A stretch of 64,000 nt of DNA, taken from the NCBI GenBank assembly GCA_019248265.1, contig JAEHGX010000001.1:90794-154793 (forward strand), written 5' to 3'. The translations under genes and the position numbers were made by a program. Below, piece after piece: positions 1-64,000 of the stretch (position 1 is its first letter; each line of letters starts with the position of its first letter). Source of the DNA: Candidatus Falkowbacteria bacterium S5_I03. Its GTDB lineage: Bacteria; Patescibacteriota; Patescibacteriia; Patescibacteriales; UBA12465. The notes under the pieces are model-generated. The model saw only the letters and a list, made by a program, of their open reading frames with translations. It did no database searches and was not told the DNA's origin.

Positions 1-1
1 C

Positions 2-103
2 CGGAACGATTACTGATGACAAATATGGTTATTGGTATGCGGCACTAACCATGTCGATTTCTGGAAACATCACCAATAATGGCACTTGGACAAATTCGTA
101 TAC
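2..103 (+). repeat. 102-bp perfect direct repeat, copy 1
   Basis: Positions 2-103 are identical to 611-712 (offset 609 bp, a multiple of three), so the repeat is in frame. It encodes the same stretch, beginning GTITDDKYGYWYAALTMS, twice in the lipase N-terminus. Perfect DNA identity suggests a recent tandem duplication or ongoing gene conversion of a roughly 203-residue unit; part of the array lies left of the window. Confidence 0.95.
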
Positions 104-3080
104 TGATTTAAGAACAACGCAGACCAGAGAAATTGAAACAACTAATCCTATCGGCAACACGGTTACTCTTTATGACGATTTTACAATTTCAAATAGCCCC
201 GTATTTAGCGGCAATCTCAATTTCAATGGGCACATATTAAATATTGAAAGTCCAAATCAAATTACTATGGCCGGAGTCGGTAATGCCAGTGAAATAACTG
301 GCGGCGGCGACATTACGCTAACTGGTCATATGAATGGCTCTTTGGATGCTAACGACTCTAAAATATATATTAAAGGTGCTTTTTCTGGAACTGCCACCTC
401 CACCAACGAGACAATCTTTGAAGGCGGATCAGTTTCGGGAAATGGCTTCACTCTAAATTCTGATGCGACTATACAGGGAACAAGCACGGTTCTTCTTTAT
501 GGCGATGGTACGATTAATGGGTCTTTGACGATTGATGCCAACTCCACACTAAAAAATTATCATCAGGTTGAATATGTCACCCTGACGGTTAACGGCGATG
601 TGGTTAACAACGGAACGATTACTGATGACAAATATGGTTATTGGTATGCGGCACTAACCATGTCGATTTCTGGAAACATCACCAATAATGGCACTTGGAC
701 AAATTCGTATACACATATCACATGGCCAGTTTATTTTGGCGCGACTAGTTATTTGCTTAACATCTCATCCGACATAGATAATTGGCCAAGTCCAGCAGTG
801 GTAAATAATACTTTTTATAATGTATCTAATCTAATAAATAATTCTAATTATTGGCGGGTTCGAGCAGATTTAGGTAATGGTTTATATTCCCCTTGGTCAG
901 ATGTTGGAGGGATTAACGCTGATTTATTTAGTGGTTTTACTTTCAGTAATATTGATAGTTCCAGCCAGATGGCAACGAAGCCAATTAATCTCACAATCAA
1001 TGCTATTAATATTAATGGCGACCCCTATGATTATAATGGCACCGTTAATTTGAGCGCCAGCAATAATGGCACAACAACCCCCAGCAGCATAACGATGACT
1101 GACGGTACTTGGACAGGAACGACTAGCATCGCTATTTTTGGCGATAATGTCACATTAACTGCAACGGGAAACGGAGGCAGCGGCACGAGCAATACTTTTA
1201 ATCTTAAAAAGAAGCCGGTGATTATCGTACCGGGGATAGCAGGGAGTCGCTTAAAAGCTAGCACTACAGATGCGGAAATTTGGCCAAATCTTGACGAGAT
1301 GGTTCTCCCGGGTGACGATTATTTAGATGAATTAATATTAAATAATAATGGTTGGCCAACAACTAGTTCGGTGGTGACCACCGGAGATATAATTAGAGAA
1401 ATTACAATTGTTTCTCCGATTTATAATATACATTTTTTTGATAATTTAATCGATTTATTAGAGGATAACGGTTATGTGGAAAATGATAATTTAGTGGAAA
1501 ATAATAATTTATTCGTTTTTCCATATGATTGGCGTTTAGATGTCGCCTATACGGCTGATAATTCATTTCGAGAAAAAATTGAATCTATAAAAAATCAAAC
1601 AGGAGCTGAAGAAGTAGATATTATTGCTCACAGCATGGGCGGACTAGTCGCTAAAAAATATATTCAGGATTATGGTCATGGTTCAGTTGATAAATTTATT
1701 GATATAGCAACTCCGCACTTAGGGTCGCCAAAGGCCGCAAAGACTATGTTATATGGAGATAATTTTGATATACCTATTCTTAATCAAAACAAGGTAAAAG
1801 AAATTTCTCGAAATTTTTCATCAATGTATCAACTCTTACCGAGCCCTAATTATCATCATGCTAGTAGTACAATATTTAGTAGTTATATTAATGATGTTTA
1901 CGATGCCGACAATGATAGTGTTACCGGCTATTTAGATTATGATGACTCCATAGATTTCTTAAATCATTTTACAAATCTCAATTTAACCTCATCAAACAAT
2001 ACTCTTCATTCGGAGATAGATGATTTTGATCCTAATGATTATAATGTTAAGGCCTATAATATCGTTGGTTGCCATAACCCCACTATCGGCTGGGTGGATA
2101 TTATAAATAAATATGGCACTAGTACTCATGAGTATGGACTGCACTATATTACTGGTGATGGAACCGTGCCATTGGAAAGTGCTCGCGCTTTGGACAACAC
2201 AATTGGTACGTATTATAACTCTACTGAAGATGATGGTGCTACCCATTCTCACATGCCCAGCTTTGATGGCAATAGACAATTAATTAACGCTATTTTAAAT
2301 TCTACTTCTAGCACGGTATCATTTGATTTTTCTCCGTATGCTAATTTACGCCAAGACGATAGCTACTGCACTCCATTAAACGGCTGGGAAGTCAGTTATC
2401 ATAGCCCGATTGCTCTCCATATTTATGATGAACAAGGTCGCCATATCGGTCCCGATGCCAACGGTAACATTGAAATAAATATCCCTGGAGCTGCCTATGA
2501 TGTTATCGGCGATAATAAATTTGCCTTTGTCCCCAAAGGCCATAACTATAAGGTAACCGGCCAAGCTACTGGCTTAGGCCATTTCAACGCCCGTATTCAA
2601 GCTGTTCAAAATGGAGAAACTATTTCCACGGCTTATTATAATGAAGTTCCAATTAAGTCATTGGGCACTAATATTGAAATTAATTTCGCTGACGATAAAC
2701 CCAACTACGAAATGAAAATGGATCAAATTGGCGATAAAGTATTTAAAGAAAAGATAAAACCTAGTGCTATTCTTAACGCCAAAGAATCGGCTGATAGAAC
2801 TAAGCCAGAAACTAAGGCTGAGATAAGTGGACGGGCTATCAAATTAACGTCTAAAGATGATAATTCTAAGATTCTAAAAATAGAATATAGTCTAGATAGT
2901 GGGAAAACTTGGAATTTATATACCAAGCCGATAGACATCAGCCAACTTAGCGGTTCCACGATTCAATACAAGTCAACTGATAGGGCGGGGAATGTTGAGA
3001 TAGTAACAGAACAAGATGTCCATATTAATAAGGACACTAGGAATATTAATATTTCTGGTTCTAGAAAGCTTAAGTTTTAG
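3..3080 (+). CDS. Secreted LCAT/PGAP1-like lipase with repeat-rich N-terminus, 5' end outside the window
   Basis: The frame is already open at the left edge, so the true start lies upstream; residue numbers here count from the ATG at 51. Residues 1-270 are Asn/Thr/Ser-rich short beta repeats (units such as SGNITNNGTWTNSYT), followed by an Ig-like segment to about 385. Residues 390-760 form an alpha/beta-hydrolase of the LCAT/PGAP1-like group: VIIVPGIAGSRL opens the fold, AHSMGG carries the nucleophile Ser528, GDGTVP the probable acid Asp703, and HSHMPS a candidate catalytic His (732 or 734). The C-terminus has an Ig-like domain with YSLDSGKTW and DRAGN motifs. It is probably a cell-surface or exported ester hydrolase; the substrate cannot be told from sequence. 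Confidence 0.82.
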   Translation, partial: GTITDDKYGYWYAALTMSISGNITNNGTWTNSYTDLRTTQTREIETTNPIGNTVTLYDDFTISNSPVFSGNLNFNGHILNIESPNQITMAGVGNASEITGGGDITLTGHMNGSLDANDSKIYIKGAFSGTATSTNETIFEGGSVSGNGFTLNSDATIQGTSTVLLYGDGTINGSLTIDANSTLKNYHQVEYVTLTVNGDVVNNGTITDDKYGYWYAALTMSISGNITNNGTWTNSYTHITWPVYFGATSYLLNISSDIDNWPSPAVVNNTFYNVSNLINNSNYWRVRADLGNGLYSPWSDVGGINADLFSGFTFSNIDSSSQMATKPINLTINAININGDPYDYNGTVNLSASNNGTTTPSSITMTDGTWTGTTSIAIFGDNVTLTATGNGGSGTSNTFNLKKKPVIIVPGIAGSRLKASTTDAEIWPNLDEMVLPGDDYLDELILNNNGWPTTSSVVTTGDIIREITIVSPIYNIHFFDNLIDLLEDNGYVENDNLVENNNLFVFPYDWRLDVAYTADNSFREKIESIKNQTGAEEVDIIAHSMGGLVAKKYIQDYGHGSVDKFIDIATPHLGSPKAAKTMLYGDNFDIPILNQNKVKEISRNFSSMYQLLPSPNYHHASSTIFSSYINDVYDADNDSVTGYLDYDDSIDFLNHFTNLNLTSSNNTLHSEIDDFDPNDYNVKAYNIVGCHNPTIGWVDIINKYGTSTHEYGLHYITGDGTVPLESARALDNTIGTYYNSTEDDGATHSHMPSFDGNRQLINAILNSTSSTVSFDFSPYANLRQDDSYCTPLNGWEVSYHSPIALHIYDEQGRHIGPDANGNIEINIPGAAYDVIGDNKFAFVPKGHNYKVTGQATGLGHFNARIQAVQNGETISTAYYNEVPIKSLGTNIEINFADDKPNYEMKMDQIGDKVFKEKIKPSAILNAKESADRTKPETKAEISGRAIKLTSKDDNSKILKIEYSLDSGKTWNLYTKPIDISQLSGSTIQYKSTDRAGNVEIVTEQDVHINKDTRNINISGSRKLKF
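611..712 (+). repeat. 102-bp perfect direct repeat, copy 2
   Basis: Second copy of the repeat at 2-103. Identity ends sharply at 712, where the protein leaves the beta-repeat region and enters the next domain. Confidence 0.95.
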
Positions 3081-3107
3081 TTATTTAATAATTTATAATT
3101 TATTTTT

Positions 3108-3443
3108 ATGAAAAAGATTACCAAAGTTCAGATTAAAAATTTAAAACATGTATTAGAATATTGGATGTTTTTTGTAATTACCCCATTTTTTGTAGGTGTA
3201 TTTTGGTTTGTTTATTTAAATAATCATCCCATGCACTCTTGGTGGGATCACCTAGCCATTATACCGATTTGCATGATCCTTTATTCTTTATTTATTGCCC
3301 CATTTCTATTTTTTATTCCTTATCGTAAAATTAAGCCCAAAAAAGGATTTTTATTTATATTTTTAGGATTGATATTACCTTATTTATTTGTTTATCTATC
3401 CGTGCATTGGTATATTAGGGCTAATTTTAATTTTGGCTTTTAA
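3108..3443 (+). CDS. Small three-TM membrane protein
   Basis: I do not recognise this 111-residue protein. It has three hydrophobic segments (about residues 18-37, 49-71 and 80-102) with Lys/Arg-rich ends, so it is an integral membrane protein. The ATG follows the lipase stop by 27 bp, so the two may be co-transcribed. Base composition is very AT-rich. No catalytic motif is visible. Confidence 0.6.
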   Translation: MKKITKVQIKNLKHVLEYWMFFVITPFFVGVFWFVYLNNHPMHSWWDHLAIIPICMILYSLFIAPFLFFIPYRKIKPKKGFLFIFLGLILPYLFVYLSVHWYIRANFNFGF

Positions 3444-3462
3444 TTTAAATTTTAAAGAGAGA

Positions 3463-3537
3463 AACGGCAACATTGAAATAAATATCCCTGGAGCTACCTA
3501 TGATGAAATAGGCACTAATAAATTTATCTTTTTGTCA
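3463..3537 (+). pseudogene. Decayed fragment of the lipase C-terminal region
   Basis: This stretch closely matches 2460-2534 inside the lipase gene. Both encode NGNIEINIPGA followed by YD, then IG and NKF. The fragment has no start of its own and its similarity ends after about 25 codons. It therefore looks like the remnant of a second lipase-like gene or a partial duplication, with the three-TM gene lying between the two copies. Confidence 0.7.
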
Positions 3538-3642
3538 AAAGATTATATGTTTTGGCATTTTATTATATTGATGTTTTATTTCCCGATTTTTAACAATTAT
3601 GCTATTATTGAATAATAAATATTTAAAATATATTTTAATTTT

Positions 3643-4656
3643 ATGAAAAAAATGAATGTCGCCATTAATGGCTTTGGGCGTATTGGACGCGCCGCTTTTA
3701 AAATTATTCTTGATCGTTTTCCGCATATGCAAGTCGTGGCGGTTAATGACTTAACCGATGCCGCAACTTTAGCTCATTTATTACAAGTTGACTCTTGCTA
3801 TGGTCGTTATGGCCAGAAAGTAAGCGCTACTAAAGATTCTATTGTCGTTGGCAAGCTTAAAGTCCCAGTCCTAGCCGTTAAAGATCCAGCGGAACTCCCT
3901 TGGAAAGCCTTAAAAGTTGATGTTGTTTTGGAATGTACTGGTCGTTTCCGTTCTAAGGAAGAACTTGGTTTGCATTTAGCTGCCGGCGCGAAGAAAGTCG
4001 TTTTATCAGCTCCAGCCAAGAAGGGTGGTGTCAAAACTATTGTACTCGGAGTCAATGAAAGTAAAGTTGGTAAATCTGACAATTTAGTTTCTTGCGCTTC
4101 CTGCACCACTAACTGTTTAGCGCCTTCAACAGCGGTTATCAAGAATACTTTTGGTATTAAGAAAGCTTTGATGACCACTGTTCATTCTTATACAGCTGAT
4201 CAAAATTTGGTTGATGGTCCACATAAAGATTTGCGCCGGGCGCGCGCAGCCGCGGTTAATATGGTGCCAACCACGACCGGGGCGGCGATTGCTACCACGG
4301 AGACAATTCCGGCCTTGAAAGATAAATTTGACGGCTTAGCTGTTCGCGTTCCCACCCCAGTTGGCTCTTTGTGTGATACCGTTTATTTGCTTGGCAAGAA
4401 AACAACCGTGGAAGCGGTTAACGCCGCCTTTAAGAAAGCGGCTAATGGGAAAATGAAAGGCATTTTAGAGGCTTCAAGCGAAGAACTAGTTTCTACCGAT
4501 ATTATTGGCAATCCCCATAGTTCGATTGTTGATTTGTTGTCCACTAAACTGGTCGGCGGTGATTTATTGAAAGTTATTGCCTGGTATGACAACGAATGGG
4601 GATATTCTAATCGCTTAGTGGAGCTCGCGGCTTATTTGGGGAAGTTTATTAAATAA
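3643..4656 (+). CDS. gapA: Glyceraldehyde-3-phosphate dehydrogenase, type I
   Basis: This enzyme catalyses the NAD-dependent oxidative phosphorylation of glyceraldehyde-3-phosphate in glycolysis. At 337 residues it has full family length. GFGRIG at 10-15 binds NAD, VND at 34-36 fits NAD rather than NADP preference, and the catalytic loop SCTTN places the nucleophile at Cys154. The C-terminal WYDNEWGYSNR is typical. An alternative start at Met4 would remove three residues. It sits directly upstream of the NuoF-like and hydrogenase genes, which could reoxidise the NADH it produces. Confidence 0.97.
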   Translation: MKKMNVAINGFGRIGRAAFKIILDRFPHMQVVAVNDLTDAATLAHLLQVDSCYGRYGQKVSATKDSIVVGKLKVPVLAVKDPAELPWKALKVDVVLECTGRFRSKEELGLHLAAGAKKVVLSAPAKKGGVKTIVLGVNESKVGKSDNLVSCASCTTNCLAPSTAVIKNTFGIKKALMTTVHSYTADQNLVDGPHKDLRRARAAAVNMVPTTTGAAIATTETIPALKDKFDGLAVRVPTPVGSLCDTVYLLGKKTTVEAVNAAFKKAANGKMKGILEASSEELVSTDIIGNPHSSIVDLLSTKLVGGDLLKVIAWYDNEWGYSNRLVELAAYLGKFIK

Positions 4657-4683
4657 ATTTGCTTCGCCAGTTTAAAAATTAGT

Positions 4684-5712
4684 ATGGCTAAAACGCTAAA
4701 CATTCTCCAAAAAATAGAAGCCGCCGGCCTAGTTGGCCGCGGTGGAGCTCGTTATCCGACGGCTAAAAAATGGTCTAGTTTTGCGCAGTCTTTAAAAAAC
4801 AGGGAAATCGGCTATATTGTGGTTAATGGCGCTGAAGGCGAACCGGGAATAAAAAAGGATGCTTATTTATTGGCCGAAAAAACGGAGGCGGTTATTAATG
4901 GCGTTTATTTAGCAAATCAATTTTTTGGCAACGATAAGATAAAAAAGATTTATTTTTTCTTGAAGCATGAGTATCATCGCGATTATTCCAAAAAGATAAA
5001 AGAAATTCTGGATACTAAAAAATATCGCGCCTTATCAAAGAAAATAGAATTTTTTATTAAACCGGAATCCCCGATGTATATTTGCGGCGAAGAAACGGCG
5101 ATTATCAATATCATTTCCGTCCGCCGCGCGGAACCGCGCTTAAAGCCGCCTTTTCCGACTCAGAGTGGCATTCATAATCATCCGACGCTAGTTAACAACG
5201 TAGAAACTTTTTATGATATTAGCTTAGTTGGCGCTGATAATTATGAAGGGCATCGTCTTTATACTTTGGGCGGAGCCGTCAAGCACCGTGGCGTTTTTTC
5301 ATTGCCGGCGGTTATGAGCGTGCGCGAAGTTTTGCAAGCAACTAATAATTATCCGGATTTTGATTTTTTTGTGATGACTGGCGGGGAAGTTTGTGGCGAA
5401 TTATTGCGGTCTGATCAATTGCAAGCCCCGGTTGAAGGTTCGGCTTTAGTGATGGTTTTTGATAAGAAAAAAACTGATTTGAAAAAATTGTTAGCCTATT
5501 GGTTGAAATTTTACGAAGCGGAAAGTTGCGGCTTGTGTTCTGCTTGTCGCGAAGGGAGTTATCGTTTGCGGGAACTGAGCCAACAAACAAATTATGATAA
5601 GCAGTTGTTTATTGATTTGCTGGATAATTTGGAAGATTCCAGTTTCTGCGCGTTAGGTTCCTCCTTGTCCCTCACCGTTAAAAGCATGATGGAAAATATA
5701 AATAAAAAATAA
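4684..5712 (+). CDS. NuoF/HydB-like NADH-binding flavoprotein subunit
   Basis: Homologous to the 51-kDa subunit of complex I and to the NADH-oxidising subunit of [FeFe]-hydrogenases. GRGGARYPTAKKW (18-30) and GAEGEPG (49-55) are the FMN/NADH-site motifs, CGEETA lies at 134-139, an SLBB-like region follows, and the 4Fe-4S ligands are Cys282, Cys285, Cys288 and Cys322. At 342 residues it lacks both the N-terminal thioredoxin-like 2Fe-2S domain and any C-terminal ferredoxin domains, and no NuoE-like partner is present in the window. The hydrogenase two genes downstream makes an NADH-linked hydrogenase flavoprotein the best reading. Confidence 0.88.
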   Translation: MAKTLNILQKIEAAGLVGRGGARYPTAKKWSSFAQSLKNREIGYIVVNGAEGEPGIKKDAYLLAEKTEAVINGVYLANQFFGNDKIKKIYFFLKHEYHRDYSKKIKEILDTKKYRALSKKIEFFIKPESPMYICGEETAIINIISVRRAEPRLKPPFPTQSGIHNHPTLVNNVETFYDISLVGADNYEGHRLYTLGGAVKHRGVFSLPAVMSVREVLQATNNYPDFDFFVMTGGEVCGELLRSDQLQAPVEGSALVMVFDKKKTDLKKLLAYWLKFYEAESCGLCSACREGSYRLRELSQQTNYDKQLFIDLLDNLEDSSFCALGSSLSLTVKSMMENINKK

Positions 5713-5716
5713 AACT

Positions 5717-6478
5717 ATGGAAAACACAAATGAAAAATCGGCTGTAATTTATAGCAAGCCGAAATTAACCCCCGTTTTTGAAATTTTTAGAGAAGCGGTT
5801 AGTATCTGGTGGAAAAACTTGGATAAAATTTTAAAAATTTATTGGGAAGGAATTAAGCCAACCTTGATTCCTCTTGGAGTAACAGCCATCCTCGGTATTT
5901 TGGCCGTGGTTATTGACGGACCGTTGGGGACTGCTTTTAAGATTACCATGTCTATTTCCGCCGCCGCCACCCTTGTTTTGGCAATTTATTTTTGGACCCG
6001 TTCTTATGCCGGCGTTTTTCTGCTAGTTAAAAAAGATTATAAAGATGAAGCGGTAGAAACTTATAAGGAAACTAAAAAATTATTTTGGCCTTATATCGGC
6101 TTATCTTTATTAACCGGTTTGCTGGTTTTGTGCTGGATGTTGCTTTTAATAATTCCGGGCATTGTTTTTGCTTTTATTTACAGTTTTGCGGTTTATGCGC
6201 TTTTCTTTGAAGACAAGCGCGGTATGGCCGCTATCCGCCGCAGCCGCGAGATTATCAAGGGCTATTTTTGGGAAACTATGGGTCGCTTGTGCTTCCTGGG
6301 TCTAGTTGCTTGGATATTTATGATGATTGTTTCCGCCCCCTTAGCTTCCATGCCGGAAAATAGCGCGGCGGCGCAGGGCTGGAACTTTTTTGTTCAAGTT
6401 ATTAGTTGGTTGATTGGACCGATTGCCATGTTATTTACGTATAAGATTTATACGGATTTAATAAAAATTAAAAAATAA
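5717..6478 (+). CDS. Six-TM membrane protein (YciC/DUF975-like)
   Basis: This is a 253-residue integral membrane protein with about six TM segments (near 48-67, 77-93, 123-143, 145-163, 191-208 and 222-241) and a cytoplasmic loop containing RGMAAIRRSREIIKGYFW. That loop resembles the repeated motif of uncharacterised multi-pass proteins of the YciC/DUF975/GPDPase-membrane group. It begins 4 bp after the NuoF-like stop and ends 11 bp before the hydrogenase start, so it is embedded in that unit. Whether it anchors the hydrogenase or is only a neighbour cannot be decided. Confidence 0.6.
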   Translation: MENTNEKSAVIYSKPKLTPVFEIFREAVSIWWKNLDKILKIYWEGIKPTLIPLGVTAILGILAVVIDGPLGTAFKITMSISAAATLVLAIYFWTRSYAGVFLLVKKDYKDEAVETYKETKKLFWPYIGLSLLTGLLVLCWMLLLIIPGIVFAFIYSFAVYALFFEDKRGMAAIRRSREIIKGYFWETMGRLCFLGLVAWIFMMIVSAPLASMPENSAAAQGWNFFVQVISWLIGPIAMLFTYKIYTDLIKIKK

Positions 6479-6489
6479 TTATTTTTTAG

Positions 6490-8196
6490 ATGATTGTTAA
6501 AATTAATAACAAAAAATATACCGCCACGAAAGGCCAAACTATTTTAGATGTTGCCCGCGAGCATGGCATCAAAATTCCCAGTCTTTGCCATCATCCCGAT
6601 TTAGATGTGCGGGCGAGTTGTCGTGTCTGTGTGGTGGAAATTACTGGTCGTCAAAAATTAGCCACCGCCTGTTCAACCGAGCTTGAAGACGGTATGGAAA
6701 TATATACTGATTCCTCACGCGTGCAAAAATCACGCAATCTTAACATTGAATTAATTTTTGCTTCTCATATTGAAAAATGCGCGACCTGCACCCTGCGTTT
6801 TAATTGTGATTTATTAAAATTGGCGCAAGAATATGGCGTCAAGATTGCCCGTTTTCCGGACAGGAAAGCGAAGCGTAAAACCTATAAATTTGCGAACGCG
6901 GTCGAGATAGACGGTTCACAGTGCATTGATTGCAATAATTGCGTTGAGGCTTGCCATAATCAAGGTATAGATTTCTTAAAAATTTCTGGCCATGGCCATG
7001 AACAGGAAATTCAGCCTGTAAAAGCTAAGGGCAGTGCTTGTATTTATTGCGGCCAATGCGCTAACGCTTGTCCGGTGGCCGCCGCGCAAGAACAAGGCGA
7101 GTGGCAGCAAGTGGAGGCGGCTCTAAAAAATAAAAAGAAAATTGTGGTTGCCCAATTTGCTCCCGCAGTCAGAGTTTCGCTCGGTGAAGAATTCGGTTTA
7201 CCCTATGGTTATAATTGCGCCAAGAAAATTAATACCGCTTTTAAGGAACTTGGCTTTAATTATATTTTTGATGTTAACTTCGGCGCCGATATTACGACGA
7301 TGACCGAAGCGGAAGAACTAATGGAGAGAATAAATAATAAAAAAGCGGTTTTCCCGATGACGACTTCTTGTTGTCCGGCTTGGGTCGCTTACGCCGAATT
7401 TTATCATCCGGAATTATTGCCAAATTTGACCACGGCTCGCTCGCCGCATATTCATAGTGCTGGCGCGATTAAAAGTTATTTTGCCAAGCAGAAGGGAATT
7501 AATCCTAAAAATATTGAAGTCGTTTCAATTGTGCCTTGTACTTCCAAAAAATATGAAGCGGCACGCCCGGAATTAACATATAAAGGGAAACCTTTAGTTG
7601 ACCACGTCCTAACTACTAGAGAGTTTGCTTTTGTTTTAAAAAAGAATAAGATTGATTTGGCCAAGTTGCCGGAGAGTGAAGTTGAGCCAATGTTTAATGA
7701 CGGTTCCGGCGCGGCAGCCATTTATGGAGCTTCCGGCGGCGTAATGGAGTCGGCTCTTAGAACCGCGGCGTCATTAGCTTGCGCCCAGAAAAAGACCAAA
7801 AATAAACTATGCGTTAGTCGTTTAGAGTTTAAGGAGGTTAGAGGCTTGAAAGGATTTAAGGAGGCAACCGTTGATTTAGCCGGCAAGAAAGTTCGGGTCG
7901 GCGTGGTCAATGGAATTGCTCATTTTGAAGCCCTCTTGCCTAAATTAAGCAAATACCATTATATTGAAGTAATGGCTTGTCCAGGCGGCTGTCTTGGCGG
8001 TGGCGGCCAACCTTTGCCGACTACCAACGCTATTCGACAAAAGCGCTTGGAGGGGATGTACGCGATTGATAAAGGCAAGACTAAGATGAGACGGGCTCAT
8101 GAGAATCAGCCGATGGTTGAATATTATCAGTGGGTCAAGAATAATAAATTAGCAAGCAAGTTATTGCATACCAAGTTTAAGGCGACTAACAAATAA
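6490..8196 (+). CDS. hydA: [FeFe]-hydrogenase catalytic subunit
   Basis: This enzyme produces or oxidises H2 at an H-cluster. Domains in order: 2Fe-2S ferredoxin (Cys33, 44, 47, 61); the His-Cys3 4Fe-4S site (His93, Cys97, 100, 106); two 4Fe-4S ferredoxin motifs (CIDCNNCVEAC at 145-155 and CIYCGQCANAC at 184-194); then the H domain. H-cluster ligands are Cys295 (TTSCCPAW), Cys350 (VPCTSKKYE), Cys497 and Cys501 (MACPGGCLGGGGQP), with Cys294 as the proton-relay Cys. The usual Met before PC in motif L2 is Val348 here. At 568 residues it matches the M3-type length. With the NuoF-like gene it suggests NADH-dependent H2 evolution; the HydE, HydF and HydG maturases are not in the window. Confidence 0.95.
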   Translation: MIVKINNKKYTATKGQTILDVAREHGIKIPSLCHHPDLDVRASCRVCVVEITGRQKLATACSTELEDGMEIYTDSSRVQKSRNLNIELIFASHIEKCATCTLRFNCDLLKLAQEYGVKIARFPDRKAKRKTYKFANAVEIDGSQCIDCNNCVEACHNQGIDFLKISGHGHEQEIQPVKAKGSACIYCGQCANACPVAAAQEQGEWQQVEAALKNKKKIVVAQFAPAVRVSLGEEFGLPYGYNCAKKINTAFKELGFNYIFDVNFGADITTMTEAEELMERINNKKAVFPMTTSCCPAWVAYAEFYHPELLPNLTTARSPHIHSAGAIKSYFAKQKGINPKNIEVVSIVPCTSKKYEAARPELTYKGKPLVDHVLTTREFAFVLKKNKIDLAKLPESEVEPMFNDGSGAAAIYGASGGVMESALRTAASLACAQKKTKNKLCVSRLEFKEVRGLKGFKEATVDLAGKKVRVGVVNGIAHFEALLPKLSKYHYIEVMACPGGCLGGGGQPLPTTNAIRQKRLEGMYAIDKGKTKMRRAHENQPMVEYYQWVKNNKLASKLLHTKFKATNK

Positions 8197-8198
8197 TT

Positions 8199-9635
8199 AT
8201 GAAAATTCCCGAATATGTTGTTGAAACCATTGACGCCCTGAAACAAGGGCGTTTTGAAGCTTATATCGTAGGCGGCTGCGTACGGGATTTTTTAATGGGG
8301 AAAGAACCGAAAGATTGGGATGTTACGACTAATGCTAAACCGGAAGAAATTTTGAAAATATTTGCTGACGCTAAATATGAAAATGATTTTGGAACGGTAC
8401 TTTTGCCTATTCGGGAGAAAGAAATAGTAATTGATGTTTTAGAAATAACTACTTATCGCAGCGAACAAGGATATTCTGACCGTCGTCATCCGGATGAAGT
8501 TCGTTTTGAAGAAAAATTGGATAAAGATTTGGAGCGCCGCGATTTTACGATTAACGCGCTTGCGCTTGATCCGGCGAATCCCGAAGAAGTCGTAGATTAT
8601 TTTGGTGGTCGTAAAGATATTAAGGCAAAAATTATCCGCGCAGTCGGTGAGCCCTCAGATAGATTTAAAGAGGACGCCTTGCGGATGTTGCGCGCCGTGC
8701 GCTTTAGCGCTCAATTAGGCTTTGAATTAGAACCAAAAACTCAGAGAGGAATTTTAAAGTTAGCCGGGAGTTTGAAATTTGTTTCTAAAGAAAGAATCAA
8801 GGACGAGATGATAAAAATTTTGGCTTCCGATCGTCCTTACGAAGGGATAATGCTGCTTCATGATTGTAAATTATTGCAATATATCTTGCCGGAATTAGAG
8901 CAGGGAGTTGATGTTAAACAGGATAGACATCACATTTATAATGTTTTTAAGCACAATGCTTTAGCGCTCAAACATTGTCCCAGCAAAGAATGGCAGGTTA
9001 GATTTGCTGCCTTGCTTCATGACGTCGCCAAACCGAAAACTCGAAAGATTATCAATAATGTTGCCACTTTCTATAATCATGAATATCTAGGGGCGAAAAT
9101 GACCGATAAAATCATGACACGCTTAAAATTTTCTAATGACGATCGTTTGCGCGTGGTTAATCTGGTCAAAAACCACATGTTTTATTATAATGTAGGAGAG
9201 GTAAGCGCCGCCTCGGTCAGGCGTTTGATTGTTAAAGTCGGCCGGGAAAATCTTAAAGATTTAATTGATTTGCGTATTGCCGACAGACTCGGTTCCGGCA
9301 CGCCTAAGGCCATGCCTTATAAATTGCGCCATTTGCAGTACATGATGGAGAAGGTGCAGAATGATCCGATTTCTGTTAAAATGTTAAAAATAAATGGTGA
9401 TGATTTAATGAAGGTTTTGGGAATCGCTCCCGGACCGAAGATTGGCGCGATTTTAGATGTTTTGTTAAGCGAAGTAATTGAAGATCCGGAGTTGAATGAA
9501 GCAAAAATACTCACGGCTCACGCTAAAGATTTGGATAAATTAAATCTGGAAGAATTAAGAGCTAAAGCCAAAGAAATTATTGAAGAAAAAAGACAGGAAG
9601 AAGACCGAGATATTAAAAAGCAATATAAAGTTTAA
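8199..9635 (+). CDS. cca: CCA tRNA nucleotidyltransferase with HD domain
   Basis: This protein adds or repairs the 3' CCA of tRNAs. The class II nucleotidyltransferase core has GGCVRD at 25-30 and the metal-binding pair Asp39/Asp41 in DWDVTT. The family motifs RRDFTINALA and EDALRMLRAVRFSAQL follow. An HD phosphohydrolase domain with LLHDVAKP lies in the middle and a charged helical tail at the end. It starts 2 bp after hydA. The gene is needed here because tRNA-Gln and tRNA-Leu(CAA) in this window lack an encoded CCA. Confidence 0.95.
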   Translation: MKIPEYVVETIDALKQGRFEAYIVGGCVRDFLMGKEPKDWDVTTNAKPEEILKIFADAKYENDFGTVLLPIREKEIVIDVLEITTYRSEQGYSDRRHPDEVRFEEKLDKDLERRDFTINALALDPANPEEVVDYFGGRKDIKAKIIRAVGEPSDRFKEDALRMLRAVRFSAQLGFELEPKTQRGILKLAGSLKFVSKERIKDEMIKILASDRPYEGIMLLHDCKLLQYILPELEQGVDVKQDRHHIYNVFKHNALALKHCPSKEWQVRFAALLHDVAKPKTRKIINNVATFYNHEYLGAKMTDKIMTRLKFSNDDRLRVVNLVKNHMFYYNVGEVSAASVRRLIVKVGRENLKDLIDLRIADRLGSGTPKAMPYKLRHLQYMMEKVQNDPISVKMLKINGDDLMKVLGIAPGPKIGAILDVLLSEVIEDPELNEAKILTAHAKDLDKLNLEELRAKAKEIIEEKRQEEDRDIKKQYKV

Positions 9636-9649
9636 TAATTAAATAAAGT

Positions 9650-10384
9650 ATGAAAAAAATTCTATTTTTTTTGGGGCTGCTTATTTTAGCCGCTTCGTTA
9701 TCGGCTTGCTCGACTAAAACTCAACAGGCTGAGGAAAATAAGTCGCCGAACGAAGGTTTGGAGGCCAATGTTATTAATAATTCAACTAATAATGACACTG
9801 TTGTTTTGAGTGAGCCGCCGGCTATCAGTCCGGAGACTATCAAGGAGCCAGTAGTCACTAATCCTATGAGAACTTTAAACAACCACTTAGATTTAGCGGC
9901 GGAGTATTCCCAGGCGGTTATTAAAACCAGCTTAGGCAACATTACCGTTAAATTTTATAGTGCTGATTCGCCGATTACGGTTAATAATTTTATGAATCTG
10001 GCCCAACAAGGATTTTATAATGGAACTAAATTCCATCGAGTGATTAAGGATTTTATGATTCAAGGCGGCGATCCAAACAGTAAAAACCCTGATACCAATC
10101 TCTATGGCACGGGCGGTCCCGGTTATAAGTTCGCCGATGAATTTAATTCTCATAAGTTAGTTGCCGGTTCTTTGGCGATGGCTAATTCCGGAGCGGATAC
10201 TAACGGTTCCCAATTCTTTATTGTTACCGCCGATGAAACTCCTTGGCTTGATGGCAAGCATGTAAATTTCGGAGAAGTTGTTAGCGGCATGGATGTTGTT
10301 AAAAAGATTGAGGCTTTAGAAACCGGCGAGCGCGATATCCCGACCGAAGCGGTAATTGTTACCTCAATTGAACTTAAGAAATAA
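9650..10384 (+). CDS. Cyclophilin-type peptidyl-prolyl isomerase lipoprotein
   Basis: The signal peptide ends in a lipobox (LSAC, lipidated Cys20), so the protein should be anchored on the outer face of the membrane. A linker rich in Asn/Glu/Thr follows to about residue 85, then a cyclophilin domain with FHRVIKDFMIQGGDP and the later motif SQFFIVTADETPWLDGKH. It would catalyse proline isomerisation on exported proteins. It lies 14 bp after cca and is followed by a strong terminator. Confidence 0.93.
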   Translation: MKKILFFLGLLILAASLSACSTKTQQAEENKSPNEGLEANVINNSTNNDTVVLSEPPAISPETIKEPVVTNPMRTLNNHLDLAAEYSQAVIKTSLGNITVKFYSADSPITVNNFMNLAQQGFYNGTKFHRVIKDFMIQGGDPNSKNPDTNLYGTGGPGYKFADEFNSHKLVAGSLAMANSGADTNGSQFFIVTADETPWLDGKHVNFGEVVSGMDVVKKIEALETGERDIPTEAVIVTSIELKK

Positions 10385-10404
10385 TCAAAATATTTGATAT
10401 TAAG

Positions 10405-10437
10405 TAAAAAATCGCGGTTTAGAACCGCGGTTTTTTG
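10405..10437 (+). terminator. Intrinsic terminator after the cyclophilin gene
   Basis: Stem CGCGGTT/AACCGCG (10413-10419 and 10423-10429) with a 3-nt loop and a T6 run. It closes the unit that begins at gapA or the hydrogenase genes. Confidence 0.92.
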
Positions 10438-10450
10438 TTGGGTTTTTTAT

Positions 10451-10479
10451 TTGACTTAAAACAATTTTTCTGTTAATAT
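10451..10479 (+). promoter_or_regulatory. Promoter of guaB-purA
   Basis: TTGACT (10451-10456), a 17-bp spacer, then TAATAT (10474-10479), with TGT ahead of the -10. It would give a leader of about 60 nt before guaB. Confidence 0.7.
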
Positions 10480-10547
10480 TTCCTGAATTATAAAATTCAA
10501 ATTTTTTAAAGTTATTTAACAATTTATAAACCAAAAAATTACAGATT

Positions 10548-12080
10548 ATGAATCAGACAGGTAAATTTGACAATGTCGCAGCTTGCGACAGATTTTTTCA
10601 GGCTCGCATTAATGAAGATTTTTATCTTACTTTTGATGATGTAATTCTCCGGCCGGGATATTCGGAAGTATTGCCGCATCAGGCTAATCTGGAGTCGCGC
10701 TTTTCGCGTAACATCAGATTACTTATGCCGGTTGTGAGTTCTCCTATGGATACCGTGACTGGTTCCAGAATGGCTATTGCCATGGCAATGAACGGTGGAC
10801 TGGGAATAATTCATAGAGGCTTTGATCCAGAAACGCAAGCTTCTCATGTTTCTAAAGTAAAGCATCGTTTGAATGCTTTCATTACCGATCCAATATGCGT
10901 TAAGCCGGAAGAAAAAGTGGCTGATGTTTTAAGAATGTTGGCCGCTAAAGATTATGGCTTTACTTCTTTGCCGGTTGTGAATTCTTCTGGAATTACGGTC
11001 GCTGTTGTTACTGGGGATGATTTCCGGTTTTGTGTTGATAAAGAGAAGGACTTAATATCCGACATTATGTCTAGTAAACTTATCAGCGGTACGCCCGGCA
11101 TGAAAATCACCGATGTCTATAAAGTATTACGCAGATATCGAAAAAAGATTTTGCCAATACTTAATCCAGATGGCACCCTCAATGGTATTTATACCTTGTC
11201 GGATGTAGAAAGAATTGTCGCTGACAATACTGAGAATTTAAATCTGGACTCTAAGGGAACTCTTTTTGTCGGGGCGGCTGTTGGAGTTAATCCTGAGGAA
11301 CGCGAACGCGCCCATCTATTAGCGCTTAAAGGCGTTAATGTGTTTGTAGTTGATACTGCTCACGGTCATTCTAAGGGAGTGATTGAGATGGTTAAATATC
11401 TCAAGCATGAATATCCAGAAATTGACGTAGTCGCCGGCAATATCTCACAGGCTCAAGCCGCTAAAGACTTACTCAAAGCGGGGGCTGATGGCTTACGTAT
11501 CGGACAGGGTCCAGGGTCTATTTGCACTACCAGGGTTGTTTCTGGTTTTGGCGCAGCCCAGCTATCAGCTATTTATGAATGTTCCTACGCTGTTCGCAGC
11601 TCCGGAATTCCTATTTGTGCTGATGGCGGAATTCGATATTCCGGGGACATCACCAAGGCAATAGCTGCCGGAGCTGACAATGTTATGCTCGGCAGTTTGT
11701 TGGCTGCAACTTTGGAATCTCCCGGTGAAGTCAGAACAGAAAATGGAGTATCAGTTAAAGATTATCGGGGAATGGGTTCGCTGGAAGCAATGGACGAAAA
11801 TAAAAGTTCAGCTGAACGCTATGGCCAATCGCCAGAAAATAAGGGGAAGTTCGTTCCCGAAGGCGTTGTCGGCACCGTTCAGTATAAAGGAACTGTTTTT
11901 GATGTTCTGTTCCAACTTATGGGCGGCTTGCGTTCCGGTATGGGTTATGGCGGCGCTAAAGATATTCCGACATTGAAAAAGATAGCGGAATTTGCTTTAA
12001 TCTCCCCGGCTGGCGGGAATGAATCACATCCACATGATTTACAGAGTATCAAAGATGCTCCTAATTATCATGGACGTTAA
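10548..12080 (+). CDS. guaB: Inosine-5'-monophosphate dehydrogenase
   Basis: Oxidises IMP to XMP with NAD, the first step towards GMP. The TIM-barrel starts with [20 protein letters not shown] pair is inserted at about 120-235. The catalytic loop GPGSICTTR contains the active-site Cys, and the flap region ends in [10 protein letters not shown]. At 510 residues it is slightly longer than usual, with a short N-terminal extension. Its own promoter and its pairing with purA make a compact IMP-branch unit. guaA and purB are not in the window. Confidence 0.96.
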
Positions 12081-12106
12081 TTAAAAACCAAAAAAAACTG
12101 TAAAAA

Positions 12107-13657
12107 ATGAAAAAAGAAAGCATTGAATACCTAATTCAGGAATTTCTCAAAAGTTATTTCGGTTGGGAATTTTCTCTTAAGAAAAGAGTACTTGCCTTTT
12201 TATGTCTCCAGTTCGGAGATTCAGGCAAAGGGAAATTTTCAAACTTGTTTGCCAGGTGGGCAAAAGTGATTGTTCGCCCCAGTGGCGGTGATAATTCTGG
12301 ACACACCAGTGAGTATAAAGGACAGGAAGTCGTTACCCACTTAGTTCCTTCAGGAATTTTTTTCCCCGACAAAATAAATATTATCGGGAGTGACACGGTC
12401 GTTAATCCGGAGTCACTTTTGAAAGAGATTTATTATTTAAAGAGCCTGGGTGTTACTTTCCATAATTTCTTTATCTCTTTACGAGCTAATTTAATTTTAC
12501 CGTCTCATCTTATTCTTGATGGGCTTGGTGAAAATAAAGCAGGAAAAGGAAGAATTGGGACAACGCGGAAAGGTATCGGCCCTTGTTATGCTGATCACAC
12601 TGCTCGTCGGGGCCTGGTTATGAACCATCTCTTAAATCCGGAAATTTTTCGGAGTAAGTTAAGGGCATTGCTTAATTATCATGAGCAAGTCATAAGCGGC
12701 ATGGGTTGTGGTTATGAGGCTCGACAAATGTTGGAAAAAATCAATCCCGATTACGTTAATAGCATCGGCGAAGATGGTTTATTTAATGCTGATAATATCG
12801 CGGACGCCTATTTGGCTTTTGGCACAGAATTAGCAGGATTTATCAAAAATACCGATAAGATGATTAGAGGGTTTTTGGGTAAAGAGAATATTGCTTTGGA
12901 GGGTGCTCAAGGGATTATGCTCGATGTTGATTATGGCACTGGTCAATTTGTCACTTCCTCTCATTGCACTCCGGCAGGAATGGCAAAAGGTGCTGGCTTA
13001 AGAGAATGCGATATTGATGCCTCCTTTGGTATTATAAAGGGGTTTTATATGACCAGGGTTGGTAAAGGGCCATTTCCTACAGAGCTTGGAGGAGCTGATT
13101 CTGAAATCTGGTGTAATGAAAATGGTTCCAAGGCAAAAGAACTTGAAGGATATGCTGATGCCACAATCTTTGATCCTGATCCGTTTATCCAAGGAGTCGC
13201 TTTACGGCGTCATGCCCATGAATATGGGGCAAGCACTGGACGCCCACGGAGAATCGGTTGGGCAGATTTACCAATGTTGCGGTACGCTTTAGAAGTAACC
13301 GGAGTTCAACATTTGATTTTAACGCGGTTAGATATTCTGACTGGAGTTAAGACCATTAATCTTTGTCATTCCTATGAATATGATGGGCCTGATTATACTT
13401 ATGGAGAAAAGATTTTCCAAAAGGGAATGATAATTGATGAAGCCATCCCTGATCCGGAGTTTTTGGAAAATTGTAAACCAGTCTATAAAGAATTCGCCGG
13501 TTGGGAAACTGATATTCGAGGTTTAACTGATGACACAAAATTGCCGGTACAATTAACCAAAATTACGCGTTATATTGACGCCGCCATCGACCATCGGGCC
13601 CGCATTGCCATTATTTCTACCGGTCCTGGGCCGGAAGAAACTATGTTTATGCCATAA
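12107..13657 (+). CDS. purA: Adenylosuccinate synthetase, divergent
   Basis: Condenses IMP and aspartate using GTP on the route to AMP. Recognisable motifs include THLVPSGI, GTTRKGIGPCYADHTARRG, EGAQG, TRVGKGPFPTEL, STGRPRRIGWAD and LTRLDIL. At 516 residues it exceeds the usual 425-450 because of a roughly 25-residue N-terminal extension and insertions. The P-loop reads GDSGKGK (37-43) instead of GDEGKGK, keeping the catalytic Asp38, and the next motif reads GGDNSGHT instead of GGHNAGHT, keeping His66. It follows guaB by 26 bp, so the two IMP-branch enzymes are probably co-transcribed. Confidence 0.93.
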   Translation: MKKESIEYLIQEFLKSYFGWEFSLKKRVLAFLCLQFGDSGKGKFSNLFARWAKVIVRPSGGDNSGHTSEYKGQEVVTHLVPSGIFFPDKINIIGSDTVVNPESLLKEIYYLKSLGVTFHNFFISLRANLILPSHLILDGLGENKAGKGRIGTTRKGIGPCYADHTARRGLVMNHLLNPEIFRSKLRALLNYHEQVISGMGCGYEARQMLEKINPDYVNSIGEDGLFNADNIADAYLAFGTELAGFIKNTDKMIRGFLGKENIALEGAQGIMLDVDYGTGQFVTSSHCTPAGMAKGAGLRECDIDASFGIIKGFYMTRVGKGPFPTELGGADSEIWCNENGSKAKELEGYADATIFDPDPFIQGVALRRHAHEYGASTGRPRRIGWADLPMLRYALEVTGVQHLILTRLDILTGVKTINLCHSYEYDGPDYTYGEKIFQKGMIIDEAIPDPEFLENCKPVYKEFAGWETDIRGLTDDTKLPVQLTKITRYIDAAIDHRARIAIISTGPGPEETMFMP

Positions 13658-13689
13658 GGCATTTATAAAATTGTTCATTTAATATTTTA

Positions 13690-13720
13690 GAGCCGGTAGC
13701 CACAAGCTGCCGGTTTTTTA
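13690..13720 (+). terminator. Intrinsic terminator after purA
   Basis: Stem CCGGTAGC/GCTGCCGG (13693-13700 and 13706-13713, one G-U pair) followed by T6. Confidence 0.9.
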
Positions 13721-13819
13721 TTTGGGGTTTAGGATATTTTTAGTCTCGGATTAAGGGGTTGGTGTTATATTATTGGGGCTGGTTATTATGGTCAGCAATA
13801 AATAATTAATTTTTGTGTT

Positions 13820-14713
13820 ATGAAAAAAATTAAGACCACCTTTTTAAAATTAGGGCAATTATTTAAAAGAGTCTTTAAGCGAAAATCAAAAATGTTTCAG
13901 ATTTTTAAAACCCGTCCTTGGTTATTTATTTTTCCAAGCTTCGTAATTTTGATTATTGTTTATCTTTTAAGTGCGCTCCTCTTAATTAGCCCAGCGCGTA
14001 TAAAATTATCAGAATTTAAAGAAAATATTGAAGCCGCCGGTCCCTGTCACGAAGAATGCTTATTAGCCAGGAAGCAATTAAAAGATGAACTGGCTGCTTA
14101 TTTTAAACAGAATAAAAAATTTCAAAAAGAAGTTGAAAAACTATTTTTAGCGGATAACGTCAATGAAGACTTTGCGTCCTCTTTAACTTTCAAAAAAGAG
14201 TTGTTGGATATTATTGCTATGGTTAAAGGTGTCGGAAATCCACCAGATTTTATCGCTGATTATTTTTTAAGAGTAAACGCAAATGCGGAATTAAAAGCGG
14301 AAATAATTAAGTTATTTCTCGCTTCAGCCGCCAGCCCCGATTTAGCGGATTATTATTTTTCAGTTTTGAATAGTCCAGAAACAATCGTGGTTAAGACAGA
14401 AGCAGTTAAGGCGCTCAGCGGGATGTCTAACAAAAGCAACTATTTTAAAGTTGAAAGTATCGCTCAACTCAAGGCATTAATTTTAGAGAGTGATGAGCCG
14501 CTCAGTTTAAAAGCCGATTTCATTTTTTTGCTCGCTGATTTTTATGAATTTTTTCCAGCTGAAACCGAATTGGCATTAAGTGAAATATTGAAATATTCTT
14601 CACAAAATGTAGTTAAGGTCTTTACTGCCGACGCTTTAAAAAATTTAGGTTTTACCGGGATTGAAGTGCCAAGCGTCACTGAGGCCGAATGGGCTGAGTA
14701 TTTTAATAATTAA
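13820..14713 (+). CDS. Single-TM protein with alpha-helical repeats, function unknown
   Basis: I do not recognise a family. A basic N-terminus (about 1-30) precedes one TM segment (about 32-54); the remaining 240 residues are outside or periplasm-like and predicted helical, with HEAT-like pairs of amphipathic helices. Two Cys in CHEEC lie just after the membrane. It ends 14 bp before the next large secreted protein, suggesting the two work together at the surface. Confidence 0.6.
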   Translation: MKKIKTTFLKLGQLFKRVFKRKSKMFQIFKTRPWLFIFPSFVILIIVYLLSALLLISPARIKLSEFKENIEAAGPCHEECLLARKQLKDELAAYFKQNKKFQKEVEKLFLADNVNEDFASSLTFKKELLDIIAMVKGVGNPPDFIADYFLRVNANAELKAEIIKLFLASAASPDLADYYFSVLNSPETIVVKTEAVKALSGMSNKSNYFKVESIAQLKALILESDEPLSLKADFIFLLADFYEFFPAETELALSEILKYSSQNVVKVFTADALKNLGFTGIEVPSVTEAEWAEYFNN

Positions 14714-14727
14714 TTTAATTTAAAAAT

Positions 14728-17700
14728 ATGAGAATAAAAATAATTTTTAAAATTCTGGTGCCAGTAATAACTATTTTAGTGTTTTCCAAATCAGCCTTAG
14801 CACTTACCCCGGGTGCTTTAGTTTATCGGACTTCCAGCGATGGGAAAATGTATGGCTATAGCAGTAATTCCTTATTGGAAATCAGCGAGAAGGGAGTCTT
14901 GGAACATATTAATTCCGGACATGTGGGTATTTATGTTGGTAAAGAAAATGGCGAAGACTATATTGTTGAAGCTCTCGCTGGCGGAATAGTAAAAACGCCA
15001 GCGCGCTATTTTGTTAATGACGCTAACCAAGAAAAATTATTGGGCGCTAAATTGCCGCTTCAAGCAACTCCTTTGGAATTGGCCAAAGCCGTTAAAATTG
15101 CTAATAATTTGGTGGGTAAAAAATTAGGTTATGATTTTGATTTTAAAATTCAAAAAGGGCCGGGTGATGGAGATTGGACTTGCGTCGGTCTAACGGAAAA
15201 AGTTTATGAAAGCGCTAATGTTTCCAATCCTAATAATCTGGGTTCTTTAGAATATGACCCTAGTTATTATGCTATTGATATTACCCCCGACGGTTTTGAT
15301 AATCGCAGCTTTGTCGGTAATGAGGGCGATTGTTTTTCTCGTTCCGTAGAATTTTCTAAAATTGCCGCCCGTCGCGAATTACGTTTGCCATTGCCTGAAA
15401 TTGTGGGTTTTAATGCCGGTCTTGAATATGCCGGCGAGCGTTATTTCTTTTTACCGTATACACAGTTTGTCCAGTCATCGTTACGCGATGAGATTGTCGA
15501 TATTAATCTAAAAACTTTTTTCGATGATGAAAGAATACGAGGTAAAGTTCCGACTAACTCTTTAATTTTGCGTTGGAGTCTGATTAATAATCCGATTTCT
15601 TCGTTTAAAATAATTGCTTCGGAAATCGGTGGCGCCCTTATTAGCTTAAAAGAAAAAATATTCGGCGCTGCCGACTCCGAGGCCATTGTTTTAAATGATA
15701 ACGTAATGGATGGAAATAATCAGCCTTTAGCTAATTTAGAAATTACTGATAATGTTAATCATTTTCCGCTTATAAATATTAACACGGCGGCCGATTCTGG
15801 GATAAGCACCGAAGAGCCATTATCGAACGATGTTGGCGTTACTGATCTTAAGGTGGGCGGTATTAATATGAGTTATAATGCTAATACTGAGTCAGAAATA
15901 AATCAAGATAATAAGGAAGCCCTGAACGCTAAAGTTGCCACAGCTTCAATATCTTTAGCAGAAGTAATCCCCGAATTATCATCATCAACTGCCAAAATAA
16001 TCGCTGCTGCTAAAATTAGTAGCAGCTCAGCAGTGAATAATCAGGCACTCGGAACTTCTAACAACCTAAGTTCCGGCGTTTCTAAAATAGTTGCCGGTGT
16101 TAAGTTGGCGACAAATAATACCGGCAATCAAGCTTCAGTTGAAACCCCCTCGTCCTATAAACCGCTCGCCCTCATCAGCAAAATTTACAGTACGGATAAT
16201 AACGATTTTGTGGAATTATATAATCCGACAGATTATGATTTTGATTTGGCCGAAGCCGGTTTTCGTCTAGAGCGTGCCAAGACTGCAGCTGACCCTAGTT
16301 TAATAATGAGAATTGGCAATGCGAGCGACGGTCTTTATCCTGGCGGCACAGTTATTAAGGCTAAAGGGTATTATTTAATTGTTAGGGACGATGCTAATAG
16401 TTTTTATAAAAACATGGCAGACGCCGTTGCCTCGCGGACTGAATTTAGTTGGACTGCCAGTGGTTATACAGTTTATCTTGGCAAAGGAGCAATTAGTTCT
16501 AGCGCTGATGAAGACATTATTGACGCGGTCGGTTTTGGCGCCGCTACTTATTTTCGCGGTTCAGCTCCGGCGCCTAAAATTGAGGATAATTATGTTTTAA
16601 ATCGGATTTATGAATATCATGATAATTCAAAAGATTTTAATTTAATTGTTTCTAATGATCCAGGTATAAGCTGGGACGAAGGAGATTCTGATCAGGGAAA
16701 TAATTCTGGTAATGGCTCTAATCAAAATTCTGATTCTTTGGGTTTGTTCGTCGCCTCGGCGCCTTTAGTTTCCGAAGGAATCACTAATTTATGGCATTTT
16801 TCAGAATGTTATGGCGAACAAATATTTTCGGTAGGAAAGTTTGATTGCGCGCTTACTGTTGGTGAAAATTTGCCAAAATTTAAAATAAGTTTAAATCCTG
16901 AAACAAATCTTAATCAGTTTTCTTTAAATTTTCATTATCGAGGGGCTAAAGTGGGGTTAATTTCGCCGGAACTAAGACTCAAATTAAGTAATCCTGATGG
17001 TCAATTATTAGACTTATTGTTATCAGAGGGAATGTTGCAAATTGAAGGTTTGCCTAATTCTGATTGGCGTTATTCTTTGCCGTCGATGTTTGCCAGTGAT
17101 TCTTGGCATCATTTTAGTTTGACGATAAATCAAGCTAGCGGTTATTGGGCCGTTAATATTGACGGTCAGGAAATCATTCGAGAAGAGTTGGCACAAACGC
17201 TCGCTAATAATTTTTCCAATTTAGAAATAAGCGGTTCAGCCGGCGGCACGTTGATTGATGAACTTGCTTTTTGGAATCGCAGTTTAGAATCTTCAGAAAT
17301 TGCCGTTAATTCTTTGGCGAACGCGCCGTTTAGTCCGGTAACCGCTCGCGTTAATCAAGTCGCGCCGGTTTTAAAATATTTTTGGGATTTTAATGAAGGG
17401 TATGAGTTGGTTAATGAGGGCGGAGGCTTGGAGGCAATTGATGAAATCGCCGGCCTTAAATTAAAATTGCCGGAGAACTCCTTTGTTTGGCGCACCGCTG
17501 ATAACACCGGGATTATTAATACTTGGGGAAAAGATATTGCTGTCAATTTGCCGACGGCACTTGATTCCAAGGATTTATCTTTGGCTTTCTGGTGGCGTAG
17601 CCAGTTGGAGCCTAATGAGGGGCGCTCGGTTATTTCTTTGAGCAAATCGGGCAATGAAAAAATTGGTTTAGTCCCTGATCCGTTTCGGCACGCCTTCTTC

Positions 17701-17997
17701 TTTAATAATAATTACGGAATTTTTAGTGAAGGTTATGATGTTGACATTCCTCATGATGCCAAATGGCATCACTTAGCCCTAACTTTTGATTCCTATCGCT
17801 ATCAGTTAAAATTTTTTGTTGATGGCCAGGAAAAGCGTTCTTTACCTTACTTTTGGATAAAAGAAGGAGATGCTCCGAATCGCCTGGAAATAAGAAATGA
17901 ACTCAATAGTATCGAGTTGGACGATTTAAGCCTCTGGGAGGGGGCTTTAAGACCTACACAGATAGAAAACATCTATAATCAGACTAAAATTGAGTAA
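14728..17997 (+). CDS. Secreted multidomain protein: C92-like peptidase, lamin-tail and two LamG domains
   Basis: A signal peptide (1-25, ending near SALA) precedes a permuted papain-fold domain of the YiiX/C92 type (about 27-170): the His lies in SGHVGIYVG and the Cys follows in CVGLTEKVYE, the order expected of permuted NlpC/P60 enzymes. A low-complexity Ala/Ser/Asn linker follows, then a lamin-tail domain (about 476-611, with FVELYNPTDYDFDL), then two LamG/concanavalin-like domains (about 687-870 and 884-1085, each with WHHFSLTI or WHHLALTF). It is probably surface-attached, able to hydrolyse an amide or ester bond and to bind glycans; the substrate is unknown. Confidence 0.78.
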   Translation: MRIKIIFKILVPVITILVFSKSALALTPGALVYRTSSDGKMYGYSSNSLLEISEKGVLEHINSGHVGIYVGKENGEDYIVEALAGGIVKTPARYFVNDANQEKLLGAKLPLQATPLELAKAVKIANNLVGKKLGYDFDFKIQKGPGDGDWTCVGLTEKVYESANVSNPNNLGSLEYDPSYYAIDITPDGFDNRSFVGNEGDCFSRSVEFSKIAARRELRLPLPEIVGFNAGLEYAGERYFFLPYTQFVQSSLRDEIVDINLKTFFDDERIRGKVPTNSLILRWSLINNPISSFKIIASEIGGALISLKEKIFGAADSEAIVLNDNVMDGNNQPLANLEITDNVNHFPLININTAADSGISTEEPLSNDVGVTDLKVGGINMSYNANTESEINQDNKEALNAKVATASISLAEVIPELSSSTAKIIAAAKISSSSAVNNQALGTSNNLSSGVSKIVAGVKLATNNTGNQASVETPSSYKPLALISKIYSTDNNDFVELYNPTDYDFDLAEAGFRLERAKTAADPSLIMRIGNASDGLYPGGTVIKAKGYYLIVRDDANSFYKNMADAVASRTEFSWTASGYTVYLGKGAISSSADEDIIDAVGFGAATYFRGSAPAPKIEDNYVLNRIYEYHDNSKDFNLIVSNDPGISWDEGDSDQGNNSGNGSNQNSDSLGLFVASAPLVSEGITNLWHFSECYGEQIFSVGKFDCALTVGENLPKFKISLNPETNLNQFSLNFHYRGAKVGLISPELRLKLSNPDGQLLDLLLSEGMLQIEGLPNSDWRYSLPSMFASDSWHHFSLTINQASGYWAVNIDGQEIIREELAQTLANNFSNLEISGSAGGTLIDELAFWNRSLESSEIAVNSLANAPFSPVTARVNQVAPVLKYFWDFNEGYELVNEGGGLEAIDEIAGLKLKLPENSFVWRTADNTGIINTWGKDIAVNLPTALDSKDLSLAFWWRSQLEPNEGRSVISLSKSGNEKIGLVPDPFRHAFFFNNNYGIFSEGYDVDIPHDAKWHHLALTFDSYRYQLKFFVDGQEKRSLPYFWIKEGDAPNRLEIRNELNSIELDDLSLWEGALRPTQIENIYNQTKIE

Positions 17998-18009
17998 TGG
18001 CAGTGGTCC

Positions 18010-18038
18010 TTGCCTTTTTTGGCTTTTTATTGTAATAT
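18010..18038 (+). promoter_or_regulatory. Promoter of RNase P RNA
   Basis: TTGCCT (18010-18015), 17 bp, then TAATAT (18033-18038). The start site would fall 6-8 bp downstream, exactly at the 5' strand of helix P1. Confidence 0.65.
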
Positions 18039-18044
18039 TTAGGG

Positions 18045-18461
18045 GTTATTGGGGGGAGCGGGCGATTACTCTTTGTTGGTTTTTCCAGCAAGGGGAGGAA
18101 AGTCCGGACTTCGCTAGTATCTCAATTTTTTGAGACTTAAATGATAGTGGGTAACGCCCACCGGCTCGTTTCGGTTATCGTCGGACGCGGCTAGGGAAAG
18201 TGCCACAGAGACTATACTAATCCTGCAATTTTTTAACAGGATAAAAGGTGAAAAGAGGCTAGGTGTTTCGCAAGAAGCTGCTGGTCTCGCTCTCCGGTGA
18301 CGGGGATTGCGCGGCAAACCCTATCAGAAGCAAGAGCAAACTCTTTTTTGGCCTTCATGGTCGATTAAGAAGACAAGTGGCTCGCACGAGCTAACTAGCA
18401 ATAGTTAGCCTAGATAAATGATCGCTTAAAACAGAATCCGGCTTACAGCTACCCCAATAAC
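18045..18461 (+). ncRNA. rnpB: RNase P RNA, bacterial type A-like
   Basis: Catalytic RNA that matures tRNA 5' ends. The conserved core GAGGAAAGTCCGGACT lies near 18096, GCCACAGAGA near 18201, and the 3' core ACAGAATCCGGCTTA near 18431. Both ends are fixed by helix P1, where GTTATTGGGG at 18045-18054 pairs perfectly with CCCCAATAAC at 18452-18461. The length (417 nt) is normal for type A. It shares no frame with a coding gene. Confidence 0.95.
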
Positions 18462-18484
18462 ACGTGTTTATTATTAATTTAAAT

Positions 18485-19900
18485 ATGAAAAAAGCTGAAT
18501 TATTTTTTTCAACCCTGTTTATCCCGGTTGATTTTGTGATGATTATTTTAGCCGGTTTGTCTGCTTACAAACTCCGTTTTTCTAATTGGACGGTTAGCGT
18601 TCGGCCAGTTGTTTTTGATTTGCCGTTCAACGATTATTTTAAATCTTTGCTGATTATCGCCGTGCTTTGGGTTTTTATTTTTGCTCTCGCCGGCCTTTAT
18701 CAAATAGGCAATGCCCGCAAGTTGGCCATAGAGTTAAGAAAGGTTTTTCTGGCTTGTTCAACCGGTTTAGCTTTAGTCGCTATTATTATTTTCTTTCAAC
18801 GGGAATTATTTGATTCCCGTTTTATCGTTTTGGTGGGCTCTATATTTGCTCTGCTTTATGTCAGTTTGGCTCGTTCTTTTATTCGGTGGTTGCAAAGACG
18901 ACTCTTCGTTTATGGAATTGGCGTTCATAAAGTTATCGTTGTTGGTAATTCCAAGACTGCCGATAATTTAATTGCCGAGTTTTCTAGTAATAAGAAGTCT
19001 GGTTATGAGGTTGCTCGGCGAGTTAGAGATTTTTCTTTAGAAACCGCTCAAGAGCTTTTGGAGTTTCTTAAAGAAAAAGAAATTGATGAAATTATCCAAA
19101 GTGATCCTAATTTAACCAAGGCGGAAACTCTGCGTCTGTATGATTTTGCCAATGATAACCACATCACTTTCCGTTACGTGGCCGATTTACTGGAAGTTAA
19201 AGTTTTGCGCACTGAAGTGGCGGAAATAATTGGCATCCCGATTGTGGAAGTTAAGCGCACGACTCTTGATGGCTGGGGTAGAATTTTTAAAAGATTTTTT
19301 GACGTTATTTTTTCCGGCCTGTTGATAATTATTTTTTCGCCCGTTATTTTATTAACCATGCTGGCTATTAAGCTTGATTCTCGAGGGCCGATTTTCTTTT
19401 CCAGTCGCGACGACGGCTCATTCTTATATCGCGTCGGTGAAGGCGGCAAGCCCTTTAAATATTTTAAATTCCGTTCCATGATTCCTAATTCCGACAGCAT
19501 GCGTTATAAAGAACTGGCTGATCGCAATGTTAGAGCCGACGGACCAATGGTTAAAATTAAGGACGACCCGCGTGTCACGCGCGTTGGGCGCTTTATCAGG
19601 CGCTATTCCATCGATGAACTTCCGGAATTATTTTTGGTGTTTGTTGGAAGGATGAGCTTAGTCGGTCCGCGTCCGCATTTGCCGGAAGAAGTTGCTAAGT
19701 ATGAGAATTATCATCGCAAGACTTTAACTATCAAGCCGGGTATTACCGGTTTGGCGCAAGTTTCCGGACGCAGCGATTTATTGTTTGAAGAAGAAGCCAA
19801 GTTGGATATTTATTATATTGAAAATTGGTCAATGCTTTTAGATATTTCTATTCTCTTTAAAACTCCGATGGCGGTTTTCAAGCATCGGGAAACAGAATAA
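18485..19900 (+). CDS. Polyprenyl glycosylphosphotransferase (WbaP/PssY-like sugar transferase)
   Basis: Transfers a sugar-1-phosphate to undecaprenyl phosphate to start surface polysaccharide synthesis. Four N-terminal TM segments, a Rossmann-like CoA-binding-type domain (KVIVVGNSKTADNL), a fifth membrane segment (RFFDVIFSGLLIII) and the catalytic region with KFRSM, IDELPEL, MSLVGPRP and KPGITGLAQVSGR are all present. The ATG at 18485 is chosen; an upstream GTG at 18464 in the same frame lies only 3 nt after RNase P RNA and would add seven atypical residues. Confidence 0.94.
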   Translation: MKKAELFFSTLFIPVDFVMIILAGLSAYKLRFSNWTVSVRPVVFDLPFNDYFKSLLIIAVLWVFIFALAGLYQIGNARKLAIELRKVFLACSTGLALVAIIIFFQRELFDSRFIVLVGSIFALLYVSLARSFIRWLQRRLFVYGIGVHKVIVVGNSKTADNLIAEFSSNKKSGYEVARRVRDFSLETAQELLEFLKEKEIDEIIQSDPNLTKAETLRLYDFANDNHITFRYVADLLEVKVLRTEVAEIIGIPIVEVKRTTLDGWGRIFKRFFDVIFSGLLIIIFSPVILLTMLAIKLDSRGPIFFSSRDDGSFLYRVGEGGKPFKYFKFRSMIPNSDSMRYKELADRNVRADGPMVKIKDDPRVTRVGRFIRRYSIDELPELFLVFVGRMSLVGPRPHLPEEVAKYENYHRKTLTIKPGITGLAQVSGRSDLLFEEEAKLDIYYIENWSMLLDISILFKTPMAVFKHRETE

Positions 19901-19904
19901 GCTT

Positions 19905-21023
19905 ATGAAGGTCGCGTTAATACATGATCATTTAGCCCAAGATGGCGGTGCGGAAAAGGTTTTAAAAGTCTTGGCCGACATGTTTAAGGATGCGCCGATT
20001 TTTACGTTGCTGTACGAGAAGAAGAACGTTGATAAGTATTTTAAGGATAGGCAGATAGAGACCTCAGTGATTCAAAAACTCCCGGGCGGCGTTAAGCATT
20101 ATCAGTGGTATTTATTTTTTATGCCGATTGCCGTGGAGTTTTTTGATTTGCGCGGCTATGATTTAGTCATTTCCGATACCAGCTCTTTTGCTAAAGGAGT
20201 GATTACTTCGCCCGATACTTTGCATATTTGCTATTGTCATACTCCGACCAGATATCTATGGAGCGACACCCATCAATATATTAACGAACTCAAATATAAT
20301 AAATGGCTAAAGAAAATTATTTCTTTGATTTTGAATCGTTTGCGTCTTTGGGACAGACTGGCAGCTGACCGAGTTGATTTATTTATTGCCAATTCCCAAA
20401 CTGTCCAGAAACGGATTGCTAAATATTATCGCCGTGAATCCTTTTTGATTTATCCGCCGGTGGAAACTGATAAGTTTAAAATTAAGGAAATATCTGAAAA
20501 TCAAGAACCATCCTATTTTTTAATTGGTTGTCGTTTAGCACCGTATAAGCGGGTAGATATCGTCATTGAAGCGTTTAAAGAATTAGGGAGCGGTTATCGC
20601 TTGAAAATTTTTGGTGACGGCGTTGATATGGAGAGATTAAAAAGATTGGCCGAAGGAGCTTCCAATATTGAATTTTTAGGCCGGATAAGCGAAGACTCTA
20701 AGCCCGAGCTATTTGCCGGCGCCTTAGCTTTTATTAATCCGCAAGAAGAAGACTTTGGCATTACCGCCGTGGAATCAATGGCGTCTGGCCGGCCGGTAAT
20801 TGCTTATCGAAAAGGCGGAGCCACGGAAACAGTTATTGAAGGGAAGACCGGAATATTTTTTGACACCCAAACTTCGGACGCGGTATCCCGAGCAATTAGA
20901 GAATTTCGAGCTGAGAATTTTAATCCGCAAGAAATAAAAGCGTGGGCAGAAAAGTTTTCTACCGGTAATTTTAAGAATCAAATTACTGAATTTATAAAAC
21001 ATCATCAGGAGCAATTAAAGTAG
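19905..21023 (+). CDS. Family 4 glycosyltransferase
   Basis: A GT-B fold retaining transferase, probably adding a sugar to the lipid-linked glycan. The N-terminal GGAEKVL motif binds acceptor/phosphates, and the C-terminal half has the nucleotide-sugar region EEDFGITAVESMASGRPVIAY with the usual spaced Glu pair. It starts 4 bp after the sugar transferase. WbaZ-like mannosyltransferases are the closest style, but the sugar cannot be assigned. Confidence 0.9.
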   Translation: MKVALIHDHLAQDGGAEKVLKVLADMFKDAPIFTLLYEKKNVDKYFKDRQIETSVIQKLPGGVKHYQWYLFFMPIAVEFFDLRGYDLVISDTSSFAKGVITSPDTLHICYCHTPTRYLWSDTHQYINELKYNKWLKKIISLILNRLRLWDRLAADRVDLFIANSQTVQKRIAKYYRRESFLIYPPVETDKFKIKEISENQEPSYFLIGCRLAPYKRVDIVIEAFKELGSGYRLKIFGDGVDMERLKRLAEGASNIEFLGRISEDSKPELFAGALAFINPQEEDFGITAVESMASGRPVIAYRKGGATETVIEGKTGIFFDTQTSDAVSRAIREFRAENFNPQEIKAWAEKFSTGNFKNQITEFIKHHQEQLK

Positions 21024-21026
21024 CTT

Positions 21027-22178
21027 ATGAAAATTGGAATTGATGCCAGAGTTTTAATGGATAGAAATTATAGCGGCGTATCAGAATATACCGCTAATTT
21101 ATTATCGGAAATTTTGCGCCAAGACCAGAAAAATGAATATTCTTTATTTTGCAATTCTTTCAAGCATCAAGAAGGTCGCTTAGATAAATGGAAAAGGACG
21201 AATAGTAAAGTTATCGGTACTCACTACGCAAATAAGATTTTTAATTATCTTTTACAAAAATGTTTTCGTCGGCCGCGACTTGATAAAGTTGTCGGCGGTA
21301 CGGGAATATTTTTTGCTCCCCATCTTAATTTTCTAAATGTCAGCTCCGAAACTAAATTAGTGGTCACGGTTCATGATTTATCATTTCTGCGCTATCCGGA
21401 ATTTTTTAGTTGTCGCAAAAATATTTGGCATAAAGCAATCGGGGTTGCCCGCTTGTTAAAGCGCGCCGATAGAATAGTGGCGGTCTCGGAAAATACTAAG
21501 CATGATTTGGTGGAAATTTTAAAAATCGCGGCTGACAAAATTCAAGTTATTTATTCGGGGAATAATTTTTTAGCCGCCCCTCTGGGTGATGCCGAAAAAA
21601 ATCAGTTCTTTTTTAAAAATAATTTGAATCCCGGCTTTATATTTTCCGTCGGCAATATCGAACCACGCAAGAATATAGGCGGCCTAATTAAAGCCTATGA
21701 AGATTTAAGAAAGCGCCGTCCAGATTTAAGGATGCAGTTGGTTTTGGCGGGAGCTAAAGGCTGGAAACATCGCCAAATATTTAAAACTTGGAAAAACTCT
21801 CCCTATCAAGAAGATATTAAGTTTTTAGGCTATATCAGCCCTTCGGAGAAAGCGACACTTTTTGCCACGGCGGCCGTCTTTGCTTATCCTTCATATTACG
21901 AGGGTTTTGGCTTTCCACCCTTGGAAGCCTTGGGTGCGGGCGTGCCGGTAATTTCTTCCAATATTTCCAGTTTGCCGGAAGTGCTCGGCCAAGCCGCTTT
22001 GCTGGTAAATCCTTTTAGAGTTGAAGATATTTCCGAATCTTTAGAACTAATTTTAAGTGACAACAACCTGCGCACCAATTTAATAGCGGCCGGCAAAAAA
22101 CAGGCCGCGCTGTTTACTTGGGAGAAAGCCGCGCAACACTATTTAGAATTATTTAAAGAATTAGATGAAAAAAAATAA
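21027..22178 (+). CDS. Family 4 glycosyltransferase
   Basis: Second GT-B transferase of this polysaccharide unit. It shows the N-terminal IGIDARVLMDRNYSGVSEY, a central SVGNIEPRKNI, and the donor-binding EGFGFPPLEALGAGVPVISS with its spaced Glu pair. It is 3 bp from the preceding gene and overlaps mnmA by 14 bp, so translation is probably coupled. Confidence 0.9.
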   Translation: MKIGIDARVLMDRNYSGVSEYTANLLSEILRQDQKNEYSLFCNSFKHQEGRLDKWKRTNSKVIGTHYANKIFNYLLQKCFRRPRLDKVVGGTGIFFAPHLNFLNVSSETKLVVTVHDLSFLRYPEFFSCRKNIWHKAIGVARLLKRADRIVAVSENTKHDLVEILKIAADKIQVIYSGNNFLAAPLGDAEKNQFFFKNNLNPGFIFSVGNIEPRKNIGGLIKAYEDLRKRRPDLRMQLVLAGAKGWKHRQIFKTWKNSPYQEDIKFLGYISPSEKATLFATAAVFAYPSYYEGFGFPPLEALGAGVPVISSNISSLPEVLGQAALLVNPFRVEDISESLELILSDNNLRTNLIAAGKKQAALFTWEKAAQHYLELFKELDEKK

Positions 22179-23253
22179 TATAAAAAAGAAAAAAGTTTTA
22201 ATTGGGATGTCGGGTGGAGTCGATTCTTCGGTTGCCGCCCAGCTTTTAAAAAATCAAGGTTATGAAGTCGCCGGAATTTTTTTGCATTTCTGGAAAGATG
22301 AATCAGCCGGCGCTAAAGCTGATAATCGTTGCTGTTCTTTAGAATCGCTTATGGACGCTAGGAAAGTAGCGGCCAAAGTCGGGATTCCGCTTTATACTTT
22401 TGATTTTTCCGCGCCTTTTAAAAAAGCGGTGGTGGATAATTTTTTAAATGAATATGCCGCCGGCAGGACGCCGAACCCCTGCGTAGTTTGCAATAAACAA
22501 ATAAAGATTGGGCGTCTGTTAAAATACGCGCGTCGCTTGGGCTATGATTATGTGGCCACCGGCCATTATTTAAATATTAAAAAAGTCGGTCAGTCATATC
22601 AGTTGTTCAAAGCTAAAGATAAGCTTAAAGATCAATCATATTTCCTTTATACTTTTTCTCAGGATGAGCTCGCACATTTATTATTTCCGCTCGGAAGCTA
22701 TAAGAAGCCGCAAGTGCGTAGGTTGGCTGCTAAGCATAGCTTGATGGTGGAATCAAAAGCTGAAAGCCAGGATATTTGTTTTCTATCCGGCCCGCATAAT
22801 GATTTTTTAAAAAAATATTTAAAGTTAACGCCGGGACCGATTAAACTTTTAGAAACCGGTAAAGAAATTGGCACTCATCAAGGCTTGCCCCTTTATACTA
22901 TCGGCCAAAGACGGGGAATTGAAATTGGTGGTACTGGTCCCTATTACGCCGCCAAATTAGATTATCGCCATAATATTCTTTATGTTGTTAAAGAATGGAA
23001 TCAGGAAGTTTTATATAAGAAAGAATTGGTAGCTAAAAAAGTAAATTGGCTGAGCGGGGTGGCGCCGAAAAAACCTTTAAAGTGCCAAGCGGTAATTCGT
23101 TATGGGCATAAAGCTGTTGCTTGTCTGGTTTCGTTAAAAAATCAAAATGAATATTTAGTAAAATTTTCTCGTCCCCAAAGAGCGATTACCGCTGGTCAGA
23201 GCGTGGTTTTTTATGATAAAGAACGAGTGCTGGGCGGCGGCTTAATAAAGTGA
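22165..23253 (+). CDS. mnmA: tRNA-specific 2-thiouridylase
   Basis: Thiolates U34 of tRNA-Lys, -Glu and -Gln. The PP-loop GMSGGVDSS sits at the N-terminus, NPCVVCN holds the first catalytic Cys, SQDICFL the second, and the C-terminal beta-barrel is present. At 362 residues it is full length. The start overlaps the end of the glycosyltransferase by 14 bp, which is unusual for unrelated functions and suggests genome compaction. The TGA stop overlaps a -10 element (TATAAT at 23254-23259) for the next gene. Confidence 0.96.
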   Translation: MKKNNIKKKKVLIGMSGGVDSSVAAQLLKNQGYEVAGIFLHFWKDESAGAKADNRCCSLESLMDARKVAAKVGIPLYTFDFSAPFKKAVVDNFLNEYAAGRTPNPCVVCNKQIKIGRLLKYARRLGYDYVATGHYLNIKKVGQSYQLFKAKDKLKDQSYFLYTFSQDELAHLLFPLGSYKKPQVRRLAAKHSLMVESKAESQDICFLSGPHNDFLKKYLKLTPGPIKLLETGKEIGTHQGLPLYTIGQRRGIEIGGTGPYYAAKLDYRHNILYVVKEWNQEVLYKKELVAKKVNWLSGVAPKKPLKCQAVIRYGHKAVACLVSLKNQNEYLVKFSRPQRAITAGQSVVFYDKERVLGGGLIK

Positions 23254-23293
23254 TATAATCCTTTCCATAACTTAAATTAATTTAGTAATAACT

Positions 23294-23647
23294 ATGGCCC
23301 AAGAACTACCAGCAGTTTTTAAACGCATCCAAGACAAGAAAAAAGAACAGCGCGAGCTGAAAGCAATGTTTCGCGACGCGCTAACTAATAACGGCGAATA
23401 TCAGAAAGTTGTCCAAGAACTGGATGATTTGAAGATTAAAAAGAAACAAATTGAAGCTTCCGTGAAAGCTGATTTCAAACAAGAATTTGATAAACTGGAG
23501 GGCTTGAAGCTAAACATTGCCGGCGACAACCAGCTCTTAAGCGATTTAGCCTTAACGCAATTTGTCAGCGGGGAGCTCGTAAAATTGGTTGATGAAAATA
23601 AGGTTGAATATGAACCAATATTTACCGTTCGGTTTAAAAAGGCCTAA
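23294..23647 (+). CDS. Small coiled-coil protein, function unknown
   Basis: 117 residues, highly charged, with a predicted coiled coil at about 12-70 (KKKEQRELKAM and KIKKKQIEASVKADF regions) and a short beta-like C-terminus. A -10 box TATAAT at 23254-23259 precedes it by 35 bp. It lies immediately upstream of the tRNA-like RNA locus. I cannot assign a family. Confidence 0.6.
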   Translation: MAQELPAVFKRIQDKKKEQRELKAMFRDALTNNGEYQKVVQELDDLKIKKKQIEASVKADFKQEFDKLEGLKLNIAGDNQLLSDLALTQFVSGELVKLVDENKVEYEPIFTVRFKKA

Positions 23648-23650
23648 TTT

Positions 23651-23683
23651 TTTAGATGGAATTTATCGTGCGCTTGCTATAAT
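23651..23683 (+). promoter_or_regulatory. Promoter block of tRNA-like RNA copy A
   Basis: TATAAT at 23678-23683 is followed 7 nt later by the first base of the tRNA-like RNA. A 17-bp block at 23651-23667 (TTTA, 3 nt, GGA, 1 nt, TTTATC) matches the block before copy B (60281-60297, minus) with the same 10-bp distance to the -10. No good -35 hexamer is present, so the conserved block may be the upstream recognition element. Confidence 0.6.
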
Positions 23684-23690
23684 CAAAAGC

Positions 23691-23768
23691 GATGTGGGCC
23701 CGGAGGTGGTCCTCGGGGTTGGACCTGACATTCGGTCTCCGGGGTTCAATTCCCCGCGGGTCCACATC
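23691..23768 (+). ncRNA. tRNA-like cloverleaf RNA, copy A (78 nt), function unknown
   Basis: The ends form a 12-bp helix (GATGTGGGCCCG with CGGGTCCACATC, one G-U). Inside are a 4-bp D-like stem GAGG/CCTC with the 4-nt loop TGGT, an anticodon-like arm GTTGG/TCGGT with a 9-nt loop containing TGACA, and a normal T arm CGGGG TTCAATT CCCCG. There are no bases between the closing helix and the D stem, no long variable arm and no encoded CCA after the discriminator. A decoding tRNA is unlikely. A second copy lies at 60181-60258 (minus) with compensatory stem changes. The RNA appears to start at its own promoter, so the 12-bp helix is in the primary transcript. Confidence 0.75.
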
Positions 23769-23778
23769 CGGCGAGTGG

Positions 23779-23807
23779 TTGACCGGACCGTGATTTTAGT
23801 ATATAAT
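23779..23807 (+). promoter_or_regulatory. Promoter of antisense small RNA A
   Basis: TTGACC (23779-23784), exactly 17 bp, TATAAT (23802-23807). The same TTGACCGG start and 17-bp spacing recur in both small-RNA promoters at 60.1-60.4 kb. Confidence 0.85.
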
Positions 23808-23813
23808 ATTAAT

Positions 23814-23881
23814 ATTAAATGTCAGGTTCTATCCCGAGGTCATCTTGAGACCAAAAAAATCTCCCTTTGGGAGATTTTTTG
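23814..23881 (+). ncRNA. Small RNA A, complementary to tRNA-like RNA A
   Basis: A roughly 68-nt transcript is predicted from a near-consensus promoter to an intrinsic terminator. Its 5' part (23818-23839) can pair with 23711-23732 of the adjacent tRNA-like RNA over 22 positions (19 Watson-Crick, 2 G-U, 1 mismatch), covering the 3' strand of the D stem, the 5' strand of the anticodon-like stem and its loop. A short hairpin GGTC/GACC (loop ATCTTGA) follows. There is no credible reading frame. It may regulate, sequester or jointly fold with the tRNA-like RNA. Confidence 0.7.
23853..23881 (+). terminator. Terminator of small RNA A
   Basis: Stem AAATCTCCC/GGGAGATTT (23857-23865 and 23869-23877) with a TTT loop and a T run. 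Confidence 0.9.
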
Positions 23882-23919
23882 TAAAAAAAAGGAAGCGCCT
23901 CCGCACTTCCTTACTCTTG

Positions 23920-24909
23920 TTAGGGAAAAATTAAATCATACCGACCCGACTTTATTTCCTGAGTAACAGTCTTTTCTACTTTATTTATCATTTCATTGAT
24001 TTTGTCTTCAATAAAGTATCTTTCCATAGTATGGAAATATTTGAGATCGAAGATGAACACTTCATCAGTTTCAATCACGGGTAACAGGTTTGGTCCACCA
24101 GTATCGATTTCTATTTGTAAGACATTACCCCATTTGTCATGATTCAAAGAAAATTTGTCAGGCATAACTGTAGCTTGACCACATTGCCAAAGCCAGGCGA
24201 GTTGCCCCTTCTTCTCCTCTGTTTTATTATATGCTTCTTTGATGGCCATGTCGCGGCCTAGCCATAATGAATTCTTCAGAGTTATCTTTATAAAAGCTCT
24301 AGAAAATCCCTCCTTGAGAAGCTGGTAGCTGTCATACGCTTCATATTTCACCTTTTTGGAAGAACATCCCTGTAATAATAACTGGGGTTTATTAATGAAA
24401 AGGTTTTTCCAAGCTTGCATTTTTTGTGTTTGTTTTGATTTAACCTTTTCCAGCCAGATACCGGCCAAAAGAGAAGCAATCGCTAGTAGCGATGAGAAGA
24501 GAGTAAACTTAAATGCACCCAAGACAGAAAGAATTAAGATGATGTATAAAATCCATAAGATCCAGTTAGGGAAAGACTTGGGCCGGCTTTCAAAGTAAAA
24601 ATTATTCGGCCTGAAAAAAATCGTGCCCATGTTATCAGCTAACCGAAAGAGATAGAATTCGCCTAATATGTTTAGGCAATGTAGGAAGAATTTTTTTTCA
24701 ATCACGATTTGGACTTTATCTTTCTGCCATTTCATCTTTTTTAATTTGGGGATGGTCGCCTTTGCGGTTTCCCAAGCTTTTTCATTCAAGGATTCACCCT
24801 TAATTACTGCGCCACCTATGTTTCGCGGCGGTTTCTCGTTGACGTCTTTTTCCATTTGTTTGAGGCAATCATCCTGGATGCGCCTCAAGTTTTGTAATAA
24901 TTTTTCCAT
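23920..24909 (-). CDS. Membrane protein with two TM segments, function unknown
   Basis: 329 residues. A soluble N-terminal helical part (1-140, Lys/Glu-rich) is followed by two adjacent TM segments (roughly 120-165, including WILWILYIILILSVLGAF) and a C-terminal soluble domain of about 150 residues. No known motif is seen. It stands alone on the minus strand between the RNA locus and tRNA-Leu. The single ATG at 24909 is well placed. Confidence 0.6.
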   Translation of the reverse strand: MEKLLQNLRRIQDDCLKQMEKDVNEKPPRNIGGAVIKGESLNEKAWETAKATIPKLKKMKWQKDKVQIVIEKKFFLHCLNILGEFYLFRLADNMGTIFFRPNNFYFESRPKSFPNWILWILYIILILSVLGAFKFTLFSSLLAIASLLAGIWLEKVKSKQTQKMQAWKNLFINKPQLLLQGCSSKKVKYEAYDSYQLLKEGFSRAFIKITLKNSLWLGRDMAIKEAYNKTEEKKGQLAWLWQCGQATVMPDKFSLNHDKWGNVLQIEIDTGGPNLLPVIETDEVFIFDLKYFHTMERYFIEDKINEMINKVEKTVTQEIKSGRYDLIFP

Positions 24910-24994
24910 TAGTCTTCAGTATTTTATTTTTAAGGTATTGGTTACTATTGATTTTCTTCGTATATTAGTATTTTTATTATAAATTGTCAATTAT

Positions 24995-25020
24995 AAAAGG
25001 CCCTGAGTACAGGGCCTTTT
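24995..25020 (-). terminator. Terminator downstream of tRNA-Leu(CAA)
   Basis: Stem AAAAGGCCCTG/CAGGGCCTTTT with loop AGTA, directly after the tRNA on the minus strand. Confidence 0.88.
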
Positions 25021-25023
25021 CTG

Positions 25024-25107
25024 TGCCGCGAGAGGGAATCGAACCCTCATGAAGTCTCCCTCACACGAGTTTGAGTCGTGCGCGTCTACCAATTCCGCCA
25101 CCGCGGC
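25024..25107 (-). tRNA. tRNA-Leu (anticodon CAA)
   Basis: On the minus strand the acceptor GCCGCGG pairs with TCGCGGC (one G-U), the D arm contains AATTGGTAGACGC, the anticodon loop is CTCAAAC (CAA), a long variable arm is present as expected of class II tRNA, and the T arm reads GAGGGTTCGATTCCCTC. CCA is not encoded. Confidence 0.95.
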
Positions 25108-25147
25108 TTATTATTCACGAAGTTTAGTATAATAAATTAATTTCCAA

Positions 25148-25176
25148 TTGTCAAAAGGAAAGCTTTAATATATAAT
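25148..25176 (+). promoter_or_regulatory. Promoter of parAB
   Basis: TTGTCA (25148-25153), 17 bp, TATAAT (25171-25176), 27 bp upstream of the parA start. Confidence 0.75.
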
Positions 25177-25203
25177 AATCTTATACAAATATTACCAATA
25201 ATT

Positions 25204-25968
25204 ATGGGAAAAGTCATTGCGGTTGTTAATCAGAAGGGCGGCGTCGGCAAGACCACGACCGCTGTCAATTTAAGTGCTTATTTAGCTCATCTGGGTAAAC
25301 AGGTGCTGCTTATTGATGTTGATCCGCAAGCTAACGCCACCTCCGGCTTAGGCATAGATCATCGTAATTTAGAATTTGGCATTTATGAGGCTTTGATTGG
25401 CGAGAAGCCTTTCCATCAAATAATCAAGCGCACTATGCAGTCTGGTTTCAAAATTGCGCCCGCAACGCTAGCTTTGGCGGGGGCGGGGATTGAACTGGTT
25501 AATATGGATAATCGAGAATTCCGGATGGCCAATATTATTGAGGAAAGTAAAAAAGATTTTGACTATATTATTATTGACGGTCCGCCATCCCTAGGGCTTT
25601 TAACTATTAATAGTCTAGTAGCCGCTGATGAAGTTTTAATTCCGATTCAGAGTGAATATTTTGCGCTTGAGGGCTTGAGCCAATTATTGGAAACGATTAA
25701 TTTGGTGCAAAATAATTTAAAACCAGAGTTGGGAATTATGGGGGCCGTGATTACGATGTTTGACAGGCGCAATAAATTATCGGAATCAGTCATGGAGGAA
25801 TTGTATAAATATTTTCCTAATCGTATTTTTCGTTCAATTATTCCAAGAACAGTTCGCTTAGCGGAAGCCCCAAGCTATGGTCGCTCCATTTTGCATTATG
25901 ACCCGAAATCCAAGGGCGGCAAGGCTTATGAAAATTTAGCTCGAGAAATTTTAAGTTTTGATAAATAA
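25204..25968 (+). CDS. parA: Chromosome partitioning ATPase ParA/Soj
   Basis: A deviant Walker-type ATPase that drives chromosome or origin segregation with ParB. Walker A is KGGVGKTTTAVNLS near the N-terminus, LLIDVDPQANATSGLG is the A' motif, and DYIIIDGPPSLG is Walker B. At 254 residues it has normal chromosomal Soj length and no N-terminal HTH, unlike plasmid ParA. parB follows 18 bp later. Confidence 0.96.
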   Translation: MGKVIAVVNQKGGVGKTTTAVNLSAYLAHLGKQVLLIDVDPQANATSGLGIDHRNLEFGIYEALIGEKPFHQIIKRTMQSGFKIAPATLALAGAGIELVNMDNREFRMANIIEESKKDFDYIIIDGPPSLGLLTINSLVAADEVLIPIQSEYFALEGLSQLLETINLVQNNLKPELGIMGAVITMFDRRNKLSESVMEELYKYFPNRIFRSIIPRTVRLAEAPSYGRSILHYDPKSKGGKAYENLAREILSFDK

Positions 25969-25986
25969 AAGTTAATTATATTTTAT

Positions 25987-26874
25987 ATGGCGCAAGGACT
26001 AGGACGCGGACTTGGTTCGCTTATCCCTAAAAAAACCATGACTTATGGTCAGAATCCTTTTCAAACTGATAACCACGGTTTAACCGAGGATACGGTTGTT
26101 TTGCAAGATAACGAAAGAATTTTAAAGATTAGTCCTGATAAAATTGATATTAATCCACAGCAGCCTCGTACTAATTTTTCCGATGGCGCTTTAAATGATT
26201 TAGCGGAATCTATTAAAGAACATGGCATTATCTCGCCGCTTATTGCCACCAAAAAAGGCGATCGTTTTGAACTGATTGCCGGCGAGCGCCGATTACGCAG
26301 TGCGCGCCTAGTCGGCCTAAAGACCGTGCCGGTTATTATTCGCGAAGAAACTGAACAAAAAAAATTGGAAGTAGCCTTGATTGAAAACCTGCAGCGTGAA
26401 AATTTAAATCCCCTGGAAACCGCTCGTGCCTATAAACGCTTAATTGATGAATTTAATATTACTCAGGAAGAGGCGGCTAAAAAAGTCGGTAAAGCGCGTT
26501 CTAGCGTGGCCAATGCTTTGCGTCTTTTGTCTTTGCCTCCGGAAATCCAGGATGCCCTAGACGCCGGGAAAATTAGCGAAGCCCATGCTAAATATTTACT
26601 GGGTATTGATGGCGACGATAAGCAGCTAGTAATGTTAAAGAAGATTTTGCGCCATGATTTAACGGTCGCGCAAACCAATAAGGAAATAAAACGCCTAGGA
26701 GGGACTAAGGCTGCTAAAAATAAAGATTATTTTGACCAGGCCAAAGAGGATGAGTTAAGCGAGGAATTGAGTACTAAGGTAGAAATAAAAAGACAGGGAC
26801 GGGGAGGGAAAATTATTATTGATTTTTATAGTGATGAAGAGTTAGGGCAAATATTGACAAAAATAAGAAAATAG
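25987..26874 (+). CDS. parB: Chromosome partitioning protein ParB/Spo0J
   Basis: The N-terminal GRGLGSLIP motif contacts ParA. The CTPase/ParB-N box (GERRLRSARL) and NPxQPR-like segment (NPQQPRTNF) follow, then the HTH (TQEEAAKKVGKARSSVANALRLL) and a dimerisation tail. At 295 residues it is complete. It binds parS sites and loads around the origin; I found no consensus parS site in the window. Confidence 0.96.
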   Translation: MAQGLGRGLGSLIPKKTMTYGQNPFQTDNHGLTEDTVVLQDNERILKISPDKIDINPQQPRTNFSDGALNDLAESIKEHGIISPLIATKKGDRFELIAGERRLRSARLVGLKTVPVIIREETEQKKLEVALIENLQRENLNPLETARAYKRLIDEFNITQEEAAKKVGKARSSVANALRLLSLPPEIQDALDAGKISEAHAKYLLGIDGDDKQLVMLKKILRHDLTVAQTNKEIKRLGGTKAAKNKDYFDQAKEDELSEELSTKVEIKRQGRGGKIIIDFYSDEELGQILTKIRK

Positions 26875-26882
26875 TGTATAGT
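26854..26882 (+). promoter_or_regulatory. Promoter inside the end of parB for the small membrane gene
   Basis: TTGACA (26854-26859), 17 bp, TATAGT (26877-26882), with a GTG just ahead of the -10. It overlaps the last parB codons. Confidence 0.8.
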
Positions 26883-26928
26883 TTAATATTAATTCGTTCT
26901 TTTAATATTAATCAAAAAACTATATACG

Positions 26929-27111
26929 ATGGAAAAAAAGCTATGGGAAGACAAGACCTTTATCGGAGTTCTTGTCGCTTCAATTATTGTGGCTATAATT
27001 GTAGCCATATTTGCCAATACTGGCAGTTTTTGGAAGGACATATTTTGTGGAGTCGGGATTGGCGCCCTATGCCTACTAGCAGTTTCTTCAGCTTTTATGC
27101 CTAAATGTTGA
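26929..27111 (+). CDS. 60-residue two-TM protein
   Basis: A small hydrophobic protein with two predicted TM segments (about 12-30 and 36-55), a charged N-terminus (MEKKLWEDK) and a C-terminal Cys. It has its own promoter and terminator, which supports a real gene. The function is unknown. Confidence 0.6.
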   Translation: MEKKLWEDKTFIGVLVASIIVAIIVAIFANTGSFWKDIFCGVGIGALCLLAVSSAFMPKC

Positions 27112-27131
27112 CATCCGCAGCTCTAACGATT

Positions 27132-27156
27132 AGGAACTTATTCAAGTTCCTTTTTT
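27132..27156 (+). terminator. Terminator after the small membrane gene
   Basis: Stem AGGAACTT/AAGTTCCT with a 4-nt loop and T6. Confidence 0.88.
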
Positions 27157-27211
27157 ATTTGCTAATATCCTGGACCTATATTAAAATAAAAAGAAGTTAA
27201 ACTAAAAATAA

Positions 27212-30200
27212 ATGTCTTTTGTCCACCTCCACAACCATACCCACTATTCTTTACTCGACGGTCTGACCAAGATTGACGAGATGATTAATTATGCCAAAGA
27301 ACAGGGCTCGCCGGCGGTCGCGATTACCGATCATGGAACGATGTATGGCGTTATTGAGTTCTATCAGAAGGCTAAAAAAGCCGGCGTGAAGCCAATTATC
27401 GGGGTTGAATGCTATTTAGCCCCTGGTTCTCGTTTTGACAAGAATACCAAGGACGACGCCAAGCGTTTTCATTTACTTTTGCTAGCTAAGAATAATGAGG
27501 GCTATAAAAATTTAATTAAACTAGTTTCGAAAGCTCATGTCGAAGGCTTTTATTATAAGCCGCGAATTGATTGGGAGCTTTTAACTGAATGTCATGAGGG
27601 GTTAATTGCTTCCACCGCCTGTTTAGCTGGAGAAATACCGAGATTGATATTGAGCGAAAATTTGGCCGAAGCCGAAAAGCGAATTAAAGAATATAATAGT
27701 TTATTTGGGCAAGATAATTTTTATTTGGAGTTAATGGACCATCCGGAAATTCCGGAACTAGCCAGAGTTAATGAAGAACTGCTTAAATTTTCTAAAAAGC
27801 TCGGTATTCCGGTAATCGCTACTAATGACGTTCATTATTTCAAAAAAGAAGATGCCGAAGCTCAGGATATTTTATTATGCTTGCAGAATAAAAAGAAAAT
27901 TTCCGATACCGATAGAATGAAGATGATTGGTTACGGAGATTACTCTATGCGTTCCAACGCGGAAATGATCGCCGCTTTTAAGAATACTCCAGAAGCGATT
28001 GCCAATACTTTGAAAATTGCGGAGATGTGTAATGTGGAAATTGAGCTTGGCAATATTCAATTGCCGCATTTTGAAGTGCCAAGCGGTTATGACGGTAATT
28101 CTTATTTAAAAAAATGGTGCGAGGAAGGGATTTTAAAACGTTATCCTGATGCCAAAGCCGATGAGTTAATCCCGGTGCGTGAACGTTTGGATTATGAATT
28201 GTCCGTTATTGCTAAAATGGGCTGGCCTTCTTATTTCTTAATTGTGGCTGATTTTATTAACTGGGCTAAGGACAATAAAATTGTCGTTGGTCCGGGCAGA
28301 GGCAGTGCGGCCGGTTCTTTGGTTTGTTATTTAACCGGAATTACCAATCTTGATCCTCTCAAATATAACTTATTGTTTGAACGTTTTTTGAATCCGGAAA
28401 GAATATCCATGCCCGATATTGATATGGATTTTGCCGATACCCGCCGGGGAGAAGTTTTAAATTATGTCGGTGAGAAATATGGCCATGATCATGTCGCGCA
28501 AATCATCACCTTCGGAACGATGGCGGCGCGGGCGGCAGTACGTGATGTGGGTCGCGTGCTGGATGAGCCTTATGAATATTGCGATAAGATTTCCAAAAGC
28601 ATTCCGATGTTCACTAAGCTGGATGAAGCTTTAAAGACCGTGCCGGAATTAAAAGAAATGTATGCCAATGAACCGGCCGCCAAAAGAATTTTAGATTACG
28701 CCAAAAGATTGGAAGGAGTAGCACGCCATGCTTCTACGCATGCTTGCGGGGTGTTGATTACCAAAGAGCCGCTAACTGAATATGTGCCTATCCAAAAGGC
28801 GTCTTCGGCTGATGAAAGCATTATCTCGCAATATTCTCTGCATCCGGTTGAAGATTTGGGGCTACTTAAAATGGACTTTCTGGGTTTGAAAAATTTAACG
28901 ATTATTGAATCGGCTTTAAAGATTATTAAAAATACTAGAGGCTTGGAGATTGATATTGATCAGATTCCGCTTGACGACGTTGATACCTATAAGCTTTTTC
29001 AGGGCGGGGAAACGACCGGTGTCTTCCAATTTGAATCCTCAGGAATGAAAAGATATTTGCGCGAACTCAAGCCGACCGTATTTGAAGATATTATCGCGAT
29101 GGTCGCCTTATATCGTCCCGGGCCGATGGAATGGATTCCGGATTATATTTCCGGGAAGCATAAAACTAAAAAGGTCGCCTATCTACATCCCAAATTGGAA
29201 AGCATTTTGGAAAACACTTACGGCGTGGCGATTTATCAGGAGCAAGTCATGCAGATTGCGCGCGATTTGGCAGGATTTACGATGGGCCAAGCCGATGTTT
29301 TAAGAAAAGCGATGGGTAAAAAAATTGCTTCGCTTTTAGCTGAACAGAAAGAGAAATTCGTTGAAGGGTGTGTAAAGAATGGCGTTTATAAGGAACTGGC
29401 GGAGAAAGTTTTTTCATTTATCGAACCTTTCGCCGGTTATGGTTTTAACCGCAGCCATGCCGCCTGTTATGCCATGATTGGCTACCAGACAGCCTATTTA
29501 AAGGCTCATTGGCCGGTTGAATTTATGGCGGCGCTTTTGACCTCAGATCAAGGCGATAGCGACCGCGTAGCGATTGAAATCGAAGAATGCCGCAATATGG
29601 GCATTAAGATTATGGCGCCGGACGTTAACGAGTCATTTGGTACTTTTACGGTGGTAACCGCTGGCACTAAAGAAAATAAAATTGTGGCCGCCGATGAAAA
29701 AGTTGATACTATTCGTTTCGGTTTAAAGGCCATAAAAAATGTCGGCGAGCATATTGTTGACGCCCTCATTAAAGAGCGTAAGGAAAACGGCGCTTATCAA
29801 GATATTTTTGCTTTGTTGGAACGGGTGACTGATAAGGATTTAAATAAAAAATCCTTGGAGAGCTTAATTAAAAGCGGAGCGATGGAGGGTTTTGGCGAGC
29901 GCGGGTTTCTGCTGGCCAACTTGGAAAAATTTTTGAGTTTTAATAAAGAAGAAACAAAAAATAAAGACAGCCGCCAAGAGAGCTTATTCGGTGATTTGCC
30001 CGATGCTATAAAAAGTCGCCCTAATTTAAATGATTCGCCGCCGGCGGCGCAAAACGAAAAGTTAATTTGGGAGAAAGAATTACTCGGTCTTTATGTCAGC
30101 GAGCATCCCTTTAATTTTTTTAAACCATATTTAGCCGGCTACGCTTTATCGATTGCCAGTCTCTCCGGCCATAAGAATGATGATCGAATAATTACTGCCG

Positions 30201-30868
30201 GCGTCATTGCTTCCATTAAGAAAATTATTACGCGCAAGGGAGAGTCGATGATTTTTGTGAAGATTGAAGATGCTACTTCTTCGACCGAGATTTTGGTTTT
30301 TCCGCGCCTTTATAAAGAGACTATCGAATTATGGGAAGAGGGAAGAACAATTATAATTGATGGCAAGGCCTCGGAAAAAGATAGTGATTTAAAAATTTTA
30401 GCTAATCGTGCTCGACTTTTAGATATTAGCGATCCGCAGAAATCGATTGATGATTTTAAGCGTTTAATGATGGAATCGCCGGCCCCCATTGGTAATCGTT
30501 ATCGCAACGGTAATAATGGCGGCGCTGGCGGCCATTCCGGCTATAAGAGCCCCTATGCGGGGCAAGCGTCTGCTTCCGTCTCTTCCAAAAAACCTGTTAA
30601 AGCTCAAGCTGAACCCGAAAAACCGGCGTTCTCGCCGGCCTCTCCTAGTTCCTTGCGTCTAATTATTTCACGCGATCCCTCTTTGGAAGATTTAAGCGAA
30701 TTAAAGAAAATTTTTGCCGTTTACCCCGGCGAAGATGAGGTTTATTTTAGAATAATTGAGGCGGAAAAATTTAAAGTTATTAAAACTGCTTTTCGGATTG
30801 CCAATAATGATGCTCTCCGGCAGGAATTGGAAAAAAAATTGTCTGCGGTCTTTAAGATTTCGCAGTAA
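27212..30868 (+). CDS. dnaE: DNA polymerase III alpha subunit
   Basis: The replicative polymerase. A PHP domain opens the protein (HLHNHTHYSLLDG). The polymerase palm carries PDIDMDF with Asp402 and Asp404, and the third catalytic Asp555 sits in MDFLGL. Fingers, an HhH region and an OB-fold follow (MIFVKIEDATSSTEILVF). At 1218 residues the length is typical of DnaE1. A low-complexity Gly/Asn/Ala segment near 1090-1130 precedes a C-terminal domain. It stands alone between two terminators. Confidence 0.97.
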   Translation: MSFVHLHNHTHYSLLDGLTKIDEMINYAKEQGSPAVAITDHGTMYGVIEFYQKAKKAGVKPIIGVECYLAPGSRFDKNTKDDAKRFHLLLLAKNNEGYKNLIKLVSKAHVEGFYYKPRIDWELLTECHEGLIASTACLAGEIPRLILSENLAEAEKRIKEYNSLFGQDNFYLELMDHPEIPELARVNEELLKFSKKLGIPVIATNDVHYFKKEDAEAQDILLCLQNKKKISDTDRMKMIGYGDYSMRSNAEMIAAFKNTPEAIANTLKIAEMCNVEIELGNIQLPHFEVPSGYDGNSYLKKWCEEGILKRYPDAKADELIPVRERLDYELSVIAKMGWPSYFLIVADFINWAKDNKIVVGPGRGSAAGSLVCYLTGITNLDPLKYNLLFERFLNPERISMPDIDMDFADTRRGEVLNYVGEKYGHDHVAQIITFGTMAARAAVRDVGRVLDEPYEYCDKISKSIPMFTKLDEALKTVPELKEMYANEPAAKRILDYAKRLEGVARHASTHACGVLITKEPLTEYVPIQKASSADESIISQYSLHPVEDLGLLKMDFLGLKNLTIIESALKIIKNTRGLEIDIDQIPLDDVDTYKLFQGGETTGVFQFESSGMKRYLRELKPTVFEDIIAMVALYRPGPMEWIPDYISGKHKTKKVAYLHPKLESILENTYGVAIYQEQVMQIARDLAGFTMGQADVLRKAMGKKIASLLAEQKEKFVEGCVKNGVYKELAEKVFSFIEPFAGYGFNRSHAACYAMIGYQTAYLKAHWPVEFMAALLTSDQGDSDRVAIEIEECRNMGIKIMAPDVNESFGTFTVVTAGTKENKIVAADEKVDTIRFGLKAIKNVGEHIVDALIKERKENGAYQDIFALLERVTDKDLNKKSLESLIKSGAMEGFGERGFLLANLEKFLSFNKEETKNKDSRQESLFGDLPDAIKSRPNLNDSPPAAQNEKLIWEKELLGLYVSEHPFNFFKPYLAGYALSIASLSGHKNDDRIITAGVIASIKKIITRKGESMIFVKIEDATSSTEILVFPRLYKETIELWEEGRTIIIDGKASEKDSDLKILANRARLLDISDPQKSIDDFKRLMMESPAPIGNRYRNGNNGGAGGHSGYKSPYAGQASASVSSKKPVKAQAEPEKPAFSPASPSSLRLIISRDPSLEDLSELKKIFAVYPGEDEVYFRIIEAEKFKVIKTAFRIANNDALRQELEKKLSAVFKISQ

Positions 30869-30905
30869 TTTTATTGTTTAGATTTTTATTTTTTGCTATA
30901 ATAAG

Positions 30906-30935
30906 ATTGACTTGTTTAAAGTCAATTTTATTTTG
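30906..30935 (+). terminator. Terminator-like hairpin after dnaE
   Basis: Stem ATTGACTT/AAGTCAAT (30906-30913 and 30919-30926), then TTTTATTTTG. Confidence 0.75.
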
Positions 30936-30967
30936 TTATAAATTTTCTAATTTCTTTCTTTTCGCAT

Positions 30968-32476
30968 ATGCCTAGACCAAAAAAAACCGAATTGAAAACG
31001 GTTTCCAAGGCTAAAGAGGCCAAACCTAAAAAGCCGCTTAAAAAAATAAGCGCGCCCAAGCAAATAGCGCCCAAGCCTAAGGCTAAACCGGTTATTATTG
31101 ATGTTATTGAAGATGATGAAGACGGTTTTGATGATTCCAATTTCTTTTCCGATGAGTCTTTGGCAAAAAAGAGTTTTAGCCCCGAAGTACTGGCAGTGGA
31201 AAGCGTTATTCGCGCAGCTGCGTCTAAGTCCGAAGAAGTGGGAGCGGAAATGGATGTTCAAAAGAAATTTTTTTCCGATTTGGTAACGGAAATTAAAACT
31301 AAAAAGGGAAGCGATTTGCCGGAAGATTTGGAAGTTAGAAAACAGCCATCACCCAAGAAAAGAGTCAGCTTATATAGTCGCTTGGTTTTAAAATTTTTAT
31401 TGTTGGTGGGTATTTTAGCGGTTTTGGTTTTTTATTTTTCTTTTTCTAAATTAACGGTTTTAGTGACTCCGCAAGTAGAAACCATCAGCGACACCTTGTT
31501 CTTGCGAATCGGTGGCGATAATTCCGCGACTTCAACCGAAGATGCTCGAGAAAAGATTAACGGCGCGGTTAATGAATATCCGGTAGAAATTACCAAGGTT
31601 TATCCGGCCAGCGGCGAGGATGCTCTCGGCCAGGAAGTTACCGGTAAAGTTATTTTGGTAAATAATTATGTTAAAGACCAGCCGTTAGTAGCAACGACCA
31701 GATTATTGTCTAGCGACAATAAACTCTTTAGGCTTAAATCAGCGGTGACTATACCGGCCGGCGGGAAGATCGAAGCTGAGGTTTATGCCGATAAAGTTTC
31801 TCCGGAAATGGCGATTAGCTCCGCTCACTTCACAATCCCTGGCCTTTGGGCGGGATTGCAAGATAAAATTTATGCTGATAGCGCCGAACCTTTTTCTTAC
31901 CAAACCAGTTCGGAAAAATATGTGAAGGCCTCCGATTTGCAATTAGCTCTGCGTGATGTCGATGCTTTAATTATGGCCAAGGTTAAGGAGGGGCAAAGTT
32001 TCCCGACCGATAGCGTTGTTTTATACGAAATATTGGATTCAGCTGACGCCAAAACTGACGCTCAAGCCGGCGATAAAGTTAATCAATTCACTTTAACTAT
32101 CAGAGCCAAAGTGGCGGTGGTCGTATTTCCTAAACAAGACGCCGAAAAATTAGCAGCTGCTAAATTAAATTTGTTGGTTCCTGATGATAAAGAATTGTCA
32201 GAATTCAAAACAGAAAGCCTGTCCTATACTTTGGAAAGCTATGATGCCGACACCAAAACGGCAGCGGTTAAAGCCTCTTTTTCAGGCCTGATGATTCTTA
32301 AGAGTAATGCCGACATCATTGACCGGGAGAAATTAGTTAATCTTAATTCTTCGCAAATAGCAACTTACCTAAGCGATTATCCTGAAATTGGAAATTATGA
32401 ATTGAAGTTTTTCCCGACCTTTATTAAAAAAGCTCCGCATTTAGTCGATAGAATCGAAGTAAAAATTGCCAAGTAA
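30968..32476 (+). CDS. Single-pass membrane protein with large beta-rich outer domain
   Basis: A 502-residue protein. The first 130 residues are disordered and Lys/Pro- then acidic-rich (cytoplasmic), one TM segment lies at about 139-158 (FLLLVGILAVLVFYF), and about 340 residues follow outside with repeated beta-strand patterns. GKVILVNNYVKDQPLVATT and TIPAGGKIEAEVYA resemble beta-sandwich domains of CPR envelope proteins sometimes labelled baseplate J-like, but I cannot assign a family. It is probably part of the cell envelope. Confidence 0.65.
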   Translation: MPRPKKTELKTVSKAKEAKPKKPLKKISAPKQIAPKPKAKPVIIDVIEDDEDGFDDSNFFSDESLAKKSFSPEVLAVESVIRAAASKSEEVGAEMDVQKKFFSDLVTEIKTKKGSDLPEDLEVRKQPSPKKRVSLYSRLVLKFLLLVGILAVLVFYFSFSKLTVLVTPQVETISDTLFLRIGGDNSATSTEDAREKINGAVNEYPVEITKVYPASGEDALGQEVTGKVILVNNYVKDQPLVATTRLLSSDNKLFRLKSAVTIPAGGKIEAEVYADKVSPEMAISSAHFTIPGLWAGLQDKIYADSAEPFSYQTSSEKYVKASDLQLALRDVDALIMAKVKEGQSFPTDSVVLYEILDSADAKTDAQAGDKVNQFTLTIRAKVAVVVFPKQDAEKLAAAKLNLLVPDDKELSEFKTESLSYTLESYDADTKTAAVKASFSGLMILKSNADIIDREKLVNLNSSQIATYLSDYPEIGNYELKFFPTFIKKAPHLVDRIEVKIAK

Positions 32477-32491
32477 AAAAATTTCCATAAT

Positions 32492-32521
32492 AAAAAAACG
32501 TCCTCAGCGGACGTTTTTTAT
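32492..32521. terminator. Bidirectional terminator between convergent genes
   Basis: Stem ACGTCC/GGACGT with an A run before and a T run after; serves the + gene ending at 32476 and the aldolase ending at 32544 on the minus strand. Confidence 0.9.
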
Positions 32522-32543
32522 TTTGGTTAAGCAAATTTAGTAT

Positions 32544-33497
32544 TTAGAACAAACCTAGAAATTTACCGCTGCTTTTTTTAACATTTATTTTTTTGTTTAA
32601 ATAAATATTCTCAGCTTCTTTTAAAGTCGCGCCTTTAAGAATCAGGGCGCTGATAGCTTGCGCTAGGCGAGAAGCTTCTGCTAGCGGGCGCTGGTGGAGA
32701 TTGCGGCCGATTGCTAGGCCGGAACTTTTCCCGATTTCTAGTTGTAATTTTAAGAAAGCTAGAATTTCTTTGGCTGGTTGCTTGCTGCCGCCGACGCAAA
32801 TAACTTTTGTCCGTCCCGCCGCGGTGGTGGCTTCTTGAAATTTAAGGGCTGCTAGTTTTTTATCCTTAGCCTGGTAAGGATACTTTATTTTAACAAAATC
32901 CGCGTCCAAGCAAGCAGCGACGCCGGCGCCACCGGCAATTGTATGGATATCTTCTTCTTTAACGTTTTTGCCGCGGGGATAAACCCAGAGAATCGCCAGC
33001 AAACCGGCTTGATGAGCTTCAAAAATTATTTTAGCGGCTTGAGCGAGCATTTGCGCTTCATATTTTCCGCCCAGATAAAGAGTATAGCCGACGCCGCCGA
33101 TTTTTAAGCCGCTTTGTTTTTTGAAATTAACAATTTCCGCTACGCTCCATAAAGGCAGGCTGGAGTCTTTTTCTTCATTCGGTCCTAAATTGGTCTTGCC
33201 ATTTAACTTGATGATATATGGCAATTGGCGGTAATTAGCTCCATATTGGGCAATTAAGCCTAAATGCATCGCTAATACACCGCCGCCAGAGGCAGCCGCA
33301 ATTTTGAAAAAATGTTCCGGATTGTTATCTTCGGGGCTGATTCCCGGACCAAAAAAATCGCCGTTTAAATGTTCCAGTTTTTGATCGCCGGCGATGAGAA
33401 ACAAGTTGCCGGTATTTTTTGTAAATAGCGAGAAGTTTTTTAGATATTCCGCTCTTTTTTCCGGCTTAACGCTCAGCGGAATGGGAAACTTTTTCAT
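32544..33497 (-). CDS. Class I fructose-bisphosphate aldolase (DhnA/FbaB-like)
   Basis: A Schiff-base aldolase of the archaeal-type/DeoC-LacD superfamily, expected to cleave fructose-1,6-bisphosphate. LIAGDQKLEHLN opens the barrel, DADFVKIKYPY carries the probable Schiff-base Lys, and ICVGGSK is the phosphate-binding region. At 317 residues the length fits. Together with GAPDH it supports a glycolytic route. A divergent promoter region (33498-33589) separates it from the next + gene. Confidence 0.85.
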   Translation of the reverse strand: MKKFPIPLSVKPEKRAEYLKNFSLFTKNTGNLFLIAGDQKLEHLNGDFFGPGISPEDNNPEHFFKIAAASGGGVLAMHLGLIAQYGANYRQLPYIIKLNGKTNLGPNEEKDSSLPLWSVAEIVNFKKQSGLKIGGVGYTLYLGGKYEAQMLAQAAKIIFEAHQAGLLAILWVYPRGKNVKEEDIHTIAGGAGVAACLDADFVKIKYPYQAKDKKLAALKFQEATTAAGRTKVICVGGSKQPAKEILAFLKLQLEIGKSSGLAIGRNLHQRPLAEASRLAQAISALILKGATLKEAENIYLNKKINVKKSSGKFLGLF

Positions 33498-33589
33498 ATA
33501 TATTTATAAATTATGGCTAATATGCTATTATTGAATTAGTAATTAGCTCATTTTAGGAGCCTAAATTATATAGATATTATAACATAAGT

Positions 33590-34480
33590 ATGGAAAAAGA
33601 TAAAAATAAAGATGATATTAATTTAAAAAAATATCATGATTTGGGCGGACTGACGATTAGCGAAATGAATATCGGTCTTTGGTTTTCCGAACATCGCAAG
33701 GCGCTGACTAAGGCACTGACTATTTTTTTGATTGTGATTTCCGCTTTCTTTTTTGTTTATTCCACCTATAACTATATTATGTATTTCTTGAGCGGAGCAG
33801 TCGATAACCAAACCGAGACGCAAGTCACTTCGCCGCGCAACGTGGTTACCGAGATGGCCGCCGCGCCGGTAGAAGTTTTTAAGAATAATGACAGCTATGA
33901 TTTAGCGGTTTTACTTAAGAATCCGAATGATAGTTTTTCGGCCGAGTTTGATTATTGTTTTATTCAGGCTGAAAGCGAAATCTATTGTGGTCACTCTTTC
34001 ATTTTGCCCTCCGAGCAAAAATATGTATTGTCTTTAGGATTAAAAATTAACGCCACTAACGTTAATCCGGTTTTTCAAGTAAAAGATATTTTCTGGAGCC
34101 GAGTCAATAAGCGAATTATTCCTGATTGGCAGGTTTTTTATAATGCGCGGCTTAATTTTACTATTTCCGATATTAATTTTTTAAGTGCTTCCCGCAGCGG
34201 CTTATCGGAGAATCTAAGGCTTAATAGTCTGGATTTTCACGTGGTCAATAATAGCCCCTATAGCTATTATGAAGTGCCGTTTGATATTTTGTTCTATTCC
34301 GGCTCGCGTTTGGTGGGGGTAGAACGCAGTATTGCCACTAATTTTTTGGCTGGTGAAAGCCGGGATATAAAGCTCAGTTGGGCGGGGGAGTCGGAGTCTA
34401 TCAGTCGTGTCGAGATTAGCCCGCGTCTGAATATCAATGATAATGACATTTATTTGAAGTATCAGGGTTCCGGTAATTAA
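33590..34480 (+). CDS. Single-TM envelope protein, function unknown
   Basis: 296 residues with a cytoplasmic N-terminus, one TM segment (about 43-65, TIFLIVISAFFFVYSTYNY) and an outer beta-rich domain. It ends 1 bp before the rodA/ftsW-like gene, so it is probably co-translated with it and may work in cell-wall growth. No catalytic motif is seen. Confidence 0.6.
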   Translation: MEKDKNKDDINLKKYHDLGGLTISEMNIGLWFSEHRKALTKALTIFLIVISAFFFVYSTYNYIMYFLSGAVDNQTETQVTSPRNVVTEMAAAPVEVFKNNDSYDLAVLLKNPNDSFSAEFDYCFIQAESEIYCGHSFILPSEQKYVLSLGLKINATNVNPVFQVKDIFWSRVNKRIIPDWQVFYNARLNFTISDINFLSASRSGLSENLRLNSLDFHVVNNSPYSYYEVPFDILFYSGSRLVGVERSIATNFLAGESRDIKLSWAGESESISRVEISPRLNINDNDIYLKYQGSGN

Positions 34481-34481
34481 T

Positions 34482-35588
34482 ATGTTTAACCGTTTAAAGT
34501 CCCATTTCTATAACTTCGATTGGATTATTATGGCCGCCGTCTTGTTGCTGGTCAGTTTTGGTTTAGTGGAAATTTATAGTGTGGCTTTGGGACGAGAAAG
34601 TCTGGATTTGCTAAATTTTCATAAGCAAATCTTTTTTGTAGTTTTTGGTTTCGTTTTATTGATTACTTTTTCTTTTATCGATTATTATTTTTTAAAAAGT
34701 ATTAGCCGCTATTTATTCTTTTTCGGCGTAATTTTCCTGCTGTCCGTATTAATTTTTGGCGAAACCATCAGGGGCACGAAAGGTTGGTTCAATGTCGCCG
34801 GATTTAGTCTGCAGCCGGTAGAATTTATTAAAATAATTTTAATTTTATTTTTGGCCAATTATTTTTCCGGTTTGGCTACTAAAATTAAAACTACCAAGAA
34901 TTTTTTTATTTCCGCCGGCTATACTTTAGTCTTTGTCGGCTTGGTCCTGATGCAGCCTGATTTTGGCTCCGCTTTGATTTTAAGCGCGATTTGGATAGTT
35001 TTGATTATGGCGGCCGATTTTAATCTAAAGTATTTTCTGGCTATCGGCTTAGCTGCCGTAATTTTGTTTAGTTCTGCTTGGTTTTTCTTCTTCAAGGATT
35101 ATCAAAAGGAGCGGATTATGACTTTTGTCTCCCCGACGGCTAATTCCTTGGAATCCGGTTATAATATTTCGCAAGCCATAATTGCCATCGGTTCCGGCGG
35201 GATAACCGGCAAAGGCGTCGGTTTTGGCTCCCAATCACAGCTTAAATTTTTGCCGGAAGCACAAAACGACTTCATTTTTGCGGTCATTTCTGAAGAATTA
35301 GGATTTTTGGGCGTCAGCTTAGTTTTGTCTTTCTATTTTATCCTCTTTTTTCGTTGTTTTTCGATTTTGAAGAAAATCAACAATGATTTCGGGATTTATT
35401 TTTTAATTGGAGCTAGCGGCTTGATTTTTATCCAAATGTTTATTAATATTGGTATGAACTTAGGCATTATGCCCGTTGTTGGTTTGCCGCTGCCGTTTAT
35501 CAGCTATGGGGGAAGTTCGCTCTTATCTTTAATGATAATTGTGGGAATTATGCAAAATATCATCATTAAATCAAAAACTAGATATTAA
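34482..35588 (+). CDS. SEDS-family peptidoglycan polymerase (RodA/FtsW)
   Basis: A multi-pass (about ten TM) glycan polymerase acting on lipid II during elongation or division. Diagnostic segments are GTKGWFNVAGFSLQPVEF, LMQPDFGSALIL and LPFISYGGSSLLSLM. At 368 residues it is typical of RodA. The cognate class B PBP is not in the window. The start at 34482 follows the previous stop by 1 bp. Confidence 0.94.
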   Translation: MFNRLKSHFYNFDWIIMAAVLLLVSFGLVEIYSVALGRESLDLLNFHKQIFFVVFGFVLLITFSFIDYYFLKSISRYLFFFGVIFLLSVLIFGETIRGTKGWFNVAGFSLQPVEFIKIILILFLANYFSGLATKIKTTKNFFISAGYTLVFVGLVLMQPDFGSALILSAIWIVLIMAADFNLKYFLAIGLAAVILFSSAWFFFFKDYQKERIMTFVSPTANSLESGYNISQAIIAIGSGGITGKGVGFGSQSQLKFLPEAQNDFIFAVISEELGFLGVSLVLSFYFILFFRCFSILKKINNDFGIYFLIGASGLIFIQMFINIGMNLGIMPVVGLPLPFISYGGSSLLSLMIIVGIMQNIIIKSKTRY

Positions 35589-35592
35589 ATTT

Positions 35593-36204
35593 ATGGAGTT
35601 AAAATTATCAGCGCAAAAGCGTGAAAAAAATGAAAAGTTAGACAAGGATTATTTATCGGCGGTTCTATATGGCAAGGGTATAGAGACCCAAAGCCTTAAA
35701 TTAAAGGTGGCCGATTTTGTTAAAGTATTTGCCGCCGCCGGCGAATCGAATCTTATCAAGCTGGAGGCCGGCGCTACTGCCGTTAACGTTCTTGTTAAGG
35801 ACATTCAAAAGGACCCGCTTAAGAACTTTATTAATCATGTTGACTTTTATCAAGTTAACATGAAGGAAAAAGTTAATGCGGAAATTCCTTTGCATTTTGT
35901 TGGCGAATCCAAAGTGGTGAGAGAAATGGGCGGTATGATTAACAAAGAAATTCATGAAATTGAAGTTGAATGTCTGCCTAGCGATTTGGTAGATCATATC
36001 GATGTTGATGTTTCCGTCCTCAATGATTTCGAAGACGTCATCAAAATTTCTGATTTAAATATTCCTAAAGGTTTGGAAATTAGCGCCGATGGTGAAACAA
36101 TCGTCGCCATGGTTATGAGACCAAAGGTTGAGGAAGAGAAGCCTGCGGAAACTGCCGCTCCGGCTGCCCCTGCTGCCGCTCCAGCTGAAGGCGATAAAAA
36201 ATAA
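35593..36204 (+). CDS. rplY: Ribosomal protein L25/general stress protein Ctc
   Basis: Binds 5S rRNA. The N-terminal L25 domain (about 1-95) and C-terminal TL5-type domain (to about 185, with VECLPSDLVDHIDVDVS) are followed by a Glu/Ala/Pro-rich tail. The ATG at 35593 (MELKLSAQKRE) is chosen; an upstream in-frame ATG at 35539 lies inside the rodA/ftsW gene and adds residues without homology. Confidence 0.93.
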   Translation: MELKLSAQKREKNEKLDKDYLSAVLYGKGIETQSLKLKVADFVKVFAAAGESNLIKLEAGATAVNVLVKDIQKDPLKNFINHVDFYQVNMKEKVNAEIPLHFVGESKVVREMGGMINKEIHEIEVECLPSDLVDHIDVDVSVLNDFEDVIKISDLNIPKGLEISADGETIVAMVMRPKVEEEKPAETAAPAAPAAAPAEGDKK

Positions 36205-36223
36205 TTTTGCAAATTATTGATAT

Positions 36224-36252
36224 AAAAAACTCCGAGAATATCGGAGTTTTTT
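36224..36252. terminator. Bidirectional terminator between rplY and prmC
   Basis: Stem ACTCCGA/TCGGAGT with flanking A and T runs, between convergent genes; it reaches the last bases of prmC. Confidence 0.9.
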
Positions 36253-37117
36253 ATTGGTGAATATTTATTCGTTCAACCGTTAGAAATCTTTTTCGACCGC
36301 TTAAATCTTTGATTATTTTCAGGCGCGCCGACAGCCAAATTTTTTGCGCCTCGAGTTTGATGGGGCCAGCCTGTTCGGGATTAATTTCGCAGATTAAAAA
36401 TAGGGAGCTAGGGTTTATTTTTTTTAGCTGTTTAAATAACTGCCGATAATATTTCAAGCCATCAGGCCCGCCAGTCAGTGCTAATTCAGGCTCACGGCTG
36501 ATACTTGGTTCCTCTTTAGTTTGTTTAGGTGTTAAGTAGGGAAGATTGGCCGCGATTACTAAATGCGAATTTTTTAAAGATTTTGTCGGGATATTTTGCA
36601 GTAGATTGCTTTCCAGAAAGGCAATTTTTTCCTTTAAATTATTTACTTTAGCATTTTGGCGAGCGACAGCTAACGCCGGTTTAGAAATATCCAAACCTAA
36701 AAAACTAGAAGCATCGAAAAGCGCGCTCGTCTCTTTTTTTAGCTCGTGGGCAAGAGTGACAATAATGGCGCCGGAACCGGTGCCAATATCCAGAAAATCT
36801 AAGCCGGTTTTTTGCCGCTTGGCGTATTTTAAAATAACTTCAACCAACATCTCTGTTTCCGGGCGGGGGACTAGGACATTTTTATTAACTTTAAAATCTA
36901 AGCTATAAAATTCTTTATGGCCGATTAAATAAGCGAGCGGCCAATTAGCCAAGCGTTTTCTAGCGGCCTCCTTGAATTGTTTAATTATTGATAGGCTTAG
37001 CTTTTCGGTCTGGCGAACGATAACGAATTCCCGCGGTTTAGCCATTAAAAAAGCGAGCAGAGTTTCGGCTTCAGCTTGAGGAAGTTTTGATTCTTGGATT
37101 AGTTCCCGGATGTTCAT
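36251..37117 (-). CDS. prmC: Release factor glutamine methyltransferase
   Basis: Methylates the Gln of the GGQ motif in release factors. SAM-binding DIGTGSGAI and the preceding VPRPETE motif are clear. The substrate motif reads NLPY instead of the usual NPPY. At 288 residues the length is normal. Its start overlaps the prfA stop by the ATGA arrangement (37114-37117), so the enzyme and its substrate gene are translationally coupled. Confidence 0.94.
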   Translation of the reverse strand: MNIRELIQESKLPQAEAETLLAFLMAKPREFVIVRQTEKLSLSIIKQFKEAARKRLANWPLAYLIGHKEFYSLDFKVNKNVLVPRPETEMLVEVILKYAKRQKTGLDFLDIGTGSGAIIVTLAHELKKETSALFDASSFLGLDISKPALAVARQNAKVNNLKEKIAFLESNLLQNIPTKSLKNSHLVIAANLPYLTPKQTKEEPSISREPELALTGGPDGLKYYRQLFKQLKKINPSSLFLICEINPEQAGPIKLEAQKIWLSARLKIIKDLSGRKRFLTVERINIHQ

Positions 37118-38169
37118 GATTTTGCGGCGTCGCTTTCGGCTTTAGCGGCCTTTTTAAGAGAAGTGACAATTTCGCCGATTTCACCATCCATAATTCTGGT
37201 AATGCTGTGCCATGATTCGTTAATGCGGTGATCAGTTACTCGGTCTTGAGGAAAATTATAAGTTCTGATTTTATCGGAGCGGTCGCCGCCGCCGACTTGA
37301 TTTTTACGAGCGCTGGATTCATTAGCCATTCTTTCTTCTTCCTGTTTGGCTAAAATACGAGAGCGTAAAACCTGAAGCGCCTTTTCTTTATTTTGGTGCT
37401 GTGATTTTTGGTCTTGGCAGCTGACAATAATGCCGGTCGGAATATGCAAAACTCGGATGGCGGAGTAGGTAGTATTAACGCTTTGGCCACCCGGACCGCT
37501 TGAACAAAAGGTATCGATGCGAATATCGGCAGCTTTGATTTCAATATCCACTTCTTCGGCTTCCGGTAAAACAACGACCGTAGCGGTTGAGGTATGAACG
37601 CGGCCTTGTTTTTCAGTTTCAGGAACGCGCTGAACTCGATGGGTACCAGCCTCAAATTTCAATAAGCCATAAGCCCCCTCGCCTTTAACGGTAAAGATTA
37701 TTTCTTTATAACCGCCGATGCCTAAAACGCTTGAATCAATTAGTTCCATTTTCCAGCCTTGGCGTTCGCAGTAACGGGCATACATTCTAAATAGGTCGCC
37801 GGCAAACAAAGCGGCTTCATCGCCTCCGGCTCCGGCGCGGATTTCCAAAATAGCATTTTTTTTATCATTGGGGCTCGACGGATTTATTTCTTCATCCAAC
37901 TCTTCTTTTAATTTTTCAGCCCTGGCTTCCAGGCCGCCCAGTTCTTCTTCAGCCATCGCTTTTAATTCTTGGTCGCCGCTGGCGATTATCTCTTTGTCTT
38001 GAGAGATGTTGGCGTTTATTTTTTCCAGTTCGTTTATCAAGCTAAGCGCTCTTTTAAGACCGGCATGCTCTTGCGATATTTTTATCATTTTGTCCTTGTC
38101 TTTTCCTAGGTCGGGATTCGATAATTCTTGTTCCAGTTCCGTAAATTTTTGTTTGATATTTTCGTACAT
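37114..38169 (-). CDS. prfA: Peptide chain release factor 1
   Basis: Terminates translation at UAA and UAG. The GGQ loop (SSGPGGQSVNTT) is intact, and the codon-recognition PxT motif reads PET in VQRVPETEKQGRVHTS. At 351 residues it has normal RF1 length. prmC follows with a 4-bp overlap. A -10-like TATAAT lies upstream on the minus strand near 38235. Confidence 0.96.
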   Translation of the reverse strand: MYENIKQKFTELEQELSNPDLGKDKDKMIKISQEHAGLKRALSLINELEKINANISQDKEIIASGDQELKAMAEEELGGLEARAEKLKEELDEEINPSSPNDKKNAILEIRAGAGGDEAALFAGDLFRMYARYCERQGWKMELIDSSVLGIGGYKEIIFTVKGEGAYGLLKFEAGTHRVQRVPETEKQGRVHTSTATVVVLPEAEEVDIEIKAADIRIDTFCSSGPGGQSVNTTYSAIRVLHIPTGIIVSCQDQKSQHQNKEKALQVLRSRILAKQEEERMANESSARKNQVGGGDRSDKIRTYNFPQDRVTDHRINESWHSITRIMDGEIGEIVTSLKKAAKAESDAAKS

Positions 38170-38217
38170 ATTTTTATAAATAGCTTTAGTTAACTCTAAA
38201 ATCTTGGTTTAGCTAAC

Positions 38218-38284
38218 AAAAAAGCAATCAATTATAATTATTTTAGCACGAATATGCTCAATAATTAAGGCTGATTGCTTTTTT
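38218..38284 (-). terminator. Terminator of rpmE
   Basis: A long hairpin with outer stem AAAAAGCAATCA/TGATTGCTTTTT and inner AT-rich pairing, ending in the T run on the minus strand just after the L31 stop. It overlaps the probable prfA promoter. Confidence 0.75.
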
Positions 38285-38292
38285 GGCTTTTG

Positions 38293-38625
38293 CTATTTTT
38301 TATTCAGAGTAACTTGAGCGATTTTTTTAATATCTTTGGTCTTAACAACAACTTCTTTTTTGGCTCTTTCAACGGCTCTCTTAGCGCGTTTAACCTTCTT
38401 GCCTTTTTGATCGCCATCAGTACCCTTAGCGGAGACTTTAGCTTCAAATTTTTCAACGCGGCGAGCGGTGTCAACTAATTTTTGTTTGCCGGTATAGAAA
38501 GGATGACAAGCGGAACAAAGTTCAACTTTAATTTCCGGTTCAGTAGAGCCGGTTGTAAAACTATTGCCGCAAACACAGGTTACCTTGCAGTCTGAGTAAT
38601 ACTTAGGATGGATATTGCTTTTCAT
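38293..38625 (-). CDS. rpmE: Ribosomal protein L31, zinc-binding form with basic extension
   Basis: [10 protein letters not shown] and the zinc ligands CKVTCVCGN and [13 protein letters not shown] identify L31 of the C+ type. The first 65 residues are the ribosomal protein; the remaining 45 form a very basic tail ([13 protein letters not shown]) that is longer than in model bacteria. The divergent region 38626-38774 contains promoters for this gene and the flippase cluster. Confidence 0.93.
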
Positions 38626-38774
38626 ACGTGAAAATAAAAAAATTTTATCGATTTTAAATAAAATTTCATCTATTAGTTATCTTTATTTTATGGTATTATT
38701 ATGCTATCATAACTTTTAAATTTAATCAATAGCTGTCTGATAGGCATTGTCCCCGTTACCAGAAGCCTCTTTTT

Positions 38775-40208
38775 ATGCCAAAAATACATAATATTGCTAA
38801 AAATACATCATATTTGACATTGGCCTTGATTATGCAGAAGGTCATTTCTTTTGCCTATTTTACGCTTTTAGCTCGTTATTTGGGGCCAGCAGACTTAGGG
38901 AAGTATTATTTTGCCATTTCATTTACGACTATTTTTGCGATTTTTATTGATTTGGGCTTTGCTAATGTTTTGACTAGGGAAATCGCCAAGGACCAGTCTA
39001 GGGCTCAGCGTCTCCTAGGCAATGTCTTGGGTCTAAAATTACCCCTCGCCTTAATTTCTATTCTGGCTGTTCTGGGACTAATTAATATTCTTCATTACGA
39101 CCCCTTTGTTAAAATATTGGTTTATATTTCTTGCATCTCCATGGTTTTGGATTCCTTTACTTTAACCTTTTTTTCCACGGCTCGCGGTTTTCATAATTTG
39201 AAATACGAGAGCATCTCTTCGGTCGTTTTTCAAGTTATCGTTCTAGTTTTGGGCTACGGTGCCTTACTTTTGGGCGCCGGTTTAATTCCGGCTATGGCCG
39301 CGCTTGTTCTCGCCAGTCTTTTTAATTTTAGTTATTCTCTTGGCATCGTCGTCCGTAAGCTAAAGATTGCGGTTAAAATAATTTATGATAAGCCGATTAT
39401 CAGACATATTATTGATATCAGTTGGCCTTTTGCTCTTTTTGCCGTTTTCCAAAGATTATATACCTATTTAGATTCGGTCTTGTTGGCTTTTTTTGCGGGC
39501 GATGTTCAAGTAGGCATCTACCAGATTGCTTTTAAAATAATTTTTGCTTTGCAGTTTTTACCCATGGCCTTTACCGCTTCGCTTTACCCGGCCATGAGTT
39601 CTTATTGGCAAAACAATAGACAGCAGCTAGTAATTTCTTTCGAGCGGGCTTTAAATTATTTAAGCATTATTTCTTGGCCGCTCATTATTGGTGTTTTGTT
39701 ATTAGCCGACAAGATAGTTTTGCTGTTTAAATCAGGGTTTAGCACGGCCGTTTTGCCTTTGCAGATATCGATGGTTTCTTTGTTTTTTATTTTTATAAAT
39801 TTTCCCATCGGCGCCTTGCTTAATGCTTGCGACCGTCAACGGCGCAACACGCTTAATATGGGAATTGTTGCCGCCTTCAGCGTTATTTTAAATTTTATTT
39901 TAATTCCGCGTTTCCAGGCGGTTGGCGCCAGCATTACCGTGCTTTTAAGCAACCTCTTAATGTTTATTTTGGGATTAGCGGCCATTAGCAAAATTATTGA
40001 TTATCGGCCGTTTAAAAATTTAATGGTGTTGTTAAAATCTTTGGCTGCCGCCGGAATTATGGGCGCTTTAATCTTTTTTGGCAAAGAGTATGTTCATATT
40101 TTAATTTTGATTCCTACGGGCGGGATTTTATATTTTTATTTTTTATATTTGTTTGGCGGTTTCAAAAAAGAAGATATCGGCAGTGTTTTAAAATCGTTTA
40201 AGCTATGA
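38775..40208 (+). CDS. Polysaccharide flippase (Wzx-like, MOP superfamily)
   Basis: A 477-residue, about 12-14 TM transporter expected to flip lipid-linked oligosaccharides. The N-terminal NTSYLTLALIMQKVISF and the following ARYLGPADLGKYYFA are typical of Polysacc_synt proteins. Its TGA stop overlaps the next ATG (ATGA at 40205-40208), so it is coupled to the glycosyltransferase. Confidence 0.93.
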   Translation: MPKIHNIAKNTSYLTLALIMQKVISFAYFTLLARYLGPADLGKYYFAISFTTIFAIFIDLGFANVLTREIAKDQSRAQRLLGNVLGLKLPLALISILAVLGLINILHYDPFVKILVYISCISMVLDSFTLTFFSTARGFHNLKYESISSVVFQVIVLVLGYGALLLGAGLIPAMAALVLASLFNFSYSLGIVVRKLKIAVKIIYDKPIIRHIIDISWPFALFAVFQRLYTYLDSVLLAFFAGDVQVGIYQIAFKIIFALQFLPMAFTASLYPAMSSYWQNNRQQLVISFERALNYLSIISWPLIIGVLLLADKIVLLFKSGFSTAVLPLQISMVSLFFIFINFPIGALLNACDRQRRNTLNMGIVAAFSVILNFILIPRFQAVGASITVLLSNLLMFILGLAAISKIIDYRPFKNLMVLLKSLAAAGIMGALIFFGKEYVHILILIPTGGILYFYFLYLFGGFKKEDIGSVLKSFKL

Positions 40209-41284
40209 AAACCTTACTTTTAACTTTAGAATTTCCGCCTTTTAAAGGCGGGGTAGCTAATTATTATGCCAATCTGGTTAAGTATTGGCCTTGGGAGGAA
40301 AAGATTGAAGTGATTAACAATAATCAAGGAGCTTTGCTTAAAAAAGGCGTTTTTGCTTGGCGCGGGGTTATCGGTAAAATTCTCCGTCGTCAAAAAAATG
40401 CCGGTTTCGATTATCTTTTAGCTGGTCATATTTTGCCATTAGGAACGGCCGCTTATTTAGCTTCTAGAATAAAGCCTTTTAAATATGGTATTATTCTCCA
40501 CGGTTTAGATTTTTCTAACAGTATTGCTTATTTTCGCAAACGTTTTTTAACCCGCTTAATCTTGGGAGGAGCCGATAAAATAATCTGCGCTAATTCCAGA
40601 GTCGCGCAGCTGGTTATTAATTTTAATCCTAGCTGGGAATTTAAAGTCAGAGTTGTTAATCCGGGCATTGAACCGCTTGCCTTATTGTCTAATTCTCAGA
40701 AAGTACAAAAATTAAGAGATAGCTTTCGTTTAGAAGACTCCTTTACTTTGTTGACTATCGGCCGCTTAACTTTAAGGAAAGGGGTAGATGCGGTGATTAA
40801 TTCTTTTTCTGATATTGAAGTCCAGCAGTTAAGACCAAAATATTTTATTATTGGTAGTGGCGAGCAAGAGAAATACTTACGGGATTTGGCCAAAAGTTCG
40901 CCGCTCTCCGATCGGATTATGTTTTTAGGAGAGTTATCCGAAGTTGATAAATGGAATTGGCTTCAGGCCTGCGACGCTTTTATTATGCCCGCGCGCGAAA
41001 TAGGCGGAGATTTTGAAGGTTTTGGAATTGTTTATTTAGAAGCTAATTTGGCGGGCAAACCGGTTATTGCCGGAAATTCGGGCGGCGTAAAAGACGCGGT
41101 TAAGCATTTAGTGAGCGGTCTTTTAGTTAATCCCAATAATCCGTCAGAAATTAAAGAGGCAATTATTAAACTGGCTAAAGATAAAGATTTGCGCCAGGAA
41201 CTGGGTGCCAGAGGCAGAAGCCGCGCGCAGACGGAATTCAATTGGGATGCTCAAGCTAAAAAATTGTGTCAATTTATTAAATAA
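40205..41284 (+). CDS. Family 4 glycosyltransferase
   Basis: A GT-B transferase of 359 residues. The start LEFPPFKGGVANYYANL binds the acceptor side, the middle has TIGRLTLRKGVD, and the donor site contains FEGFGIVYLEANLAGKPVIAGNSGG with the paired Glu. It lies in the flippase cluster and should contribute to the same glycan. Confidence 0.9.
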   Translation: MKTLLLTLEFPPFKGGVANYYANLVKYWPWEEKIEVINNNQGALLKKGVFAWRGVIGKILRRQKNAGFDYLLAGHILPLGTAAYLASRIKPFKYGIILHGLDFSNSIAYFRKRFLTRLILGGADKIICANSRVAQLVINFNPSWEFKVRVVNPGIEPLALLSNSQKVQKLRDSFRLEDSFTLLTIGRLTLRKGVDAVINSFSDIEVQQLRPKYFIIGSGEQEKYLRDLAKSSPLSDRIMFLGELSEVDKWNWLQACDAFIMPAREIGGDFEGFGIVYLEANLAGKPVIAGNSGGVKDAVKHLVSGLLVNPNNPSEIKEAIIKLAKDKDLRQELGARGRSRAQTEFNWDAQAKKLCQFIK

Positions 41285-41293
41285 TAAAAAATT

Positions 41294-41992
41294 ATGATTT
41301 CGGTAATTATTCCTTTATACAATCGAGAAAAAACTATCATTAAAACTTTAAGCAGCCTGATTAATCAAACCTATCAAGACTTTGAAGTAATTATTGTTAA
41401 TGATGGCTCCAGTGATAAGTCGGAAGCCCTGGTTAGCGCTTATTTGCAGAAAGCCCAAAGTAATAATCGTTTCTTTTTCTTAAATCAAGCTAATCAAGGC
41501 GCCCCCGCCGCTCGTAATCGCGGCTTTAAAGCCTCTAAGGGGGAATTTATTGTTTTTTGCGATGCTGATGCAATTCTAGAACCGAACGCCTTGGAGATAA
41601 TGCTGGATAATTTGCAGCGGCATCCGGAAGCTAGTTACGCTTATTCTTCTTTTAATTGGGGAAGAAAATTTTTTAAACTTAATGAATTTAACCCTGAGCA
41701 ATTAAAGAGCGAACCATACATCCATTCGCTCTCACTGATTAGGCGGGAAGATTTTCCTGGTTCCGGCTGGGATGAGAACATCAAGAAATTCCAAGATTGG
41801 GATTTATGGTTGACGATGTTGGAGCATGGAAAAATTGGCCTTTGGATTCCTCAAGTTTTGTTTAAAATCCTTCCGGGCGGAACCATGAGTTCTTGGCTGC
41901 CATCATTTGCGTATAAAATGTTCCCATTTTTACCGGCAGTTAAAAAATATCAAGCGGCAATGGAAATAATAAAACAGAAACATGGCCTCTAA
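41294..41992 (+). CDS. Family 2 glycosyltransferase
   Basis: A GT-A fold transferase of 232 residues: SVIIPLYNREKTI, then IIVNDGSSD (nucleotide binding), the metal-binding FCDADA, and a C-terminal acceptor region with QDWDLWLTML. It overlaps the next gene by 11 bp. Confidence 0.92.
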   Translation: MISVIIPLYNREKTIIKTLSSLINQTYQDFEVIIVNDGSSDKSEALVSAYLQKAQSNNRFFFLNQANQGAPAARNRGFKASKGEFIVFCDADAILEPNALEIMLDNLQRHPEASYAYSSFNWGRKFFKLNEFNPEQLKSEPYIHSLSLIRREDFPGSGWDENIKKFQDWDLWLTMLEHGKIGLWIPQVLFKILPGGTMSSWLPSFAYKMFPFLPAVKKYQAAMEIIKQKHGL

Positions 41993-42455
41993 GAAAAAAA
42001 ATCTAAAATTTTTCCTGTTTGGCATTTTAGTTTTTGGAGCGCTTATCGCGCTTATTGTTTGGGCAGTTATTAAGTGGCCGCCAGTAGCTAAGCCGGCGAT
42101 AGCTGAAGTTTATCTCGGCGAACATTTAGTTAGCGTAGAAATCGCGCAGACGCCTTATCAGCTTTACCAGGGTTTAAGCAGACATCCAGAAATTTGCGCC
42201 GATTGCGGCATGCTCTTTATTTTTCCGGATTTAGATCAAAGAACCTTTGTGATGCGCGAAATGCTTTTTCCATTGGATATTGTTTTTAGCGCCCGGGGGC
42301 AAGTTGTTAAGATTTATGAAAATTTAAGACCCGAAGGCGACGACCCGCAAAATTTATATTCTAGCGAAGTTCCGGCTGATTCGGTTTTGGAAGTTAATGC
42401 CGGTCAGCTTAAAAATTGGGGAATTAAAGTTGGCGACCAATTAATAATTAAATAA
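41982..42455 (+). CDS. DUF192 protein with membrane anchor
   Basis: The N-terminal TM (about 8-30) precedes a DUF192 beta-barrel domain with YQGLSRHP, CGMLFIFP and FVMREMLFPLDIVF. The family is widespread and extracytoplasmic; its function is not firmly known. Its overlap with the GT2 gene and 2-bp spacing to the ligase place it in the polysaccharide unit. Confidence 0.88.
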   Translation: MASKKKNLKFFLFGILVFGALIALIVWAVIKWPPVAKPAIAEVYLGEHLVSVEIAQTPYQLYQGLSRHPEICADCGMLFIFPDLDQRTFVMREMLFPLDIVFSARGQVVKIYENLRPEGDDPQNLYSSEVPADSVLEVNAGQLKNWGIKVGDQLIIK

Positions 42456-42457
42456 AC

Positions 42458-43921
42458 ATGAATAAGCTCACGAAAAACATTTTAATTATTCTCGGCGTCC
42501 TCGGCGTTTTAGAAGCTTTGTCTTTTTTGGGATTTTTATTTCCGCCGCTTAACCAAATCGTATTTATGGCGCTTTTGGCGGCCACTATCGTTATCGCCGC
42601 CTATAATTTGGAAAATGGCCTGCTAATTGTTTTGCTGGAATTAATCGTCGGTTCTAAAGGCTATCTTTTTTACTTACCCTATTCGGACGGGAAAATGCTA
42701 TCTCTGCGTTTGGCTTTGTGGTCGGCATTAATGTTGATTTTTGTTGTTAAATTAATCGCCCAATTAGTTAAAAAGGGAACTAGGTCGGAATATTTGCTTC
42801 GTCTTAAAAAATTTATTTTCTGGCGGCCAGTCTCTGTTTTGGCTGTTTTTGTTTTTATCGGTCTACTTTCCGGTTTTGTTTATAAAAACGGCTTGGCTAA
42901 TATTTTTTTAGATTTTAATGCTTGGCTGTATTTTTTGATTCTGCTGCCGGCGGCTGCGCTAGATTTAAAAATAGAGAAATTAAAAGCTGTTTTTTTGGCG
43001 GGGGCCAGTTTAGTTGCCATCAAAACCTTAATTCTTTTGGGGCTATTTTCTAATGATTTCAGCTTTGCGCCGACACTTTATGCTTGGCTCCGGAAAACTT
43101 TGGTGGGCGAAATGACAACGGCTAGCGGCTGGAATCGGGTTTTTATTCAATCGCAGATTTTCCCGGTAATCGCTTATTATTTTTTTCTGTTTAAAACCGC
43201 AGCCTTCAAGAATCTGGCGGAGATGTTTAGTAGAAAAAATTGGCTTATTTTTATTTTATCCTCTTTATTTTTTGCCGCTCTGCTGATTAGCTTATCGCGC
43301 AGTTTCTGGTTTGGATTTGCGGTGGTAATTATGGCCGCTTTAATTGTTATTTGGCGCGCTTATTCATTTAAACGGGCTTTCTTGGTCGGTGTTTGGCTCT
43401 TAAGCACTGCGGCCTTGGGCATGATAATGATTGTCGCCGCGACTCCTAAGCTGATTGGTAATCTTGATAATCAATTGGCGGGACGCCTGGGGAATTCCGA
43501 AGAGGCGGCTGTTGTTTCTCGTTGGTCATTGCTGCCAGAATTGTTTAAGGAAATCAAAAAGAACCCTATCTCTGGGCAAGGTTTTGGCGCCAGCCTGACT
43601 TATATTTCCAGCGATCCGCGCGTTATTCAAAACAATCCGGACGGTCGTTATACAACCTATGCTTTTGAATGGGGCTATTTAGATATTTGGTTAAAAATCG
43701 GTATTTTGGGCCTAGGAGCTTATTTATGGCTACTTTTTGTTTTAATTAAAGCCGCGCTAATAAAAGCCAAAAAAAATCAGGGGGATTTATATCTAGGCTT
43801 GGCAGCCGCTTTGGTGTTTTTAGCCGCGCTAAATATTTTTACCCCTTATTTAAACCACCCGCTAGGTATTGGTTTTATTGTTCTTAGCTCTTGTCTAATT
43901 TGTAAAGATAGAGTATATTAA
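42458..43921 (+). CDS. O-antigen ligase/polymerase-like membrane protein
   Basis: 487 residues with about 12 TM segments. The Wzy_C/WaaL-type segment LISLSRSFWFGFAVVIM and the following outer loop (PISGQGFGASLTY) are characteristic. It probably polymerises or ligates the glycan made by this cluster onto a surface acceptor. Start is 2 bp after the DUF192 gene. Confidence 0.85.
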   Translation: MNKLTKNILIILGVLGVLEALSFLGFLFPPLNQIVFMALLAATIVIAAYNLENGLLIVLLELIVGSKGYLFYLPYSDGKMLSLRLALWSALMLIFVVKLIAQLVKKGTRSEYLLRLKKFIFWRPVSVLAVFVFIGLLSGFVYKNGLANIFLDFNAWLYFLILLPAAALDLKIEKLKAVFLAGASLVAIKTLILLGLFSNDFSFAPTLYAWLRKTLVGEMTTASGWNRVFIQSQIFPVIAYYFFLFKTAAFKNLAEMFSRKNWLIFILSSLFFAALLISLSRSFWFGFAVVIMAALIVIWRAYSFKRAFLVGVWLLSTAALGMIMIVAATPKLIGNLDNQLAGRLGNSEEAAVVSRWSLLPELFKEIKKNPISGQGFGASLTYISSDPRVIQNNPDGRYTTYAFEWGYLDIWLKIGILGLGAYLWLLFVLIKAALIKAKKNQGDLYLGLAAALVFLAALNIFTPYLNHPLGIGFIVLSSCLICKDRVY

Positions 43922-43950
43922 ACATAATTAATTTTAATAAATTAAAAATT

Positions 43951-44409
43951 ATGAATGAGCAGATAATCTCCCAAGAAGGGTATAACAAAATTAAAGATGA
44001 GCTTACCTATTTAACCACCACCAAGCGCAAGGAAATCGCGGAAAGAATAGAAAGAGCCAAGGAATTGGGGGACTTAAGCGAGAATGCTGAATACAGTGAA
44101 GCTAAAGACGCTCAAGCTTTAAACGAGGGCAAGGTTTTAGAGCTGACCAATATTTTGAAAAATGTGACTATCGTCGAAAATGGCGGTCCGAGCGGTGAAG
44201 TAGTAATGGGTTCCAAAGTGACAGTGGTGAGCGATGGCAAAGAAAAACAATACACTATTGTCAGTTTTAATGAAGCCGATCCTTTAAACGGTAAAATTTC
44301 CAACGAATCTCCTTTAGGGGTTGCTTTTTTGCACCGCCACAAAGGAGAACAGGTTGAAGTAGAAACCCCGCGGGGAATTGTAAAATATAAAATTACAAAA
44401 ATTGAATAA
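43951..44409 (+). CDS. greA: Transcription elongation factor GreA
   Basis: Rescues backtracked RNA polymerase by stimulating transcript cleavage. The N-terminal coiled coil contains the tip acidic residues in GDLSENAEYSEAKDAQ, and the C-terminal FKBP-like domain has SPLGVAFLHRHKGEQVEV. At 152 residues it is standard length. lysS follows at 7 bp. Confidence 0.96.
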   Translation: MNEQIISQEGYNKIKDELTYLTTTKRKEIAERIERAKELGDLSENAEYSEAKDAQALNEGKVLELTNILKNVTIVENGGPSGEVVMGSKVTVVSDGKEKQYTIVSFNEADPLNGKISNESPLGVAFLHRHKGEQVEVETPRGIVKYKITKIE

Positions 44410-44416
44410 AAATTAT

Positions 44417-45928
44417 ATGTCTGCCGCTAAAAGTCAAGAACAACAACAAGACGAATCCGGAAAAATCAGCGAGCGCGAAGAACGTTTAAAAAAATTAAGC
44501 GAGCTTAAGGCTAAGGGACTGAATCCCTATCCGGCTAAGACAATCAGAGATAAAAATACCGCTGAAGTTTTAGAGTCTTTTGATAAATTAGCCGCGGACC
44601 AGAACGTTGTTAATGTCGCCGGCCGTCTGCGCAGCGTCCGCAGCCATGGCAATTTAACCTTTGTAGATTTAGAGGATGAAAGCGGACGTTTGCAAATCGC
44701 TTTGTCTAAGAAAGAATTGGGCGATGAGGGCTATAAAAATTTTGTAAAACTAATTGATAACGGTGATTTTATTCAAGTTGCCGGTGTCGCTTTTTTAACA
44801 CACAAAGGTGAACAGAGCCTGATGGCCAAGAGTTGGAATATTTTAACTAAAGCTTTAAGACCGATTCCCGATGCTTGGTATGGTTTGAAAGATGATGATG
44901 ACCGGTATCGCAAACGTTATTTAGATTTAATTTTATCTCCGGAAACACGGGAGATGTTTCGTAAGAAAGCAAAGTTTTGGGAAGTGACCAGAAATTTTTT
45001 GAAGGCGCGCGGTTTTTTTGAAATTGAAACCCCGACCTTAGAAACAACCACTGGCGGCGCTGAAGCCAATCCTTTTAAGACTCATCATGATGATTATGAT
45101 TTGGATGTGTTCTTGCGCATCTCTGTCGGCGAACTTTGGCAGAAGCGTTTAATGGCCGCCGGCTATGAAAAAACTTTTGAAATTGGACGCGTTTATCGCA
45201 ATGAAGGTTCCAGCCCTGACCATTTGCAGGAATTTACCAACATGGAATTTTATATGGCTTATGCCGATTATGAAGTTGGGATGAAAGTCGTTCAAGATTT
45301 ATATCAAGAGATTGCGCTTAAAGTTTTTGGTAAAACAAAATTTACGACTAAAGGAATGGAATATGACTTAGCCGGTGATTGGGCGCGTTTGGATTATCGG
45401 GCAGAAGTTTTACGCCAGACGGGAATTGACGTTTTAAAAGCAACGGAAGCGGAAATGAAAGCTAAGTTGGAAGAATTGCAAGTTAAATATGAAGGCGATA
45501 ATCGTGAACGTTTGACCGATACTCTTTGGAAATATTGCCGTAAGACAATTGCCGGTCCGGTATTTTTAATCAATCACCCAAAATTAGTTTCACCTTTATC
45601 TAAAGCCAAGACTGACAACCCGGAATTAACCGAACGCTTTCAAATTATTATTGCCGGCAGTGAAATGGGGAATGGCTTTTCCGAATTAAACGACCCGGTT
45701 GACCAATATAATCGCTTTGCTTTGCAACAGAAATTAATTGATCGGGGTGATAAGGAGGCAATGATGCCTGATTGGGAGTTTGTGGAGATGCTGGAATATG
45801 GCATGCCGCCAACTTGCGGTTTTGGTTTCGGTGAACGCTTGTTTGCTTTTATGATGGATAAGCCAATTAGGGAAACAACTTTGTTTCCGCTGATGCGGCC
45901 GAAAATAGAAGCTGAAGATATTAAATAA
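44417..45928 (+). CDS. lysS: Lysyl-tRNA synthetase, class II
   Basis: The N-terminal OB-fold (VNVAGRLRSVRSHGNLTFVDL) and class II core are complete: motif 1 around ARGFFEIETPTLE, motif 2 RVYRNEGSSPDHLQEFTNMEFY, motif 3 GFGFGERLFAFMM with PIRETTLFPLMRP. The ATG at 44417 is preferred over an in-frame TTG at 44402 inside greA. Length is 503 residues. Confidence 0.96.
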   Translation: MSAAKSQEQQQDESGKISEREERLKKLSELKAKGLNPYPAKTIRDKNTAEVLESFDKLAADQNVVNVAGRLRSVRSHGNLTFVDLEDESGRLQIALSKKELGDEGYKNFVKLIDNGDFIQVAGVAFLTHKGEQSLMAKSWNILTKALRPIPDAWYGLKDDDDRYRKRYLDLILSPETREMFRKKAKFWEVTRNFLKARGFFEIETPTLETTTGGAEANPFKTHHDDYDLDVFLRISVGELWQKRLMAAGYEKTFEIGRVYRNEGSSPDHLQEFTNMEFYMAYADYEVGMKVVQDLYQEIALKVFGKTKFTTKGMEYDLAGDWARLDYRAEVLRQTGIDVLKATEAEMKAKLEELQVKYEGDNRERLTDTLWKYCRKTIAGPVFLINHPKLVSPLSKAKTDNPELTERFQIIIAGSEMGNGFSELNDPVDQYNRFALQQKLIDRGDKEAMMPDWEFVEMLEYGMPPTCGFGFGERLFAFMMDKPIRETTLFPLMRPKIEAEDIK

Positions 45929-45929
45929 A

Positions 45930-46385
45930 ATGCGTCTTTGGAGCTTATCCCCTAAATATTTAGATCGACAAGGACTTTTAGCCGTTTGGCGGGAAGCTCT
46001 TTTAGCCAAAAAAGTTTTAGAAGGGAAGACTAAGGGTTATAGAAACCATCCGCAACTGGAACGATTTAAGGAACAGCAATATCCGCTTGACCACCTTAAT
46101 TTTTACCTTCAGGGAATTTATGAGGAAGCGCTTAGTCGTGGCTATAAATTTGAAAAGGAAAAAATCGGGCTCTTGAAAAAAAATATAGAAAAGATTAAAG
46201 TAAGCACGGGTCAGATTAAATATGAATTTGAGCATTTACTGAAAAAGTTGGAAGTGCGAGATGCTAAGAGATTCACCGAGCTAAAAAAAATATTAGAGCT
46301 GGAAGTACACTCATTATTTAAAGTTGAGATTGGCTCGGTGGCGACTTGGGAGAAGGTTATTAAAAAGTTAAAAGAAATTAAATAA
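45930..46385 (+). CDS. Pyrimidine-dimer DNA glycosylase-like protein (Pyr_excise family)
   Basis: MRLWSLSPKYLDRQGLLAVW and GKTKGYRNHPQLERF match the bacterial branch of the T4 endonuclease V-like family, which starts repair of UV dimers. At 151 residues it has the right length. It starts one base after the lysS stop. The activity is inferred from family resemblance only. Confidence 0.8.
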   Translation: MRLWSLSPKYLDRQGLLAVWREALLAKKVLEGKTKGYRNHPQLERFKEQQYPLDHLNFYLQGIYEEALSRGYKFEKEKIGLLKKNIEKIKVSTGQIKYEFEHLLKKLEVRDAKRFTELKKILELEVHSLFKVEIGSVATWEKVIKKLKEIK

Positions 46386-46390
46386 GATAT

Positions 46391-46461
46391 TCGGGGATCG
46401 TCTAACGGTAGGACTCCAGGTTCTGGTCCTGGCTATTGGGGTTCGAATCCCTATCCCCGAG
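46391..46461 (+). tRNA. tRNA-Gln (anticodon CTG)
   Basis: Acceptor TCGGGGA/TCCCCGA, anticodon arm CCAGG TTCTGGT CCTGG (anticodon CTG), T arm TGGGG TTCGAAT CCCTA-type, discriminator G. CCA is not encoded. Its last 18 bases recur at 46665-46682. Confidence 0.95.
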
Positions 46462-46467
46462 CAAAAG

Positions 46468-46497
46468 AAAAAAGAAGGAATTAATTCCTTCTTTTTT
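46468..46497 (+). terminator. Terminator after tRNA-Gln
   Basis: Near-perfect palindrome AAAAAAGAAGGAATT/AATTCCTTCTTTTTT. Confidence 0.9.
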
Positions 46498-46512
46498 CTT
46501 TGTGTTTGGAAA

Positions 46513-46682
46513 AGATGGGGATTCGAACAGGTTGGAAGCGAGACGCGAATTGAGGCGGAAGCCGAAATGAGCGGGCGAGCGTCGAACGAAGCTCCGGGGG
46601 AGCTTCGGGCGTCAACCCAGGACAAGTGAGCTTGGCGCAATTCCGGCGCCAAGCGAGCGCGATAAATCCCTATCCCCGAGCA
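46513..46682 (+). repeat. Partial tRNA-Gln 3' end duplication split by a GC-rich inverted-repeat element
   Basis: TGGGGATTCGAA (46516-46527) and AATCCCTATCCCCGAGCA (46665-46682) are the two halves of a second T-arm/acceptor end like that of tRNA-Gln. The 137 bp between them (46528-46664) are much more GC-rich than the surroundings and hold two hairpins, GAAGCTCC/GGAGCTTC (loop GGG) and CTTGGCGC/GCGCCAAG (loop AATTCCG). It resembles a small non-coding insertion in a tRNA T-loop, or a short integrated element with target duplication. No protein is encoded. Confidence 0.7.
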
Positions 46683-46685
46683 GTA

Positions 46686-46715
46686 TTGACAAAATAGCAC
46701 TATATGTGCTATTTT
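46686..46715 (+). promoter_or_regulatory. Promoter with embedded inverted repeat for the 46745 gene
   Basis: TTGACA at 46686-46691; a 17-18-bp spacer leads to CTATTT or TATTTT. The spacer and -10 form the inverted repeat AAAATAGCAC/GTGCTATTTT (46691-46700 and 46706-46715), followed by a T-rich stretch, so the element could also act as an operator or weak terminator. Confidence 0.55.
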
Positions 46716-46744
46716 TGTTTTATACATTAACAATATAGATAGTT

Positions 46745-46963
46745 ATGAAAAGAAAAAAATTTTGGAAATTATTTTGCGTTATGGGATTTATAGGAATCTC
46801 AACCGGCTTGTTTTCTATTTTATGTTGTTCAGTTAGCCCTTTTGAACAGTATAATACAATGAGCGCGGGAAACGCTTTTCTCATGGGGTATCTACCTTGT
46901 CAGTTTATTTACGTCCCATTTTATTTTGCCATTAAAAAATCTAATCTCAAAACAATCGCTTAA
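46745..46963 (+). CDS. Small membrane protein, 72 residues
   Basis: Two predicted TM segments (about 8-30 and 42-62) with a Cys pair (CC) after the first. A promoter-like element precedes and a terminator follows, so it is likely a real single gene. No family is recognised. Confidence 0.55.
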   Translation: MKRKKFWKLFCVMGFIGISTGLFSILCCSVSPFEQYNTMSAGNAFLMGYLPCQFIYVPFYFAIKKSNLKTIA

Positions 46964-46988
46964 TGTAATTGAGAAAAGATTTTTGTTT

Positions 46989-47024
46989 AAAGCCAACGCT
47001 TCTTTTGATCTGTTGGCTTTTTTA
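46989..47024 (+). terminator. Terminator after the 72-residue membrane protein
   Basis: Stem AAAGCCAAC/GTTGGCTTT with a 14-nt loop and T run. Confidence 0.85.
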
Positions 47025-47131
47025 TTTTTTTAACACCATTCCAATTATATCCAAGTCTCCGAGCAAGTTTACAAGAATACTGCTTTCGTGGTATTTTTGT
47101 AATATGCATATCATTAAAATAATTTAAAAAT

Positions 47132-47437
47132 ATGAAAAATTGTATCACTTGCGGCATGCCGCTAGAAAAGAAAGAGGATTTTGCACTAGGCGATGAAAAC
47201 GCCAAATTTTGTGCTTATTGTGTTAATCCGGACGGGAGCGTAAAATCCGGCGAAGAAATTTTTAATGGCGGAGTTCAGTTTTTTTTGAGCGTCTTGGGCG
47301 GTGACAAAAGTTTTGCCGAAAAGATAACCAGGAAGAACATGAGCCAGCTTCCTTATTGGCAGGAGCATAGTTTTGAATCTCTCCATGGCGACATGGCTAC
47401 GGATGAAGAATTCCAAGCGGCGATGGCTAGATTGTAA
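47132..47437 (+). CDS. Small zinc-ribbon protein
   Basis: 101 residues starting MKNCITCGMPLEKKEDFALG, with a second Cys pair in CAYC about 20 residues later, giving a four-Cys zinc ribbon as in the zinc-ribbon domain often found next to AraC effector-binding regulators. The C-terminal helical part has no known motif. It is probably a cytosolic adaptor or regulator. Confidence 0.75.
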   Translation: MKNCITCGMPLEKKEDFALGDENAKFCAYCVNPDGSVKSGEEIFNGGVQFFLSVLGGDKSFAEKITRKNMSQLPYWQEHSFESLHGDMATDEEFQAAMARL

Positions 47438-47482
47438 ATTTAATTAAATAAAGTATTATTTGAAATGATTAATTAAAAAACG

Positions 47483-48352
47483 ATGCAAAAAATAAACAAT
47501 AAACTTAAATTATTTTCTTTAGGAATATTGGCCGTTCTTATTTTGATTATTATATTTTTTGTTATAAGCAATTTATTGCAAAAAAGGGAAGTCAAAAATA
47601 ATAGCGAGGAAATAACTTTAGCGGAGATTCAAAAAAAGTATGAAGAGATAAACGAGAAATTATTTGTTGTTTCCGGGGAGTTTGCCTGCTTGCCCTTAAA
47701 AGATGAAAATATACCGCATAACGATTTGTGCGTATTTGGCATTAAAAATAGTAATAACGATTATTATCGTCTGCAAGTGCCTAGCGATGAAGACAGCAAC
47801 ATGATTAGTAGAATAAGAAAGGGGCAAAAGATAGAAATCAGCGGGGAGCTGATTAATGAAGAAAGCGAAATTTATAAAACTTTAGGCGCAATTAAGGTTG
47901 TGGGAGTTAAGTATTTGCAAACAGACGAGAAAGATCTGGCATCAAACTTACCGGATAGTTTTAAGGCTAATTATATTTCATTTCAAAATTACGGCTCAAA
48001 CATATTTAAAGCCGAAGAATATCCAAAATTAGAGTTCTGGGTAGAAAATGGTGAAATAGAGTGTAACGAAACTCCGTCAGAATCTAGTTTGCCCCTTCGA
48101 ATAAGTAAAAGGGAAATAAGCGGGCGGAAGTATTGTATAGGTGCTTCCAGCGAAGGAGCAGCGGGGTCTGTCTATACGCAATATGCCTACACCACAGTAA
48201 TCGGAGATAATGTTTATTCGGTGCGATTTGTTGCTCGTTACCCCAACTGCGACAATTATCCGGATAATGAGAGAGCGCAATGTAAAACAGAAAGAGAGAC
48301 TTTTAATCTAGATAATTTAGTTGATTCGGAAGTTGGACGAATAAGCAATTAA
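47483..48352 (+). CDS. Membrane-anchored extracytoplasmic protein, function unknown
   Basis: The N-terminal TM (about 10-32) anchors a 255-residue outer domain with four to six Cys (for example CLPLKDENIPHNDLC), suggesting disulfides. A central OB-like stretch (GQKIEISGELINEESEIY) is followed by a second domain. No catalytic motif is recognised. Confidence 0.6.
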   Translation: MQKINNKLKLFSLGILAVLILIIIFFVISNLLQKREVKNNSEEITLAEIQKKYEEINEKLFVVSGEFACLPLKDENIPHNDLCVFGIKNSNNDYYRLQVPSDEDSNMISRIRKGQKIEISGELINEESEIYKTLGAIKVVGVKYLQTDEKDLASNLPDSFKANYISFQNYGSNIFKAEEYPKLEFWVENGEIECNETPSESSLPLRISKREISGRKYCIGASSEGAAGSVYTQYAYTTVIGDNVYSVRFVARYPNCDNYPDNERAQCKTERETFNLDNLVDSEVGRISN

Positions 48353-48471
48353 GGTTTAGATTTTATTTATTATTAGTCACGCTATTTCGAACTTTATCGC
48401 AAATAGACAAAAATACCATTTCCGTGATATTTTTGTTATATAAATCTAAAAACAGTTAATCTTAAATAATC

Positions 48472-49398
48472 ATGTTATTAACCATTGTTTTGTTATTAGT
48501 CGCTTTGCTGGTGGTGATTAAAAGCGCGGACTTTTCTATACGCTATTCTGCTAGCTTGGCGGAAAGCCTTAGCTTGCCTAAGTATATTATTGGCTTTGTG
48601 GTTGTGGCCCTGATTTCCGTTTTACCGGAGTTGTTTATCGCTATTACTTCGGCCATGGAAAAGCTTCCGGCTTTCGGCTTGGGAACTTTGTTTGGATCCA
48701 ATATCGCGGATTTGACTCTAGTTTTCGGGTTAGTCGTTTTTCTTTCGGGCAGAAACTTAAAAATAGAGAGCAAACTTATCAAAAACCGATTTTTGCATTT
48801 TGGCGCTTTAATCGTGCCTCTACTCCTCGGTTTAAACGGATACTATTCAAGAATAGACGGTCTGCTTTTAATTATTGTCGGCGGCTTATTTTATTATTTG
48901 ATTTTGAAAAATAATGTTTATGCCGTTAAGGTTGATCGCGAGAAATTTAAAATAAAAAATTTGTTGTTTCTGCTTCTTAGTATGGGCGGAATTTTATTGG
49001 GCGCCCATTTTACCGTGAAATATGGTATTGATTTGGCTCATAGTCTTAAAGTTAATTCTGCTTTAATCGGCATGCTGATTGTCGGCTTAGGGACAACTCT
49101 GCCGGAATTATTTTTTTCCATTAAGGCTGCCAGGCACCATCATGACGATTTGGCTCTAGGAGATATTTTGGGAACAGTAGTCGCCGACGCCACAATTATT
49201 GTCGGCATTATGGCGCTCATTAGCCCCTTTTCTTTTAATTCTAAAATCGTCTATGTTACCGGTTCTTTCATGCTTTTGGCGGCCGTCTTCTTATTTTATT
49301 TTATGAAATCGGATAGAAGGTTAAATAAGAAAGAGGCAGCCCTGTTATTTGTTTTTTATCTAATTTTTATCTTTACCGAACTTTTTGTTAACCGCTAA
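48472..49398 (+). CDS. CaCA-family cation/calcium exchanger (YrbG-like)
   Basis: 308 residues with ten TM segments and the two family alpha repeats: GFVVVALISVLPELFIAITS in the first half and GMLIVGLGTTLPELFFSIKA in the second, each with the ion-coordinating Glu after Pro. GSNIADL and GTVVADA follow the repeats. It probably exchanges Na+ or H+ for Ca2+ across the membrane. The upstream region 48404-48432 has a promoter-like inverted repeat. Confidence 0.92.
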   Translation: MLLTIVLLLVALLVVIKSADFSIRYSASLAESLSLPKYIIGFVVVALISVLPELFIAITSAMEKLPAFGLGTLFGSNIADLTLVFGLVVFLSGRNLKIESKLIKNRFLHFGALIVPLLLGLNGYYSRIDGLLLIIVGGLFYYLILKNNVYAVKVDREKFKIKNLLFLLLSMGGILLGAHFTVKYGIDLAHSLKVNSALIGMLIVGLGTTLPELFFSIKAARHHHDDLALGDILGTVVADATIIVGIMALISPFSFNSKIVYVTGSFMLLAAVFLFYFMKSDRRLNKKEAALLFVFYLIFIFTELFVNR

Positions 49399-49429
49399 TA
49401 GCTCGCGGCTTACCATGATTAAGGCGGAC

Positions 49430-49458
49430 TTTACAAAATGAAATAAAAAAGCTAAGAT
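49430..49458 (+). promoter_or_regulatory. Promoter of the YceI-like lipoprotein gene
   Basis: TTTACA (49430-49435), 17 bp, TAAGAT (49453-49458). The leader of about 88 nt contains a small hairpin (ATAACTA with TAGTTAT). Confidence 0.6.
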
Positions 49459-49552
49459 GTAGATATCTATAACTAATTTACTTATAGTTATTAAGTATTA
49501 CGGATAAGTTCCGGAATAATAATTAAGATATTAATCTTTAAGTTTTAAAAAT

Positions 49553-50308
49553 ATGAGAAAACAAGTCGGTGTCTTGGCGGTCCTAGCCGCCACCCTATTT
49601 GTCGGCGGTTGCACCCTGGGTTCCGCCAACAAAGACAACATTAATTATAATTCACCAGCCGGGGAAGAGCAGGCGGAGTTAAAAACTAACGATGAATTAG
49701 TGGCGGCCGTTACCCCAGAAAATAGCGCTAATCCGCCAATCGATAGCAATCTGGCAAGCGTAAGTGCTAACGCTAAAATTTTGAATATTGTATCTGAAGA
49801 CTCAGAGGCTAAATACAGCCTCAATGAACTTTTAAGCGGCGTTCCGACTTTTGTCGTCGGCACCAGCCACCAACTAAACGGTCAAATTGCGGTTGACGCT
49901 GTTTCTCAGCCGGCAACAATTAAAATTGGCGACATTAAGCTTGACGCTACCAGCTTTACAACAGATAAACCGCTGCGTGATAAAAATGTTATTAGTATGG
50001 TTTTGAAATCTGATAAACCGGAAAATCAATTTATTGTTTTCCGCACCACCAGCATCACTGGCGTTCCGGAGACTTTAACAGTTGATAAATCGTTCCCGGT
50101 AAAAATCACTGGCGACTTAACTATTTCCGGAGTCACCAAACCAACTACTTTTGATGGTAACGTTACTTGGAAGAGCGACGGCAGTCTTGCCGGTTCCGCC
50201 AGCACTAATTTAAGCTATGCCAATTTCGGTTTAGTGATTCCTGATTTGCCATTCTTGGCCAATGTGGATGAGGTGGTGAAACTAGAGCTTAATTTGAGCG
50301 CTAAATAA
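49553..50308 (+). CDS. YceI-like lipoprotein
   Basis: The signal peptide ends in VGGC (lipidated Cys), followed by a low-complexity linker to about 75. The rest fits the YceI beta-barrel fold: TSHQLNGQIAV, FIVFRTTSI, then FPVKITGDLTISGVTKPTTF. YceI proteins bind isoprenoid-like hydrophobic ligands; the exact ligand here is unknown. The lipid anchor puts it outside the cytoplasmic membrane. Confidence 0.82.
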   Translation: MRKQVGVLAVLAATLFVGGCTLGSANKDNINYNSPAGEEQAELKTNDELVAAVTPENSANPPIDSNLASVSANAKILNIVSEDSEAKYSLNELLSGVPTFVVGTSHQLNGQIAVDAVSQPATIKIGDIKLDATSFTTDKPLRDKNVISMVLKSDKPENQFIVFRTTSITGVPETLTVDKSFPVKITGDLTISGVTKPTTFDGNVTWKSDGSLAGSASTNLSYANFGLVIPDLPFLANVDEVVKLELNLSAK

Positions 50309-50336
50309 AAGCCTAATTCCAATTTTTTACTAATCC

Positions 50337-50371
50337 TTGACAAAAACATACCAAATTGGTATGTTTTTTTT
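50337..50371 (+). promoter_or_regulatory. Combined terminator/promoter element before the 50422 gene
   Basis: TTGACA (50337-50342), 17 bp, TATGTT (50360-50365). The inverted repeat AAACATACC/GGTATGTTT (50344-50352 and 50358-50366) followed by a T run would also terminate the YceI-like gene. One element thus seems to do both jobs, or serves as an operator. Confidence 0.65.
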
Positions 50372-50421
50372 GTTACTTTAACAATTTCTAATCCAAAAAT
50401 AAAAACAAACAACGAGTAGTA

Positions 50422-51471
50422 ATGAAAAAACCAAAAAATCACCCAGAGTCAGGCATCAAGCCGTTAATTGGCATAATCGCCAACAGCACCTCACCCAGCA
50501 ATCGCTTAGAACTTATTGCTGAACTTGGAGAACCGCACGACGGCTTCTTCAATCCTCTCAAATTCTCCTTTAAAGAATTTTTAGGAGAAATTATCCCGCT
50601 GGATATCCAGCCGCACGATATTTTCACTAAATCAGGAATGATTAAAGGAAAGGCCGCGATGTTAAACGCCGTGGAATATTTAGTTGGCGCCGGCGCTAAA
50701 GTAATTTGCTTTACCGCCGCCACTAAAAGATTGCCGGGAAAGTTAGGCCAGGAAGTTAAAACGCTTTATCCTGAAGTCATTTTTTCCATCGGCGATAATT
50801 TAACCGCCGTTTCCTATCTTTTGCTGATTGAGCGTTTTTTGAGTCAAGCAGATAAGTTTGATTGTCAAAATGATCAAGTTGCCATCTTAGGCGCCGGTTT
50901 TTTAGGTCTTCAGAGCATAGACATTTTGCTGGCTAAAAAATACCAAAAAATTACTTTGGTAAGCGAACAAAAACTTAATGGCTTAACTAAGCAAATTGCG
51001 GTTGTTGATTCGCCGGCGTCTCTGCCAAATGATATCAAAATACTCATGAGCTGCACTCATAAGTATAAAGATGTTATGGATCCTCAAAGATTAACTCAAC
51101 AGCTGCATCCCGAAGCTATTATTTTGGATGTGGCCGTTCCTCCCGGTATCAGTCAAAAAGTCTTTGAGGCTTTGCCACCAACCATTTCTCGCTTTGATGC
51201 CGGAGATTTCTTTTTGGATGATGTGAAATATTCCTTTCCACCATCAATTTTAAGTTTTCCGGATGTTGGATTCTGGTTTGGTTGTTTCACTGAAGCAATC
51301 ATTTTAACTTTAGCGCTGGTTGACGGGGAAGATTTGCAAGAATTTAATTTTTTCGAGATTAATCCCGAAGCCCAAAGTATGCTGCTCGGTTATTTAAAAC
51401 AGGAGGCAGTTTATTTGCCGCTCTTTAATTTTTATCGGCTCGACAAAGAGCTGGAATTAATTTCAATTTAA
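50422..51471 (+). CDS. Rossmann-fold protein resembling acyl-ACP reductases
   Basis: 349 residues. A glycine motif VAILGAGFLG lies in the middle, preceded by GDNLTAVSYLLLI and followed by IILDVAVPPGISQ, GDFF and GCFTEAIIL. The order and spacing recall the cyanobacterial long-chain acyl-ACP reductase (GNTHTAY, VAVCGATGDIG, IVDGGYPKN, ACFAEAILLEF), a short-chain-like NADPH enzyme. I rate this a distant, uncertain resemblance; the catalytic Cys of those enzymes is not clearly conserved. It has its own promoter and terminator. Confidence 0.5.
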   Translation: MKKPKNHPESGIKPLIGIIANSTSPSNRLELIAELGEPHDGFFNPLKFSFKEFLGEIIPLDIQPHDIFTKSGMIKGKAAMLNAVEYLVGAGAKVICFTAATKRLPGKLGQEVKTLYPEVIFSIGDNLTAVSYLLLIERFLSQADKFDCQNDQVAILGAGFLGLQSIDILLAKKYQKITLVSEQKLNGLTKQIAVVDSPASLPNDIKILMSCTHKYKDVMDPQRLTQQLHPEAIILDVAVPPGISQKVFEALPPTISRFDAGDFFLDDVKYSFPPSILSFPDVGFWFGCFTEAIILTLALVDGEDLQEFNFFEINPEAQSMLLGYLKQEAVYLPLFNFYRLDKELELISI

Positions 51472-51494
51472 CGAGTCTATTTAACAAGGTTGGA

Positions 51495-51528
51495 TAAAAG
51501 GGGGAACAAACAACGTTCTCCTTTTTTA
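51495..51528 (+). terminator. Terminator after the Rossmann-fold gene
   Basis: Stem around GGGGGAAC/GTTCTCC with flanking A and T runs. Confidence 0.8.
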
Positions 51529-51589
51529 TTTTTTATTTTTTTGTGATATAATAGCTTATAGAAAAATACAAGCTTTGTTATCTTATTTT

Positions 51590-53797
51590 ATGTTATATAA
51601 TAGCAGTTTATTTTCTCAGATGTTCTCCTTGTTGAGCTTGTTTTTCATTATCAGTTTAAGTATTGTCGTTCTCAAAAACAGTCGCCGTCTCGTCAACGGG
51701 CTGTTTTTTTTGTTGACCATTATTTTAGACTTGTGGATTTTTGGCAGTTTCATGATGATTAGCAGCACCTATGATAACCAAATAGTTTTTTGGGATCGCT
51801 TTGTTTATGCCGCCGTTGTTTTTTGGCCCTCGCTTCAATATCACTTCAGTTTAGCCGTTACTTATACCGACAGACAGCGGCGTAATCTTTTGGCTTTTGC
51901 CTATACCTTTTCTTTTATTTTTTTATTTTTGAGCCAGACCGATTTATTTGTTAAAGGCATTTTTCATTATGCTTGGGGAGCTCATACCAAGGCTCAATTT
52001 TTGCATAATTTTTTCATCGGTGCCTTTGCCTTGTATGGCGTCTTATTCTTTTATAATTTAATTAAGAAATATAAGAGTGAAATGAGCGCTTTGGAAAAGA
52101 AGCGCCTCATGTATTATATTATCGGATTTTTGGTTTTGGATATTATCGGCGGAACGGCCTTTTTGCCGGCTTATTCCGTTCCTTTTTATCCAATCTTTTT
52201 AGCCACGCCGCTGATTTTTTCTTTGATTATAACTTACGCTATCGTTTATTTCGGCTTGATGGATATCAAGCTCATTATTAGACGGTCCTTAGTCTATTTC
52301 TTCTCGGTTATTTCCTTGTTGGTGCCGTCTTATATTATAATTTCTTATGTTTATCTTTTTCACCCGCTTTACTCGTCGCTGACTTTTATCGGTTTGTTTT
52401 TTATTTCCATTACGCTTTTTCCGCGGACTAAAGGCTATTTTTACCGCTTTTCCAATAAATATTTGTTTTCTTCCTTATACGACTTTAACGAGTTGATTTA
52501 TAATTTGAATAATCGTTTGCGTGCTTCTTTGGATATTAAGCAGATATTTGAATCGACGATTGATATTTTGTTGCAAGCTTTTCATAGTCAGGGGATTGCC
52601 GTTCTTTATTATGAGGAGAAATCCGGTTACTGGACCATTCTTTATAATGTGGGCTTCAATTTTGATTCCAATAAGATAGATTTGCAGTATGCGACGATGC
52701 GTAAGCTTTTAATCGCCGGCAAGCCCTTGGATTTGGGACGGTTGAGAAATACACCGCCGCTCGCCGATAAGCGAGTGCTTACTTATTTAAAAAAGATTAA
52801 TGCGGAAATATTGGTTCCGGTTAATGTAGAGCAAAAAAAGTTAAGCAGCTTATTAATTTTTGGTCCCAAGGAGTCGGAAGAAGTTTATAACCGCAATGAT
52901 ATTCGAGTTTTAGAATCAATTGCTTCAGAAATTGGAATTTCTTTGGAAAATGCTTTATTATATAGGAGCGTTACCAAGTTTAACCTTAAACTGCGCAACG
53001 AAATTGTCAAAGCGACAAAGAAATTAAAAGAACAGAATGAGTCTTTAAAGCAGTTGGATAAAGCTAAAGATGAGTTTATCGGCATCGCTTCCCACCAGCT
53101 GCGCACCCCGCTTACGGGCATCAGATGGCTGGCGGAATTGCTTTTAAAGAATAAAGAGCATAACCTGAATGATAAGCAGCTCAACTTCTTGCGACAGCTG
53201 AATGAGAGTAACCAAAAAATGATTAGGCTGGTTAGCGATTTATTGGACGTTTCTCATATTGAGACTGGACGGAAATTTGATATCAATAAGGATTATTTCT
53301 TTATGGGCGATGCCATTTCTGAGGTCCTAAAAGAAAATGTCTTTTTAATTACTACCAAAAAATTAAAAATTATCAATAAGATTCCGGCTGATTTGAATGT
53401 CTGGGGCGACCGGGAAAAAATTAAGCAGGTTTGGCAAAATTTGATTTCCAACGCCACCAAATATTCGCATAATAATTCGGAAATTGAATTAAGTTTTAAA
53501 AAAGATAAGGAAAAACAATTAGTTTTCTGCGTACATGATCACGGAATTGGTATCCCGGCTGAACAACATGATAAAATATTTACTAAGTTTTTCCGAGCTA
53601 ATAACGCGTCTTTGCAGGATGGCGAGGGTACCGGTTTAGGACTTTATATCGCTCGTGAAATAATTCGCGCTCATGCCGGCGATGTCTGGTTTGAGTCCGT
53701 CCCTCAAAAAGGCACCCACTTTTACTTTTCGTTGCCGCTTTTGATAGTCAAAAAAGATAAAAAAATTACAAAAATAACAAAGAAAAAAACCAAATAA
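51590..53797 (+). CDS. Sensor histidine kinase with 7TM-like and GAF domains
   Basis: The N-terminal 240 residues contain about seven to eight TM segments of the histidine-kinase 7TM type. A GAF domain follows (about 310-460), then HisKA with phospho-acceptor His502 in ASHQLRTPLTGIRW and an HATPase with NLISNATKYS (N box), HDHGIGIP (G1) and GEGTGLGLYIA (G2). The ATG at 51590 is preferred to a TTG at 51575. TATAAT at 51546-51551 supplies a -10. It heads a unit with a response regulator and a pilin. Confidence 0.93.
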   Translation: MLYNSSLFSQMFSLLSLFFIISLSIVVLKNSRRLVNGLFFLLTIILDLWIFGSFMMISSTYDNQIVFWDRFVYAAVVFWPSLQYHFSLAVTYTDRQRRNLLAFAYTFSFIFLFLSQTDLFVKGIFHYAWGAHTKAQFLHNFFIGAFALYGVLFFYNLIKKYKSEMSALEKKRLMYYIIGFLVLDIIGGTAFLPAYSVPFYPIFLATPLIFSLIITYAIVYFGLMDIKLIIRRSLVYFFSVISLLVPSYIIISYVYLFHPLYSSLTFIGLFFISITLFPRTKGYFYRFSNKYLFSSLYDFNELIYNLNNRLRASLDIKQIFESTIDILLQAFHSQGIAVLYYEEKSGYWTILYNVGFNFDSNKIDLQYATMRKLLIAGKPLDLGRLRNTPPLADKRVLTYLKKINAEILVPVNVEQKKLSSLLIFGPKESEEVYNRNDIRVLESIASEIGISLENALLYRSVTKFNLKLRNEIVKATKKLKEQNESLKQLDKAKDEFIGIASHQLRTPLTGIRWLAELLLKNKEHNLNDKQLNFLRQLNESNQKMIRLVSDLLDVSHIETGRKFDINKDYFFMGDAISEVLKENVFLITTKKLKIINKIPADLNVWGDREKIKQVWQNLISNATKYSHNNSEIELSFKKDKEKQLVFCVHDHGIGIPAEQHDKIFTKFFRANNASLQDGEGTGLGLYIAREIIRAHAGDVWFESVPQKGTHFYFSLPLLIVKKDKKITKITKKKTK

Positions 53798-53808
53798 ATC
53801 CTAAATTT

Positions 53809-54192
53809 ATGTCCAGCACACCTAAAAAAATATTAATTGTCGAAGATGATCGCATTCTAGCCTCGGCTTTACGCGCCGGTTTAGAGGAGGAAGGCTTTGA
53901 GGTTGTGGAAACTCATGACGGCCTGGAAGGCTTGGCAGCGGCTAAAAAATATCTTCCAGACTTAACGCTGTGCGATATTAGTATGCCTAAAATGGACGGT
54001 TTAACAATGTTGGAGCAAATTCGGCAAACAACTTGGGGCCAATATTTAACGGTGATGATGCTTACCAACCTTAATGATAAAGAGAATATTTCTCTGGCTT
54101 TAAAAAATTATGCTTTCCGTTATTTTGTAAAAAGCGATTGGGATTTATCCCAGATAATTCAAGAGATTAAGAAGGAATTGAAAGTTAAATAA
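53809..54192 (+). CDS. Single-domain response regulator
   Basis: 127 residues, receiver domain only: acidic pair Asp13/Asp14, phospho-acceptor Asp56 in LCDISMPKMDG, the Thr in MMLTNL and the Lys in YFVKSDW. No output domain, so it should act by protein contact, as CheY- or Spo0F-like regulators do. It lies 11 bp after the kinase and 4 bp before the pilin gene. Confidence 0.94.
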   Translation: MSSTPKKILIVEDDRILASALRAGLEEEGFEVVETHDGLEGLAAAKKYLPDLTLCDISMPKMDGLTMLEQIRQTTWGQYLTVMMLTNLNDKENISLALKNYAFRYFVKSDWDLSQIIQEIKKELKVK

Positions 54193-54196
54193 AAGT

Positions 54197-54688
54197 ATGG
54201 CCGAAATTACCAATAATGATGAAGACGGTTTTACTTTAATCGAACTTCTAGTGGTTATTGCTATTATTGGTTTATTATCAACATTATCTATTCTGGCGCT
54301 TAACCAGGCCAGAGCGCGCGCCCGAGACGCTAGGCGAATCTCGGATGTTAAACAAATATCTAAAGCTTTAGAAATATACTATAACGAAAGCGGCAATTAT
54401 CCGGCAGCTATCGCTCCTAGCCAGTCCATTGCTTATGATGGCTACACTTTTTTATCCTCAGTACCCGCGCCGCCATTGCCAATCGATGGCTCCAGCTGTC
54501 CAACAACTCAAGCTGTTTATACCTATACCCGCGTTGGTTCTAGTGCCTCTAATCCGTCATATACTATTAGCTTTTGTCTGGGCGCTAATATTGCCAATGT
54601 TACCGGTAATGTGATGATGAATTTAACTCCAGCGGGATTTTTTACCGGAGATGTGCAATCAGAACAGCATATGGCTTCACCTAGCTAA
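54197..54688 (+). CDS. Type IV pilin/pseudopilin-like protein
   Basis: A short leader ends in DG, then FTLIELLVVIAIIGLLSTL, the class III prepilin signal cleaved after Gly11 with Phe12 first and the key Glu at +5. ARARDARRISDVKQISKALE and NESGNYPA are typical of minor pilins in CPR bacteria. The C-terminal 80 residues have two Cys. It probably joins a type IV pilus used for attachment or DNA uptake. The unit starts with the sensor kinase. Confidence 0.9.
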   Translation: MAEITNNDEDGFTLIELLVVIAIIGLLSTLSILALNQARARARDARRISDVKQISKALEIYYNESGNYPAAIAPSQSIAYDGYTFLSSVPAPPLPIDGSSCPTTQAVYTYTRVGSSASNPSYTISFCLGANIANVTGNVMMNLTPAGFFTGDVQSEQHMASPS

Positions 54689-54708
54689 ATAGAATAAATT
54701 TGTATTTT

Positions 54709-54738
54709 AAAAGGAGCTTGTTTGGAGCTCCTTTTTGT
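54709..54738 (+). terminator. Terminator of the kinase-regulator-pilin unit
   Basis: Stem AAAAGGAGCT/AGCTCCTTTT with a 7-nt loop and T run. Confidence 0.9.
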
Positions 54739-54755
54739 TTGTGTTTTAAATGTTT

Positions 54756-55424
54756 TTAAGCCCATTGGGATATTTGATAATCCGCTGGGACTATTAACGA
54801 ATCAGGATTTTGACCATCCCAAGAAATTTGGCCGTTAACTACCAAGTTGGTGATGTGAGGCTGATAGCGGTGTTCATAAGAATTGACCAGGCTTCCGAGT
54901 TGCTCAGGATTTTTGATGCCGCTTAAAAATATTTTAAGCTGTAAGAATGTTGGGCCGTGGTCGAATTCTTCGTCCACAAAATGCATGGTTAAACCCGAAC
55001 AGGTCAATAACCCTTTCTGATAAGCCTCAAAAACCGCTTCATGGACATGGTGTCCATGCATCCCAAAGCCGCCAAAATCAGGGAGTAATCCAGGATGGAT
55101 ATTAAATACCGTTTTTGAATTAAAAATAGTATTCAAGTCCAGGCCTTTGACTTTCTTAAGCCAACCGGAAAGCGGGAAGAAATCAGCGCCTGATTCTAAG
55201 GCAATTTTTTGATAGTCTTCTGCTTCGAAAGCGCTCATAAAATAGAAGGGAATCCCCAAAAGGTCTGCGCGTTCGCGTACGCCGCCATGTTCATGGTTAG
55301 AAACGACGCCGATCATTTCAGCTCTTAGAATGCCGCTTTCAATAGCGTGATACAGATTTTCAAATCCGGAACCGCCACCGTTTTTTGAACCGGAGGCGAA
55401 TGGTAAAATTTTCGGTTTTTTCAT
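54756..55424 (-). CDS. purN: Phosphoribosylglycinamide formyltransferase-like protein
   Basis: Resembles PurN, which transfers formyl from 10-formyl-THF to GAR. FNIHPGLLPDFGG contains the catalytic Asn and His, and VDEEFDHGPTFLQ the catalytic Asp. The phosphate loop is unusual: FASGSKNGGGSGFENL carries an insertion relative to the normal SGxGSNLQ. The ATG at 55424 is used; a TTG at 55499 in frame overlaps the promoter. No other de novo purine genes are present in the window. Confidence 0.8.
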   Translation of the reverse strand: MKKPKILPFASGSKNGGGSGFENLYHAIESGILRAEMIGVVSNHEHGGVRERADLLGIPFYFMSAFEAEDYQKIALESGADFFPLSGWLKKVKGLDLNTIFNSKTVFNIHPGLLPDFGGFGMHGHHVHEAVFEAYQKGLLTCSGLTMHFVDEEFDHGPTFLQLKIFLSGIKNPEQLGSLVNSYEHRYQPHITNLVVNGQISWDGQNPDSLIVPADYQISQWA

Positions 55425-55472
55425 TTTTTTTATAATTTTTAAGGTTCGTGAATATTCAGAATTATCCTTTAA

Positions 55473-55499
55473 ATTATCATAAGTGTCAGATATTGTCAA
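55473..55499 (-). promoter_or_regulatory. Promoter of purN
   Basis: TTGACA (55499-55494), 15 bp, GATAAT (55478-55473) with TAT ahead, on the minus strand. It lies inside the longer TTG-initiated frame and so argues for the ATG start. Confidence 0.6.
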
Positions 55500-55565
55500 A
55501 AGATTGATTTTATTTAGATTTTAGGTTAAGATAATAAAGTTAAATAAACTATTATAAATACATCT

Positions 55566-55700
55566 ATGGCTAAAAGAAGCACCGGTGTCGGAAAAATGAA
55601 ACCGACCCATTCTCGCAAGACTGCTAAAAGATTAGAGGCTAAACGGGTAATGCTGGAAGAAAAGGCAGCTAAAAAATTGAAACACAATATCAAGCAATAA
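55566..55700 (+). CDS. Small basic protein, 44 residues
   Basis: MAKRSTGVGKMKPTHSRKTA starts a 44-residue frame very rich in Lys and Arg and ending in an amphipathic helix. It lies between its own AT-rich promoter region and a terminator, and is too short for usual gene-finding cutoffs. It may bind nucleic acid or the ribosome; no family is assigned. Confidence 0.65.
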   Translation: MAKRSTGVGKMKPTHSRKTAKRLEAKRVMLEEKAAKKLKHNIKQ

Positions 55701-55712
55701 ACCGCTGAAAAT

Positions 55713-55748
55713 AAAAAATCGCCAGTTTAGAGACTGCGCGATTTTTTT
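55713..55748 (+). terminator. Terminator after the small basic gene
   Basis: Imperfect stem AAATCGCCAGT with ACTGCGCGATTT, then T7. Confidence 0.8.
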
Positions 55749-55760
55749 AAGCATTATATC

Positions 55761-55789
55761 TTTACGCGGCTCTTAAAAAATGCTACAAT
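55761..55789 (+). promoter_or_regulatory. Promoter of ferritin
   Basis: TTTACG (55761-55766), 17 bp, TACAAT (55784-55789), with an extended TGC. Confidence 0.7.
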
Positions 55790-55817
55790 AAACTACTAAT
55801 TAATTAAAATTAAGTAT

Positions 55818-56339
55818 ATGACTAACAAAATAAAAGACATTCTTAATAAACAAATAAACGAGGAATTTTACTCCTCCTACCTTTATTTAGCCTTAGCTGC
55901 TTTTTTAGAAAAACAGGGTTTAAAAGGAGCGGCTAATTGGATGAATATCCAGGCTAAAGAGGAAAATGATCATGCCTTAGGGTTTTATCGTTTTCTTTTG
56001 GATCGCAACGAGGAGCCGGTTTTAGAGGCAATTGCAAAGCCGGATTTATCTAATATAAAGAATATCAAAGATGTATTTAACGCCGGCTTAAAGCACGAAC
56101 AGCATATTACTGCCTGTATCAGCAATATCCATCAACTTGCCAAGGAAGAGAAGGATTCAGCCTTGGAATCATTTATCAAATGGTATGTTGATGAACAAGT
56201 CGAGGAAGAGGCTAACGCGATTGAAATTCTTGATAAATTGAATTTAGCCGGCCACGAAGGTTCGGTTATCTATATGATAGACCAAGAATTAAAAGCGCGA
56301 ACCTATATTCCTTCCGGTCCCTATGCGGCAGCTGCTTAA
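55818..56339 (+). CDS. ftnA: Ferritin (FtnA type, non-haem)
   Basis: Stores iron as a 24-mer. MTNKIKDILNKQINEEFYSS starts the four-helix bundle, and the ferroxidase ligands appear in NEEFYSSYLY, AKEENDHALGFY and VDEQVEEEAN. At 173 residues it is typical. In an Fe-S-rich cell with an [FeFe]-hydrogenase it could supply or buffer iron. Confidence 0.95.
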   Translation: MTNKIKDILNKQINEEFYSSYLYLALAAFLEKQGLKGAANWMNIQAKEENDHALGFYRFLLDRNEEPVLEAIAKPDLSNIKNIKDVFNAGLKHEQHITACISNIHQLAKEEKDSALESFIKWYVDEQVEEEANAIEILDKLNLAGHEGSVIYMIDQELKARTYIPSGPYAAAA

Positions 56340-56361
56340 ATAATTATTTTCTGTTAATTAC

Positions 56362-56389
56362 AAAACCCCGGTGAATAACCGGGGTTTTT
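56362..56389 (+). terminator. Terminator after ferritin
   Basis: Stem AACCCCGGT/ACCGGGGTT with loop GAATA and T5. Confidence 0.92.
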
Positions 56390-56454
56390 ATATAAATAAG
56401 GCTTATGCTATACTAATATTAAGCTTTAATTAATAAATTATAAAATAAATTAGT

Positions 56455-57396
56455 ATGTTTTGGAGCATCCTCGTCATTGTTATCGGGCTTTGTATTTTTG
56501 AAATTATCAGCAGCGTGGATAATGCTGTTGTTAATGCTCATGTTCTCAAAACTATGCCGGAAAAATATCGTAAGATATTTTTGCTTTGGGGATTGTTATT
56601 CGCGGTTTTTGTGGTTAGAGGTGTACTGCCGTTTTTAATTGTCTGGATTGCTAATCCGGACTTAAACTTAGGGCAAGTAATTTCGGCCGCGTTTTCTAAT
56701 AGCGAAGAAGTTAAAGGCTATTTAGAACATTCCAAACCGCTCTTGCTTTTGGGCGGCGGTATCTATCTATTTTTAGTATTTTTATCCTGGTTATTCTTGG
56801 AAGAAAAGAAATACGCCTTTATGGTTGAAGGCTTTATTCATCGCCAAGGCGTTTGGTTTTACGCACTTGCCTCGCTCGTGACGACCGGCGTGGTTTATTT
56901 TTCTTTAAAAGAGAACGCCATTTTGGCTTTGGCGGCGACTATCGGCGTTTCCGCCTTCTTTATTACTGATGGCTTTAAGAAGAACGCCGAGGAAAAAGAA
57001 AAGCAATTAATGGACCCCTCGATGAGCGCTTGGAGTAAAATATTTTATTTGGAAGTTCTAGACACTTCGTTTTCGATTGACGGCGTTATCGGCGCCTTCG
57101 CCTTTACGATGAGCATTCCGCTTATTATTATCGGTAACGGTTTGGGAGCTTTTGTTGTTCGAGAGCTAACAATTAGGGGCATAGATTTTATTACTCGATT
57201 TGAGTTTTTAAAGAATGGGGCGATGTATGCGATTGGTGTTTTAGGTTCAATTATGGTTTTAGAAAGTTTCGGAATGGAATTTCCATTTTGGTTTTCACCG
57301 GTCGTAATGATGGGCCTGCTCGGTTTATTTTTATTTCTCTCGGTTAAATATAATAAAAATAAAATCCGCCTATCAGCCGCCATGAAGAAATCCTAA
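56455..57396 (+). CDS. DUF475 membrane protein (TerC-like)
   Basis: A 313-residue, seven-to-nine TM protein. SSVDNAVVNAHVL in the first helix and DTSFSIDGVIGAF later carry the paired acidic residues typical of DUF475/TerC proteins, which are linked to metal-ion or tellurite handling. TATACT at 56409-56414 gives a -10. The YibE/F-like gene follows 13 bp later, probably in the same unit. Confidence 0.88.
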   Translation: MFWSILVIVIGLCIFEIISSVDNAVVNAHVLKTMPEKYRKIFLLWGLLFAVFVVRGVLPFLIVWIANPDLNLGQVISAAFSNSEEVKGYLEHSKPLLLLGGGIYLFLVFLSWLFLEEKKYAFMVEGFIHRQGVWFYALASLVTTGVVYFSLKENAILALAATIGVSAFFITDGFKKNAEEKEKQLMDPSMSAWSKIFYLEVLDTSFSIDGVIGAFAFTMSIPLIIIGNGLGAFVVRELTIRGIDFITRFEFLKNGAMYAIGVLGSIMVLESFGMEFPFWFSPVVMMGLLGLFLFLSVKYNKNKIRLSAAMKKS

Positions 57397-57409
57397 GCAG
57401 ATTTGTTAT

Positions 57410-58522
57410 ATGAAAAAGCTTTGGGCCTTTATTTTTTTATTTTTTATTTTAGCCGTACCGGCATTTTCGGCGCGGGCGCAAGCGGCGCGGGCTGCTAGTT
57501 TTAAGGCGGAAATAATTAAGGTTGAACAAGAAGAATTGAAAACCAGGGAAGACGGCAGCACTTTCACCCAGCAGAATTTACGCTTTAGAGCGCTAGATAG
57601 CGACCGCAAGGGGCAGGAAGCAGTTTATTATGGTATTTCCGAGATTGAAGTCGGCGATGCCAATATTTATCAAGTTGGAGACCGGGTTTTTATCGATGCC
57701 TTTAACGACGAAAACGGGCAAGAAACTTATTACGTGGTTGATTACGTGCGTAGCGGCCCGATTTTATTGTTAACTGTTATCTTCGTATTGGTGGTCATTT
57801 TGGTTGGTCGTGCTAAAGGCTTGAGAGCGCTTTTAAGCCTAATCGTCAGTTTCTTTATTATCATTAAGTTTATTTTACCGCAGATTTTAAATGGCCATGA
57901 TCCGTTTTTAATCAGCCTTGTCGGCGGCTTAATGATGATGTTTTTTATCATTTACCTAACAGAAGGCTTCAATCGAAAATCACATCTCGCTATTTTTTCA
58001 GTTTTCCTGTCATTGATTTTAACCCTTGTGCTATCTATCATTTTCAGCAACCTAACGCGGCTCACGGGCATGGCCCAAGAAGAGTCCTTCTTTTTGCTGG
58101 GAAATGGCAATGCGATTATTAATTTTAAGGGACTGCTTTTGGCTGGGATGTTAATCGGGGCGATTGGCGTCCTGGATGATATCATTTTAGGGCAAATTGA
58201 GGCCGTAGACAGCATTCGGCTAGCTAACCCGAAATTACCCCCGAAGAAGGTCTTCAAACTCGCCTACAAGGTTGGAAACACGCATTTAGGGGCGATTGTT
58301 AACACCTTATTTTTAACTTATGCCGGAGCAGCTCTGCCTTTATTATTACTCCTGATAATTAATCAGCAAGCCGGCCTTAGTATGAGTCGGGCGCTGAACA
58401 CTGAATCGGTTACTACCGAGATTGTCAGAACTCTGGTTGGCAGTATCGGCGTTATGGCTTCAATGCCAATTGCTACTTTCTTGGCTTCTTGGCGGCCGAA
58501 TTGGACGAAACCAAAAAATTAA
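57410..58522 (+). CDS. YibE/F-family membrane protein
   Basis: A signal peptide (to about 25) and an outer beta domain (30-115) precede seven or eight TM segments. The family segments LVGRAKGLRALLSLIVSFF, IYLTEGFNRKSHLA and IGAIGVLDDIILGQIEAV are present, as is the QxxxxxSIRLANP helix. YibE/F proteins are thought to be transporters or permeases of unknown substrate. Confidence 0.88.
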   Translation: MKKLWAFIFLFFILAVPAFSARAQAARAASFKAEIIKVEQEELKTREDGSTFTQQNLRFRALDSDRKGQEAVYYGISEIEVGDANIYQVGDRVFIDAFNDENGQETYYVVDYVRSGPILLLTVIFVLVVILVGRAKGLRALLSLIVSFFIIIKFILPQILNGHDPFLISLVGGLMMMFFIIYLTEGFNRKSHLAIFSVFLSLILTLVLSIIFSNLTRLTGMAQEESFFLLGNGNAIINFKGLLLAGMLIGAIGVLDDIILGQIEAVDSIRLANPKLPPKKVFKLAYKVGNTHLGAIVNTLFLTYAGAALPLLLLLIINQQAGLSMSRALNTESVTTEIVRTLVGSIGVMASMPIATFLASWRPNWTKPKN

Positions 58523-58550
58523 TTTAAGATATAGCTTGAGAATAATAAAA

Positions 58551-58637
58551 GCCCAGATGGTGAAATTGGTAGACACGCAGTGTTCAGAACGCTGTAGGAG
58601 CAATCCTGTGGGGGTTCAAATCCCCCTCTGGGCACCA
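58551..58637 (+). tRNA. tRNA-Leu (anticodon CAG)
   Basis: Acceptor GCCCAGA/TCTGGGC, anticodon arm CAGTG TTCAGAA CGCTG (CAG), long variable arm, T arm GGGGG TTCAAAT CCCCC. Discriminator A is followed by an encoded CCA at 58635-58637. Confidence 0.95.
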
Positions 58638-58645
58638 ATTAGAAC

Positions 58646-58722
58646 GGTCGCTTGGCTCAGCTGGTTAGAGCGCCGCGTTCACATCGCGGAGGTCAGTGGT
58701 TCGAATCCACTAGCGACCACCA
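58646..58722 (+). tRNA. tRNA-Val (anticodon CAC)
   Basis: Acceptor GGTCGCT/AGCGACC, normal D arm with GCTGGTTAGAGC, anticodon arm CCGCG TTCACAT CGCGG (CAC), T arm AGTGG TTCGAAT CCACT, discriminator A and encoded CCA. It lies 8 bp after tRNA-Leu. Confidence 0.96.
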
Positions 58723-58810
58723 AAATATTCCTCTTTGTTACTTTTAGATTATTAGCCCCGTCTAATATATAAGAGAAAAAAACTAATTTATTTAATTAAA
58801 TTAAAACGCT

Positions 58811-59551
58811 ATGAAAAAAGCACAAGTATTCTTGGCCACACTAGGAATTATTGTGGTCGGCGCAGTTATTGTCGGCGCCTTCTATTTTAGTAACAAAACG
58901 GATATGCAGGATCGCTTTTCCGTGAACGGTTCCGGAACGGTTTATGCTAAAGCGGACATTGCCAGCTTAACTGTCGGTTTAAGAACTGAAGTTAAAAAAA
59001 CCGCTGCCGAAGCAACTAAAAATAGCACGGAAAAAATGAATGCGATTGTTGCGGCTGTAAAAAATTTGGGAGTTGAGGACAAAGATATTAAAACTACTGA
59101 TTATCAATTAAGCCCAGTTTATAACTGGACAGAAAAATCCGGCCAGGTATTAGTTGGTTATCAGGTTTCGCAAAACGTAACTTTAAAGATTCGGGACTTG
59201 GAAAAAATTGGCGACATTATTGCTAAAACTACTGAGCAGGGAGCTAATCAAGTAGGCAATATCGGCTTCACAATTGATGATGAATATGATTTAAAAAATC
59301 AAGCGCGTGCTTTAGCAATTGAAAAAGCTAAAGAAAAGGCGGCGATGATTGCTAGTGAATCCGGACTAAAATTAGGCAAACTGGTTGGCGTTTATGAGAA
59401 TTCTGTTAGCCCGGTACCGATGATGGATTATTCTAATGTTAGATTGGAAATGAAAAGCGTTGCGGGTGCCGATGCTATTTCCAGCCCCAGTATTGAGTCC
59501 GGACAAAATGAGGTTAAAGTGGAGGTTACTTTGACTTATAAGATAAAATAA
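58811..59551 (+). CDS. SIMPL-domain (DUF541) protein
   Basis: A single N-terminal TM (about 7-27) anchors an extracytoplasmic SIMPL domain: FSVNGSGTVYAKADIASLTVGL, then DYQLSPVYNW and ARALAIEKAKEKAAMIA. The family forms oligomeric envelope proteins related to oxidative-stress defence in some bacteria; the role here is unknown. Length 246 residues. Confidence 0.9.
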   Translation: MKKAQVFLATLGIIVVGAVIVGAFYFSNKTDMQDRFSVNGSGTVYAKADIASLTVGLRTEVKKTAAEATKNSTEKMNAIVAAVKNLGVEDKDIKTTDYQLSPVYNWTEKSGQVLVGYQVSQNVTLKIRDLEKIGDIIAKTTEQGANQVGNIGFTIDDEYDLKNQARALAIEKAKEKAAMIASESGLKLGKLVGVYENSVSPVPMMDYSNVRLEMKSVAGADAISSPSIESGQNEVKVEVTLTYKIK

Positions 59552-59569
59552 AGATATCCCCTGTATTTA

Positions 59570-59598
59570 TTGGCATATATTTTATAGTGTGCTATAAT
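59570..59598 (+). promoter_or_regulatory. Promoter of the HU gene
   Basis: TTGGCA (59570-59575), 17 bp ending TGTGC, TATAAT (59593-59598). It gives a leader of about 80 nt. Confidence 0.85.
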
Positions 59599-59684
59599 AT
59601 CCTTATAAACATTGTATATAATTAAACGAACTTTTCTTTAGAGCTTTAAACAAGGCTTTCTTGATTAGTTCCATTTACAAAACT

Positions 59685-59966
59685 ATGTCCAAAATGACAA
59701 AGTCCCAAATGATCGCGGCCTTGGCCGAAAGTGTAGAGTTGAGCAAAAAACAAGTTAGTGGTTTTATGGATGCTCTTACCGAAGTTGTTTATAAGGAAGT
59801 AAAAAAGAACGGTGAATGCATCGTTCCTGGATTTGGAAAATTAGTAAAGGTTAAGAGAAAAGCCAGAGAAGGTCGCAACCCAGCAACGGGCGAGACCATC
59901 AAGATACCGGCAAAAACTGTTGTTAAGTTCCGCTTAGCTAAAGCGGCTAAAGATGCTATTCTTTAG
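59685..59966 (+). CDS. HU-family DNA-binding protein
   Basis: A nucleoid protein of 93 residues. MTKSQMIAALAESVELSKKQ is the N-terminal helical body, and GRNPATGETIKIPAKTVVKF the DNA-clasping arm with its intercalating Pro. The ATG at 59685 is preferred over a TTG at 59661. A strong promoter and terminator frame it as a single gene. Confidence 0.96.
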   Translation: MSKMTKSQMIAALAESVELSKKQVSGFMDALTEVVYKEVKKNGECIVPGFGKLVKVKRKAREGRNPATGETIKIPAKTVVKFRLAKAAKDAIL

Positions 59967-60013
59967 TATTTAGCTTACACAGTTTCCCTAAGAGAACTTT
60001 AGTTTCTCATATA

Positions 60014-60049
60014 CAAAAACCGCCTTGACGGAATCCAAGGTGGTTTTTA
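60014..60049 (+). terminator. Terminator of HU
   Basis: Stem AAAACCGCCTTG/CAAGGTGGTTTT (60016-60027 and 60036-60047). It faces the terminator of small RNA B. Confidence 0.9.
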
Positions 60050-60055
60050 TTTACA

Positions 60056-60129
60056 AACAAAAAACCTCTCCGTTTAGGAGAGGTTTTTCACACTTCAGAA
60101 TGGTCTCACTGCCAGAATCGACACCCGTG
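60056..60129 (-). ncRNA. Small RNA B of the tRNA-like locus
   Basis: Predicted from its promoter to a terminator, about 70 nt. It shares the layout of small RNAs A and C: a TGTC motif at the 5' part, a conserved GAGACCATTCTGA-like segment, then the terminator. Its 5' part can pair with tRNA-like RNA B over 13 positions with one mismatch and three G-U, weaker than the fit of RNA C. It may therefore match another tRNA-like copy outside the window. Confidence 0.65.
60057..60089 (-). terminator. Terminator of small RNA B
   Basis: Stem AACCTCTCC/GGAGAGGTT with a 5-nt loop and T run on the minus strand. Confidence 0.9.
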
Positions 60130-60135
60130 TAATTA

Positions 60136-60164
60136 ATTATAGCAAAACACGATTTGCCGGTCAA
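60136..60164 (-). promoter_or_regulatory. Promoter of small RNA B
   Basis: TTGACC (60164-60159), 17 bp, TATAAT (60141-60136). The 29 bp are identical to the small RNA C promoter. Confidence 0.88.
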
Positions 60165-60180
60165 TATTTTGTTTCCACCA

Positions 60181-60258
60181 GATGTGGACCCGCGGGGAAT
60201 CGAACCCCGGAAACTGAGTGTCAAATCCAGTCCTGGAGGCCACTCCCGGGCCCACATC
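60181..60258 (-). ncRNA. tRNA-like cloverleaf RNA, copy B (78 nt), function unknown
   Basis: Same length and plan as copy A: identical 12-bp closing helix, D-like stem GGAG/CTCC with loop TGGC, anticodon-like arm ACTGG/TCAGT with 9-nt loop containing TGACA, and T arm CGGGG TTCGATT CCCCG. Relative to copy A, paired positions change together in the D-like and anticodon-like stems, while the loops TGG and TGACA stay fixed. A normal tRNA-Val with CAC lies elsewhere, and this RNA lacks a normal anticodon loop. No CCA is encoded. Confidence 0.75.
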
Positions 60259-60264
60259 AAAATA

Positions 60265-60297
60265 ATTGTAACTGATGAGAGATAAACTCCGGTTAAA
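60265..60297 (-). promoter_or_regulatory. Promoter block of tRNA-like RNA copy B
   Basis: TACAAT (60270-60265) lies 6 nt before the RNA. The upstream block at 60297-60281 matches the one before copy A (TTTA, 3 nt, GGA, 1 nt, TTTATC) with the same 10-bp gap to the -10. Confidence 0.6.
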
Positions 60298-60298
60298 C

Positions 60299-60328
60299 AA
60301 AAAGCCTTCCCGCAAAGGAAGACTTTTT
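60299..60328 (-). terminator. Terminator of small RNA C
   Basis: On the minus strand, AAAGTCTTCC/GGAAGGCTTT with one G-U pair, then T5. The wobble works only on this strand, which supports the transcript direction. Confidence 0.9.
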
Positions 60329-60369
60329 TATGTTTCGAAATGGTTCCGATACTGGATTTGACACTCGTA
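60299..60369 (-). ncRNA. Small RNA C, antisense to tRNA-like RNA B
   Basis: About 70 nt from promoter to terminator. Its segment GAGTGTCAAATCCAGT (60366-60351 on the minus strand) is a perfect 16-nt complement of ACTGGATTTGACACTC in tRNA-like RNA B (60231-60216 on the minus strand), covering the anticodon-like stem and loop. Further pairs are possible beyond. It is encoded just upstream of copy B, on the same strand, so pairing would occur between two separate transcripts. Confidence 0.72.
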
Positions 60370-60375
60370 AAATCA

Positions 60376-60404
60376 ATTATAGCAAAACACGATTTGCCGG
60401 TCAA
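60376..60404 (-). promoter_or_regulatory. Promoter of small RNA C
   Basis: TTGACC (60404-60399), 17 bp, TATAAT (60381-60376). Confidence 0.88.
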
Positions 60405-60412
60405 GATATTTC

Positions 60413-60444
60413 AAAAAACCTCTCCTTGTCAGAGAGGTTTTTTT
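60413..60444 (-). terminator. Terminator of the HTH gene
   Basis: Stem AAACCTCTC/GAGAGGTTT with a 7-nt loop and T runs, downstream of the HTH stop on the minus strand. Confidence 0.85.
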
Positions 60445-60471
60445 ATAGGCAACAGCTTGGGGATAAATATG

Positions 60472-60774
60472 TTAGCGCTCGTTATCATCTAACGCTTTCC
60501 ACTCACTAACATATTGCCCCAAACCAAAGTCTTGTAATTTATTGTTCAGCTTCTTGTTACGGTGTAAAAAAATAATCAAGGAGCCGAGTTCAATTTGGTA
60601 GCGGTCTTTTACAATCTTAAATATTAAAGTCCCTTTCTCGTCTTTCAGTGCCCGTCTAATGGTTTTGCCTTGGACGCCTCCTAAAGCCGCCGCTTCAGAT
60701 ACGGAGACCCAAATCGGATTAGCGACCTTATCTAAAGAGATAATTGGCTTCTTAATATTTATAAGCTTGTCCAT
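60472..60774 (-). CDS. Small helix-turn-helix DNA-binding protein
   Basis: 100 residues with VSVSEAAALGGVQGKTIRRALK, a MerR/excisionase-type winged helix motif, in the first half and a helical C-terminus. A 26-bp perfect palindrome ends 12 bp before its start codon and includes a -10-like TACAAT, so it probably represses its own promoter. Its neighbours downstream on the same strand are the tRNA-like RNA locus, which it might also control. Confidence 0.78.
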   Translation of the reverse strand: MDKLINIKKPIISLDKVANPIWVSVSEAAALGGVQGKTIRRALKDEKGTLIFKIVKDRYQIELGSLIIFLHRNKKLNNKLQDFGLGQYVSEWKALDDNER

Positions 60775-60785
60775 GATTTTAATAC

Positions 60786-60811
60786 TTTAGTCTACAATAT
60801 TGTAGACTAAA
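60786..60811. promoter_or_regulatory. 26-bp perfect palindrome, probable operator
   Basis: TTTAGTCTACAAT followed by its exact reverse complement. It overlaps the likely -10 of the HTH gene and fits a dimeric repressor site. Confidence 0.75.
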
Positions 60812-60856
60812 GCTCATAAAAGGCGACCAATAAATAAAAGGGTGAAATTAAATTTA

Positions 60857-60890
60857 GGACTTTAAGTCCATAACTTTCTGGACTTAAGTC
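60857..60890. repeat. Pair of near-palindromes in the 60812-61037 intergenic stretch
   Basis: GGACTTTAAGTCC (60857-60869) and GGACTTAAGTC (60880-60890) are two similar dyads 10 bp apart. They may be binding sites for a regulator of the sigma-factor unit or simple hairpins. Nothing else clear is seen in this stretch except a short hairpin CGCCG/CGGCG near 60977. Confidence 0.45.
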
Positions 60891-61037
60891 TTTGAATCTT
60901 AACTCTTTTAAAAACAAAAGTCAAGAGCTAAATAAACCAAAAGGCCTGCCAAAGGTTGCTGCTTATCTGAAGTTTTCGCCGCCAGACGGCGTAGTAATAT
61001 ACATCTAAAAATAGGGGAAAAGTTGCCCTGTTTATAG

Positions 61038-61066
61038 TTGCTTTTAAAAAAGGGCTGTGTTAAAAT
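61038..61066 (+). promoter_or_regulatory. Promoter of the sigma-factor gene
   Basis: TTGCTT (61038-61043), 17 bp ending TGTGT, TAAAAT (61061-61066). Confidence 0.65.
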
Positions 61067-61096
61067 AGGGGCAGATTAAAAATAAATTAAACGTGT

Positions 61097-61128
61097 ACGG
61101 GACGAGTGTTTTTCCCGTTATTTTTTGT
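61097..61128 (+). terminator. Attenuator-like hairpin in the sigma-factor leader
   Basis: Stem ACGGGA/TCCCGT (61097-61102 and 61113-61118) with a 10-nt loop, then TATTTTTTG. It lies between promoter and start codon, so it would stop many transcripts before the gene. Confidence 0.65.
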
Positions 61129-61158
61129 TATTAGGACTAATCTAAAAAAAGAAATTAA

Positions 61159-61737
61159 ATGCCGTCTAATATAGTTAAAAAATTTAAGAATAAGCAGACC
61201 CTAAGCCGCCTTAAAAGCCGGGATAAAGAGGTTTTTACCGAGGTTTATGATCAAAATGTTAGCGATATTCACCGCTTCGTTTATTTTAAAATTGGTAGCC
61301 GGGAAGAGGCGAATGATCTGACTTCTATTATCTTTTTAAAGACCTGGGACCATATCCAAAAAAATACCTTAGAAGATGCCAAAACCTTGCGCGCTTTGCT
61401 TTATAAAGTCGCTAGAAACGCCATTATTGACTATTATCGCGAGCGGGGAAGCCAGAAGCCAATTTCGCTTGATGACGAACAAAATCCGATAGATATTGCG
61501 ATTGATATTAACCAATCTGATAAAATTGATGATAATCAAGACTTGAAAAGAATTATTAGCAAATTACCGTTTTTAAAGGAAGAATATCGAGAAATTATTA
61601 TTATGCGCTTTATCAATGATTTAAGCTTGGAAGAAATCTCCGATATTAGTCAAAAAAGCCGCGGAAATGTGCGGGTTTTATTGCATCGCGCCTTAACCGC
61701 TCTTAGGGAATTAATTGAAGATAACCCCAGCACCTAA
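61159..61737 (+). CDS. ECF-like RNA polymerase sigma factor
   Basis: 192 residues. Region 2 (DIHRFVYFKIGSREEANDLT and FLKTW) and region 4 (LPFLKEEYREIIIMRFINDL, then LEEISDISQKSRGNVRVLL) are both present with no region 3, as in ECF sigma factors. It is followed 42 bp later by a DUF5667 membrane protein that could act as its regulator, and then by an S-layer-like gene, its most likely target. Confidence 0.92.
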   Translation: MPSNIVKKFKNKQTLSRLKSRDKEVFTEVYDQNVSDIHRFVYFKIGSREEANDLTSIIFLKTWDHIQKNTLEDAKTLRALLYKVARNAIIDYYRERGSQKPISLDDEQNPIDIAIDINQSDKIDDNQDLKRIISKLPFLKEEYREIIIMRFINDLSLEEISDISQKSRGNVRVLLHRALTALRELIEDNPST

Positions 61738-61779
61738 TTTACTGTAACGTTTTAGTAGTTTTTCCGTATACTATAGCGT

Positions 61780-62643
61780 ATGACAAACAAAGATTTAATC
61801 TCAAAACTTAATAGCTTAAAAAATGTTAGTCCGGATAGCTCATGGTTAGCGAGCAATCGGGAGCTTTTTTTGGCCCAAATCTCCAATTCCGGCGCCGATA
61901 AATTATCCGGCGGACAGGTATTCTTCATCAATCTAAAAAGTTTCTTAAAGGCTTCTTCTCAGCCCGTTTTTGCGCTGGGCGTTTTTATGTTAGTTCTGGT
62001 AGCCAGCAGTATTTTTGGTCATAAACTTTTTAGCCAAGCCAAACCAAATGACTCTTTATATATCGCTAGAATTATTTCCGAAAAGGCCAAGCTCAATACT
62101 CTTTTAAATCCGGTAGAAAAAAATAAGTTAGCGGTTAAGTTCGCGACTAACCACGCGCAAGATATTTCCGTCGTTTTATCCGACCCAGCTTTTAACAACG
62201 AAGAGAATAAAGACCAAGTTGCTAAATTGAACGATAGCTTTAATAAAGAAATTGAGACCGTTAAAAAAATTGTTAACTCCGGCGCCGCTAAGACTTTAAA
62301 AACTGAAGTCGCTGATAATGTTCAAGTAGAAATGTCTGACGAAGCGATTTCGATTGCTGCCGAACATAAAGCGGAACAGGGAATTCAAATTAAGGAGGCC
62401 GAATCTAATTCAGCTCCAAGTCCTCGCGCAACTATCGCCACTGGAGTCGCCGTTAAGGAAGAAGTTAAGGCGACTACGACCGAAGCAACAACGACCGAAA
62501 CTAAAGTCGAAGCGGAAGTAAGTATTGATGCCAAAATAAATGAAGCCGATAAGATAATTGACGAAGCCAAAGAATCATTCAACAACAAAGATTATCATAG
62601 CGTGATTGATAAGTTGAACGAAGTAACCGAAATTATAAAATAA
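61780..62643 (+). CDS. DUF5667 membrane protein, possible anti-sigma partner
   Basis: 287 residues. The cytoplasmic N-terminus (1-58) resembles small anti-sigma-like domains, one TM lies at about 62-82 (VFALGVFMLVLVASSIFG), and a DUF5667 domain follows (PNDSLYIARIISEKAKLNTL). A Thr/Glu/Ala-rich linker and a final helical pair end the protein. Its place after the sigma factor supports a sensor or anti-sigma role, by context only. Confidence 0.82.
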   Translation: MTNKDLISKLNSLKNVSPDSSWLASNRELFLAQISNSGADKLSGGQVFFINLKSFLKASSQPVFALGVFMLVLVASSIFGHKLFSQAKPNDSLYIARIISEKAKLNTLLNPVEKNKLAVKFATNHAQDISVVLSDPAFNNEENKDQVAKLNDSFNKEIETVKKIVNSGAAKTLKTEVADNVQVEMSDEAISIAAEHKAEQGIQIKEAESNSAPSPRATIATGVAVKEEVKATTTEATTTETKVEAEVSIDAKINEADKIIDEAKESFNNKDYHSVIDKLNEVTEIIK

Positions 62644-62649
62644 AATTCA

Positions 62650-63113
62650 AAGCACTAGCGCGTGCTTATTAGTTTATCTCCCTGTACGGCTGATCCTGAC
62701 CGGAAGAGATATCATCCTATCACGGACATCCCGGTGAGATAAATTAATAAGTCCGCGTTAAAACGGACTGGCGAACCAAGTCAAGGTCGAACTCCGCAAG
62801 GAGTGGTTTGTCCCTTACAAATTTACTTATATCCAATTTAGCTCAAACCTTTAAAACTCCAATCTAGAATTGGTAAATCGGTTAAGCTTTTCTCCAGCCT
62901 GCAGCAACACGCGCTCGGCTGGCAGAACTTTATTTATAGAGATCGGCTGGCCTTCGCCTTAAGCTTTAAACAGGTTGGCGGAGCGGGATTCCGACTGATT
63001 TATTAAAAATAGAGAAGAGCGGCAAAGAAAGTAGGCCAAAATTGGACAATCATTATTCTTGAACCGTTTAAACTACTATTGTTTAGACGTTTGGGAGTAA
63101 TTAACTATTATTT
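62650..63113 (+). promoter_or_regulatory. Long structured leader before the S-layer-like gene
   Basis: About 470 nt without a gene. Clear helices are a 16-bp stem (62665-62680 with 62736-62751) enclosing ACCGG/CCGGT, a hairpin AGTCCG/CGGACT, a helix CGAACC/GGTTTG enclosing ACTCC-GCAA-GGAGT with a GNRA tetraloop, CCAGCC/GGCTGG (62894-62899 and 62917-62922), and a 9-bp hairpin just before the start (63065-63073 with 63081-63089). It may be a stabilising 5' leader, a regulatory RNA or a separate RNA gene. No promoter is obvious to me. Confidence 0.65.
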
Positions 63114-64000
63114 ATGAATAAATTACGCAAATTCCTAGTTGCCAGCGTAATGGTATTATCAATCGTCGCAATGAGTGGCTTATCTGTAGCTCCGGCTTCA
63201 GCTGCTGCTTCTGCAGGTGATTTGATTAAGATGGATGGTTTGTCCTCTGTCTACTACCTTGGCAATGACGGTAAAAGATATGTCTTCCCGAACGAAGCTA
63301 CTTACATGTCTTGGTATGCTGATTTCAGTGGCGTTGTCACTATTCCAGCATCTGAATTACAGAGCTACCCATTAGGTGGCAATGTAACCATGAGACCGGG
63401 TACTAAGCTCGTGAAGATTACAACTGATCCTTCCGTATATGCTGTTGAACCTAATGGCATGTTAAGAAAGATTCAGAGTGAAGCTCAAGCTGCTGCTTTA
63501 TATGGCACCAACTGGAGCAAAAGAGTAGTTGACGTTGCAGATTCTTTCTTCACCAACTACACTATCGGTTCTGTTTTAGCTGATGGCATGGTTCCAGCTG
63601 GCTCTTTAGTAAAGAATGCTAATAACCCAGCTGTATACTACTATGATGGTACTAACTACAGAATGATTGCTAGCGAAGCTGCTTTGGCTGCTAACCGCTT
63701 CATGATGGGTAACATCTTAACTATTACTAACACTATCACTGCTGGTGGTTCTTCAATCACTGGTGCTGAAACTGATTTAGTTAAGACTTCACAAGGAGCA
63801 ACAACTGGTACGGTTATTACATCTTCTGGTGTAATGATTAGCGTTTCTGCTAATACTGCCCCAGCCGCTTCTGTAGTTGCCGGACAATCTTTAGCTGAAA
63901 TTGGTTCTTTTAATTTTACTGCCTCTAATGATGGCGAAGCTGTTATTAAGGGTCTTAAATTAAAGAGAATTGGTATTTCTGCTGATGATTCTTTATCTAA
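63114..64000 (+). CDS. S-layer-like surface protein, 3' end outside the window
   Basis: The start MNKLRKFLVASVMVLSIVAM is a signal peptide cleaved near ASAAASA. Then come repeats of the style seen in CPR surface-layer proteins (VYYLGNDGKRYVFPNEATY, and later VYYYDGTNYRMIASEAA) and the beginning of a beta-rich body. Codon choice is strongly biased (GCT, GGT, AAC, TTA), as in very highly expressed genes, unlike its neighbours. 295 codons are visible and the frame stays open at the right edge. Confidence 0.88.
   Translation, partial: MNKLRKFLVASVMVLSIVAMSGLSVAPASAAASAGDLIKMDGLSSVYYLGNDGKRYVFPNEATYMSWYADFSGVVTIPASELQSYPLGGNVTMRPGTKLVKITTDPSVYAVEPNGMLRKIQSEAQAAALYGTNWSKRVVDVADSFFTNYTIGSVLADGMVPAGSLVKNANNPAVYYYDGTNYRMIASEAALAANRFMMGNILTITNTITAGGSSITGAETDLVKTSQGATTGTVITSSGVMISVSANTAPAASVVAGQSLAEIGSFNFTASNDGEAVIKGLKLKRIGISADDSLS

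Follow-up and report, generated by a model that had tools for sequence, protein, structure and literature searches.

What is a tRNA-like RNA doing between two small RNA genes, one of which encodes an exact complement of part of it? The question is raised by positions 60056-60404 of the window, the 64,000-nucleotide stretch of Candidatus Falkowbacteria DNA analysed here. Read along the minus strand, this locus (locus B) has a sigma70-type promoter, a small RNA (RNA C) and a terminator, then a tRNA-like RNA (copy B), and then a second promoter, small RNA (RNA B) and terminator, the same order that a preliminary description had given. RNA C occupies 60295-60371 (minus strand) from a predicted start site, behind a -35 element at 60399-60404 (the complement of GGTCAA) and a -10 element at 60377-60382, and has a terminator hairpin at about 60299-60329. 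RNA B lies at 60056-60131 on the same strand, with its -35 at 60159-60164 and its -10 at 60137-60142. In the window's own bacterial family, the small RNA is usually found downstream of the tRNA-like RNA, on the same strand and with its own promoter. That is the place of RNA B, and RNA C is the extra element of the locus.

It is nevertheless RNA C that matches. The 16-nt perfect complementarity claimed for it was confirmed by direct reading: its first pairing box, 60366-60351 on the minus strand (GAGTGTCAAATCCAGT), pairs 16 of 16 with 60231-60216 of copy B (ACTGGATTTGACACTC, same strand), which covers the anticodon-like stem and loop. The arm had been taken as the only pairing region, however, and a duplex search predicts two, the second box of RNA C (60347-60337, minus strand; GGAACCATTTC) being complementary to the D-arm of copy B. 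When the flanks were paired with the core of copy B and compared with 20 dinucleotide shuffles, the upstream flank, which holds RNA C, gave z = -5.1, and the downstream flank with RNA B an unremarkable z = -1.2.

Copy B runs from G1 to A73 at 60253-60185 (minus strand) and has the acceptor GGGCCCG/CGGGTCC with a G3:U70 pair, a reduced D-arm with GG and a T-arm. Its best Rfam match is the tmRNA model (RF00023; 33.4 bits, E = 3.8e-10, below the gathering score of 47), and the match covers the tRNA-like domain only, skipping the entire mRNA part. E-values for the tRNA-like RNA with this model are about 1e-8 to 4e-10. The fold is borne out by covariation in alignment A1, in which 24 copies align well: 95.0% of cells are paired, 13 pairs have changed on both sides, and the covariation score is 0.351, where shuffles give 0.145 and sliding gives no more than 0.126. 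While pairs 4, 6 and 7 of the acceptor vary with compensation, the third is G3:U70 in all 24 copies. Together with A73 it is kept in acceptors as different as GGGGCUA/UAGCUCC, GGGGGUA/UACCUCC, GGGGGCG/CGCUUCC and GGGGCCA/UGGCUCC, found in copies elsewhere. G3:U70 is the identity mark of alanine tRNA and tmRNA. The D-loop GG is invariant, the length is 66-75 nt, and the base at -1 is U at 30 of 31 loci; RNase P favours a U at this position. Both loci of the window also have GATGT...ACATC ends (60185-60258 and 23691-23769). In several copies leader and trailer can bring the acceptor stem to a length of 12 bp, which might slow processing.

The RNA is not a decoding tRNA by the usual signs, namely an ARAGORN cloverleaf, a 7-nt loop and a purine 3' of the anticodon. 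ARAGORN called no tRNA at 60185-60253, nor in most of the loci, although a few copies of the upstream type described below were called tRNA-Ser or Leu and one (L098) tRNA-Cys. With tmRNA it shares the alanine-type acceptor with G3:U70, the T-arm and the small D-region, but it has neither the mRNA-like domain with tag frame nor the pseudoknots, the interior of the model being deleted in the match. It carries an anticodon-like hairpin instead, is only about 70 nt long and occurs in several copies per genome. In a permuted two-piece tmRNA the acceptor stem is shared between two RNAs; here the stem lies within one RNA, and the small RNA pairs with the arms of this tRNA mimic.

The anticodon-like loop, often of 9 nt on a stem of 4-6 bp, follows the rule U-Y-R-N-C-R, that is, a U-turn (UNR), then C and in most cases A. 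In copy B the motif reads UUGACA (60219-60224, minus strand). The C after the triplet is present in all 24 aligned copies, and the single exception at other loci is L148, with U. To our knowledge, decoding tRNAs never carry C at this position, 3' of the anticodon, where they have a purine. Because of this C and the frequent 9-nt loop, ordinary decoding by the mimic is doubtful. Two other readings of the loop were discarded. Most copies in the window's own family have UAA, UGA or UAG in it, as if it were the stop codon of a tiny tmRNA, but relatives have UGC, UGU, UAU, CGA, CGG, CGU or CAU there. A Val or Ala anticodon (RNC) would fall outside the anticodon place in a symmetric loop, and the general rule is U-Y-R-N-C-R.

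The genome of the window (G000; 1.1 Mb in 75 contigs, 89% complete) has four such mimics in its assembly: copy A (23696-23764, plus strand), copy B, and one each on two other contigs (C10, 457-530, and C31, 2636-2708). Copy A is followed on the same strand by RNA A (23815-23886; -35 at 23779-23784, -10 at 23802-23807), which has an antisense part at about 23818-23846 and a terminator at about 23855-23884. According to the duplex search, its two boxes run together, forming a nearly continuous duplex of about 30 nt with the D-arm and anticodon-like arm of copy A. Co-folding of the five small RNAs with the four mimics showed each pair to be largely private. The neighbouring pairs A-A, C-B, C10-C10 and C31-C31 reached -18.0, -14.4, -10.7 and -13.6 kcal/mol, and no other combination was better than -7.2. 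RNA A gained 18.0 kcal/mol with copy A and 6.5 with copy B, and for RNA C the gain was 14.4 with copy B and 7.2 with copy A, the other two giving none, in agreement with the claim that each matches its neighbour's version. Four of the five small RNAs thus pair best with the mimic they adjoin, the sole exception being RNA B.

That these partners have evolved together had also been proposed, and comparison with relatives agrees. Across 31 loci from the window's own family, cognate pairs had a mean of -33.3 kcal/mol and non-cognate pairs -19.7, with the cognate ranking best of 31 in 22 rows. In 39 loci, mostly from other families of the phylum and chosen partly by eye and loop motif, which makes them a check on a selected set and no survey, the means were -41.1 and -28.7 kcal/mol; the cognate was best in 24, and none of 10,000 permutations did as well (permutation p 1e-4). 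Orthologous loci keep their extended complementarity by compensatory change. Between locus A and its counterpart in a relative (G003), seven double-sided and three single-sided compensated changes are found in 18 pairs, and between L119 and L140 there are 11 double-sided compensatory changes in 14 pairs. Drift of the small RNA without compensation, which would have spoken against co-evolution, was not seen, no more than one pair being lost in any of six orthologous or paired locus comparisons. Judged from these comparisons, the pairing and co-evolution taken alone are close to certain.

The misfit of RNA B was part of the preliminary description too, and it holds up. RNA B, with its box 1 (GGGTGTCGATTCTGG) at 60112-60126 (minus strand), occupies the usual place, but co-folding gives a weak -6.6 kcal/mol with copy B and -5.3 with copy C31. 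The further suggestion, that RNA B might match a third copy elsewhere, found no support: the ideal target occurs in the 89%-complete assembly only as the complement of RNA B itself, and the next-best sites have two mismatches. Within the 31-locus set, its best partner is a copy of a relative (G003a, -40.1). Comparison with G003 and another relative, G004, suggests that locus B carries two small-RNA units, RNA B having the body of the small RNA in G003 and RNA C that of the small RNA in G004. The promoters of RNA C and RNA B (60371-60404 and 60131-60164) are almost the same, a sign that the antisense gene was recently duplicated in tandem. We read the locus as such a duplication, one of the two copies having stayed in step with the mimic.

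The small RNA is 80-90 nt long, and its box 1 begins at or a few bases from the likely start site, with box 2 following 5-20 nt later. Its promoter looks the stronger one: TTGAC occurs in 25 of 31 downstream flanks, where the small-RNA promoters lie, versus three of 31 upstream of the mimic, and the mean -35 match is 4.9 of 6 for the small RNA versus 3.1 of 6 for the mimic. In other families of the class, the small RNA lies upstream and is permuted (anti-5'-half, hairpin, anti-3'-half), as at L016, L018, L122-L125, L129, L133, L138, L149, L151, L152 and L160. This type is scored poorly by a simple duplex programme and ranks lower for that reason. In several permuted small RNAs (L138, L124, L133, L016 and L018), both ends meet near the U-turn of the mimic. 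A third layout is seen at L121, where the small RNA is divergent, and the related L141 looks alike. Since all three layouts have the same pairing, the pairing and not the layout appears to be what selection keeps.

How far the module extends depends on how it is searched for. An exact T-arm pattern found close relatives of the window's genome among Candidatus Falkowbacteria. Of the 111 genomes of the order, 25 have strong copies by model R1, some weaker matches that may be tRNAs included; in the class it found copies in 50 of 381 genomes, a good part of them ordinary tRNA-Ala. Copies with cognate small RNAs are found in more distant families of the phylum (L198, L199 and L217). Model R2, built for the upstream type, matched 378 of 380 genomes and did not separate the family from ordinary tRNAs, and the pattern TTGACA...TCCA mostly matched what look like ordinary tRNAs; both were dropped as markers. 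Viral contigs gave 106 matches, two of which passed the antisense screen, one being a phage tRNA array and the other unconvincing. Several copies per genome are common, with five in G003 and six in G018, and at L008, L014 and L030 two modules with different loops lie within about 0.5-1.2 kb. No accompanying protein was noticed at any locus, the flanking genes having been looked over without systematic comparison. The module does not simply replace a missing tmRNA/SmpB system, which is absent from the incomplete assembly of the window's genome but present in most module-carrying relatives: among 40 relatives, 34 have a normal tmRNA with tag frame over the cut-off and 36 have SmpB. At L107 (contig C59 of genome G033), two copies with matching small RNAs (1590-1660 and 2313-2383) lie just past tmRNA and smpB. 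At L113/L025 (contig C9 of G021, about 125998-126097), the T-loop is broken by a GC-rich hairpin insertion of about 30 nt, and the adjoining small RNA still matches the anticodon-like arm of the interrupted mimic.

The explanation that we prefer, with slightly better than even confidence, is that the small RNA is an antisense RNA silencing an alanine-accepting tRNA mimic, to a toxin-antitoxin-like purpose. It builds on the pairing, co-evolution, conserved alanine identity and U-turn motif seen in the sequences, and it presumes transcription of both RNAs, trimming, charging and toxicity of the mimic, and its silencing by the small RNA. The first RNA would be trimmed by RNase P at the U at -1 and charged with alanine through G3:U70 and A73, and would combine a tRNA/tmRNA elbow with the unusual anticodon-like U-turn loop. 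The second would be made from a strong promoter. Its 5' tail would pair quickly with the U-turn loop, box 1 invading the loop and the 5' side of the arm, and box 2 would bind the D-arm and with it the T-loop-docking GG. Such a duplex would open the core of the mimic, withdraw the GG from its docking and leave the mimic unable to act as a tRNA. Copies within one genome would be insulated from each other because the partners recognise each other only through an arm that is free to change. Unless the labile antisense RNA were made, a stable mimic would disturb translation, either because alanine was inserted wrongly or because AlaRS, EF-Tu or ribosomes were tied up.

If the two are an RNA toxin and its RNA antitoxin, a strong small-RNA promoter, a compact mimic, private specificity and a patchy, multi-copy presence are to be expected. 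The interrupted T-arm of L113 beside a matched small RNA would likewise be expected if the mimic is the harmful partner. Against this explanation stands RNA B, a small RNA that has persisted despite its mismatch, and several loci are inherited vertically, as could also be the case for a housekeeping regulator. The wider version, a phylum-wide all-RNA toxin-antitoxin system in which an alanine-charged mimic corrupts translation and a private antisense RNA unfolds it, in many insulated copies, is a serious possibility that still falls somewhat short of probable.

Other explanations have to account for the same features. Both RNAs could work together as a single active complex, related to tmRNA but reduced and in two pieces, in which the mimic takes alanine and enters stalled ribosomes with SmpB, the small RNA supplying or positioning the rest. 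The score of the mimic as a tmRNA tRNA-like domain minus the mRNA part (E about 1e-8 to 4e-10) and the two copies adjoining tmRNA and smpB in G033 would suit such a complex. It is unlikely, though, given that most module-carrying genomes have an ordinary tmRNA and smpB, that the small RNAs, read by eye, have no shared open frame or tag, that the stop codons of the loop are not conserved (UGC, UGU, UAU and CGA are seen) and that the D-loop GG, which a tRNA-like domain must have free in order to work, lies within the paired region.

Alternatively, the small RNA could regulate mRNAs, and the tRNA-like RNA could be a decoy, or sponge, that titrates it. With a conserved mRNA target the pairing segment would be held constant, but this segment varies among copies and genomes and tracks the mimic, and the conserved G3:U70 is left unexplained. 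This too is improbable, even though a pairing box at the 5' end of a terminator-ended RNA resembles trans-acting sRNAs and the promoter is strong. The mimic might, lastly, be a specialised alanine tRNA that has an antisense regulator of its own and serves outside the ribosome, for instance in modifying the cell wall or lipids. Its conserved alanine identity, and an anticodon that is unusable in the normal way, speak for this; several insulated copies per genome and presence in only 25 of 111 genomes of the order would be odd for a supply tRNA, and no transferase gene was noticed beside the module, so that this is the least probable of the explanations considered.

As for known systems, an RNA toxin together with an RNA antitoxin defines the type VIII toxin-antitoxin class (PMC10767807). 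As in SdsR-RyeA and CreTA, both partners here are small RNAs encoded side by side. In the module one pairs with the other, and silencing would be the outcome. The genes of SdsR-RyeA overlap on opposite strands, however, whereas those of the module are separate and their products pair directly, and CreA acts through a CRISPR effector while the target here is a tRNA mimic. Membership of type VIII is not claimed for the module, the mimic being a putative toxin. Recognition by a U-turn loop is shared with hok/Sok, ColE1 RNA I/RNA II and pMV158 RNAII. In these U-turn (YUNR) antisense systems, the small RNA approaches the loop with its 5' tail, and copies with different loops are not known to cross-react. 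Their targets are an mRNA or a replication primer, whereas the module has a tRNA-like RNA with alanine identity as its target and partners in separate, non-overlapping genes. A literature search of limited coverage found no such pair, and no paper that brings tRNA-like RNA, antisense RNA and Patescibacteria together. An antisense RNA that serves a tRNA-like RNA alone is not known to us, nor is this family of tRNA-like RNAs.

The analysis suggests an unreported all-RNA control module in tiny, uncultured Patescibacteria, in which a small RNA switches off its own tRNA mimic. If it is a toxin-antitoxin system, it would be a new branch of type VIII, and if the mimic is charged, a bacterial group that is among the largest and the hardest to work with would possess a natural, RNA-controlled tRNA decoy. 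The module would offer many orthogonal RNA pairs, a prediction testable in E. coli, and it would provide Patescibacteria with a system of regulation or addiction made of RNA only.
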